Assembly: GCA_026391655.1 (NCBI GenBank)
Contig: JAPLDR010000065.1
Span: 1 to 41,558, forward strand
Origin: Bacteroidia bacterium
GTDB lineage: Bacteria; Bacteroidota; Bacteroidia; Bacteroidales; Prolixibacteraceae
Length of the DNA stretch: 41,558 nucleotides
Direction: 5' to 3'
The number at the start of each line of letters is the position of its first letter. The stretch's first letter is position 1. The notes beneath the pieces are model-generated. The model did not search any database and had not been told where the DNA came from. It saw only the letters and a list, made by a program, of their open reading frames with translations. Positions 1 through 41,558 of this stretch are shown here, in pieces. A program made the translations under genes and the position numbers.

Positions 1-71
1 CGCCGTTAATCTAAGAGGAAACAGGCTCTGGTGGAGACCAACCTGCGAGCAATAAGATTAATGCATTTACA

Positions 72-113
72 GTAATATAAGGGCAGTCGGTTTGGCTGCC
101 TTTTTTATATTAC
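72..113. terminator. Long hairpin at the left edge of the IS
   Basis: GTAATATAA (72-80) pairs with TTATATTAC (105-113), and GGCAG pairs with CTGCC (96-100), which is followed by TTTTTT. The inner stem plus T-run looks like a rho-independent terminator read on the + strand; the outer stem makes it nearly symmetrical, so it could also end the transposase transcript on the minus strand. Positions 1-71 hold no gene I recognise. Confidence 0.55.
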
Positions 114-138
114 TGGAATGCCAGATGGCTAAAAAAAC

Positions 139-1114
139 TCATTTTTCATTTGTAAAATAGATATACCATTTAATGAAGTTGATTCGATGTTTTACCGTTA
201 GACCCCGGTGGATATCCAGGTGATTTTTCAGATGACTAAAGTAACCCTCTATTCCATTTGTTGTTTTTGGGATGGCTGAGTTTGACAGATAATGAAACAT
301 GTTTGGTAATGCTCGTTTAATGGTTATATAAGAACGTCTGAGCAGTTTGTGGGTGTACCAATATCTACCGGTTTCTTCATTATAAGTTCGTTCATTTAAG
401 TAATATTTATGAGATTCATGCCATCTGAGAAACTCTCGTATCCAGTAAATCCGATCATTTTCAGTATTAATTCGAAGGATCAGCAAAACCAGTTTGCGTA
501 ATTCCTGTCCTGCTATGTGTGTGGGATACCGGGTCAGCCACAGCAGGCACATGCGTTGAATATGAACCAGACAACGCTGTACAATGGCATCAGGAACTGA
601 CTTCTTAATTGCTTTTAGAGTACTCTTATGGCCATCGGTAGTGATACTTTCGATCTGTATTCCAAGCTTCACCAAATTAGCAAGATCTTCCCTGATTTCT
701 TCATAATGCTCTCCATCTGTAAAGCGTAGTAACTGAGTATAGCCATCGGAATCGTCCTGATAACAAATCAGGCAAAACTTGGCAAAATAAGTTGCATCTA
801 CTCGAAAATGAACATGATCACGCTTAATTATTTTGATCCGCGGAGCCTTCTCCAATAGTTTGTAGAATGTCCGCTGAAGTGTGTCGCGACATAAACCGCT
901 ATCTCTGGTCAAGGTTTGATAAGTCTGTCGCTCTATTACCCATTTGCGAAACCACACGAACCTGTTTTGAACCCGCTGTTCAGGTCGGTTATCTGTCTGA
1001 AAAATGCCACATCTTTTGCACTTAAATCGTTGTTTCCCGCTTTGTTTTCCCCATCTAATTACATCGGTATAACCACATGCCCAACAACGTTTTTTTTGAT
1101 TTTTTCATAAACAT
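139..1114 (-). CDS. IS256-like transposase with N-terminal zinc ribbon, frameshifted at an A8 run
   Basis: DDE/MULE-type transposase that would cut and rejoin the ends of its insertion sequence. The uninterrupted frame is 139-957 (272 codons from GTG). It shows DATY, TTDGHKS and NGIEGYFSHLK as candidate D, D, E catalytic residues, and the C-x2-H of RCLVHIQRM typical of the IS256/Mutator group. Reading the same frame upstream of 957 gives a clear zinc ribbon, KRCWACGY then CKRCGIF, with no in-frame standard start. The only suitable ATGs (1112-1114 and 1106-1108) lie in another frame and join it only if the run of eight A (plus-strand T 1090-1097) is read as seven, which gives MKKSKKRCWACGY. 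The family resembles the one NCBI names IS256 family transposase, variant Zn-binding type (from memory). The copy is either inactivated, expressed by slippage, or carries a homopolymer sequencing error. Terminal inverted repeats were not identified. Confidence 0.85.
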
Positions 1115-1147
1115 AAAAAGTTTGATGAAACTAAGTTCATCAAACTT
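1113..1147 (-). terminator. Hairpin plus T-run just upstream of the transposase start
   Basis: AAGTTTGATGAA (1118-1129) and TTCATCAAACTT (1136-1147) form a perfect 12-bp stem with a 6-nt loop. Read on the minus strand it is followed by a T-run ending at the transposase ATG. It would stop transcription entering the transposase from outside, as hairpins do in several IS families. The role is inferred from position. Confidence 0.55.
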
Positions 1148-1191
1148 ACTATATCTCCAAATAAAACAAGGATTTAAGAGCTTTTTACCAA

Positions 1192-1461
1192 CTATTTTTC
1201 AGTAATATGCCTTAACAATAACCTCATTAAAGTATATCCAATACGTTTGTTGCCATCAATAAATGGATGATTAATCAAAATACTCTCAATTAATGCGGCT
1301 GCTTTTTCGAGGGGAGAAGAATATAAGTCCTTTTGGTCAAATGTCTGATAAGGTCTTGATAATGCAGATTCCAACAATGTCAAATCGCGAATACCTTGAC
1401 AGCCGCCAAATTTGTCAATCAATATTTCATGAACTCGTATGACATCTTGTACCTCAATCAT
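1192..1461 (-). CDS. doc: Doc/Fic-family toxin, probably C-terminally truncated
   Basis: Death-on-curing (Doc) toxins are Fic-fold enzymes that phosphorylate EF-Tu and stop translation; they are neutralised by an antitoxin encoded just upstream. The Fic motif is present as HPFIDGNKR near residues 65-73, and the N-terminal IHEILIDKFGG-like and LESALSRP segments are typical of Doc proteins. The start overlaps the antitoxin stop by ATGA, so translation is coupled. The protein ends after MRLLLRHITEK at 89 residues, whereas Doc proteins are usually about 120-130. The last helices are therefore missing, and the IS begins only about 45 bp further on. The catalytic motif is intact, so whether toxicity remains is open. 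Confidence 0.85.
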   Translation of the reverse strand: MIEVQDVIRVHEILIDKFGGCQGIRDLTLLESALSRPYQTFDQKDLYSSPLEKAAALIESILINHPFIDGNKRIGYTLMRLLLRHITEK

Positions 1462-1646
1462 AATGCCAAACGCTGTAGTAATTCTTTGTCTTCACGAAGT
1501 ATCAATCTCAAATGTTGTGACAAATCTATCTTTTCACCTGGAGTTATCTGAATTTGTTTAAGGTATTCCAAAATATCAACAAGAACTGATTCTGGTACAG
1601 AATCAATAGCTTTTCGAATCTCTAATTTCAAATCTGTTGTTGTCAT
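1458..1646 (-). CDS. Antitoxin of the Doc module
   Basis: A 62-residue protein whose stop overlaps the toxin start by four bases, the usual antitoxin-first order. It has a short helical N-terminus with VPESVLVDILEYLKQI and a C-terminal tail LREDKELLQRLAL, an arrangement seen in small antitoxins that bind DNA with one end and mask the toxin with the other. I do not recognise a named DNA-binding domain, so the call rests on position, size and coupling. It would be expected to repress its own promoter at 1662-1669. Confidence 0.75.
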   Translation of the reverse strand: MTTTDLKLEIRKAIDSVPESVLVDILEYLKQIQITPGEKIDLSQHLRLILREDKELLQRLAL

Positions 1647-1661
1647 CGCCTAATCTTTTTA

Positions 1662-1669
1662 CAAATATA
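1662..1669 (-). promoter_or_regulatory. Promoter -7 box of the toxin-antitoxin operon
   Basis: TATATTTG on the minus strand fits the Bacteroidota -7 consensus TAnnTTTG and lies 16 bp upstream of the antitoxin ATG, so the leader would be very short. It sits between the end of the outer-membrane protein gene and the antitoxin. Confidence 0.5.
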
Positions 1670-1684
1670 GTCTTTATTGTCTCA

Positions 1685-2356
1685 TTATTTACTTGCTTTT
1701 TTCTTCTTGTTGAATTGAAACAGATAGGCAAATGTAACCAGGGCGCCGTTACTTTGCGAGACTTTGTAGGGGTAATTATCGGGATTAAAAAGGTTGGGAA
1801 GACTATAAAACGCACGGCCTTCAAGAGAAAATGCTCCTCCTCTTTTCAGGTGGTATTCAAATCCGATACCCGCGGTAAACAGAAAATCGAACTTTTTTTC
1901 GATTGGTTTCCCGAAATAAGTTTTATAATTAGGATCAGTGGGTAAGATTGCTGTCTGCGAAATAAATTTTTCTTCATCTGAAATCATATAAGCAACCTCA
2001 GGGCCAAGATTAATAGTAAACCTGAAAGCCTTATCTCCAAAATTGATATGTGTCATGACCGGAACACTTACATAGCTTAAAAGGCGTGAATAACCAATTG
2101 TATCTTCTTTCCACCCCTTCTGAGAATAATTTACTTCCACCTGAAATCCAATATGCGGTTCAGAAATAAGCCGAAACATGATCCCTCCCGAATTTCCTTC
2201 CTGAAATGATTCAACAACATTAGGGTAAAACCTTACCTTTGAAAAAGTCATTCCCCCTTTTACACCGAAATAGAGTTCTGGTTTAAAATCCTTCGTTTGT
2301 GCGAATGTAGCAATTGAGCATCCGGTAATCAGCAATAAAATAAAAAAATTCTTCAT
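1685..2356 (-). CDS. Outer-membrane beta-barrel (porin-like) protein
   Basis: A 223-residue exported protein with an N-terminal signal (KNFFILLLITGCSIATFAQ). It could be cut by signal peptidase I after TFA, or be read as a lipoprotein at ITGC; the first is more usual for this family. The body alternates short beta-strand segments (YFGVKGGMTFSKVRF, GFQVEVNYSQKGWK, GIGFEYHLKRGGAFSLEGR) and fits the outer membrane protein beta-barrel domain (PorT-like) family common in Bacteroidota. Substrate and role are unknown. It ends 16 bp before the toxin promoter box, and a divergent promoter for the next gene lies beyond its start. Confidence 0.75.
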   Translation of the reverse strand: MKNFFILLLITGCSIATFAQTKDFKPELYFGVKGGMTFSKVRFYPNVVESFQEGNSGGIMFRLISEPHIGFQVEVNYSQKGWKEDTIGYSRLLSYVSVPVMTHINFGDKAFRFTINLGPEVAYMISDEEKFISQTAILPTDPNYKTYFGKPIEKKFDFLFTAGIGFEYHLKRGGAFSLEGRAFYSLPNLFNPDNYPYKVSQSNGALVTFAYLFQFNKKKKASK

Positions 2357-2490
2357 TCGGTTTAATTGTAATCAAGCCAACTTCGTTCGGGTGTAAAGTT
2401 AAAAAAAATAGCTTGGTCTTCTCAACAACCTGTTAAATACCATCGGTGAATCTCAATAGGTGTATCATGCGGTATTTAGCCGCTTTTTCC

Positions 2491-2498
2491 TAAATTTG
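2491..2498 (+). promoter_or_regulatory. Promoter -7 box before the YggS-type gene
   Basis: TAAATTTG matches TAnnTTTG exactly. Transcription would start near 2505, which favours the ATG at 2516 over the in-frame TTG at 2507. Confidence 0.5.
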
Positions 2499-2515
2499 AA
2501 TGAAATTTGAGAGAA

Positions 2516-3193
2516 ATGACAATTGAAAATAACCTGAATACAATCCGCTTATCATTACCTGATGGTGTTCAACTTGTTGCAGTTTCAAAGACGAAGAGCA
2601 ACGAGGAAATTATGGAAGCTTACCGGGCAGGACAGCGCATCTTTGGCGAGAATAAAGTACAGGAACTTGTGCGCAAATGGGAATCGTTGCCGAAAGATAT
2701 CAAATGGCACTTTATCGGCCATCTGCAATCGAACAAAGTGCGGTTGATCGCTCCTTTTATTGCGATGGTTCATTCGGTCGACAGTCTTAAACTTTTAAAG
2801 ACCATCAATGATGAAGCGAAGCATGCCGGAAGAGTAATTCCATGTCTTCTTCAGTTTCATATTGCCAGCGAGGAGAGTAAATTCGGGTTCTCGCCTGACG
2901 ATGCAGCTCAAATGCTATCTGTAATAAAATTGTCAGAATATGAGAATGTTACGATCTCTGGAGTGATGGGTATGGCGACCTTTACCGATGATGTGGCGGT
3001 GATCAATCAGGAATTTTCAAACCTTAACAGGATATTTCAAAACCTGAAAGAGGTTTTCTTTCGCGGAAATGATAACTTTCGCGAAATCTCTATGGGAATG
3101 TCGGACGATTACCTTTACGCCATTGAAAAAGGCAGTACAATGATCAGGATCGGCAGTACCATCTTTGGAGAACGAAAACCGGTTACAAACTGA
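2516..3193 (+). CDS. yggS: YggS/PROSC-family PLP homeostasis protein
   Basis: A cytoplasmic pyridoxal-phosphate-binding protein of the YggS (PLPBP) family, which buffers PLP and affects amino-acid balance without a known catalytic reaction. The PLP lysine lies in LVAVSKTKSNEEI. The family signatures GENKVQEL, WHFIGHLQSNK, SVDS, KFGF and SMGMSDDY follow in order, ending with an RIGSTIFGER phosphate-binding loop. Length (about 225 residues) is normal. The TTG at 2507 would add three residues but leaves almost no leader after the promoter box at 2491, so the ATG is preferred. The next gene follows 31 bp downstream in the same direction. Confidence 0.93.
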   Translation: MTIENNLNTIRLSLPDGVQLVAVSKTKSNEEIMEAYRAGQRIFGENKVQELVRKWESLPKDIKWHFIGHLQSNKVRLIAPFIAMVHSVDSLKLLKTINDEAKHAGRVIPCLLQFHIASEESKFGFSPDDAAQMLSVIKLSEYENVTISGVMGMATFTDDVAVINQEFSNLNRIFQNLKEVFFRGNDNFREISMGMSDDYLYAIEKGSTMIRIGSTIFGERKPVTN

Positions 3194-3224
3194 TTGCTAA
3201 TTCGTAATTTATAATTCGCACTTT

Positions 3225-4217
3225 ATGCCAAATTTATCAACAACATATATGGGGCTGAGCCTCAGAAATCCTTTGGTCGTAGCCAGTTCAGGACTGACAG
3301 GTTCGATCGACAAAATAGCTCAACTTGAAGAAAAAGGGGTCGGTGCGATTGTTTTAAAATCGCTTTTCGAAGAACAGATTAACGGTGAGGTGAGTTACAT
3401 GATTAATCGTGATGCGCAGCAAAATGCTTCTCCCGAAGCTGATGATTATATTTCGGACTATATCCGCGAAAACAATGTACAGCAATATCTTGATTTAGTC
3501 AGATTAGCGAAATCACTGGTTAAGATTCCCATCATAGCCAGTATCAGTTGCATATCGGACAACGGATGGATGGAGTTTGCACACGATCTTGAAAAAGCAG
3601 GTGCCGATGCACTTGAAATCAACGCATTTATTGTACCGACTGATCGTAAAATCTCCTCTGCCGATATCGAATTCCGATACCTGGATATTCTGACAGAAGT
3701 CCGCCGGGTAGTGAAAATTCCTGTTGCCATGAAAATCGGGTATAATTTTACGAATCTTGTGGGGATGGTCGATAAATTGTCGGCCAATGGTGCCGCAGCC
3801 GTGGTGATGTTTAACCGGTTTTATGAACCCGATATCGATCTTGAAACGCTTGAGATGACAGCGGCATCCATTTATAGTTCTTCTGCTGATCTTCGCCAGT
3901 CACTTCGCTGGACCGGAATTGTATCAGGAAAAGTACCTAAAATTAATATTGCCGCTTCAACGGGGATACACGACGGAGAAGCGCTTGTTAAGCAATTACT
4001 TGCCGGGGCTACTGTGGGTCAGGTCTGTTCAACGCTCTATTTGAATGGTTTTGACCAGACCGATCAGATACTTGCTTACCTGAAATCATTTATGGTGAAG
4101 TGGAATTTTAAGCAGATCGCCGATTTCCGGGGAAGACTCAGCTATTCAAAACTTCCAAATCCGGTAATGTACGAACGGGCACAGTTTATGAAATACTTTT
4201 CAGGGCAAGGCAATTGA
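3225..4217 (+). CDS. Dihydroorotate dehydrogenase-like flavoprotein
   Basis: A 330-residue TIM-barrel protein of the class I dihydroorotate dehydrogenase superfamily, starting LSTTYMGLSLRNPLVVASSGLTG, followed by an FMN-barrel pattern (VGAIVLKSLFEEQI, IPIIASISC, GADALEINAF, KIPVAMKIGYN, IAASTGIHDGEALVKQLLAGA). It matches the group annotated in Bacteroidota as dihydroorotate dehydrogenase-like protein, which is distinct from the PyrD of pyrimidine synthesis, so the true substrate is uncertain. Its stop codon overlaps the TTG start of the first giant lectin/PKD gene (TTGA), so the two are probably translationally coupled although they have nothing obvious in common. Confidence 0.85.
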   Translation: MPNLSTTYMGLSLRNPLVVASSGLTGSIDKIAQLEEKGVGAIVLKSLFEEQINGEVSYMINRDAQQNASPEADDYISDYIRENNVQQYLDLVRLAKSLVKIPIIASISCISDNGWMEFAHDLEKAGADALEINAFIVPTDRKISSADIEFRYLDILTEVRRVVKIPVAMKIGYNFTNLVGMVDKLSANGAAAVVMFNRFYEPDIDLETLEMTAASIYSSSADLRQSLRWTGIVSGKVPKINIAASTGIHDGEALVKQLLAGATVGQVCSTLYLNGFDQTDQILAYLKSFMVKWNFKQIADFRGRLSYSKLPNPVMYERAQFMKYFSGQGN

Positions 4218-7200
4218 GAATCCTGATCTTCATATTGCTGATTTTTACCCTTTTCATGGAAATTGCGAAAGGGGATGGCACCACTTTGGACATAAAACTG
4301 ATTAATCCTGTTCCGGTCCAATATTGCACTGGTGAGAAGCGTGTTGCAGAATCTCTGATTATCGAAGGTAATCCCAATATTGTGGGGATGAAAATCTCTT
4401 TTAGCGGGGGATATATAGCGAGCGAGGACGAATTGGTTTACACTGGCAGCCTTCAAAAAAGTTGGTCTGCTGCGTCTGGTACCTTATTATTAACCGGAAT
4501 TTCCACGACAACTGTTCAGGAATATGTCGACGCCATTAAAACCGTCACCTACAAAAACAATAAAGCTATTCCGACTTTAGGTGTCCGAAAGATCACGATA
4601 TCATTGAGTGATATAGATTATTTGCCTGAAACCCAGCATTTTTACCGCTTTATCAGTAAGCCTGGCATTAAGTGGACCGATGCAAAGGCTGAAGCAGAAT
4701 CTGATGCCATGATGTATTATGGTTTAAGGGGTTACCTTGCAACCATTACGAGTCAGGTTGAAAATGATTTTATCCGAACTAAAACCAAAGGTGTCGGCTG
4801 GATAGGGGCATCGGATGCTGCAGTTGAAGGTGATTGGCGCTGGGTGACTGGTCCCGAAGGTTTGAATGGCGGTCTGCTGTTTTGGAGAGGAACCGGTTAT
4901 CAGGCAAAAACGAACCCGGCTGTATATGGTCCGGTAAATGGCGCTTATCACAATTGGAACCGGTGGGACACACCCTATTCTTCATCACTTGCGACTGGTA
5001 CCTGGGAGCCTAATCAATCAGGAGTGGAAAATTATGCGCATATCACTTATTTTCCGGGTAATGCCAACGATTCTTTTAAATGGAACGATCTTCCAAATGG
5101 TGGTAGTAATGGCGATTACGTTCCGGCAGGTTATTTAATAGAATTTGGCGGAAGCCAGGGTGATCCTCCTGTAAATCTTATGGCCACCCTTGATCTGCAG
5201 GTGAATACTGTGCTTTTCAAAACAGGAACTATCCCGGTAATTTGTGAGGGAACAAGTGTTACACTGAATCAGGCTGATACAACGAAAGCAACTTATAGCT
5301 GGACTCCAACAGAATCACTTTCTTCCCCGATAGTGGCTAATCCCGTGGCAAGTCCCAAAATTCCAACGAAGTATTTTGTTACAGGAACACGGGGGATTTG
5401 TATCGATACAGCGACTTTTACTGTTCCCGTAAATCCAAAACCCGTTTCCTTATTAAAACCGGAAGAAAATATTTGTGCGGGTAGTAATAAAATACTCGAT
5501 CCGGGTGTTCATCAAAGTTATAACTGGGGCAATAATGTAACAACCCAAACAATCACGGTTAATACTGCCGGCGATTACACTGTTACTTTGACTTCAGACA
5601 AAAATTGTACGGCAACATCCACTTCAAAGGTTGTGGTTCATGAATATCCGACTATAGATCTCTCAAAACTTCAGCCACTTATCTGCGGTGAGCCCAAATC
5701 GACCACGGTTAAAATTACGACAACGGGAACTGATTATTTGCTGACAAGTGCTGATGGTAAAGCAAATGTGAGTGGTGGACTGAATGTTGACGTTTCCACT
5801 TTCGGAATTTATCCGATGATTTATAAATCATCGTTTTATCCTTCCTGTTCTGTTGAAAAGCTATTCGATCTTTCTTTTTACAAAAAGCCAATAGTTAATT
5901 TTTCGATTGACTCAACAGCGTGTTATCATTATAATTTGGATGCCAAATATATAGGAGATGCTGATACGATTAAGGCAAGATTTACCTGGGTATTTGGAGG
6001 AGATACCATTGTTGATGGCATCGGACGGATAAAAGAAAGAATTCCACTTGGTGTGAATCAATCGAAACGTGATCTGGTGCTTATCGTTGAGCAAAACGGG
6101 TGCTCTGACAAACATACCTTACCCGATATCCGCGTTATTCCGACACTGAGTATCTTTGTCAAAGATACATTGCGTTGTCAACCTGATGCTTTCGAATTCT
6201 TGGCTGCAAATACTGAAACAGGCGTCACCTACGATTGGGATTTTGGCGATGGCATAACAGGAAAAGGAATTAAAGCTCTGCATACCTTTGCAAAATCGGG
6301 AAAATACGATATCCAGCTGACTGTAACTACGGACAAAAAGTGCTCTAATACAGCATTGATCAAAGATATGGTTTTTGCTGCGCCAATACCGGATGTCGCT
6401 TTTTCTCTTTCCCCCATTGACTGTCTGGAACCGGGAGCCAACGAAATGTCATACACAGGTCTTATCGGAACTGACAAGGACACCTATAATTGGAATCTGA
6501 ATAGTTTTGATCTGACGGAAATCATTACGAATCCTCTTCAGACAAAAGGGCCATTAAAATTTGATCTGAAAAACAAACCCTCTGTAACGCTTTCGTTAAA
6601 GGTGATGTCTGAATATGGATGTCCAAGTGCCCTTACAAGTATAACTTTAAAGCGTAAACCTGACTTTTCAATTGCTTCTGATCTGACTGCAGGGTGTATC
6701 CCTTTTTCGCCTTTATTAACCGGAATAATCAACGACAAAGTTGACAGGATTAATTTTACCTGGGATTTTGGCGATGGAACGATCGTTGCCGGATCGCCGA
6801 TGTCACACATTTACAATGTGCCCGATAAAAAATATAACATTACATTATCAGGAACATCTTTGGTGACAGGCTGTTCGAATAAGGTGACTATTCCCGACTT
6901 TTTGCAAACTTATCCAAAGCCAAAAGCAGCGTTTAGTATGGATAATACAGTGGTTTACAACGATAAACCCGATGTTAAGTTTACAAACCTCAGCGAAGGC
7001 GCTACTGCGTTTAACTGGGATTTTGGTGATGGGACTACATCGCCGGAGCCACGCCCGCTACACCATTTTGTGAAGACAGGTCATCTGATCGTATTGCTTG
7101 AAGTCACCAACGCTGACTTTTGCACCGACACTGTTTCTCAAAAACTGCTGGTTGCTTTCGACCGGCTGTTTCCTCCTACCGGCTTTTCGCCAAATGCACC

Positions 7201-7444
7201 GAAAGAGGTCGATCGGATCTTTAAGCTTAATTCCGAAGGGCTTACTCCCGAAGGATACCAATTTACAGTGCTTAGCCGGTGGAATGACCTGGTTTTTGAA
7301 GCAAAGGATGAGATCAAAGGTTGGGACGGCCGCCTGAAAAACGGTACGCTTGCCCCGGCTGGCTCCTATGTATGGATCCTCAGCTTTACCGATTTCCTGG
7401 GTCGGAAACACCGGCAAACCGGAACGGTAACGCTTGTATATTGA
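4214..7444 (+). CDS. Giant secreted C-type lectin/PKD protein with T9SS type B sorting domain (array member 1)
   Basis: A 1,076-residue surface or secreted protein. Residues 1-20 are a signal peptide. A beta-rich domain follows (about 25-135), then a C-type lectin-like domain at about 142-313 with YLATITSQVENDF, WIGASD, WRWVTGPEG, a WND motif near 290 and GYLIEFGG. Ig-like segments and three clear PKD repeats follow, marked by WDFGDG. The last 85 or so residues (PPTGFSPNAP, LSRWNDLVFEA, GWDGRL, APAGSYVWILSFTD, TGTVTLVY) form a gliding-motility-associated, T9SS type B C-terminal signal. A carbohydrate-binding adhesin role is inferred. The start is TTG, overlapping the previous stop by four bases; there is no in-frame ATG nearby. 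It is a close paralogue of the next gene. Confidence 0.88.
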   Translation: MRILIFILLIFTLFMEIAKGDGTTLDIKLINPVPVQYCTGEKRVAESLIIEGNPNIVGMKISFSGGYIASEDELVYTGSLQKSWSAASGTLLLTGISTTTVQEYVDAIKTVTYKNNKAIPTLGVRKITISLSDIDYLPETQHFYRFISKPGIKWTDAKAEAESDAMMYYGLRGYLATITSQVENDFIRTKTKGVGWIGASDAAVEGDWRWVTGPEGLNGGLLFWRGTGYQAKTNPAVYGPVNGAYHNWNRWDTPYSSSLATGTWEPNQSGVENYAHITYFPGNANDSFKWNDLPNGGSNGDYVPAGYLIEFGGSQGDPPVNLMATLDLQVNTVLFKTGTIPVICEGTSVTLNQADTTKATYSWTPTESLSSPIVANPVASPKIPTKYFVTGTRGICIDTATFTVPVNPKPVSLLKPEENICAGSNKILDPGVHQSYNWGNNVTTQTITVNTAGDYTVTLTSDKNCTATSTSKVVVHEYPTIDLSKLQPLICGEPKSTTVKITTTGTDYLLTSADGKANVSGGLNVDVSTFGIYPMIYKSSFYPSCSVEKLFDLSFYKKPIVNFSIDSTACYHYNLDAKYIGDADTIKARFTWVFGGDTIVDGIGRIKERIPLGVNQSKRDLVLIVEQNGCSDKHTLPDIRVIPTLSIFVKDTLRCQPDAFEFLAANTETGVTYDWDFGDGITGKGIKALHTFAKSGKYDIQLTVTTDKKCSNTALIKDMVFAAPIPDVAFSLSPIDCLEPGANEMSYTGLIGTDKDTYNWNLNSFDLTEIITNPLQTKGPLKFDLKNKPSVTLSLKVMSEYGCPSALTSITLKRKPDFSIASDLTAGCIPFSPLLTGIINDKVDRINFTWDFGDGTIVAGSPMSHIYNVPDKKYNITLSGTSLVTGCSNKVTIPDFLQTYPKPKAAFSMDNTVVYNDKPDVKFTNLSEGATAFNWDFGDGTTSPEPRPLHHFVKTGHLIVLLEVTNADFCTDTVSQKLLVAFDRLFPPTGFSPNAPKEVDRIFKLNSEGLTPEGYQFTVLSRWNDLVFEAKDEIKGWDGRLKNGTLAPAGSYVWILSFTDFLGRKHRQTGTVTLVY

Positions 7445-7728
7445 CAATTCGACAATTGACTTCGTCGAATTTCGTTTCGGCAATTAGACAATGTGACAAT
7501 AAGATAGTATACTTATGGTAATTGAGTCAATGTTTTGAGATTGCCCTGAAGGGGCTATCCGTCAGCTGACGGATCAATAACCCCGGGTGAGCGATCCCGG
7601 GAGGGACGAATCGGGAGAGCGTAACCCGGGGTAAATGATGCGGGTGCGAACCGGCGCAACCACAAAAGTTAATTGAAAAACGACGTTCCTATGCGCCGCA
7701 TTCTTCAAACGATAATCAATCTGACGAT
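7445..7728. repeat. Folded intergenic repeat, copy A
   Basis: This fills the space between array members 1 and 2. It starts right after the stop codon with ACAATTGACTTCGTCGAA, then contains four stems: GCCCTGAAGGGGC (7543-7555), the perfect palindrome TCCGTCAGCTGACGGA (7558-7573), AACCCCGGGT (from 7579) with ACCCGGGGT (7624-7632), and CGGCGCA (7652-7658) with TGCGCCG (7692-7698). Near-identical copies follow members 2 and 3, and a shortened one follows member 4. A 13-codon frame (7691-7732, starting MRRILQ) ends on the TTGA that starts the next gene. Confidence 0.85.
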
Positions 7729-10700
7729 TTGAAAATCTATTTGATCATATTACTTATTTTAACCGTTTTAGCCGGTATTGCAAAAGCGGCTGATCCTCCT
7801 TTTGCAATTAAACTGAATAATCCTGTTGCAGTCGGGTATTGTACAACTCCGGTTCTCCTTGCTGAAAAACTTACTATCGAAGGAACACCCAGTATTAAAG
7901 GGATGACAATTTCTTTTAGTGAAAATTACAAAGTTAATGAAGATGAGCTCGTTTATTCCGGTAATCTGTTAACTCAGAGCTGGTCAGCCGCTACTGGAAC
8001 GCTTGAACTAACCGGGACCACTACCACCACAAGGCAGGAATACGAAGAGGCAATTCGGAACATCCATTACAAAAATAAAAATGCTACGCCGACAATAGGT
8101 GTCCGGAAGATTACCATATCTTTAAATGATGTGGATTATCTTTCATACACAACGCATTTTTACCGCTATGTTAATAAACCCGGCATGAAGTGGTCGGAGG
8201 CAAAAGCCGAAGCAGAATCGATGACGTACTACGGTTTGCAAGGTTATCTCGCAACCATCACAAGTAAAATTGAAAACGATTTTATCATATTAAGAACCCA
8301 GGGGGTAGGCTATATTGGTGCTACTGATAAGGATGTTGAAGGAGAGTGGCGCTGGGTAACGGGCCCGGAAGGGTTGATGGGCGCAGGTAAAGGACTTCTT
8401 TTTTGGAAAGGAACCGGCGCTCAGGCCCAGGCGAATCCATTGGTCTATGGACCAGTAAATGGCGCATATAGCAATTGGGATCGGTTGGAACCTAATAATA
8501 CACTTCAGGGCACATACTATGAAAATTATGGTCATATAACTGTTTTCCAGAATGACCCGGTTAATTCCTGGAAATGGAACGATGTTGTAGATACGGGTGG
8601 AACCGGTGATTGGGCTCCAAAGGGTTATATTATAGAGTTTGGCGGAATGCCTGGTGATCCACCTTTAGAGCAAAGTGCCACCCTTGAATTACAGGTGAAT
8701 ACAATGCTTTTCGCGAACAAAGGTACTCTACCGGCTATTTGCGAAGGGGATAGTGTTAAACTAAATCAGACTGATACTACCAAAGCAATTTATAACTGGA
8801 CTCCTGCCGGATACCTCTCATCCGCAACAATTGCCAATCCTTTGGCAAAACCTAAAGTTACTACAACCTACTTTGTTACAGGAACTCGTGGAGAATGCCA
8901 TGATACAGCAACTTACAAAGTACCCGTAAATCCTAAACCTATTGTCAGTTTGGGTCGCGATACCACAGTTTGTAATCCTGCAAATATTGTATTAAATGCC
9001 GGGTCTTCGTTTGCAAACTATCAATGGCTACCCAATGCTGAAACCACTCAAAGTATAAACGTGACAAAAAATGGAAATTACAGTGTCAATGTGACTGATC
9101 TAAACAAATGTAAAGGTGGTGCCGCGATTAAAGTCTCTTTTACCGACAAACCTAAAATGATTTTTTTGGGACTTGATACATTGATTTGCGGAAAAAAATC
9201 TGATTTTTTGGATATTGCAGCAAACAAAGGCAGTTTTACTGTAGAACGACTCAGCGACCATTTTATTTTTCCCGGTCTTAATGTTACGGTCCCCGAATTT
9301 GGAACATATGACCTGAAAATCAAGGCAACAGATCAGTTTTCATGTTATTCCGATTCCGTGATTAAATTTGGATTCCACAAAACACCAACTGTTGACTTCT
9401 CCATTGATTCTACACTTTGTCAACATTATAATATGGATGCCAAATATATCGGAGATGCTGATACCATTAAAGCAAGATTTACCTGGGTTTTTGGCGGAGA
9501 TACAATCGCAGACGGGTTAGGCCTGAACAAAGAGAAAATCTGGCTTGGTGTAAATAAAACTATACGTAATCTCGTGCTAAGCGTTGAACGAAACGGTTGT
9601 TCGGGCCAGTATACGATCAGCAATATTCGGGTTACTCCGACACTGAGCCTGATCGTCAAAGATACAATACGTTGTCTGCCTGATGCTTTTGAATTCTCAG
9701 CATTTAATACCGAAAAAGGTGTCAGTTATGAATGGAATTTTGGCGACAATTCTAAAGCAAAAGGATCTGTTTCATCACATTTGTATGCTAAACCCGGAAA
9801 CTACGATGTTCAGGTGACGGTAACAACTGACCAGGATTGTTCCAATAAGGCTTCAATCAGGGTTTTTGCTGCGCCAATTCCTGATATAGCTTTTTCCCTT
9901 TCATCTAACAATTGTCTGGAACCTGGAGTCAACGAAATTTCTTATACAGGTCTTATCGGAACTGAAAAAGACAAATACTATTGGGATCTAAAACAATTCG
10001 ATAAGTCGGAGATTATTCAGGATCCTCTTCTTGCAAAAGGCCCTTTTAAATTCGATCTGAAAACCAAACCTGGTACAACCCTTGGATTAAAGGTGATTTC
10101 TGAATTTGGATGTAAAAGTTTACCCGGAAGTATTTTAGTAAAGCGAAAACCGGATTTTTCAATTGCAACGAATGATACGGCCGGATGTATTCCTTTTTCT
10201 CCTTTATTATCGGGAATAATCAACGATAAGGTTGACAGGGTTAATTTTACCTGGAATTTTGGTGATGGATCACCGGGTACCGGTTTGCCACATACCTACG
10301 ACCAGCCTGGTAAAAAATATACGATCACGCTGACGGGAACATCTTCGGTAACAGGTTGTCCGAATGTGGTGACTATTCCCGACTTTCTGCAAACCTTTCC
10401 AAAGCCGAAAGCAGCGTTTAGCATGGACAATACGGTGGTTTACAATGATAAACCAGATGTGAAGTTTACCGACATTAGCGAAGGAGCCAATGAGTATTCC
10501 TGGAATTTCGGCGATGGGACAACATCTTCACAACAAAGTCCGCTACACCATTTTGTGAAGACAGGTCATCGGACCGTTTTGCTGGAGGTTGCCAATTCGG
10601 ACCTTTGTACCGACACTGTTTCTCATCCTCTTCTGGTTGCCTTCGACCGTCTGTTTCCACCGAATGGCTTTTCGCCAAATGCACCGACAGTGCTTAGCCG

Positions 10701-10866
10701 GTGGAATGACCTGATTTTCGAAGCAAAGAATGAGATTAAAGGTTGGGATGGCCGCATTAACAATGGTACTTATGCCCCGGCAGGTACGTATGTGTGGATA
10801 CTCAGTTTTACCGATTTTTTGGGCAGAAAACACCGGCAAACCGGAACGGTAACGCTTGTATATTGA
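7729..10866 (+). CDS. Giant secreted C-type lectin/PKD protein with shortened T9SS type B domain (array member 2)
   Basis: A 1,045-residue paralogue of the previous giant protein, with the same order: signal peptide (IYLIILLILTVLAGIAKA), beta-rich domain, C-type lectin-like domain (YLATITSKIENDF, YIGATD, WRWVTGPEG, KWNDV, GYIIEFGG), then Ig-like segments and three PKD repeats (WNFGDN, WNFGDG twice). Similarity is high at DNA level in the lectin and last PKD parts, which suggests recent duplication. The C-terminal sorting domain lacks 21 residues found in member 1: FSPNAP is joined directly to TVLSRWND, an in-frame 63-bp deletion. The terminal strands and TGTVTLVY end remain. The start is again TTG, overlapping the stop of a short leader frame. 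Export by T9SS is expected but may be altered by the deletion. Confidence 0.87.
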   Translation: MKIYLIILLILTVLAGIAKAADPPFAIKLNNPVAVGYCTTPVLLAEKLTIEGTPSIKGMTISFSENYKVNEDELVYSGNLLTQSWSAATGTLELTGTTTTTRQEYEEAIRNIHYKNKNATPTIGVRKITISLNDVDYLSYTTHFYRYVNKPGMKWSEAKAEAESMTYYGLQGYLATITSKIENDFIILRTQGVGYIGATDKDVEGEWRWVTGPEGLMGAGKGLLFWKGTGAQAQANPLVYGPVNGAYSNWDRLEPNNTLQGTYYENYGHITVFQNDPVNSWKWNDVVDTGGTGDWAPKGYIIEFGGMPGDPPLEQSATLELQVNTMLFANKGTLPAICEGDSVKLNQTDTTKAIYNWTPAGYLSSATIANPLAKPKVTTTYFVTGTRGECHDTATYKVPVNPKPIVSLGRDTTVCNPANIVLNAGSSFANYQWLPNAETTQSINVTKNGNYSVNVTDLNKCKGGAAIKVSFTDKPKMIFLGLDTLICGKKSDFLDIAANKGSFTVERLSDHFIFPGLNVTVPEFGTYDLKIKATDQFSCYSDSVIKFGFHKTPTVDFSIDSTLCQHYNMDAKYIGDADTIKARFTWVFGGDTIADGLGLNKEKIWLGVNKTIRNLVLSVERNGCSGQYTISNIRVTPTLSLIVKDTIRCLPDAFEFSAFNTEKGVSYEWNFGDNSKAKGSVSSHLYAKPGNYDVQVTVTTDQDCSNKASIRVFAAPIPDIAFSLSSNNCLEPGVNEISYTGLIGTEKDKYYWDLKQFDKSEIIQDPLLAKGPFKFDLKTKPGTTLGLKVISEFGCKSLPGSILVKRKPDFSIATNDTAGCIPFSPLLSGIINDKVDRVNFTWNFGDGSPGTGLPHTYDQPGKKYTITLTGTSSVTGCPNVVTIPDFLQTFPKPKAAFSMDNTVVYNDKPDVKFTDISEGANEYSWNFGDGTTSSQQSPLHHFVKTGHRTVLLEVANSDLCTDTVSHPLLVAFDRLFPPNGFSPNAPTVLSRWNDLIFEAKNEIKGWDGRINNGTYAPAGTYVWILSFTDFLGRKHRQTGTVTLVY

Positions 10867-11131
10867 TAATTGTGACAATTGACTTCGTCGAACTTCGTTT
10901 CGGCAATTAGACAATGTGACAATAAGATAGTGTACTTATGGTAATTGAGTCAATGTTTTGAGATTGCCCTGAAGGGGCTATCCGTCAGCTGACGGATCAA
11001 TAACCCCGGGTGAGCGATCCCGGGAGGGACGAACCCGCGGTAAATGATGCGGATGCGAAACGGCGCAACTGGATAGGCTAATTGAAAATAGAACCTCCTA
11101 TGCGCCGAATCATTCGAAGGAAGATAGTCAT
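10867..11131. repeat. Folded intergenic repeat, copy B
   Basis: Nearly identical to copy A through the ACAATTGACTTCGTCGAA segment, the GCCCTGAAGGGGC stem, the CCGTCAGCTGACGG palindrome and AACCCCGGGT. The second arm is shortened (CGAACCCGCGGTAA). The final CGGCGCA/TGCGCCG pair is kept. It ends in a 12-codon leader frame (11100-11135, starting MRRIIRR) that overlaps a TTG codon by TTGA, as in copy A. Confidence 0.85.
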
Positions 11132-11359
11132 TTGAAAAACTGTTTTACTCATCTGACAGACCGTTTATATCATCTGACAAACTGTTTATATCATCTGACA
11201 AACTGTTTATATCATCTGACGGACTGTTTATATCATCTGACAGGCCGTTTATATCATCTGACAAACTGTTTATATCATCTGACAAACTGTTTATATCATC
11301 TGACGATTCGTTTTATTTATCTGACAGGTCGTAACAGTCATCTGACGAACTGTTTTAGT
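11132..11359. repeat. 21-bp tandem minisatellite (ten full units)
   Basis: Ten uninterrupted 21-bp units run from 11150 to 11359, preceded by a partial unit. The commonest unit is CATCTGACAAACTGTTTATAT. Variation is concentrated in the six bases after CTGAC, mostly as transitions (AAACTG, AGACCG, GGACTG, AGGCCG, GATTCG, AGGTCG, GAACTG). There are no spacers, so it is not a CRISPR array. It sits exactly where the signal-peptide coding region begins after copy A, and resembles that junction (ATCTGACGATT). Confidence 0.95.
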
Positions 11360-11371
11360 AATCTTCTCTGA
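11132..11371 (+). CDS. Possible 79-residue heptad-repeat peptide encoded by the minisatellite
   Basis: The whole 21-bp array is open in this frame from a TTG start and encodes a seven-residue repeat, roughly [N/D/G]-[C/R]-L-Y-H-L-T, about ten times, ending NCFSNLL. A 21-bp period keeps any open frame open, so the frame alone proves little. In favour are the TTGA overlap with the leader frame and the lack of stops. Against are the lack of any family I recognise, the odd Cys/His/Leu-rich composition and the lack of a signal peptide. It could be translated as a leucine-heptad peptide or be a non-coding minisatellite. Confidence 0.3.
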   Translation: MKNCFTHLTDRLYHLTNCLYHLTNCLYHLTDCLYHLTGRLYHLTNCLYHLTNCLYHLTIRFIYLTGRNSHLTNCFSNLL

Positions 11372-11435
11372 AAATGATTGAATCTTATTGGTTATCTTTA
11401 CTAAGAAATATTGGAATTAGATTATTTGGTGAAAA

Positions 11436-11654
11436 ATGGAAAGAATTATTTTAGTATCCATATTTATTTTGTTATCACTGACATTATTTAGTCAGCAAAC
11501 ATATGTAATAAATGATAGTGTAATTTTCAAAATTGGTGACACTTTAGTAATAGGAAAACCAATTAAAGGTAAAGTCTATAAATTACTATACTTAACAGAC
11601 GAAACTGGCAGATCCAATGAAAACGATTATAATGATTTGATACCGATTTTTTAA
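11436..11654 (+). CDS. Small secreted hypothetical protein, possibly a remnant
   Basis: A 72-residue product with a good signal peptide (ERIILVSIFILLSLTLFSQQ) followed by a short beta-rich stretch (TYVINDSVIFKIGDTLVIGKPI) and a hydrophilic end. I recognise no family. An ATG start follows an A-rich leader. It lies alone between the minisatellite and the second pair of giant genes, and its short mature part suggests either a small exported protein or the surviving 5' end of a longer one; no continuation is visible downstream in any frame. Confidence 0.45.
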   Translation: MERIILVSIFILLSLTLFSQQTYVINDSVIFKIGDTLVIGKPIKGKVYKLLYLTDETGRSNENDYNDLIPIF

Positions 11655-11699
11655 AAAGTGAAATAAAAAAACCTTAGTTGTTTGTTTTTTAGAGTATAA

Positions 11700-11770
11700 T
11701 ATTTCACCCGTTCCGGGTTCCTTTTGTACTGATGCGACCTTTCTACAATAATTTCATCCCTTCGGGATTT
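11700..11770. repeat. Two related small hairpins, 50 bp apart
   Basis: ACCCG-TTC-CGGGT (11706-11718) and ATCCC-TTC-GGGAT (11756-11768) are each preceded by AT-rich sequence ending ATTTC and followed by pyrimidine-rich sequence. The arms differ between the two but stay paired. They look like short dispersed palindromes. The rest of the 323-bp gap up to 11977 holds the promoter region of the next gene and no other gene. Confidence 0.5.
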
Positions 11771-11928
11771 TTTCACTTAATATTGCAAAAACCAAGATTT
11801 GCGACAGAACTAAGTAGTGTAATACCCCTTATGTGTCGGTATTGCAACAGAATTCTTTCGAAAATTGAATTATCCGGAGGAAAATCAATATTTTATTATT
11901 GGAGTCGTTTTCAATAAAAAGTCAATTG

Positions 11929-11958
11929 TTGTTTTTTATCTGAAAACAACTAAATTCA
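11929..11958 (+). promoter_or_regulatory. Promoter of array member 3 (-33/-7)
   Basis: TTG (11929-11931), exactly 19 bp, then TAAATTCA (11951-11958), about 20 bp before the ATG. The same layout with the same spacing occurs before array member 4 (16021-16050) inside a homologous upstream block of about 145 bp (11833-11977). This conservation supports it as the promoter, although the -7 box deviates from TAnnTTTG in its last two bases. Confidence 0.55.
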
Positions 11959-11977
11959 TCGCCAAATTCATTGTGCA

Positions 11978-14900
11978 ATGAAATTGACCCGGCTTATCCT
12001 TTTTATCCTATTATTGAATACGATATCGGTCTTTGGACAGACTGCCGATCCGTACTTTAAATCAACAGGGGAGACAGGTGGAAATAATGCCGAACCAGTA
12101 ACAGGTCCAACTGCAGATCCGTGTCATAAATCGACGGAGGGGAAAGACTTTTGGTTTGGATTTATGGAGTGCCGAAATTATGCAGCCGGGCATTATGTGG
12201 ACATCACAGTCACTTCCATCTACGAATGTAAGTATGAGGTCTATCTGGGACAATCGAAAACTCCATTCGACTCCGGAAATGTTGCTCCGAATACCCCCAG
12301 AAGAATTACTGTTGACTGGCACCAGGCTGAAGCAATAGGTTCAGAAGTCCCGGAGGATAAGGCCATCCACCTGGTTTCGGATATGCCATTAAATGTTTAT
12401 GCGCTCAGCTGGGCTCAGAATTCGGCTGATGCTGCAGTGATTTACCCAACTGAATCTCTTGGTAATGAATATTATGCCATGTGCTATGAACCCCACTTAA
12501 GTGCTCTTCAGGCTAATGGAAACGCACAGGGAAGAAACAGTGAGTTTCTGATAGTCGCCACCGAAGACAATACAGACGTTAGTATCACTCCAACTAAGGT
12601 GACTGATCAGTTACGTCAACCAAATGTTTCTTTTCATATTACACTTAGCAAAGGTGAGTTATACCAGGTGCAATCAGAAAATCGCCTGGGTACATTTCCT
12701 GACCAGGGTGACCTGACGGGTAGTTACATTACGAGCAATAAGCGCATAGCATTGTTTTCAGGCTCCTATTGTACAACAGTTCCATTCTCTTCTAATAATG
12801 CCTGGGATCATTTATATGACCAGATTCCGCCAGTGCAAACTTGGGGCAGAAAATTTATTGCAGTACCGTTAAAATCCAGGGAAAAAGATACTTACAGAAT
12901 TCTTGCATCAGAAAATCTAACCAAAGTACGCATCGGGAATCAAACTCCTGTTATAATAAACAAAGGCCAGTTCTATGAATTCATGCTTAATTATGATCAG
13001 GCATCTCTAATTGAAAGTGATAAACCTATTCTATTGGCGCAATACAGCAACTCGAACAGTGTTGACGTCGCATTTACGGGGGGCGACGGCGATCCGTTTA
13101 TGGTCATTGTGAGTCCGGTCAACCAGACCCGCGAAAAAGTCTCTTTTGTTGCATATTCATCAATATACATTACCAACAAGTATTTCGTCAATATTATAGT
13201 AAAAGATGATGCTGTCGGAAAGATTAATCTGGATAATGATCCGGTTAGTTTTCAGCCAATAACCGGAACCGATTATTCGTATGCACAAGTCAGAATTGCA
13301 CAAGGGAATCATATCCTTGAATCATCCGAACCTGGGAAAGGTTTTATTGCTTATGTATATGGTTTTGGCGGATTCGAGTCGTACGGCTATGGTGTTGGTT
13401 TTAACCTCAATATTGTTCTTGATCTGGGAAGTAATATCAATGCCACCGACGGCGTTCTGATCCGGTGCGATGGGGCTGATCCATTGACCCTTAATGCAGG
13501 AAATGCCTTCGATCACTATAAGTGGAGCACACAAGACACGACCTCATCAATACAAATTAACAAAGCAGGATTGTACAGTGTCAAAGTCTCTACAAACGAG
13601 GGTTGTATATTGGAAGACACAGTTGAGCTTAAAGTAAGTAAACCGATTGTAAATTTAGGGAATGATACCACAATTTGTAATTCTGCCTACATCGTTCTCG
13701 ATGCAGGTTCGAAAGATCAATTTGCCAATTATTTATGGACTACTTCACGAACTTCACTGACTGATCAAAAGATTACTGTAACGAATCCTGGGACTTACCT
13801 TGTTGAGGCAACCAATAAATACGAATGTAAAGCCAGGGATACGATCCAGGTCGCCTTTACGGACAAACCCAAAATGAATTTTTCGAAGCTTGATACCTTG
13901 ATTTGCGGAAAAAAATCTGATATTCTGGATGTTACAGCAGATAAAGGCAATTTTACGGTTCAACGCCTGAGCGACAATATTATTTTCCCCGGCCTAAATG
14001 TTGCGGTTCCCGATTTTGGAGCTTATGACCTGAAAATAAAGGCCAGTGACCAGTTTACATGCTATTCGGATACAGTCATTAAATTTGCATTCCGCAATAT
14101 ACCAACGATTGATTTTTCAATTGATTCTTCAACTTGTTATCATTACAATCTGAATGTCAAATATTCCGGAAATGCCAGCGCAACATCAGATTTTGTGTGG
14201 GTTTTTGGAGGTGACACGATCAATCGCGGAATCGGACTTGACACTTATCAGGTTCCACTTGGCATTAACCGTATCAAGCGTGATTTAAAGTTGATAGTGA
14301 CCGACCAGGGTTGTTCAAATGATAAATCGCTTCGGGATATTAAAGTAATTCCGAACCTGGAGATGTGGGTTACAGATAGCCTGGGATGTGAGCCTTTTAC
14401 TACTCAATTTATGGGGAAAAACACTGAAACTGTAACATACGACTGGGATTTCGGCGATGGAAAGGTATTAAGCGGATCAACAACTGACCCTTTTCATACC
14501 TATCAAAACGATGGCTATTATCGTGTAAAGTTAAAAATAACTACAGATAAAGGGTGTACCAACGAAGTCAGAATAGACAGTATGGTTTATGTAGCGCCGA
14601 TTCCTACTGCCGGATTTACATCGTTTGCGGCTAAGTGTCTCGAAAAAGGGAATCACGAAATCTCCTATAGTGGCACAGGTAATCAATTGGATACCTATTT
14701 CTGGGATTTATCAAAATTTGATAATGAAGAGATTATACAAAATCCGGATACAACTCAGGGACCGCTTATTTTTAATTTGAAGAACAAACCGCAGACCAGA
14801 ATCAGATTAAATGTAATCTCAAAATATGGGTGCAAAAGTGATACTGCTTTGGTTTTGGTAAAACGAGTACCCGATTTTTCGATTCATGCTTCTTCGAATG

Positions 14901-15652
14901 CAGGATGCACTCCGTTCGATCCCTTGTTTAGCGCAAAGACCCGTGATGCTATTGATCTGGTGAATTATACCTGGGATTTTGGTGACGGATCGAAGGGAGC
15001 GGGTGATGAGGTTATGCATGAATATGGTGAACCGGATCGTAAGTATAATGTTATTCTGACCGCATTATCGGCTACAACAAATTGTTTCGATACGTTGAGC
15101 CGTCCGGCGTATATACTGACTTATCCAAAGCCGAAAGCCGGATTTAGCATGGATCATAAAATAGTTTACAACGATCAGCCAACGGTTAATTTTACGAATG
15201 AAAGCACGGGTGAAAAGGAATATTTATGGAATTTTGGAGACAAGTTGACTTCCGATCAGGAAAATCCGTCTCACTATTACAATGTTACAGGTTACCGGAC
15301 AGTTTTATTGGAGGTTTTCAACGAATTTCTTTGTTCAGATACGATCTCGCATCAACTGCTCGTGGCAATGGACCGTATTTTTCCGCCAAATGCCTTTTCG
15401 CCAAACGCTCCCAATGTTGTCGATCGTGAATATAAACTTAGCTCAAACGCAATTGCCGCTGAAGGTTACCATCTTACAATTTTAAGCCGGTGGAACGATA
15501 TCGTATTCGAAACATGGGAGGAGAAAGGCTGGGATGGCCATGCACCAAATGGCAATATGGCGCCCGCCGGTGCATATGTGTGGATACTCAACTTCACCGA
15601 TTATTTGGGTCGCAGACACCGGCAAACCGGTACGGTAGCGCTTGTTTATTGA
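11978..15652 (+). CDS. Giant secreted IgGFc-binding/PKD protein with T9SS type B sorting domain (array member 3)
   Basis: A 1,224-residue exported protein. The signal peptide LILFILLLNTISVFGQ is followed by a short duplicated linker (TADPYFKSTGE, then TADPCHKSTEGK) that member 4 lacks. Residues about 49-470 form an IgGFc-binding N-terminal-type domain (DFWFGFME, NVYALSWAQNS, YPTESLGNEYYAMCY, GSYITSNKRIALFSG, WDHLYDQIPP, GDGDPFMVIVSPVNQT). Ig-like segments and PKD repeats follow (WDFGDGK, WDFGDGSK, WNFGDK), one of them in a 176-residue module starting TAGFTSF. It ends with a complete type B T9SS domain (NAFSPNAPNVVDREYKL, LSRWNDIVFE, GWDGHAPNG, TGTVALVY). The role is probably adhesion; Fc binding itself should not be assumed. 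Confidence 0.88.
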   Translation: MKLTRLILFILLLNTISVFGQTADPYFKSTGETGGNNAEPVTGPTADPCHKSTEGKDFWFGFMECRNYAAGHYVDITVTSIYECKYEVYLGQSKTPFDSGNVAPNTPRRITVDWHQAEAIGSEVPEDKAIHLVSDMPLNVYALSWAQNSADAAVIYPTESLGNEYYAMCYEPHLSALQANGNAQGRNSEFLIVATEDNTDVSITPTKVTDQLRQPNVSFHITLSKGELYQVQSENRLGTFPDQGDLTGSYITSNKRIALFSGSYCTTVPFSSNNAWDHLYDQIPPVQTWGRKFIAVPLKSREKDTYRILASENLTKVRIGNQTPVIINKGQFYEFMLNYDQASLIESDKPILLAQYSNSNSVDVAFTGGDGDPFMVIVSPVNQTREKVSFVAYSSIYITNKYFVNIIVKDDAVGKINLDNDPVSFQPITGTDYSYAQVRIAQGNHILESSEPGKGFIAYVYGFGGFESYGYGVGFNLNIVLDLGSNINATDGVLIRCDGADPLTLNAGNAFDHYKWSTQDTTSSIQINKAGLYSVKVSTNEGCILEDTVELKVSKPIVNLGNDTTICNSAYIVLDAGSKDQFANYLWTTSRTSLTDQKITVTNPGTYLVEATNKYECKARDTIQVAFTDKPKMNFSKLDTLICGKKSDILDVTADKGNFTVQRLSDNIIFPGLNVAVPDFGAYDLKIKASDQFTCYSDTVIKFAFRNIPTIDFSIDSSTCYHYNLNVKYSGNASATSDFVWVFGGDTINRGIGLDTYQVPLGINRIKRDLKLIVTDQGCSNDKSLRDIKVIPNLEMWVTDSLGCEPFTTQFMGKNTETVTYDWDFGDGKVLSGSTTDPFHTYQNDGYYRVKLKITTDKGCTNEVRIDSMVYVAPIPTAGFTSFAAKCLEKGNHEISYSGTGNQLDTYFWDLSKFDNEEIIQNPDTTQGPLIFNLKNKPQTRIRLNVISKYGCKSDTALVLVKRVPDFSIHASSNAGCTPFDPLFSAKTRDAIDLVNYTWDFGDGSKGAGDEVMHEYGEPDRKYNVILTALSATTNCFDTLSRPAYILTYPKPKAGFSMDHKIVYNDQPTVNFTNESTGEKEYLWNFGDKLTSDQENPSHYYNVTGYRTVLLEVFNEFLCSDTISHQLLVAMDRIFPPNAFSPNAPNVVDREYKLSSNAIAAEGYHLTILSRWNDIVFETWEEKGWDGHAPNGNMAPAGAYVWILNFTDYLGRRHRQTGTVALVY

Positions 15653-15883
15653 TAATTGTGACAATTGACTTCGTCGAACTTCGTTTTGGCAATGTGACAA
15701 TGAAACAGAACAACATTGTTAGTCATTGCCCTGAAGGGGCTAAATATCAATAACCCCGGGTGAGCGAACGAAGTGAACGTAACCCGGGGTAAATGATGCA
15801 GATGCGAACCGGCGCAACCACACGGGATAATTGAATCCAACCTTCCCATGCGCCGAACCATTCGAAAGATAATCAAATATTAA
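15653..15883. repeat. Folded intergenic repeat, copy C
   Basis: Same outline as copies A and B, but shorter: the ACAATTGACTTCGTCGAA segment, GCCCTGAAGGGGC, AACCCCGGGT with ACCCGGGGT around GAGCGAACGAAGTGAACG, then CGGCGCA with TGCGCCG. The CCGTCAGCTGACGG palindrome is absent. A 12-codon frame starting MRRTIRK (15848-15883) ends the element but is not coupled to a gene here. Positions 15884-16069 hold the promoter block of the next gene. Confidence 0.85.
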
Positions 15884-16020
15884 AACTAAAATTTAAGTCA
15901 GGACAAAGTAGGGTAAATTCTCTTTAAGTCGGTATACCGTCATAATGCGCTCAAAAATTAAATCATCCGGAGGAAACTCAATATTTCATAAATCCAGTTG
16001 TTTCAGTAAAAAGTCAATTA

Positions 16021-16050
16021 TTGTTTATTATTTAAAATCAACTATATTCA
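16021..16050 (+). promoter_or_regulatory. Promoter of array member 4 (-33/-7)
   Basis: TTG (16021-16023), 19 bp, TATATTCA (16043-16050), then ATG at 16070. The spacing and flanking sequence (CATCCGGAGGAAA upstream, ATTCATCGCCAAAT downstream) match the region before array member 3. Confidence 0.55.
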
Positions 16051-16069
16051 TCGCCAAATTTATGATACA

Positions 16070-19000
16070 ATGCGATTGATTCGGTTAACTCTTTTTATAC
16101 TTTTTATTCGTGCATTTACTGGTTTTGCACAGACCGAATCGTGCCGCAAATCGACGGAAGGGACCGACTTCTGGTTTGGTTTTATGGAGGGAAGAAACTA
16201 CAATTCGGGGCATTATGATGAGATCACATTAACTTCGAGCTATGCCTGTAACTACAAGTACTATATTGGAAAATCGACCACTCCTGTCAGCGGAACATTA
16301 TCGCCAAATACCCCCGTAAAAATTCAAATTGACTGGCATTTGATAGAGGCTACAGGATCAGAAACCACTCAGGATAGAGCTATACATCTGACTTCGGATA
16401 ACCCGCTGAATGTTTATGCGCTCAACTGGAGTCCGAATTCTTCAGAGGTTGCATTGATTTATCCGACGAAATCACTTGGAAATGAATATTATGCCATGTG
16501 TTACACCCCTCATATTAATGGAAACAACATCACTTCAGGAAACGGAAGAAACAGCGAGTTTATGATTGTTGCTTCCGAAAATCTAACGACTGTAACCATT
16601 ACTCCCAGCAAGGTGACTGATCAAAACAGACCAGCTAAAACTCTCTTTCAGATTACATTGAATCAAGGGGAAGTCTATCAGGTACAGTCGGATAATCTTC
16701 TTGTTCCAAAATGGCCGGGTCAGGGTGATCTGACAGGTAGTTACATCAAAAGTGATAAGCCCATAGCAGTGTATTCCGGCTCATTATCTACTACAATACC
16801 AGCCGATGCAACTGTTTCTGCATGGGATCATCTATACGAACAGATGCCACCGATGCAAACCTGGGGCAGGAAATTTATTACTGTTCCTTTAAAAACAAGA
16901 CATGAAGATACTTACCGGATTTTGGCGGCAGAAGATTATACAGTTGTACGTATAGGTAGTAAGACTCCGGTTACGTTGATGAAAGGAATATATTACGAAT
17001 TTAGTTTATTATATACAGAACCATCTCTTATTGAGAGTGATAAACCAATTTTACTGGCGCAATTCAGCAATTCAAACACTGTTGACGCAACTTTCACAGG
17101 TGGTGACGGCGATCCGTTTATGGTAATCGTCAGCCCTGTTAATCAGACACGCGAAAAGGTGGCTTTTGTGGCTTACGACTCACCACAGGTAAAAAGCAAA
17201 TTTTATATTAATGTGGTGGTTAAAGATGATGCTGTAGGGGCAATCAAGCTTGATAATGTGGTCGTTAGTTTTACAGCACTTAGTGGAAGCGGCTATTCGT
17301 ATGCGCAGGTTCCACTGGTAAAGGGAAATCATTACATTGAATCAACTGTAGCGGGCAAAGGTTTTATTGCTTATGTGTATGGTTTCGGAGGGGTTGAGGC
17401 CTATGGCTATGGTGTTGGTTATAACCTGGATATCGTGCTCGATCTGGGGAGTAATATCAATGCAAATGGAGAGAAGTTAGTGGTTCGGTGTGATGGTGAT
17501 CCTCCACTGACCCTTAACGCGGGAAATGCTTTTGATAATTATTTGTGGAACACCGGAGAAACCACTTCAACGATACAAGTTACAAATGCGGGATGGTACA
17601 AGGTAAAAGCCTCTATAACCGATGGTTGTTCGTTGCAGGATAGCGTTGAGCTACAGATAAGTAAGCCATCTGTATTTTTAGGCCGCGACACCACTATTTG
17701 TAATCCGGCAAATATTATTCTCGATGCAAGTGACCAGTTTGCCAATTACTTGTGGTCAACTACACAAACAAGTCAAAAAATCAGTATTTCTAATCCGGGG
17801 ACTTACACGGTTGATGCAACCAATAAATATGGATGCAAGGCCAAAGATGATATCAAAATTGATTTTACGGATAAACCAAAAATTAATCTATCGAGGATCG
17901 ATACCCTAATGTGCGGAAAGTATACGACTACAGTCGATATATCGGCAGATAAAACGGTGAACTGGTTACTGGGAAGCAGTAATCCAAAAGTTAATATCAG
18001 CAATCTTACAGCTACGGTTTTACCCGCAGACGAAGGTACATATCCTTTCATATTAACCGCTAAAGATGAATTTTCATGTGCTTCAACTGCAGCGTTTAAG
18101 CTTGGTTTTTACCATTCCCCCATCGTCAATCTGGGAAGCGACAGTACAATTTGTAACCCCGAAAATATTAAACTAAATGCAGGTGACGGATTTGCAGACT
18201 ATTTGTGGTCAACAACCGAAACCACTCCGGCTATTACAGTAAAAAAAGATGGATTATATAGCGTTAATATTATCGATAAAAGCGGATGCAAAACGTCTGA
18301 TGAGATGAAAGTCTCTTTTACGAACAGACCCAAAATCGATCTTTCGAAACTCGAAACATTGATCTGTGGGAAGTTTGCAACTACATTGAATGTTTCAGCA
18401 GATAAAAAAGTGAATTGGTTTGAAGACAGCGATCCCAAAGTGAAATTTAATGGTCTTTCGGCTACGGTTTTACCTGCTGACTTTGGAACTTACCCCGTCA
18501 CTTTAACAGCGAAAGATACATTTTCTTGTAAATCGGATACCACTTTTAAACTGGGGTTTTACAAAATCCCCAAAGTTGATTTTAACATTGAGGCTAAGAA
18601 ATGTTCAGGGTACAACCTGCTTGCAAGATATGTTGGTGATGCAGATACCATTGTCTCCAATTTTAAATGGGTTTTCAGAGGAGACGTGTTTGCCAATGAA
18701 ATTGGACTTAATTCTCTTATTGTGCCATTAGGTGTAAATCGTCCGCGGCGTGATCTTGAACTGACAGTTATGCAGGATGGTTGTTCCGATTCTATATCCC
18801 AAAATGTAGTAGTTACGCCCCTTCTCTTTCTGCCTAACGATGTTAAGCTTGGATGTGAGCCATTTAAGGCCGATTTTAGTGCGACAAATACAGAAGAAGT
18901 TGACTATTCCTGGGATTTTGGAGATGGATCAGCAATAGAAAATAGTGATAGTATTACCTCCCATACCTATCAAAAGGCTAATTTTTATGATGTGAAGCTT

Positions 19001-20650
19001 AAAGTTGTTACAAAAGATGGGTGTAGTAATGAAGTAAAAATTGACAGTCTGGTTCATGTAGCGCCAATCCCGACAGCAGGATTTACACCGCTTCCGGCGG
19101 AATGTCTCTTAAAAGGGAATCACGAAATCTCTTATATAGGAAGTGGTGATAAACTCGATACTTACAAATGGGATTTATCAAAGTTTGATAAGGAGGAAAT
19201 TATACAAAATCCGGATACAACTCAGGGACCGTTTATTTTTTATTTGAAAAATAAACCTCAGGCCAATATCAGACTAAGCGTGATCTCGAAATATGGATGT
19301 AAAAGTGATACGGCCAAAGTTTTGGTTAAGCGAATCCCCGACTTTTCAATTAGTGCTTCATCGTATGCCGGATGTACGCCTTTCGGACCACTTTTTACTG
19401 CGACAACGGGCGATCCTGTTGATCAGGTGAATTATAGCTGGAATTTTGGCGATAGTGCGACAGGACCGGGCAAACAGATTAAGCATGTTTACGGAGTTCC
19501 TGATCACAAGTATGACGTTGTACTTAGCGCATTATCAACAACAACAGGATGTGCCGACACAATAAGCAAAAAAGAGTATATGTGGACTTATCCGATCCCA
19601 ACTGCAGGTTTTACAGCACTTCCGGTCGAATGTCTCGATAAAGGGAATCATGAAATCTCCTATCTCGGAACCGGCGATAAATTGGATACCTATTTATGGG
19701 ATTTGTCAAAACTTGATAAGGAAGAGGTTATACAAAATCCCGATACAACCCAGGGGCCGCTTATTTTTAAATTGAAAAACAAACCACAGGCCAATATCGG
19801 ACTTAGGGTGATTTCGAAATATGGCTGTCGGAGTGATACAGCTTCGGTTTTAGTAAAACGAATTCCCGATTTTTCGGTCATTGCTTCATCGAATGCAGGA
19901 TGCACACCGTTCGATCCCTTATTTACAGGAAAGACCAGCGATCCTGTAGATCAGGTGAATTATAGCTGGGATTTTGGTGATGGAACGAAAGGATCGGGCG
20001 AAAAGGTAAAACATGTATACCCGGAACCTGATCATAAGTATAACATTATTTTGTATGCCTTATCTTCGACAACGGGATGTACCGACACTTTATTCAATAA
20101 GGAATTTGTGTTTGCCTACCCAAAACCGATAGCCGGGTTTAGTATGGATAATAAGGTGGTTTACAATGATAAGCCCATTGTAAATTTTTTGAATAAAAGT
20201 AGCGGGGAAAAAGAGTATTTATGGGATTTCGGTGACGGATTGACTTCCGAATTAAAAAGTCCCTCACACTATTACAAGGTTTTAGGATATCGTACAGTTT
20301 TATTGGAGGTTTTCAACGAATTTCAATGCTCTGATACCGTCTCTCATCAACTGCTTGTGGCAATGGATCGAATTTTCCCGCCTAATGCCTTTTCTCCCAA
20401 TGCGCCCAATGGAATAGACCGGGAATTTAGGCTTTCCTCCGTCGGTATTGCAACCGAGGGTTATCATCTGACAATTTTTAGTCGCTGGAACGATATCGTA
20501 TTCGAGACCAGGGACGCGATGAAAGGATGGAACGGTCAAATGCCAAATGGATTATTTGTTCCTGCAGGCACATACGTCTGGATCTTCAATTTTAGTGATT
20601 TTCTGGGTCGTCGGCACCGGCAAACGGGAACTGTTACTGTTGTTTATTGA
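16070..20650 (+). CDS. Giant secreted IgGFc-binding/PKD protein with T9SS type B sorting domain (array member 4)
   Basis: The largest member, 1,526 residues, paralogous to member 3. Signal peptide (LIRLTLFILFIRAFTGFAQ), IgGFc-binding-type domain at about 25-465 (DFWFGFMEGRNY, SLGNEYYAMCY, WDHLYEQMPP, GDGDPFMVIVSPVNQT), then Ig-like and PKD segments. Two internal tandem duplications explain its size: a 453-bp (151-residue) module beginning GRDTTICNP at 17681 and GSDSTICNP at 18134, and a 528-bp (176-residue) module beginning at 19070 and 19598. Four PKD cores carry WDFGDG or close variants. The C-terminus is a full T9SS type B domain (NAFSPNAPNGIDREF, FSRWNDIVFE, GWNGQMPNG, TGTVTVVY). It is expected to need a PorP/SprF partner, which is encoded convergently 250 bp downstream. 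Confidence 0.88.
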   Translation: MRLIRLTLFILFIRAFTGFAQTESCRKSTEGTDFWFGFMEGRNYNSGHYDEITLTSSYACNYKYYIGKSTTPVSGTLSPNTPVKIQIDWHLIEATGSETTQDRAIHLTSDNPLNVYALNWSPNSSEVALIYPTKSLGNEYYAMCYTPHINGNNITSGNGRNSEFMIVASENLTTVTITPSKVTDQNRPAKTLFQITLNQGEVYQVQSDNLLVPKWPGQGDLTGSYIKSDKPIAVYSGSLSTTIPADATVSAWDHLYEQMPPMQTWGRKFITVPLKTRHEDTYRILAAEDYTVVRIGSKTPVTLMKGIYYEFSLLYTEPSLIESDKPILLAQFSNSNTVDATFTGGDGDPFMVIVSPVNQTREKVAFVAYDSPQVKSKFYINVVVKDDAVGAIKLDNVVVSFTALSGSGYSYAQVPLVKGNHYIESTVAGKGFIAYVYGFGGVEAYGYGVGYNLDIVLDLGSNINANGEKLVVRCDGDPPLTLNAGNAFDNYLWNTGETTSTIQVTNAGWYKVKASITDGCSLQDSVELQISKPSVFLGRDTTICNPANIILDASDQFANYLWSTTQTSQKISISNPGTYTVDATNKYGCKAKDDIKIDFTDKPKINLSRIDTLMCGKYTTTVDISADKTVNWLLGSSNPKVNISNLTATVLPADEGTYPFILTAKDEFSCASTAAFKLGFYHSPIVNLGSDSTICNPENIKLNAGDGFADYLWSTTETTPAITVKKDGLYSVNIIDKSGCKTSDEMKVSFTNRPKIDLSKLETLICGKFATTLNVSADKKVNWFEDSDPKVKFNGLSATVLPADFGTYPVTLTAKDTFSCKSDTTFKLGFYKIPKVDFNIEAKKCSGYNLLARYVGDADTIVSNFKWVFRGDVFANEIGLNSLIVPLGVNRPRRDLELTVMQDGCSDSISQNVVVTPLLFLPNDVKLGCEPFKADFSATNTEEVDYSWDFGDGSAIENSDSITSHTYQKANFYDVKLKVVTKDGCSNEVKIDSLVHVAPIPTAGFTPLPAECLLKGNHEISYIGSGDKLDTYKWDLSKFDKEEIIQNPDTTQGPFIFYLKNKPQANIRLSVISKYGCKSDTAKVLVKRIPDFSISASSYAGCTPFGPLFTATTGDPVDQVNYSWNFGDSATGPGKQIKHVYGVPDHKYDVVLSALSTTTGCADTISKKEYMWTYPIPTAGFTALPVECLDKGNHEISYLGTGDKLDTYLWDLSKLDKEEVIQNPDTTQGPLIFKLKNKPQANIGLRVISKYGCRSDTASVLVKRIPDFSVIASSNAGCTPFDPLFTGKTSDPVDQVNYSWDFGDGTKGSGEKVKHVYPEPDHKYNIILYALSSTTGCTDTLFNKEFVFAYPKPIAGFSMDNKVVYNDKPIVNFLNKSSGEKEYLWDFGDGLTSELKSPSHYYKVLGYRTVLLEVFNEFQCSDTVSHQLLVAMDRIFPPNAFSPNAPNGIDREFRLSSVGIATEGYHLTIFSRWNDIVFETRDAMKGWNGQMPNGLFVPAGTYVWIFNFSDFLGRRHRQTGTVTVVY
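17681..18586 (+). repeat. Intragenic tandem duplication, 453-bp period
   Basis: Two in-frame copies of a 151-codon module within array member 4 (first copy 17681-18133, second from 18134 to roughly 18586). Both run from a G-x-DxTICNP motif through NYLWST or DYLWST and end in LGFY. Member 3 has a single equivalent. Copies differ at many positions, so the duplication is not very recent. Confidence 0.8.
19070..20125 (+). repeat. Intragenic tandem duplication, 528-bp period
   Basis: Two in-frame 176-codon copies (19070-19597 and 19598-20125) in array member 4. Each starts PTAGFT, contains KGNHEISY, IQNPDTTQGP, SKYGC, KRIPDFS and one WDFGDG-like PKD core. Member 3 has one copy. Long nearly identical stretches (IIQNPDTTQGP and its codons) suggest gene conversion or a fairly recent event. 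Confidence 0.85.
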
Positions 20651-20721
20651 AAAATTCGACAATTGAAATCGGTTTTCCCTTGTGCCGAATCATTCCAACG
20701 ATGATTATTCTTATCATTTGA
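20651..20721. repeat. Shortened intergenic repeat, copy D
   Basis: Only the two outer parts of the element are present: ATTCGACAATTGA after the stop codon, and GTGCCGAATCATTC at the far end. All the central stems (GCCCTGAAGGGGC, AACCCCGGGT and so on) are absent. It therefore looks like either a deletion product or an unfilled version of the site. Confidence 0.6.
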
Positions 20722-20757
20722 AAATAGTGTCTGTTCAGGTAAAATAAAAAAAACAAA

Positions 20758-20851
20758 TGCCACAAAGACTCAAAGACACCAGGCTACACAAAGCACTGAA
20801 TATGTTTAGTTTACTCTTTGTGAACCTTTGAGACTTCGTGCCTTTGTGGCA
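20758..20851. repeat. 94-bp imperfect inverted repeat, copy 1
   Basis: Begins TGCCACAAAG and ends CTTTGTGGCA, with further complementary stretches inside (CAAAGACACC; CTTTGAGAC). The centre is CACAAAGCACTGAATAT. A second 94-bp element lies at 36633-36726. It fills the convergent gap between array member 4 and porP/sprF and could act as a bidirectional terminator. Confidence 0.8.
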
Positions 20852-20902
20852 AAAAGAAGACTTTATAAATCTTAATCAGCAAGTTACAAGACGTGTGACA
20901 AA

Positions 20903-21970
20903 TTACATCTGAGGGATGACCATTTCATTATTAAAAATACTACGGTGATATTCGCCAAAGAAGAAGACCAATGAGATCTCATGCGAGCCAAAGCTGTATG
21001 CTGCAACATTCGATAATGAAAAATCAAAACTGTATCCAAACTGAAACTTCTCCTTCTGAATTCCGATCATGGCAATCACAGCATCTGGTCTGACTGATAG
21101 ATTATTACGATACCACACCCCAAAGGTTAGCAAACTCTCTTTCATGTACATCCCCGCATTAATCTGTCTGAATCCGCCTTGCTGCTGGTAAACCAGGTTA
21201 GGCGATAACGTGAACTCTCTGGAAAACAACATACGATGAAACTTTTGTCCTTTAGCTCCGGCATGAAGTGTCAGTTTAAGCGGAAGCCTTCCTACCTGAT
21301 CACCTTCAATAATCGATTGATCGGGTTGGGTGAGATGGTGGAGTGCTGCACCAAAATAGACATCGTCCATCTGACCTGCCACCCCGAATGAGAAATCTGG
21401 AAAGATTTTCTGTCCGTCTTCAAAAGGGAGCGGATAGGTTCCTGTTATCGTCCCTGTTCCCTGGTCAATCATTCCGGGAAATATTAATCCGGAAGTATTG
21501 AATTGCTTATAAATAAACCCGGCTTCAAGTGCCATGGTAAAGAAAAGCCGGTCGCTGGCTTTGATGTGATAAGAATATAGAAAAGAGGTGTTAATGCTAT
21601 TAACTACACCGTTTAATTCTCTGTCGTACATTACTTTAATGCCAATACCGCTACGGATGCTACTTACAAATCTATCATAGGTAAAATTGTAAGTCACATA
21701 AGTGTTACCCTGTTTGGGCCACTGATTTCGGTAATTTGCTACCACTCTCTGGTAAGCGCTTGTCCCCGTAAAGGCTGGATTTAAATAGAGTGGATTGGCA
21801 TAAAACTGCGAAAATTCAGGATCTTGTCCTTTCAACTGTAGGGAAGTAGTCATCAGGAGTATAAAAGCAAAACACACAATACTTTTTAATCCGGAATCCT
21901 GCGGTAGACCGATCTGATTTTGTCTCAAAAAAATCGTTGTAGTTGCTTTGCTTTCTCTTTTCACCTGCAA
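20903..21970 (-). CDS. PorP/SprF family type IX secretion outer-membrane protein
   Basis: A 355-residue outer-membrane beta-barrel protein. PorP/SprF proteins help export or anchor T9SS cargo, especially cargo with type B C-terminal domains. The family start QDPEFSQFYANPLYLNPAFTG follows the hydrophobic segment SIVCFAFILLMTTSLQLKG, and the later segments RVVANYRNQWP, TYNFTYDRFV, GIGIKVMYDRE and FQFGYSFDFSLS are typical. The signal segment is preceded by about 27 residues; the start is TTG, or the GTG two codons later, and the true start may lie elsewhere. The gene faces the giant adhesin array, so it may serve those four proteins (inferred from position). Confidence 0.9.
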   Translation of the reverse strand: MQVKRESKATTTIFLRQNQIGLPQDSGLKSIVCFAFILLMTTSLQLKGQDPEFSQFYANPLYLNPAFTGTSAYQRVVANYRNQWPKQGNTYVTYNFTYDRFVSSIRSGIGIKVMYDRELNGVVNSINTSFLYSYHIKASDRLFFTMALEAGFIYKQFNTSGLIFPGMIDQGTGTITGTYPLPFEDGQKIFPDFSFGVAGQMDDVYFGAALHHLTQPDQSIIEGDQVGRLPLKLTLHAGAKGQKFHRMLFSREFTLSPNLVYQQQGGFRQINAGMYMKESLLTFGVWYRNNLSVRPDAVIAMIGIQKEKFQFGYSFDFSLSNVAAYSFGSHEISLVFFFGEYHRSIFNNEMVIPQM

Positions 21971-22042
21971 ATTTTGGGTTCGTAAAGTTCGTTTTATAAA
22001 AGGTTTTTAAACTTCCGGATATTGAGCATCAATTGGCAATGA

Positions 22043-22579
22043 TTAATCATTAAATTCCTGTTTTTCTGGAATATCACGGATAATTGCCAAAAGCCCATTT
22101 AGCAAATATGCCTTTTGTTCACTCGTATTTTTAAGCGCTTCACTTACTTTAATTACTTCTGCATCAATTATTTCATCTTCAACTCTGCCACACATATTTT
22201 CGATGACCGTAAAGGCTTCAAAAGCAATCAGAAACTCTTTGTTGATAACCAGATCGATAAAAAACGGAAGATACTCTTTGTAATTGAGGCCGTTTTGCCA
22301 GCAGCAAGCTACAAGATCCTTATGTTCGCTGGTATACTTTTCGTTTCCAATGGCAGCAATAAAAGAAGGTACACTTTCTTGATTCTTCAGTTCGGATAAC
22401 AGGTTCAATACACTTTTTTTTATTTCTGGAAACTCTGTATCATGCAGTAAATCAATAAGTCCATCCAAAATTAAACGATTCCCTGATTCTCTAACCTTGT
22501 GAAGTGTTTCTAACACAAATTCGGAATTTGTTGATTTTAGGTTAGAAAGAATTTCCTTCGATTTTATGTCAATAATCAT
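22043..22579 (-). CDS. HEAT-repeat-like protein
   Basis: A 178-residue, all-helical, acidic cytoplasmic protein without a signal peptide. Helical pairs such as ILDGLIDLLHDTEFPEIKKSVLNLLSELKNQESVPSFIAAI fit HEAT/ARM repeats, probably two to four of them. Proteins of this kind are conserved in Bacteroidales but have no assigned function; a scaffold or binding role is the usual guess. It is transcribed alone from the promoter at 22604-22611. Confidence 0.6.
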   Translation of the reverse strand: MIIDIKSKEILSNLKSTNSEFVLETLHKVRESGNRLILDGLIDLLHDTEFPEIKKSVLNLLSELKNQESVPSFIAAIGNEKYTSEHKDLVACCWQNGLNYKEYLPFFIDLVINKEFLIAFEAFTVIENMCGRVEDEIIDAEVIKVSEALKNTSEQKAYLLNGLLAIIRDIPEKQEFND

Positions 22580-22603
22580 GCGAGTTTAAGTGTTTAATTC
22601 TGA

Positions 22604-22611
22604 CAAAGATA
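22604..22611 (-). promoter_or_regulatory. Promoter -7 box of the HEAT-repeat gene
   Basis: TATCTTTG on the minus strand is an exact TAnnTTTG match 25 bp upstream of the ATG at 22579. Confidence 0.5.
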
Positions 22612-22733
22612 AAATTTTTTTACTGAAATGATTAGGTAAAAACTGCGCAAAAAATTAGTGGGAATGCGGTGAACCTGCGTTCTGATCCTGGTTATTGATT
22701 GTCGGAATTAACGTGGACAAGTTAAAAATAGAA

Positions 22734-22741
22734 TACTTTTG
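22734..22741 (+). promoter_or_regulatory. Promoter -7 box of the MATE gene
   Basis: TACTTTTG matches TAnnTTTG. It lies downstream of the longest possible start (TTG, 22695) and 23 bp upstream of the ATG at 22764, so it decides the start in favour of 22764. Confidence 0.5.
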
Positions 22742-22763
22742 TGCATATAAAAAAATTGGATGG

Positions 22764-24131
22764 ATGGATAAGGGAAGATCGATAGAATTAGGTGAGAAAA
22801 ACATAACAGGATTAATCTGGAAATTTTTCTGGCCTGCCTTTATTGGAGTATCGGTCAATGCTTTATATAATATTGTCGACCGGATTTTTATTGGAAGGGG
22901 TGTGGGGGCACTCGCGCTTTCGGGTCTCTCTGTCGTTTTCCCCATTATGATTTTGGTTGCTGCATTTGGAATGTTAATTGGTATAGGAGCAGGGGTAAGA
23001 ATCTCCATCAATATGGGGAAGAAAGAATTTAACGTTGCTGAACGTGTACTGGGAAATGGTTTTGTTTTAATGATCATCGTGGGTATTTTCGTGACGGTGA
23101 TTGGTTTTATCGTGAAAACCCCAATGCTTCGCTCTTTCGGAGCTAACGATCAAACAATCGGCTATGCACAGGATTATTTGAATATCATTCTTTTAGGGTC
23201 AGTATTTCAGGTTGTTGGATTCTCGATGAACAACATTATCCGTTCGGAAGGGAGTCCGCGAAACGCCATGTTCTCAATGATTGTTTGTGCCGGTGTCAAT
23301 GTTGTGCTTAATCCAATTTTTATTTTCGGTTTAGGGATGGGTGTAAAGGGTTCTGCACTTGCTACGGTAATTTCTCAGTTTATACTCATGTTTTGGGTGA
23401 TTTCCCATTTTCTGAGCAAACGGTCCGTTCTTCGGCTTAGATTAGAAAATATGAAGCTCGACTGGTCAATTATCTGGCAGATCGTAACTATTGGGATGGC
23501 ACCGTTTGCAATGCAGATCGCCGGTAGCCTGGTGCAGGCAACCTACAACACGCAGCTGATCAGATATGGCGAGGATGTGGCAGTCGGAGCGATGGGAATC
23601 GTTAACTCTGTAGTCATTTTAATTGTCATGGCAATCGTCTCAATAAACATGGCTATACAACCGATTATCGGATATAACTTTGGTGCCGGAAACTACGGAA
23701 GGGTTCGACAGGCCTGGAACATCGGGATTAAAGCAGGTACGATAATCGCTATCATCGCGTTTATCCTTGTCGAACTGTTTCCGGGATCGATTATCCACCT
23801 TTTTAATCACGATGACCCTCAGTTGTATGCAATCGGAGTCAAGGGCATCCGCATTTTTGTTTTGATGCTTCCGTTAGTTGGCTTTCAGGTAATTTGTTCC
23901 AATTATTTTCAAAGTATCGGTAACGCCAAAATTTCCCTTTTCCTGACCCTTTTGCGACAAGTTATTGTTTTGCTTCCTTTACTAACAATTCTTCCAATGT
24001 ATTGGGGAATAACAGGCATCTGGATGGCAAGTCCAATTTCTGATTTTATCGCTACATGCGTGGTTTTCATCTTCTTCCGGATTGAACGAATGAAACTTCA
24101 CCAACTGGAGATGGATTTCAGGTTGCAATGA
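22764..24131 (+). CDS. MATE family multidrug/cation antiporter
   Basis: A 455-residue inner-membrane protein with about 12 hydrophobic segments in two similar halves. It belongs to the MATE family of Na+- or H+-driven exporters. It opens with MDKGRSIELGEKNITGLIWK, then FFWPAFIGVSVNALYNIVDRIFIGRGVGALALSGLSV, the classical first MATE segment. Characteristic later pieces are GIGAGVRISINMGKK, IIRSEGSPRNAMFSMI, LNPIFIFGLGMGVKGSALATVISQ and QPIIGYNFGAGNYGRVRQAW. Substrate cannot be read from sequence. A longer frame from TTG at 22695 exists, but the promoter box at 22734 and the ATG support this start. Confidence 0.9.
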   Translation: MDKGRSIELGEKNITGLIWKFFWPAFIGVSVNALYNIVDRIFIGRGVGALALSGLSVVFPIMILVAAFGMLIGIGAGVRISINMGKKEFNVAERVLGNGFVLMIIVGIFVTVIGFIVKTPMLRSFGANDQTIGYAQDYLNIILLGSVFQVVGFSMNNIIRSEGSPRNAMFSMIVCAGVNVVLNPIFIFGLGMGVKGSALATVISQFILMFWVISHFLSKRSVLRLRLENMKLDWSIIWQIVTIGMAPFAMQIAGSLVQATYNTQLIRYGEDVAVGAMGIVNSVVILIVMAIVSINMAIQPIIGYNFGAGNYGRVRQAWNIGIKAGTIIAIIAFILVELFPGSIIHLFNHDDPQLYAIGVKGIRIFVLMLPLVGFQVICSNYFQSIGNAKISLFLTLLRQVIVLLPLLTILPMYWGITGIWMASPISDFIATCVVFIFFRIERMKLHQLEMDFRLQ

Positions 24132-24253
24132 CAAGACTCAATAATTTGACAATTAGAAGAAGAGAAGTTATGAAAAAGAGAAGGTGAGAAATTGAGAAAA
24201 CAGGATAAAACAGGTTTAATTAAACGAATAATCATTATTGCAATCAAAATTTA

Positions 24254-24261
24254 TATTTTTG
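24254..24261 (+). promoter_or_regulatory. Promoter -7 box before the permease leader
   Basis: TATTTTTG matches TAnnTTTG, 46 bp before the small leader frame at 24308 and 123 bp before the permease ATG. Confidence 0.4.
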
Positions 24262-24307
24262 CCATTCAGGTATCCTTTTTATAAATCACCCTAAAGCACA
24301 TTAATTA

Positions 24308-24388
24308 ATGGAAAACTTTGACCAATGGAATGATCATCCTAAGGCTTTTATCCGGCTTTTCCAATTTAATGCCACACTAAAACGATGA
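24308..24388 (+). CDS. Possible 26-residue leader peptide coupled to the permease
   Basis: An ATG-started frame (MENFDQWNDHPKAFIRLFQF and six more residues) whose TGA overlaps the permease ATG as ATGA. It begins shortly after a promoter box. The coupling and an ordinary amino-acid composition suggest it is translated; it could be a small protein or a leader controlling the transporter. No family is recognised and chance is not excluded. Confidence 0.35.
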   Translation: MENFDQWNDHPKAFIRLFQFNATLKR

Positions 24389-25773
24389 GTATAAACACAA
24401 AGTTTGAGCGAACACTTGGTCTGGGATATGTTGTCGTTGTAGTGGTCGGTAACATTATTGGCTCCGGGGTTTATAAGAAAATTGCCCCCATGGCTGCAGA
24501 ACTTCATTCGTCGGGTTGGGTTTTGATTGCGTGGATCGTTGGTGGCCTGATTACCCTGTTTGGAGCTTTAAGTAATGCTGAAGTGGCTGGTTTGTTAGCT
24601 GATACAGGAGGTGATTTTGTTTATCACAAAAAGATTTATAACCGGTTTTTTGCATTTATTTACGGGTGGTCGTTATTTACTATTATTCAGACCGCTTCTA
24701 TTTCGTCGTTGGCTTATGTGTTTGCTCAATCGCTCAATAGTTTGATTTCGTTACCCGATTTGCTCTCTTCGCTTAGTAATTTCACAATTGGCGGAGTTTT
24801 TTTCCCGTTCGCTGACTTTTCGGTAAAACTTACGGCAATTATTCTGATTCTTGTGCTTACGCTTGTGAATATCAAGGGGATAAAAAGCGGTGCCGTGGTA
24901 AGTAAACTTGTTTTAATACTGGTTTTTACAGGAATTTTTCTGATTATTGTGTTTGGATTGGGAAGTCACCATTCAATACCTGCCCGCAGTTTTGATCTGA
25001 GCAGAGGTTCAAATGCTCCTGTTACCATTTCAGCCTTCTTTACGGCAATGCTCGCAGCATTTTGGGCTTACCAGGGTTGGGCCACTGTAGGATTTATCGG
25101 CGGCGAGGTTAAGGATGCAAAACGGAATATCCCAAGGGGAATTCTGATTGGTGTTTTTATGGTGATTGCTGTTTATCTGCTTGTTAATGTCACCTATCTT
25201 TCGTTATTGTCTGTCCCACAGTTGGAACAGATATACAAATCTGGAAACCAAATTGCTGCTATAGAGGCGGTAAGGGTCTTCTGGGGCGATAATGGCGCTC
25301 TTTTTATCTCGATGCTGATTCTGATCAGCACATTGGGATGTACTAATGCAACAATATTGGCTAGTCCCCGGGTTTATTTTGCGATGGCCCGTGAAAAACT
25401 ATTTTTACAGGACGCCGGAACATTGAACAAGTCGAATGCGCCGGGCAATTCGTTGATCTGGCAGGGAATTTGGGCCTCAGTGCTGGTGCTTTCCGGAACA
25501 TTCGATCAGTTAACCGATATGATCATCTTTGCCGTATTTTTATTTTATGGTGCCACTTCACTCGGTGTTTTTCTTTTACGCCGAAGAATGCCCGACGCTC
25601 CGCGGCCTTATAAAGTCTGGGGTTATCCGGTCGTACCGGCAATTTTTATTGTGTTCTGTTTATTTCTGTTTTTCAATACAATAGTTACACGACCGCGCGA
25701 AGCCATTTTCGGGCTCACACTTATATTTTCGGGTCTGCCGGTTTTCTGGTATTTGAACAGAAAGAAAGGATAG
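24385..25773 (+). CDS. APC-superfamily amino-acid permease
   Basis: A 462-residue inner-membrane transporter with about 12 transmembrane segments. The first helix has VVVVVGNIIGSGVYKKIAPMA, the glycine-rich unwound segment where APC permeases bind the amino-acid backbone. FWAYQGWATVGFIGGEVKDAKRNIPRGI in the middle is the conserved APC loop, and NATILASPRVYFAMAREKLF follows. It ends in a short hydrophilic tail. Substrate is unknown; the closest annotated groups are basic or neutral amino-acid/polyamine antiporters and exchangers. The start overlaps the leader frame stop, and a long hairpin follows the stop codon. Confidence 0.9.
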   Translation: MSINTKFERTLGLGYVVVVVVGNIIGSGVYKKIAPMAAELHSSGWVLIAWIVGGLITLFGALSNAEVAGLLADTGGDFVYHKKIYNRFFAFIYGWSLFTIIQTASISSLAYVFAQSLNSLISLPDLLSSLSNFTIGGVFFPFADFSVKLTAIILILVLTLVNIKGIKSGAVVSKLVLILVFTGIFLIIVFGLGSHHSIPARSFDLSRGSNAPVTISAFFTAMLAAFWAYQGWATVGFIGGEVKDAKRNIPRGILIGVFMVIAVYLLVNVTYLSLLSVPQLEQIYKSGNQIAAIEAVRVFWGDNGALFISMLILISTLGCTNATILASPRVYFAMAREKLFLQDAGTLNKSNAPGNSLIWQGIWASVLVLSGTFDQLTDMIIFAVFLFYGATSLGVFLLRRRMPDAPRPYKVWGYPVVPAIFIVFCLFLFFNTIVTRPREAIFGLTLIFSGLPVFWYLNRKKG

Positions 25774-25792
25774 TTTATCAGGTATAAATTCA

Positions 25793-25839
25793 AAGTGACT
25801 GGGTGAGTGTTCAAATCATGAACGCTCATCCGGTCACTT
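25793..25839. terminator. Bidirectional terminator between the permease and uvrA
   Basis: A 20-bp stem (25793-25812 with 25820-25839) that pairs throughout when three G-U pairs are allowed, with the 7-nt loop AAATCAT. It lies between two convergent stop codons. T-runs after it are weak on both strands, so termination strength is uncertain. Confidence 0.65.
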
Positions 25840-25849
25840 CCGGGAATTT

Positions 25850-28651
25850 TCAGCCTAATTTATTGACCAGATATTTCCCCGTATATGATTCTTCGCATTT
25901 CACAATATCTTCCGGAGTTCCTTCAAATACTTTATAACCACCTTTTTCACCACCTTCGGGACCTAAGTCGATGATCCAGTCAGCTACTTTGATCACTTCA
26001 GTATTGTGTTCGATAATTAATACGGTATGTCCTCTCGATATCAGTGCATTAATCGCGTCGAGCAGTTTTCGGATATCATGAAAATGAAGCCCGGTTGTAG
26101 GTTCGTCAAAGATAAATAGGGTAGGAGTGTCTTTCTCTTTTGCGAGGAACGACGCCAATTTGATGCGCTGACTTTCACCTCCTGAAAGTGTACTTGACGA
26201 TTGTCCGAGCTTAACGTAGCCGAGACCCACATCCTGCAATGGCATGAGCTTTTTGGCAATCTTTTTCCCTTCGTGTTTGTCATTTTCAGAGAAAAACAGG
26301 ATGGCTTCATCGACTGTCATTTCAAGGATATCGTAAATGCTCTTCTCCTTGAATTTTACATCCAGAACATCTGCCTTAAATCGTTTGCCGTGGCAGCTTT
26401 CGCAGGTCAGGTGGATGTCGGCCATAAATTGCATCTCAACTTTTATTTCCCCTTCGCCCTGGCATTCTTCACACCTGCCGCCATCGATGTTAAACGAAAA
26501 ATGGGAAGCGGTATAACCGTTGATCTTTGATGCCTGCTGATCGGCATACAATTTTCGGATATCATCGTATGTTTTCAGATAAGTCACAGGATTCGAACGC
26601 GATGATTTTCCGATCGGATTCTGGTCGACAAATTCAACGGCAGTAATTAATAAGAGATCGCCTTGCAATCGTATGTGATCGCCGGTTTTTTCGCCATAAC
26701 CTCCAAGATGCTTGGTAAGTGCCGGATAGAGGATTTTCCTGACCAGAGACGATTTTCCTGAACCGCTGACACCGGTTACAACAGTAAGTGTGTTCAATGG
26801 AAATTTGACATCAATCCCTTTAAGGTTGTTTTCGCGGGCGCCCGTAATTTCGATAAAGTTATTCCATTTTCGTCTGACTAACGGAAGATCGATCTTTTCG
26901 GAGCCGTTGAGGTATCGGGCAGTGAGGCTTTTATTATTTAAAGCCAGCTCTTTGTGCGATCCCTGGAAAACGACTTCGCCACCATTTATGCCGGCGAGTG
27001 GCCCGATATCGATAATCATATCGGCATTGCGGATGATCTCCTCGTCGTGTTCGACAATGATCACGCTGTTGCCAAGATGCTGCAATTTACGTAGTACTTT
27101 GATAAGTCTGACAGTATCGCGGGAGTGAAGGCCAATTGAGGGCTCGTCGAGAATGTACATTGAACCGACAAGGCTGCTTCCGAGGGAGGTTGCCAGATTG
27201 ATACGTTGTGATTCGCCACCCGACAATGATGATGAAAGACGGTTCAGCGTGAGGTAGCCTAATCCAACATCACAAAGAAACTCGATCCGGTTGTTGATCT
27301 CAATCAATAGCCGATCTGATACAATCTTATCATGGTCAGTTAAATGAAGACCATGAAAAAACGATGCAAGCTGATCAACAGGCTGATTAACGAGGTCGGA
27401 AACAGCTTTTCCTCCGATCTTCACATACGAAGCCTCCTTTTTCATTTTTTTTCCTTCACATTCCGGACATGTCGTTTTGCCACGATAGCGCGAAAGCATC
27501 ACGCGGTATTGGATTTTATACGATTGCTCTTCGATCGATTTAAAGAAGCTGTTTAATCCTTCAAAATATTGATTACCAGTCCATAATAATCGTTTCTGTC
27601 CGGGTGTAAGATCGTAATAGGATTGGTGAATGGGAAAATTGAATTTATCCGAATTCATCACGAGCTGATCTTTCCATTCGCCCATCTTTTCACCTTTCCA
27701 GCAAACAATTGCTTCATTATAAATCGAGAGCGATTTATTTGGTATCACCAGATCTTCATCAATCCCGATAGTTTTTCCGTATCCTTCACAAACCGGACAT
27801 GCACCGATGGGATTGTTGAAACTAAACATGTGGAGTGACGGCTCCTCAAATGCGATTCCGTCAGCTTCAAAACGGTTTGAAAATTGGTACAGCGTGGTTT
27901 CTTTATCGGTGATGATCCTGACAATACAGTCTCCTTTCCCTTCATAGAAAGCTGTTTGAACCGAATCGGCGGCCCGGCTCAGTACATCTTCGTCATCCGA
28001 AACGGCGAACCGGTCAATCACAATACTAAGCTCTTTTACCTTTTTTTTTGCTGAAAGAGATGCATCAATTTCAGCAATACGGATTACTTCTCCATTAATT
28101 TCAAGACGTGTGAATCCTTGTTGCTGAAGTAAATCTGCCTCCTGAGCCAATGTCCGCTCTTTATTAATACGAAACGGAGAAAGGAGAATCACCCTTGTCC
28201 CTTCAGGGAAGGAAAAAATAGTGTTGACAACATCAGTAACAGTATGTCTTACCACCTCTTTACCCGTGACAGGTGAATAGGTTCGACCGATCCTCGCATA
28301 AAGCAATTTGATATAATCGTATATTTCAGTTGATGTTCCGACGGTTGATCGCGGATTACGCGTATTGACTTTTTGTTCGATGGCAATGGCCGGGGGAATC
28401 CCCTTGATATAATCGACATCGGGTTTGTCCATCCTTCCCAAAAACTGCCGGGCATAGGATGAGAGGCTCTCCACATAACGACGTTGTCCCTCGGCATAAA
28501 GTGTGTCGAAGGCCAAAGATGATTTTCCTGAGCCTGAAAGCCCCGTGATCACAACCATCTTATTCCGGGGAATCTGAAGATTGATGTTTTTCAGATTGTG
28601 AACCCTGGCACCCTTTATTTCAATATATTGATTTTTAATATTTTCAGCCAT
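25850..28651 (-). CDS. uvrA: Excinuclease ABC subunit A
   Basis: DNA-damage recognition subunit of nucleotide excision repair, acting with UvrB in the cytoplasm. It is 933 residues long, normal for UvrA. Two ABC ATPase modules are visible: Walker A as GLSGSGKSSLAFDTLYAEG near the N-terminus and GVSGSGKSSLVRKILYPAL in the second half, with ABC signatures LSGGESQRINLA and LSGGESQRIKLA and Walker B ILDEPSIGLH and IFDEPTTGLH. Zinc-binding pairs CPVC, CEEC and CESC are present. It is transcribed alone; a promoter box lies at 28689-28696. Confidence 0.98.
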   Translation of the reverse strand: MAENIKNQYIEIKGARVHNLKNINLQIPRNKMVVITGLSGSGKSSLAFDTLYAEGQRRYVESLSSYARQFLGRMDKPDVDYIKGIPPAIAIEQKVNTRNPRSTVGTSTEIYDYIKLLYARIGRTYSPVTGKEVVRHTVTDVVNTIFSFPEGTRVILLSPFRINKERTLAQEADLLQQQGFTRLEINGEVIRIAEIDASLSAKKKVKELSIVIDRFAVSDDEDVLSRAADSVQTAFYEGKGDCIVRIITDKETTLYQFSNRFEADGIAFEEPSLHMFSFNNPIGACPVCEGYGKTIGIDEDLVIPNKSLSIYNEAIVCWKGEKMGEWKDQLVMNSDKFNFPIHQSYYDLTPGQKRLLWTGNQYFEGLNSFFKSIEEQSYKIQYRVMLSRYRGKTTCPECEGKKMKKEASYVKIGGKAVSDLVNQPVDQLASFFHGLHLTDHDKIVSDRLLIEINNRIEFLCDVGLGYLTLNRLSSSLSGGESQRINLATSLGSSLVGSMYILDEPSIGLHSRDTVRLIKVLRKLQHLGNSVIIVEHDEEIIRNADMIIDIGPLAGINGGEVVFQGSHKELALNNKSLTARYLNGSEKIDLPLVRRKWNNFIEITGARENNLKGIDVKFPLNTLTVVTGVSGSGKSSLVRKILYPALTKHLGGYGEKTGDHIRLQGDLLLITAVEFVDQNPIGKSSRSNPVTYLKTYDDIRKLYADQQASKINGYTASHFSFNIDGGRCEECQGEGEIKVEMQFMADIHLTCESCHGKRFKADVLDVKFKEKSIYDILEMTVDEAILFFSENDKHEGKKIAKKLMPLQDVGLGYVKLGQSSSTLSGGESQRIKLASFLAKEKDTPTLFIFDEPTTGLHFHDIRKLLDAINALISRGHTVLIIEHNTEVIKVADWIIDLGPEGGEKGGYKVFEGTPEDIVKCEESYTGKYLVNKLG

Positions 28652-28688
28652 ATCAAACTGGTAAAATGTATTGATTTTTCAATCAATG

Positions 28689-28696
28689 CAAATTTA
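28689..28696 (-). promoter_or_regulatory. Promoter -7 box of uvrA
   Basis: TAAATTTG on the minus strand, an exact TAnnTTTG match, 38 bp before the uvrA ATG. No recognisable damage-response operator was seen beside it. Confidence 0.45.
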
Positions 28697-28815
28697 CAAA
28701 TACTTTTTAGGCTATGTGTAAATTTATCTGATATAGAATTAAACTGTTTAGGAGTAAAGAAACTTTGATTCTACTTGATCCGTTTGTTATGATTTTAAAA
28801 CGGTTGCTTTAATTC

Positions 28816-28866
28816 CGCTGAATTAAAATTGCTTTTTATGCAAAAAAATGCACTTTTAATTCAGCG
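28816..28866. promoter_or_regulatory. 13-bp inverted repeat over the ATPase-gene promoter
   Basis: CGCTGAATTAAAA (28816-28828) and TTTTAATTCAGCG (28854-28866) are perfect inverted repeats separated by 25 bp of AT-rich sequence that includes TGCAAAAAAATGCA. The right arm covers the -33 region of the promoter whose -7 box is at 28874, which is a typical operator position. Confidence 0.5.
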
Positions 28867-28873
28867 ATTATTG

Positions 28874-28881
28874 TAATTTTG
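28874..28881 (+). promoter_or_regulatory. Promoter -7 box of the DUF4143-type ATPase gene
   Basis: TAATTTTG, an exact TAnnTTTG match, 29 bp before the ATG at 28910. Confidence 0.5.
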
Positions 28882-28909
28882 CATATTCATTTTTCAAAAA
28901 TAAGTTAAT

Positions 28910-30079
28910 ATGGACAAACTTGTTGGGTTATATCGAGGGTTAATTGACCAGACAGAGACAATCTATCTGCGTTATTTACACAATAAAGTGGATTGGAATA
29001 ACAGACTAACGGCAATTATGGGTGCGCGCGGCGCAGGGAAAACAACGCTGTTGTTACAACATATCAAGTTAAACCTTGACTTGAACGATACGCTTTATGT
29101 GAATGCCGACGACTTTTATTTTGCAGAAAATAAACTATTTGATCTGGCTTCTACATTCTATAAGAACGGAGGCAAACATCTATATATAGACGAGATACAC
29201 AAATATTCGCAGTGGTCGAAAGAGGTAAAGATGATGTACGATTATTTTCCCGATTTAACCATTGTATTCACGGGCTCTTCCATTTTGGATATTTACAAAG
29301 GGAGTGACGATCTAAGCCGGAGAGCACTAACATACAAGATGCCGGGAATGTCGTTTCGTGAATATTTGGAAATGTCGAAAGGAATCCGGTTACCATCTTA
29401 TTCGTTAGAGGAAATACTTCAAAACAAGGTGGAAATACCTGGCATAGATCACCCATTGCCTTTATTCAGGGAATACCTGCAGATCGGATATTACCCATTC
29501 TATAAAGAGCCCGGATATCAGGAGCGTTTGCGTAACATCATCAATCTTACTTTGGAAACCGACATCCCGATTTATGCCAACATGAATGTTGCAACCGCAA
29601 AAAAGATAAAACAGTTGTTGTACATCGTTTCACAAAGTTCACCTTTCAAGCCCAACCTCACCAAAATTGCACAATTGATAGACGTTCACCGCAATCAGGT
29701 TGCCGATTATCTTTTTTATCTCGAAAAGGCCGGGATTATAGCCTTATTGCGGAGCAATACAAAAGGTGTCAGATTATTGGGCAAAGTTGAAAAAGTTTAT
29801 CTGGATAATCCGAACATTATTGCCTCCATTGCTGAAGGTATCCCGAATACAGGAACGATCAGAGAAACTTTTTTTCTGAACCAAATGGGGGTTAATCACG
29901 ATGTTTTTTTATCGGAGGTGGCCGATTTTACCATTGAGAATTATACTTTTGAAATAGGGGGGAAAAATAAGACAAAAAAGCAAATCGCGGGACTAGATAA
30001 TGCATTTATTGTAAAAGACGACATTGAACACGGTTATATGAATACTGTTCCTTTGTGGGCTTTTGGTTTTAATTATTAA
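28910..30079 (+). CDS. AAA ATPase with DUF4143-type C-terminus
   Basis: A 389-residue cytoplasmic ATPase. The N-terminal AAA domain has Walker A GARGAGKTTLLLQ near residue 42, Walker B KHLYIDEIHKYSQWS and a sensor-like IVFTGSSI. The middle is a winged-helix-like region (KIAQLIDVHRNQVADYLFYLEKAG). The C-terminal YTFEIGGKNKTKKQI looks nuclease-like, as in the DUF4143 group. These ATPases are common in Bacteroidota and archaea, vary between strains and have no firm role; defence, toxin-like and DNA-related roles have been proposed. It ends only 2 bp from the convergent dnaJ stop. Confidence 0.85.
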   Translation: MDKLVGLYRGLIDQTETIYLRYLHNKVDWNNRLTAIMGARGAGKTTLLLQHIKLNLDLNDTLYVNADDFYFAENKLFDLASTFYKNGGKHLYIDEIHKYSQWSKEVKMMYDYFPDLTIVFTGSSILDIYKGSDDLSRRALTYKMPGMSFREYLEMSKGIRLPSYSLEEILQNKVEIPGIDHPLPLFREYLQIGYYPFYKEPGYQERLRNIINLTLETDIPIYANMNVATAKKIKQLLYIVSQSSPFKPNLTKIAQLIDVHRNQVADYLFYLEKAGIIALLRSNTKGVRLLGKVEKVYLDNPNIIASIAEGIPNTGTIRETFFLNQMGVNHDVFLSEVADFTIENYTFEIGGKNKTKKQIAGLDNAFIVKDDIEHGYMNTVPLWAFGFNY

Positions 30080-30081
30080 AT

Positions 30082-31230
30082 CTACTCAAACATATCTTTC
30101 ACCTTATCGAAAAATCCTTTGTCCTGATCTCCTTCGGGTGAAACGAAATTGGGCGATGTCTGGAGCTTTTCGAGCGTTTTACGTTCTTCCGGCGTGAGTT
30201 TTTGAGGAACCCATGCATGAATTTTCACCAATAAATCACCTTTACCATAACCATTTACGTCGGGCAACCCTTTTCCGCGAAGACGCAGGATCTTTTCAGG
30301 TTGGGTTCCTGATTCGATTTTTACTTTCACCTTTCCGTCGATTGTTGGAATTTCGGTTGTTAGACCTAAGGCAATATCGGGGAATGAAAGGTAGAGGTTG
30401 TATATCAGATCGTTCTCATCACGTGTAAGCTCCGGATGCTCTTCTTCTGAAATAAGAATCAGCAGATCGCCAGGTATTCCTCCGCGGCGGGCTCCGTTTC
30501 CTTTGCCTTCAAGCGAAAGCTGCATTCCTTCGGCCACTCCGGCTGGAATTTTTACGGTGATCACCTCTTCTCCCTGAATAATCCCTTCGCCATAACAGGT
30601 GTCGCATTTGTGCGAGATTATCTTTCCGTCGCCACCGCAAGTCGGACAGGTTGAGGTGGTTTGCATTTGTCCAAGAAAAGTGTTGCTTAACCGGGTTACC
30701 TGACCTGATCCGCGACAGGTTGAACAGGTGGTATGTCCACCGCTGCCTTTGGCTCCACTACCGTGACAAGTTGTACAAGTGATATATTTCTTTACCTTGA
30801 GTTTTTTTTCAGCTCCATGTGCAATTTCGCCCAAATCCAGGCTAACTTTAACCCGTAAGTTTGAACCACGATTGACCCGCTGGCTTCTTCCGCCAGAGCT
30901 AAATCCACCTCCAAATCCTCCAAAACCGCCGCCGCCGAAAATATCGCCGAACATTGAGAAGATATCGTCCATTGAACGGCCGCCACCGCTAAAACCGCCC
31001 TGATTGCCTAAGCCTGCATGGCCAAACTGATCGTATCGCTGCTTCTTTTCAGGCGTACTCAGCACTTCATAAGCTTCTGCTGCCTCTTTAAAGTTTTCTT
31101 CTGATTGCTTATCGCCCGGATTCTTATCAGGATGGTACTGCATCGCTTTTTTTCGGTAAGCTTTCTTTATTTCGTCGGCGCTTGAATTCTTGCTTACACC
31201 TAAAACTTCGTAGTAATCTCTTTTAGCCAT
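30082..31230 (-). CDS. dnaJ: Chaperone protein DnaJ
   Basis: Hsp40 co-chaperone that delivers unfolded proteins to DnaK and stimulates its ATPase. At 382 residues it is full length. Domains in order: J domain ([23 protein letters not shown] in YHPDKNPG), a Gly/Phe-rich linker with repeated FGGG, four zinc-binding CxxCxGxG motifs ([32 protein letters not shown]), and the substrate-binding C-terminal domain ([34 protein letters not shown]). It follows grpE with a 36-bp gap and is probably in one operon with it. Confidence 0.98.
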
Positions 31231-31266
31231 TTTTAGTTTATTGTGAGGTTTTTAACCCGTTATTTG

Positions 31267-31926
31267 TTATTCGCCCACCACAACTTTGGCAAACCTTATA
31301 ACCTTGTCGTTCAGATAATATCCTTTTTGAATCACATCGATAATTTTTCCTTTCAATTCTTCGGAGGGAGCAGGTATTTTTGTCAGTGCTTCGTGCAAAT
31401 CGGTATTAAAGGGTTTTCCGACAGCTTCAATTTCAGTGATTCCATTTTGTTTGTTGAATTCTTTGAATTTATTATATATCAACAATATGCCTTCTTTAGT
31501 GGCTTCAAAATCCATCCCCTGTTCAATTGAATGCATTGCCCGCTCGAAGTCATCGGTCACAGGCAAAATACTCAACATGACCGATTCGGCTGCTGTTTTT
31601 GTCAGTTCCATGCGTTCTCTGAGAGTTCTTTTACGGTAGTTGTCAAATTCAGCTGATAACCGGAGATATTTGTCAGTCATCTCATTATTGGCAGCTTCCA
31701 GTTCTACTATTTTAGCTTCCAGTGAAGCTTTTTCATCAAGTACCGACAACTCTTCTATTGGCATCTTTTTATCCTCTTTGTCGGAAGAGATGGTCTCTAA
31801 ATTCTCAGTAGATTTTTGATTATCAGTATTTAAATCAATCACCTTATCTTTATTAACTTTTGTATTTTCTTTATGATCCTTCTTTTTCATCCCTGCATTG
31901 TTATCTTTAAAATAATTGAATTTCAT
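31267..31926 (-). CDS. grpE: Nucleotide exchange factor GrpE
   Basis: Cytoplasmic co-chaperone that releases ADP from DnaK. It is 219 residues. A charged disordered N-terminus is followed by a long coiled-coil helix (ELEAANNEMTDKYLRLSAEFDNYRKRT) and the beta-wing domain (GITEIEAVGKPFNTDLHEAL, KGYYLNDKVIRFAKVVVGE), the classic GrpE ending. The first ATG (31926) may be replaced by the ATG 12 codons later (KKKDHKENTKV). It is the first gene of a grpE-dnaJ operon, and a 9-bp-spaced inverted repeat lies about 100 bp upstream. Confidence 0.96.
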   Translation of the reverse strand: MKFNYFKDNNAGMKKKDHKENTKVNKDKVIDLNTDNQKSTENLETISSDKEDKKMPIEELSVLDEKASLEAKIVELEAANNEMTDKYLRLSAEFDNYRKRTLRERMELTKTAAESVMLSILPVTDDFERAMHSIEQGMDFEATKEGILLIYNKFKEFNKQNGITEIEAVGKPFNTDLHEALTKIPAPSEELKGKIIDVIQKGYYLNDKVIRFAKVVVGE

Positions 31927-32028
31927 TTTTACAAAAAGGTTCTCCCTGTGAGTTTCGGGGACGTTTTACCTTTATTACGTCCTGATTATTTGGTTTGCTA
32001 AATATCAATGATTACCGATCAAATATGT

Positions 32029-32060
32029 TGCCAATTGTCCATACATAGACAAAATGGCAC
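32029..32060 (-). promoter_or_regulatory. Inverted repeat upstream of grpE-dnaJ
   Basis: TGCCAATTGTC (32029-32039) and GACAAAATGGCA (32049-32060) are near-perfect inverted arms separated by exactly 9 bp. On the minus strand the proximal arm provides TTG for a -33 box and is followed by CATATTTG, one base short of a TAnnTTTG match. The geometry resembles the HrcA/CIRCE heat-shock operator, but the arms do not match CIRCE. It is a candidate operator for the chaperone operon. Confidence 0.45.
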
Positions 32061-32125
32061 ATTGTATGGATTCCCGCTGTCAATTGGTCTAAACCGGTGA
32101 ATTTGGATTCGTAATCCTTATTTCT

Positions 32126-33433
32126 TCAAAGATCACGGGTAATTTTTGCACCGATTGCGTTGAGTCTCAAATCAATATTTTCGTAACCGCGATCGATTTG
32201 CTCGATGTAATCGATAGTTGACTTTCCTGTAGCAGAAAGCGCTGCAATTAACAAGGCAACTCCGGCTCTGATGTCGGGTGAACTCATTCGGGTTCCACGG
32301 AGATTATGCGATTTATCCAGCCCAATCACTGTTGCACGATGCGGGTCGCAAAGGATAATTTTTGCACCCATCTCGATAAGCCGGTCAACAAAAAACAAAC
32401 GGCTTTCGAACATCTTCTGGTGAATCAACACACTTCCCCGTGCCTGGGTCGCAATTACAAGGAAAATGCTTAATAAATCGGGGGTTAAACCGGGCCACGG
32501 AGCGTCGGCCACTGTAAGAATTGATCCGTCAATAAACGATTCAATTTCATAGTGTTCCTGAGCGGGAACATGAAGATCGTCGCCTTGATGGATCATATTG
32601 ATGCCAAACCGGCGGAACGATTCGGGGATAATTCCGAGCTGATCGTATGCGACATTTTTTATCGTAATATCAGAAGCAGTCATTGCGGCAAGACCGATAA
32701 AACTTCCAACTTCAATCATATCGGGTAACAAAACATGATCGCATCCGGTTAAAGAAGTTACTCCTTTAATTGTTAAAAGATTGGAGCCTACACCCTGAAT
32801 AGTGGCTCCCATGGAGATCAGCATCTTGCACAACTGTTGCAGATAGGGTTCGCAGGCTGCGTTATATATGGTAGTTGTTCCGACTGCCAACGTTGCAGCC
32901 ATCACGAGGTTGGCTGTTCCGGTCACTGAAGCTTCGTCGAGCAGCATATAACAACCTGTTAATTGCTTTGCTTCAACTCTGTAGGACGATTCAATGGTGT
33001 CATAAGAGAATGTTGCTCCAAGTGATTCGAAACCACGAAAATGAGTATCAAGTCTTCTTCTGCCGATCTTATCACCTCCGGGTTGGGGGATTATTCCGAT
33101 GCCAAATCTGGCAAGCATCGGGCCGACGATCATCAACGAGCCACGAAGGCTGCCTGCCTGTGAAAAGAACAGCGAAGATTTAAGCTGGTCGATGTCGATG
33201 TTGTCCGATTGAAAAGAGAAAACTCCTTTGGCGATCCGTTCAACTTTTGTTCCCAGGTTTATGAGAATTTCGATGAGCTTCAATACATCACTGATCTCGG
33301 GAATATTTGAGATTGTGATTTTTTGCGAAGTGAGCAAAGTTGCACAAATCACCTGCAATGCTTCATTTTTGGCACCTTGCGGTGTTAATTCTCCATGGAG
33401 TCGGGTACCACCTTCAATAATAAACCTTGCCAA
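32126..33433 (-). CDS. murA: UDP-N-acetylglucosamine 1-carboxyvinyltransferase, Asp-type active site
   Basis: MurA transfers enolpyruvate from PEP to UDP-GlcNAc, the first committed step of peptidoglycan synthesis, in the cytoplasm. At 435 residues it is full length. The conserved K22-N23 pair is in GAKNEALQ, and the flexible active-site loop reads PQPGGDKIGRRRLDTH. Residue 121 is Asp where the fosfomycin target Cys (Cys115 in E. coli) normally sits. Later motifs (LLDEASVTGTANLVMAA, DRGYENIDLRLNAIGA) agree with MurA. Asp at this place is known from naturally fosfomycin-insensitive MurA enzymes such as those of mycobacteria and chlamydiae. It follows the DUF4290 gene by 2 bp, so the two are co-transcribed. 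Confidence 0.97.
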   Translation of the reverse strand: MARFIIEGGTRLHGELTPQGAKNEALQVICATLLTSQKITISNIPEISDVLKLIEILINLGTKVERIAKGVFSFQSDNIDIDQLKSSLFFSQAGSLRGSLMIVGPMLARFGIGIIPQPGGDKIGRRRLDTHFRGFESLGATFSYDTIESSYRVEAKQLTGCYMLLDEASVTGTANLVMAATLAVGTTTIYNAACEPYLQQLCKMLISMGATIQGVGSNLLTIKGVTSLTGCDHVLLPDMIEVGSFIGLAAMTASDITIKNVAYDQLGIIPESFRRFGINMIHQGDDLHVPAQEHYEIESFIDGSILTVADAPWPGLTPDLLSIFLVIATQARGSVLIHQKMFESRLFFVDRLIEMGAKIILCDPHRATVIGLDKSHNLRGTRMSSPDIRAGVALLIAALSATGKSTIDYIEQIDRGYENIDLRLNAIGAKITRDL

Positions 33434-33435
33434 GG

Positions 33436-34068
33436 CTATTTATGTTTACGTGACTGATTTGACTGATTTGACAGATTGGTGATTTTACCTTTTTTAGGTT
33501 GTGGCCTGAAAATATCGTTAACCTCCTGAAGGTGCATATCTGGATTTGGGATAAGTTTTCCGTGCGAAAGTTCGGCCATATCTTTCAATATTTTAGAATC
33601 TTCCACCGCATCTTTATTCCATACGAGGTACGATTTTTTCATCTGGTTGGCAAGCATCTCTGTATTTGCAGCTTTTTGTGGATTATCATCTTCCAGTTTG
33701 GCCGTAGCTGCAATATATTTTTCCATGATCTTGCCGTAATGACGGTATCTTATATCGGTTTGATCGTAAGTAATCAGTCTTGGCTTTTCAATAAAAGTTT
33801 CCGGTTTCGGCGGATCGTAAGGGTAATCGATATCCAACTTAAAATCAGACATTATCGCGATGTGATCCCAAAGTTTATGCTTGAATTCGGCGATATCACG
33901 CAGGTAAGGGTACATCATGCCCATAACATCTATCACTGCTTTTACAGCAAGGATTCGCTCTTCCCTGTTTTCGATCTGCATGATATGATCAACCATTTTA
34001 TGAATACTTCTGCCATATTCGGGAAGTTTCATTTTCTTTCGCTGGGTATTATAATCGCGTGCTATCAT
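33436..34068 (-). CDS. DUF4290 domain protein
   Basis: A 210-residue cytoplasmic protein of the Bacteroidota-specific DUF4290 family, recognised by YNTQRKKMKLPEYGRSIHKMV at the N-terminus and YPYLRDIAEFKHKLWDHIAIMSDF. Function is unknown. It lies just upstream of murA, an arrangement I believe is common in the phylum, and shares its transcript. The last dozen residues (NLSNQSNQSRKHK) are encoded by short direct repeats of TTTGACTGA and look like a recent, unconserved extension. Confidence 0.85.
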   Translation of the reverse strand: MIARDYNTQRKKMKLPEYGRSIHKMVDHIMQIENREERILAVKAVIDVMGMMYPYLRDIAEFKHKLWDHIAIMSDFKLDIDYPYDPPKPETFIEKPRLITYDQTDIRYRHYGKIMEKYIAATAKLEDDNPQKAANTEMLANQMKKSYLVWNKDAVEDSKILKDMAELSHGKLIPNPDMHLQEVNDIFRPQPKKGKITNLSNQSNQSRKHK

Positions 34069-34127
34069 TGTCTCTTAATTAATTATCGTATAAAATCATT
34101 GCTGATCTTTGCAGTTTTTTGCAATTA

Positions 34128-34135
34128 CAAAGCTA
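34128..34135 (-). promoter_or_regulatory. Promoter -7 box of the DUF4290-murA operon
   Basis: TAGCTTTG on the minus strand matches TAnnTTTG. A TTTG about 20 bp upstream on the same strand fits the -33 element. The ATG at 34068 follows after about 60 bp. Confidence 0.5.
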
Positions 34136-34171
34136 ATCGTTTTTAATCGTTATTTCAAACCTGATTGAATA

Positions 34172-36493
34172 TTACTCAATTTGATCTGAAATCCTTAGTT
34201 TAGCGAATTTAAGCAGGAGGTTTTTTTCACCGGCATTCGGGAAAAATACCTTTGCTTTGATATCTGGCATTTTTCCTTCAATATTCATCACTTTCCCTCT
34301 TCCAAAACGTTCGTGTTCAACAAACATACCAATCTTAATCTTATCGGGACTGTCGCTTTGGAATGGTTCAGAGTTTGATGGTAATACACTTTTAGAGATT
34401 TGAATTCGCTGGCCGGTTATCCCGGGTTTTCGGGGCGGCTGGTATTTCTTTTCTTCCCATTGAAGATGCCGGTTGCTGCTGTCTGCCATAAGTTCATGGT
34501 TTCGAAACTGAGGAATCGAACGGCTATTCTGAATTTCGAGAAACTGATGATCAATTTCGCCGATAAAACGGCTTGGATTACAGAATTCGGCCTTCCCCCA
34601 ACGGAATCTTTGCTGGGCAAACGAAAGCCAAGCCTGATTTTCAGAACGTGTCAATGCGACATAAAAAAGCCTTCGTTCCTCTTCAAGTTCTGATAATGTG
34701 AGTGTTCCCGAAAAACCTGATGGAAAAAGGTTCTCTTCCAATCCGACAATAAAAACATTCTTAAATTCAAGTCCTTTTGATGAATGAACAGTCATAAGTG
34801 TTACCTTATCGGCATCACTGTCTTTGTCGTTATCCTGATCAGTCAGTAGAGCAACATCTTCCATAAAAATCTGTAAACCATCGGGTCGTCCCTCTTCTTT
34901 GGCAGTCAGCGAAAAGTCTTGAATAGCATTCAGCAACTCCTGTGTATTTTCGTAACGACTTAGATTTTCGGGTGATTTATCCTGATAAAGTTCCGTGAGA
35001 ATTCCCGATTCGGAAGCAATTTTATTGGCCATTTCGTAGGCCTCAGTTGTGGTAAACTGAACTGCAAATTTGCTGATCAGTTGGGTAAAAACACTGATTT
35101 TCCTGATAACACCCGCGTTTAACCCAGCCAATAACATTTTTTCGGGGTAGGTTGCAACCTCAAAAATACTACACCCCGAAGTTGCTGCGGCATCCTCAAG
35201 TTTGTTAAGTGTGGTAGCACCGATTCCTCTTGCAGGATAGTTGATGATCCGCTTAAACGATTCATCGTCTTTTGTATTGATAATCAACCTGAAATAGGAG
35301 AGAATATCTTTGATTTCTTTGCGCTGGTAAAATGATAATCCGCCATAGATTTTATAAGGGATGTTCCGCTTTCGCAAAATCTCTTCAAATACACGTGATT
35401 GTGCATTAGTCCGATAAAGAATTGCAAAGTCGGAGTAGTTTTCGTGGTCTTTCATCCGATGGTCGAATATTTCATTTGCAACCAGATATCCCTCTTCGTG
35501 TTCGTTCATCGCGGTTAAAACTTTGATCCGCTCGCCCAAGGCATTTTCGCTGAATACAGTTTTCGGTAACTGGTGTTTGTTTTTGGCAATCAGACTATTG
35601 GCGGCGTCAACAATTACCTGGGTTGAGCGGTAGTTTTGCTCCAGTTTATAAGTGCTGTAGCCCGAATAATCGTTCTTGAAATTGAGAATATTTTCGATTC
35701 TTGCTCCCCGGAAGGAGTAAATGCTCTGTGCATCGTCGCCTACAACGCAGATATTTTGGTGGATTTCGGCTAGTCTCTTGACGATCAGGTATTGTGAGAA
35801 ATTGGTATCCTGATACTCATCTACAAGAATATAACGGAACAACTGCTGGTATTTTGAGAGAATTTCGGGATGATTTTTAAATAAAATATTGGTAATCAGC
35901 AATAAATCATCAAAATCCATCGCTCCGGCATTTTTACACCGTTTTGAATATTCGAGATAGATTTCTCCTGTTCGCGGAATCCGTGCTGCCTGATCGGCTT
36001 CACGCATCAGGGGATTCTGATGATAGGCTACGGGTGTGATAAGGTTGTTCTTGGCTGTCGAAATACGGCTCAGAATAACGCCTGGTTTATAGGTGGCATC
36101 TTCGAGATTAAGACTTTTTATTACTGATTTGATCAGACTCTTTGAATCCTGTGTATCATAGATCGTAAAAGTAGAGGGATAGCCGATTGTTGCAGCTTCT
36201 GCACGTAGAATTCTCGAAAAGATAGCGTGAAAAGTTCCCATCCAAAGATGCCTCGAAACGTTATTTCCAACCTCTGTTGCAATTCGCTCTTTCATTTCAC
36301 GGGCAGCCTTGTTTGTAAAGGTAAGCGCAAGGATTGCCGAAGGTGGAACTCCGTTTGTCAAAAGATGCGCAATCCGGTAGGTGAGTACACGCGTCTTTCC
36401 GGATCCTGCACCTGCAATCACGAGTGAAGCTCCTTCTGTATTGATCACAGCATCGCGTTGGGCGCTGTTCAGATTTTCAAGATAATTTGACAA
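34172..36493 (-). CDS. pcrA: UvrD/PcrA-type DNA helicase
   Basis: Superfamily 1 3'-5' helicase that unwinds DNA in excision and mismatch repair and clears proteins from DNA. It is 773 residues. Helicase motifs in order: LNSAQRDAV (Q-like), AGAGSGKTRVLTYR (Walker A), ALTFTNKAAREMKER (Ia), ILVDEYQDTN (Walker B), VVGDDAQSIYSFRGA (III), KLEQNYRST (IV), VTLMTVHSSKGLEF (V), ERRLFYVALTRS (VI). The C-terminus has the Tudor-like IGMFVEHERFGRGKVMNIEG found in UvrD/PcrA. The upstream promoter box at 36551-36558 suggests a single-gene transcript. Confidence 0.97.
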   Translation of the reverse strand: MSNYLENLNSAQRDAVINTEGASLVIAGAGSGKTRVLTYRIAHLLTNGVPPSAILALTFTNKAAREMKERIATEVGNNVSRHLWMGTFHAIFSRILRAEAATIGYPSTFTIYDTQDSKSLIKSVIKSLNLEDATYKPGVILSRISTAKNNLITPVAYHQNPLMREADQAARIPRTGEIYLEYSKRCKNAGAMDFDDLLLITNILFKNHPEILSKYQQLFRYILVDEYQDTNFSQYLIVKRLAEIHQNICVVGDDAQSIYSFRGARIENILNFKNDYSGYSTYKLEQNYRSTQVIVDAANSLIAKNKHQLPKTVFSENALGERIKVLTAMNEHEEGYLVANEIFDHRMKDHENYSDFAILYRTNAQSRVFEEILRKRNIPYKIYGGLSFYQRKEIKDILSYFRLIINTKDDESFKRIINYPARGIGATTLNKLEDAAATSGCSIFEVATYPEKMLLAGLNAGVIRKISVFTQLISKFAVQFTTTEAYEMANKIASESGILTELYQDKSPENLSRYENTQELLNAIQDFSLTAKEEGRPDGLQIFMEDVALLTDQDNDKDSDADKVTLMTVHSSKGLEFKNVFIVGLEENLFPSGFSGTLTLSELEEERRLFYVALTRSENQAWLSFAQQRFRWGKAEFCNPSRFIGEIDHQFLEIQNSRSIPQFRNHELMADSSNRHLQWEEKKYQPPRKPGITGQRIQISKSVLPSNSEPFQSDSPDKIKIGMFVEHERFGRGKVMNIEGKMPDIKAKVFFPNAGEKNLLLKFAKLRISDQIE

Positions 36494-36550
36494 AGTGTTG
36501 TAATTTAAGTACTTCGTATTATTGTATTACGGTGTTATCCGTGGATTGCG

Positions 36551-36558
36551 CAAATTTA
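36551..36558 (-). promoter_or_regulatory. Promoter -7 box of the helicase gene
   Basis: TAAATTTG on the minus strand, an exact TAnnTTTG match, 58 bp before the start codon. Confidence 0.45.
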
Positions 36559-36632
36559 AACAAAAATACTTATTTCGTTTTCTGTTAATTCGATAATGAT
36601 GAGGCTAGTTCTAAAAGTGATAAAATAAAAAA

Positions 36633-36726
36633 TGCCACCAAGGTGCTAAGACAGTAAGTTGCACAAAGTGCTGAATATATGTAGCATATCCTTGGTGAAC
36701 CTTGGTGTCTTTGAGTCTTGGTGGCA
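36633..36726. repeat. 94-bp imperfect inverted repeat, copy 2
   Basis: Begins TGCCACCAAG and ends CTTGGTGGCA, the same length as the copy at 20758-20851 and sharing the centre CACAAAG-x2-CTGAATAT. Where copy 1 has CCACAAAG paired with CTTTGTGG, this has CCACCAAG paired with CTTGGTGG, a paired change. It occupies most of the divergent gap between the helicase and the next T9SS gene, which holds nothing else but promoter elements. Confidence 0.8.
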
Positions 36727-36791
36727 AAAAATGACTTTTTCGAGTAAGCTCAATGATTAATTTCGTAATATTGTACACCAATAACTGAAAG

Positions 36792-38105
36792 ATGCTTTTA
36801 ATGGAACAGGTTCGAATTGTCAGACGGGGATTTTTTTTGTTAATATTCCTTTTACTTTCTGTGGAATTTGTTGCCGGACAATCTCTTGTATCAACTTCAG
36901 CCTCTTTTTCCGAGAAAACCTCCTATCCTGTTTTCACCGGAAATGATTTTATTTATTATTTCTGCGGGACAAACGGACAACTGAGTGGCTCTTTGAAGGC
37001 ATCTTCCTCAGGTTCTCAGGTCACATTTACCTGGGAAAAGTATAATCCGGTTACAGGATCTTTCAGCTTTTTTTCGAACGAAACGGGTACGTCTTCTGTT
37101 TTGACCGGACTTGACAACGGTTGTTACAGGGTCAGTTTCAGGGAGAATGGAGTTGATCGTCTTTTCAGAGCCTGGATCATGAATGGATGGGTGGTACCCA
37201 CCTCTGTCATTTCCGAATCAAATTGTCAGTATTTTAAACTTCAGGGTGGAGTAACCGGCTCAAATTATGTGTATTACGATTTATCGTCGCGTCAAGTTGT
37301 TACACTCGATCCCGGGTATAAATACATCTGGTACACCGATAATATTCCGGGTATGACAATTCCGAATCCAATTATTTATGGCCCTCCAACCAAAAATAGT
37401 GTTTGCCGTTTAGAGGTGACTGATCGTGCCGGTTGTATGCAAAGCAGTCAGGTAAACTATGTATCAATTGTAACGAAAGCAAAGTTCTCGTGGAAACCGG
37501 ATCAGGTTTTGAACCCGCAGTTTACTACTCCCGAAGCTCCATTGGAAGTCAAATTCACCAACGAATCAGAGAATGGAGATCCCGATAAATTCGAGTGGTT
37601 TCTTTTCAAGGAAAAATCGAAAATTGAACAAGAAGGATCGGCCGGAGGAAAGGTTGATTCCATCATGGAACGAATTTACGAGGTAAATCCGGTTTATACA
37701 TACGAGAACTCAGGAAGTTATAAAGTGAAACTCATATCTGCCAAACAAAGTGCGGGATATACCTGTCGCGATACATTTTATCTCAAGGATTACATCGTTA
37801 TCGATACATCACTGGTGAAGGTTCCCCCGGCTTTTACTCCGAATGGCGATGGTGTAAATGATGTATTAACCATTCAGACCCGTTCGCTTGAATCGCTTGA
37901 TATTCAGATATTAAACAGGTGGGGACGTATTGTTCATAAATTTAGTAAGACGGGTTATATTCCCGCTGATTCAGAACTTGCAGCATGGGACGGTAAAGTG
38001 AATGGCAAATTAGCCACACCGGGAGTCTATTTTTATATAGTTGATGCGCAAGGACGTGACGGGGAACGAAGGCGAAAAAAGGGGTTTATTCAGTTGATTT
38101 GGTGA
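36792..38105 (+). CDS. Secreted protein with T9SS type B sorting domain
   Basis: A 437-residue exported protein. The signal segment GFFLLIFLLLSVEFVAGQ is preceded by a short basic stretch; translation starts at ATG 36792 or 36801. The middle has two Ig/PKD-like parts (FTWEKYNPVTGSFSFF; KFEWFLFKEKSK with VYTYENSGSYKVKLI). The last 90 residues are a complete gliding-motility-associated type B domain: PPAFTPNGDGVNDVLTI, LDIQILNRWGRIV, AAWDGKVNGKLATPGVYFYIV, GFIQLIW. It is not closely similar to the giant proteins. The ligand is unknown; it is probably a surface or gliding-associated protein. Confidence 0.85.
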   Translation: MLLMEQVRIVRRGFFLLIFLLLSVEFVAGQSLVSTSASFSEKTSYPVFTGNDFIYYFCGTNGQLSGSLKASSSGSQVTFTWEKYNPVTGSFSFFSNETGTSSVLTGLDNGCYRVSFRENGVDRLFRAWIMNGWVVPTSVISESNCQYFKLQGGVTGSNYVYYDLSSRQVVTLDPGYKYIWYTDNIPGMTIPNPIIYGPPTKNSVCRLEVTDRAGCMQSSQVNYVSIVTKAKFSWKPDQVLNPQFTTPEAPLEVKFTNESENGDPDKFEWFLFKEKSKIEQEGSAGGKVDSIMERIYEVNPVYTYENSGSYKVKLISAKQSAGYTCRDTFYLKDYIVIDTSLVKVPPAFTPNGDGVNDVLTIQTRSLESLDIQILNRWGRIVHKFSKTGYIPADSELAAWDGKVNGKLATPGVYFYIVDAQGRDGERRRKKGFIQLIW

Positions 38106-38126
38106 CAGGGAAGATGAGTAAAAATA

Positions 38127-38176
38127 ATTCGGCAATTCGACAATTGACTTCGTCGAACTTCGTTTCGGCAATGTGA
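38127..38176. repeat. Fragment of the intergenic repeat (5' part only)
   Basis: ATTCGACAATTGACTTCG followed by TCGAACTTCGTTTCGGCAAT, nearly identical to the first part of the element found after the giant array genes. The palindromic core is absent. It again lies just downstream of a T9SS type B gene, 22 bp after its stop. Confidence 0.75.
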
Positions 38177-38287
38177 ATATTCCAATTTTGTAGCACAATT
38201 ATTTTCCTTATTGATTTTATGCCAGCCGCCAGTAGCTAAATACCAGTCGCAATTACATTTATAGCAAGCAATAAATTATTTCAAATA

Positions 38288-38557
38288 ATGAACGATAATA
38301 TTGATAAATTTCGTGAGCTGCTGGCAGAAAATAAGGAGTGGCCAATGCTTTATTATTTTAAGTTCATTGTTTACAATAATCAGGAAAAACTAAACCAGGT
38401 AAAGGAGCTTTTTACCGATCCGTCAGCGATCACCTATAAAACATCAAGGGATATCAAATTTATCAGTTTGTCTTGCAAACAACTAATGCCCGATCCGGAG
38501 TCAATTATTGCAATTTACGAGAAAGCAAGTCTTGTTGATGGATTGATTGCATTATAA
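38288..38557 (+). CDS. YbeD/DUF493-family small protein
   Basis: An 89-residue cytoplasmic protein that fits the DUF493 (YbeD) family, a small alpha-beta fold resembling amino-acid-binding regulatory domains. Recognisable parts are WPMLYYFKFIV, VKELF, KTSRDIKFISLSCKQLMPDPESIIAIYEKASLVDGLIAL, with the typical ending. The function is unknown. It stands alone between the T9SS gene and the regulator. Confidence 0.75.
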   Translation: MNDNIDKFRELLAENKEWPMLYYFKFIVYNNQEKLNQVKELFTDPSAITYKTSRDIKFISLSCKQLMPDPESIIAIYEKASLVDGLIAL

Positions 38558-38700
38558 AAATATCCTCGGTGTTTTTGCTTTACTGTAAAGGTAAGCAACA
38601 AATAAAAACTTCACCAGAAAATCATTTTAAAATATTTTAGTACTTCAAACTAATCATTACCTTTACATTAAAATTAAATACTACAAATAGGTGGCATTTT

Positions 38701-39135
38701 ATGATTCTAAGTAAAACAACTGAATATGCCCTTTCGATTCTCAGTTATATGGCCACGCGAACTGACGAGGTTTACTCTGCAGAATACCTTTTCAATGAGC
38801 TGAAAATACCTCGCAGTTATCTGCGTCGGCTATTGACCGGTTTATCTAAATTTGGGTTTATCAAAAGCAGCTTAGGGCGTAAGGGTGGATTTGTTTTTGC
38901 AAAAGATATTAAGGAGATTAGTTTCTATCAGATTATCAATACGATGGAAGGTGCTGATGCAATGAATACCTGCCTTCTTGGATTTAGTTGTTGTATAGTT
39001 GACCATCCTTGCGTAATGCATGATATTTGGATGGAAGCCCGCTCGAAAATGATAAATACACTTTCAAACACAACACTTGCTGATTTAAAAGAAAAGTATC
39101 AGCAGGATTTATTGAAGAATCTTCGGTCAATTTAA
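38701..39135 (+). CDS. Rrf2-family regulator, NsrR-like, with Fe-S cysteines
   Basis: A 144-residue winged-helix repressor of the Rrf2 family (SKTTEYALSILSYMA, IPRSYLRRLLTGLSKFGFIKSSLGRKGGF). The segment after the recognition and wing parts has Cys 91, 97, 98 and 104 (NTCLLGFSCCIVDHPCVMHDIW). That spacing is close to the three-cysteine iron-sulfur site of NsrR, which senses nitric oxide, so it is probably a NO- or redox-sensing repressor. The specificity is inferred. It is 38 bp upstream of the oxidase subunit genes and is likely to control them; a possible promoter box TACCTTTA lies at 38658-38665. Confidence 0.88.
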   Translation: MILSKTTEYALSILSYMATRTDEVYSAEYLFNELKIPRSYLRRLLTGLSKFGFIKSSLGRKGGFVFAKDIKEISFYQIINTMEGADAMNTCLLGFSCCIVDHPCVMHDIWMEARSKMINTLSNTTLADLKEKYQQDLLKNLRSI

Positions 39136-39173
39136 TTATAGTTTCCTATTAGTTTCACTTAAAATGTTTTAAG

Positions 39174-39743
39174 ATGGTTGACTCTGCTGTTGTTTTAAAT
39201 GGCCAGACGCTGGCCTACACATTCTATTGTTTAGCGATTATTTCGCTCGTAGGATGGTTCGGTTATAAAATTACCAGAAAAGGAAAGGACCGTCTTGTAA
39301 AAAACGGACTTTTCTATGCTTTTGTCACAATGTTGGTTATACTCGGAGTATCGCTTCACATCGTGACCTACAATACGATACCCTGGGCTTCAATGGACCT
39401 GAACCGTGCAGAAATAAAGCCGGATAAGGTATTCAACATTACTGTTGAAAAGCATCATTTTGTTTTACCTGCGGAAAAAATGGTTATGCGATGCCATGAG
39501 AAAGTACTTTTTCTGGTTACTTCCAACGACCTTACTTATGGATTTGGCCTGTTCAGGCAGGACAATTCGATGGTTTTCCAAATGCAGGTTGTTCCGGGAC
39601 ATAAAAACGATATTCTTTGGGAGTTTGACAGGGAAGGCGTTTATTCTATCCGATCAACAGAGTATTCCGGACCCAAGGGGGTTGACATGATCGAAAAGGG
39701 AGCTGTCGTCGTCACCTGTGAAAAAACGGCGTCCATTAATTAG
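39174..39743 (+). CDS. Cytochrome oxidase subunit II-like protein lacking CuA ligands
   Basis: A 189-residue membrane protein with two N-terminal transmembrane helices (about 13-31 and 45-65) and a periplasmic cupredoxin-like domain, the shape of oxidase subunit II. The CuA site is gone: Tyr122 stands in the usual His place (TSNDLTYGFGL), and the C-x3-C-x3-H-x2-M-like loop reads STEYSGPKGVDM, with Ser161, Ser165 and Val in place of both Cys and the His; the Met remains. It should therefore not take electrons from cytochrome c through CuA; direct quinol use, as in quinol oxidases, is the natural alternative. It is between the regulator and subunit I genes, 30 bp before the latter. Confidence 0.82.
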   Translation: MVDSAVVLNGQTLAYTFYCLAIISLVGWFGYKITRKGKDRLVKNGLFYAFVTMLVILGVSLHIVTYNTIPWASMDLNRAEIKPDKVFNITVEKHHFVLPAEKMVMRCHEKVLFLVTSNDLTYGFGLFRQDNSMVFQMQVVPGHKNDILWEFDREGVYSIRSTEYSGPKGVDMIEKGAVVVTCEKTASIN

Positions 39744-39773
39744 TAATAACAATCATTTTAACCAGCTAAAAAT

Positions 39774-41393
39774 ATGAACTTTCTACAAACTTTTATGAGC
39801 GGTGAAGGGGGATTATTCAAACCAAATAGTTTGACCCCCATGCAGAAACTAACCCTCCGTTTTGTTGTTGTCGGACTGTTTTATTATGCCTTTGCAGTGA
39901 TCGAAGGGATGATTATGCGGATTTACGAAATTCAGCCGATACCGGCCATTTCGTCTGATCAGTTTTTTGCCATTATGACGGCTCATCCATTGGTGGGTAT
40001 ATTTGGATCAACCTATTCGATTGTATTTGGGGCTTTTCTGTTTCTGGTTCCTTTTTTGATGAACAAGCCACTGTGGAGCATTAAATTGGGAAATTGGACA
40101 ATGTGGCTGATCGCCATTGGTACATTTGTATTCTGGTCATCCGGCTTTATCACTCATTATGCGCCGCTCTATACACTTTACTGGCCTTTACCAGCCGATT
40201 TTAGTCAGTTTAGTCTGATTGGAGGCATCTTCTTTATTACCGGTATTGCTCTCGTAATGGTAGGTACCGTATTCTTTGTGATCAATATTTACAAAACAAT
40301 CGTTTTTACACCTGAGGGCTTTGAGCCGCAACCTAAATGTGCCTTGTTGAAATCGGCCTTGGGAATGACAGCTATGGCCAACCTTTTTCGGAAGAACAAG
40401 AAAGAGCAACTTGTCTCCCTGCCAGTGGCTGCAATCGCTCAAGGCACTGTTGATGTGGCATTTAATTCTGCTATTATCCTTTTTACGGGGGTACTGATTC
40501 TGGTTTATATGGTTGCAGCGCTGCTGGGTTTCGATCTTAAATCCAGTGCAATTGATGCACTCTTATATAAAAACTGGTTCTGGTGGGGTCTCGATCTGAT
40601 CGCCGATGGATTGGTACTGATTTTTGTGGCTGGTACCTGGTATTTATTGGCAACATTGATCACCGGTAAAAAGCTTTATATGGAAAAGGTGGCTCGAATT
40701 GCACTGCTGGTTGAGCTGGTTGTCTCCTGGACAGTATGGTCGCATCACCTGTTATCAGATCAGGCACAACCCGGATTTCTGAAAGTCGTCTCTGGTGAAT
40801 TGGTAACTGCCTTTGAATTAATCACACAGGGTCTGGCTTTCTTTATCACATTAGCCACATTATGGAGTGCCCGCCCTTTGAAGATGACCAATCCGTTGAA
40901 ATTTTTGCTCGGAGGTCTTTTGGGTTTCGGACTCGCAGTGCCAGCCGGGATTATGCAGGCTGATATCGGTTTAAACAGGATTCTTCACAATACGCAGTGG
41001 GTAATTGGACCCCATGTGCATGTAGCCATCCTGGTCGGACTTGCAATGACGCTTTACTCTGCAATCTATTTTTTATTTCCTATTTTGACAAACGGTGCAA
41101 AATTGTACAGTCAAAAACTGGCGAATTTCCATTTCTGGGCACAGCTTTTTGGAGGCATCGGAATGGGAGCATTCATGGGAATGGCCGGATTGCATGGCAT
41201 GTTGCGTCGTTCGCTATATGTAAATGGTGAGTTCAATCTCTATATGATTCTGGCAGCTATTTGCGGCGCTTTTCTTCTTTTTGGATTTTTAGCTTTCTTC
41301 TTCAATATTGTGATGAGCCTCGGACTTAACGGGGTTATTGGAATATTTAAACCATCCAAACTGAAAACTACAGATCTCTTGCCCAAAGCCTGA
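39774..41393 (+). CDS. Heme-copper oxidase/NO-reductase-like subunit I with Asp replacing a distal-metal His
   Basis: A 539-residue inner-membrane protein with about 12 or more transmembrane helices, of the heme-copper oxidase superfamily and closest in pattern to the NorB type. His71 (MTAHPLVGIFG) and His416 fit the low-spin heme, His414 (GPHVHVAIL) the high-spin heme, and His324-His325 (WSHHLLSDQ) two of the three distal-metal ligands. The third ligand segment reads WFWWGLDLIADGLVL: it aligns with the NorB WWVVHLWVEGVWEL, with Asp274 in place of His and Asp278 in place of the Glu. A standard oxygen-reducing site is thus unlikely; NO reduction or another reaction is plausible. It is probably in one operon with subunit II and the NsrR-like regulator. 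Confidence 0.85.
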   Translation: MNFLQTFMSGEGGLFKPNSLTPMQKLTLRFVVVGLFYYAFAVIEGMIMRIYEIQPIPAISSDQFFAIMTAHPLVGIFGSTYSIVFGAFLFLVPFLMNKPLWSIKLGNWTMWLIAIGTFVFWSSGFITHYAPLYTLYWPLPADFSQFSLIGGIFFITGIALVMVGTVFFVINIYKTIVFTPEGFEPQPKCALLKSALGMTAMANLFRKNKKEQLVSLPVAAIAQGTVDVAFNSAIILFTGVLILVYMVAALLGFDLKSSAIDALLYKNWFWWGLDLIADGLVLIFVAGTWYLLATLITGKKLYMEKVARIALLVELVVSWTVWSHHLLSDQAQPGFLKVVSGELVTAFELITQGLAFFITLATLWSARPLKMTNPLKFLLGGLLGFGLAVPAGIMQADIGLNRILHNTQWVIGPHVHVAILVGLAMTLYSAIYFLFPILTNGAKLYSQKLANFHFWAQLFGGIGMGAFMGMAGLHGMLRRSLYVNGEFNLYMILAAICGAFLLFGFLAFFFNIVMSLGLNGVIGIFKPSKLKTTDLLPKA

Positions 41394-41408
41394 TAAAAAA
41401 ATATCAGG
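41389..41408. terminator. Weak hairpin at the end of subunit I
   Basis: CCTGATA (41389-41395) pairs with TATCAGG (41402-41408) around six A; it includes the stop codon. No T-run follows, so it is a poor terminator at best. The group II intron's 3' end is only 13 bp further on. Confidence 0.3.
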
Positions 41409-41420
41409 GAATTATTCATA

Positions 41421-41558
41421 ATCGGATAGGAGAAACGGGATTAATTCCCGTTTCGTCCTTCCACACCACCGTGCGTACCGTTCGGTACACGGCGGTTCCT
41501 TAATTTACGCCATTAACTTTCCGAAAATAATCCGTCAAGAAGATGTATCCTGACTGTT
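41421..41558 (-). mobile_element. Group II intron, 3' end (domains V and VI), cut by the window edge
   Basis: On the minus strand, GAACCGCCGTGTACC-GAAC-GGTACGCACGGTGGTG (plus 41464-41498) has the size and hairpin shape of catalytic domain V. It is followed by a domain VI hairpin (AAACGGG and CCCGTTT arms) and the typical intron end CCTATCCGAT, whose last base is 41421. The A seven bases from the end (41427) is in the usual branch-point position. The 5' part and most of the intron-encoded protein lie beyond the window. The 3' exon is the short gap after the oxidase gene. Confidence 0.8.
41500..41556 (-). CDS. C-terminal end of the intron-encoded protein (partial)
   Basis: Eighteen codons open to the window edge (ending YFRKVNGVN, then TAA), finishing just before domain V, where group II reverse transcriptase/maturase genes end. 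It is too short to recognise by sequence; the call rests on position only. Confidence 0.35.
   Translation of the reverse strand, partial: QSGYIFLTDYFRKVNGVN

Follow-up and report, generated by a model that had tools for sequence, protein, structure and literature searches.

We analysed a stretch of 41,558 nucleotides from a Bacteroidia bacterium, hereafter called the window, in which three genes on the forward strand form a cassette, i.e. a regulator of the Rrf2 family, a cupredoxin-like subunit II and a heme-copper subunit I, with an imperfect dyad in front of the regulator. The features and the codons of the residues discussed below are as follows:

38678..38697, forward strand: 20-bp imperfect dyad ATACTACAAATAGGTGGCAT, located 23 bp upstream of the start of Rrf2, of a pattern enriched upstream of cassettes
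38701..39135, forward strand: Rrf2-family transcriptional regulator, 144 aa, with C91, C98 and C104 (TIGR00738, 111.9 bits, cut-off 73.3)
39174..39743, forward strand: subunit II, a membrane-anchored cupredoxin-like protein without CuA ligands, putatively NorH-like
39774..41393, forward strand: subunit I, the heme-copper catalytic subunit, putatively NorG-like
39984..39986, forward strand: codon of H71, low-spin heme ligand by alignment, in a His column of the reference rows
40593..40595, forward strand: codon of D274, replacing the helix-VI His ligand of the distal metal
40605..40607, forward strand: codon of D278, at the position of the cross-linked Tyr of oxidases and of Glu211 of cNOR
40743..40748, forward strand: codons of H324 and H325, which remain as His ligands of the distal metal
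40815..40817, forward strand: codon of E348, aligning with the conserved Glu that c/qNORs carry in the helix following the HH pair
41013..41021, forward strand: codons of H414 and H416, helix X heme ligands by alignment

Subunit I starts with ATG, comprises 539 amino acids and matches Pfam COX1 with 190.8 bits (cut-off 34.8). Its best NCBIfam match is the cytochrome c oxidase model CtaD, which at 99.1 bits lies far below the cut-off of 670.75; the family library thus holds no fitting model and such genes can pass for oxidases. A phmmer search of PDB sequences returned five matches, all being cbb3-type CcoN subunits (best E 4.6e-7). The AlphaFold2 model calculated from 46 sequences (pTM 0.83, mean pLDDT 79.3) yielded in Foldseek, among the 50 matches listed, cytochrome oxidase chains of the A-type or supercomplexes holding one, with query TM-scores up to 0.77, and no NO reductase is found among the listed sequence and fold matches. 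Residues 324-332 at the HH pair have a pLDDT below 50, so no reliable statement on the metal site, including whether Asp274 faces the heme, can be drawn from the model. All residues named in an earlier note on this DNA (H71, D274, D278, H324, H325, H414 and H416) are present in the translated reading frame; beyond these we identified the invariant E348, the partner subunit and the Rrf2 regulator.

A genome scan resulted in 324 relatives, possibly including other heme-copper proteins; the best 80 of these were analysed. In a set of 81 sequences, consisting of the window, 79 of these 80 loci and L128 from a Chloroflexota-group genome, whose subunit I is with 44% identity the lowest among the aligned relatives, the residues H71, D274, D278, H324, H325, E348, H405, H414 and H416 are invariant (81/81). 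In a second alignment of 46 rows the D274 column contains His in all 36 reference rows outside the window's group (cNOR, qNOR, A-, B- and C-type, Gln-type), confirming the earlier reading of an Asp in place of the helix-VI metal His. The sequence leading to this residue is YKNWFWWGLD in the window versus YRNFFWGFGH in four of the six Gln-type rows, and downstream the window has D-LIADG versus H-LWVEG of NO reductases. Four residues after the helix-VI ligand, A/B oxidases carry Tyr, c/qNOR Glu, Gln-type rows Gln and the window D278, which agrees with the earlier proposal of Asp278 replacing the first Glu of NO reductases, this match being read without the gap that MAFFT places after D274. The third c/qNOR carboxylate position, eight after the helix-VI His, is Leu282 in the window. 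The E348 column contains Glu in 5/5 c/qNOR rows and in 0/31 other reference rows, the A-type row L129 having a Glu two columns before it, so that two carboxylate positions of NO reductases, D278 and E348, are kept. In NmqNOR, FeB is described to be held by His490, His541, His542 and Glu494, with Glu494, Glu498 and Glu563 grouped nearby (PMC7201271). Judged by the spacing rather than by alignment, D278 may stand for Glu494, which likewise comes four after His490, and E348 for Glu563, with Leu282 at the position of Glu498.

We considered two other explanations for the Asp at this position. A different His of helix VI serving as metal ligand, an alternative raised by the earlier note itself, is rejected: the window has no His within residues 255-298, and of the 14 of 81 rows with a His in this stretch the five listed have it at residue 257, preceding the helix. 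A sequencing error is unlikely since the same genome contains a second copy of the cassette with regulator and partner (contig C48, L003:2094-4763), the subunit I of which is 87% identical and has the same residues, and since D274 and D278 are invariant in all 81 sequences.

Subunit II (189 aa) is encoded directly upstream of subunit I, and a cupredoxin-like partner is found at this place in 79/80 loci, the sole locus without it (L095) having only 40 bp of sequence before subunit I. We assign the cupredoxin fold from the alignment with other subunit II rows and from matches to TIGR02866 (CoxB; 27.2 bits, E 2.5e-6) and Pfam COX2 (19.3 bits, E 0.0011), both being below the curated cut-offs. In all 79 subunit II rows, i.e. 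77 loci, L128 and the window, the CuA ligand positions are replaced (H by Y122, C by S161, C by S165), and 78/79 have G169 where the CuA-bearing references L129 and L132 (H, C, C, H) have His; Met172 is kept in 73/79. A third reference, L130 from Nostoc, is also without the two Cys. Loss of CuA is a mark of quinol-fed enzymes such as CyoA, and the enzyme is therefore probably quinol-fed.

For comparison with known families we calculated a maximum-likelihood tree of the 46 rows, which were grouped by annotation and motif, the Gln-type rows being called eNOR by motif only; in L137 and L138, a motif scan for NorB references found none. The window's group, the A-type, C-type, c/qNOR and Gln-type rows each split off at 100/100 and the B-type rows at 99/97. 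The tree program warns that long branches meet among the NOR and C-type rows, and the root was not inferred, so we claim separateness only and no sister group. The position of the window's group apart from all A-, B- and C-type rows speaks against a placement within ordinary oxygen-reducing oxidases, which the earlier note had named as an alternative outcome. These oxygen reductases share the fold, the heme His and the HH pair but are without the Asp pair and without Glu in the E348 column. They carry a cross-linking Tyr, for which two positions are known, and in the window these are occupied by D278 and S318, the latter aligning with the column that we take to be the helix-VII Tyr of the C-type. 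We reject an ordinary oxidase on the basis of the separate tree group and the lack of Tyr at both positions.

The c/qNORs belong to the same superfamily and have in common with the window the Glu in the helix after the HH pair (E348) and an acidic residue four after the helix-VI ligand. In contrast, they have three His at FeB, compared to two His and Asp here, Glu instead of Asp at +4 and a Glu at +8 that is absent here. With D274 for His, D278 for Glu and separate tree groups, the window's subunit I is neither a cNOR nor a qNOR. The lead of helix VI is nearly the same in eNOR in four of six rows (Y-K/R-N-x-F-W); eNOR has no Tyr at the site and is described with a cupredoxin second subunit as well (PMC8756737). 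However, the Gln-type rows keep the helix-VI His, have Gln at +4 and form a separate group, and we reject eNOR on the Asp (81/81) instead of Gln at the active-site Tyr position.

The family gNOR (norGH) was reportedly proposed by Hemp and Gennis in 2008. They are also said, with less certainty, to mention the change of the His ligand to Asp, and we therefore do not claim this change as new. In the excerpts searched of the nitric-oxide literature naming gNOR no statement on it was found, and the words 'ligand' and 'aspartate' are absent from PMC8756737. Table A4 of that paper gives gNOR with Asp at the active-site Tyr position for Sulfurimonas, Sulfurovum and Persephonella, and sNOR, gNOR and eNOR are predicted there with a cupredoxin second subunit (PMC8756737). 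The family is furthermore reported in Methylomirabilis (PMC6094997) and named in PMC11707229. NorGH is described as quinone-oxidising and non-electrogenic in PMC8906906 and predicted to translocate protons in PMC6349771, i.e. these sources disagree on proton translocation by gNOR. PMC11388526 counts cNOR, qNOR, bNOR and eNOR among the characterised families and sNOR, gNOR and nNOR among the proposed ones, so NO reduction is a proposed function for the whole family gNOR.

The cassette of the window fits this description in several features. The Asp at the active-site position occupied elsewhere by Tyr, Glu, Gln or Asn is D278 (81/81), the cupredoxin-fold second subunit is encoded beside subunit I (directly upstream in 79/80 loci), and the missing CuA (79/79 rows) points to the quinone-oxidising type. 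In contrast to the genera of Table A4, the genomes found here are titled or grouped Bacteroidota, Ignavibacteria, Acidobacteriota and Chloroflexota. The match to the gNORs of Sulfurimonas, Persephonella and Methylomirabilis (DAMO_1118-1119) was made by the published description. Together with the separate tree group these features support the suggestion of the earlier note that the gene may belong to one of the little-studied NO reductase families that Hemp, Gennis and colleagues proposed beside cNOR/qNOR, with gNOR being the family indicated. We consider it probable, taking function and type jointly, that the locus encodes a gNOR-type, quinol-fed NO reductase under the control of an NO-responsive Rrf2 repressor. 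A separate, unnamed family of heme-copper NO reductases, in which Asp and the missing CuA would have arisen convergently with gNOR, or else nNOR, is conceivable to the extent that the identification draws on the features given in PMC8756737 and PMC8906906, gNOR being compared by description. We regard it as rather unlikely: Asp at the Tyr position, the cupredoxin-like partner and the CuA loss all agree with the short published description, and the members found in samples of Bacteroidota, Chloroflexota and Acidobacteriota point to a widespread family, which surveys should have come across.

The regulator supports a link of the gNOR-type cassette to NO. Its C91, C98 and C104 probably bind an Fe-S cluster, and its role may be NsrR-like. 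In the cluster of Rrf2 proteins, comprising 53 proteins of 51 loci and the window and with adjacency to the cassette confirmed for a part of them, C91, C98 and H107 are each present in 54/54 and C104 in 53/54 rows. An Rrf2 relative precedes subunit II in at least 52/80 loci, this being a lower bound because some loci are incomplete. The dyad at 38678-38697 is probably the operator of the cassette, as suggested by the recurrence of its pattern. Allowing up to three mismatches, ATGNTACNNNNNNGTANCAT occurs in 39/53 upstream regions (51 loci, the window and the second copy) versus a mean of 5.06 in simple two-base block shuffles, and in 30 of the 39 matching regions it lies at -22 or -23 from the start. 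The pattern was read by eye from 13 regions (12 loci and the window) that are also among the 53, making this count partly circular; in the 40 regions not used for reading it, 28 match at the same threshold. As a control, 2/23 loci without adjacent regulator match. Within the window alone the pattern occurs at chance level (seven hits versus 5.72 expected, two of them being 38678-38697 on either strand). A count of perfect 5-bp dyads in the upstream regions reached at most 5 ahead of the regulator, where shuffles also reached 5, and at most 5 ahead of subunit II, where shuffles reached 4.

The genome of the window (5.0 Mb, 149 contigs, 96% complete) also encodes an A-type oxidase subunit I on contig C35, and the anaerobic or microaerobic host envisaged by the earlier note is not borne out. 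NosZ gave one match of 22.8 bits against a cut-off of 625 and NirK none; the NrfA profile matched with 24.3 versus 24.1 bits a protein which by eye is another multiheme cytochrome. Judged by NosZ and NirK, the simplest reading is NO removal rather than full denitrification, the NO coming from outside or from other pathways.

In the neighbour clusters of the best 80 of the 324 relatives the flanks of the cassette vary between loci, which suggests that the cassette moves between genomic places. Beyond the three genes the commonest recurrent neighbour (12/80 loci) is by eye a look-alike of the tRNA pseudouridine synthase TruA, a housekeeping protein without link to NO. Naming the neighbour kinds by a Pfam scan of one to three proteins each, we found a DUF6448 gene in 8/80 loci, a Crp/Fnr regulator in 5/80, a small membrane protein resembling COX1, DUF2871 and NnrS (all matches below cut-offs) in 5/80 and a hemerythrin gene in 4/80, i.e. 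NO-linked neighbours occur in a minority of loci. As one example, plasmid pHG1 also has hemerythrin, Rrf2 and Crp/Fnr genes around the gene annotated as the large subunit of a qNOR-type NO reductase.

These data also bear on the alternative of a quinol oxidase whose altered active site serves to reduce O2 at low tension. It would account for the oxidase fold and the heme ligands, with the listed Foldseek matches being A-type oxidases and the phmmer matches cbb3-type CcoN, yet we judge it very unlikely given the lack of Tyr at either known cross-link position, the E348 that among the aligned rows is common to c/qNOR only, the A-type oxidase already present in the genome, the Rrf2 regulator and the NO-linked neighbours in some relatives. 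Hardly any credence can be given to an NO or redox sensor or another heme protein without catalysis whose binuclear centre no longer works, as the loss of one metal His and of the subunit II metal site would allow, since H324, H325, D274, D278, E348 and all heme His are kept in 81/81 sequences, as would be expected if the site works rather than decays.

For the gNOR-type NO reductase we propose a model according to which the locus would be an NO-inducible cassette of three genes, encoding the Rrf2 repressor, the CuA-less cupredoxin subunit II and the gNOR (norGH)-type subunit I. The quinol in Bacteroidota is menaquinol. Electrons from the presumed quinol donor would pass to the low-spin heme (H71/H416), from which the high-spin heme (H414) and the distal metal would receive them; there two molecules of NO, the likely substrate, would be joined to N2O without pumping. 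The distal metal would be held by H324, H325 and, as the alignment suggests, Asp274, with Asp278 in the role of Glu211 of cNOR and E348 helping in proton delivery; such a carboxylate-rich site would favour iron over copper. The Rrf2 protein, acting as a putative repressor, would bind the dyad at 38678-38697 and be released when NO damages its Fe-S cluster. The physiological role would be the removal of toxic NO originating from outside or from other pathways.

More tentatively, and with somewhat more doubt than confidence, we suggest the distal metal being a mononuclear iron coordinated by two His and one or two Asp, i.e. a non-heme site resembling a facial triad within the heme-copper fold. 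If so, the coupling of NO would take place at a site rich in carboxylates, in contrast to the three His of the solved c/qNORs, and this site would have been kept across several phyla. As a natural variant, the Asp-for-His site lends itself to the question of which ligands are required for coupling NO. If these proteins are NO reductases, counts of the N2O-producing capacity in genomes of Bacteroidota, Ignavibacteria, Acidobacteriota and Chloroflexota may be too low. A marker set for such genes is given by the Asp pair together with E348, the partner without CuA and the operator.

As for the spread, the search for relatives gave strong matches in 7/61 genomes, the window's own included, and the Bacteroidota sample (E 1e-30) in 12/392, again including the own one and two fragmentary cases. 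The other phyla were sampled with the seed genome included by choice: the phylum of the Acidobacteriota-titled seed has strong matches in 4/396 genomes, that of the Spirochaetes-titled seed in 1/392, which is the seed itself, and in that of the Chloroflexota (Anaerolineae)-titled seed 3/301 passed 1e-20, i.e. the seed, L128 and an A-type oxidase. The seeds are metagenome bins, and misbinning is thus possible for single cases. A tblastn search of plasmids returned 62 records, all below 60% identity and the 40 listed at 23-32%, and a search of viral contigs gave none.

Several observations were made beside the main analysis. In L008 (G021:C98) subunit I is split into two overlapping pieces near residue 447, by a frame break or an assembly error. 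In L128 the Chloroflexota-group subunit I is followed by a 456-aa polytopic membrane protein (1-1368, reverse strand), and a gene which by eye resembles a type II NADH dehydrogenase (3794-4594, reverse strand) precedes the subunit pair. The second copy of the cassette on C48 has different flanks, with a gene that looks TolC-like upstream as in L044, and undefined bases near its 3' end. In the ignavibacterial loci L068, L084, L086 and L088, Crp/Fnr-like and DUF6448-like genes, together with small NnrS-like, ABM-like or hemerythrin genes, lie before the cassette in varying sets, DUF6448 having no known function. On another contig of the window's genome (L038, G000:C103, 343-3427) genes for an Rrf2 protein, a hemerythrin, a 173-aa piece resembling the C-terminus of qNOR and a PepSY-like membrane protein stand by eye side by side; a look-alike of the last belongs to a cluster found in 5/80 gNOR-type loci, of which L056 has it just downstream. 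Upstream of the cassette the window encodes at 36792-38105 a secreted protein whose C-terminal domain is of the type IX secretion kind (CHU_C, 68 bits). The final stretch of the window right after subunit I (41394-41558) had no Rfam match at gathering score; it is similar to the ends of group II introns and is 73-76% identical to the eight plasmid stretches listed, four of which are annotated ltrA.
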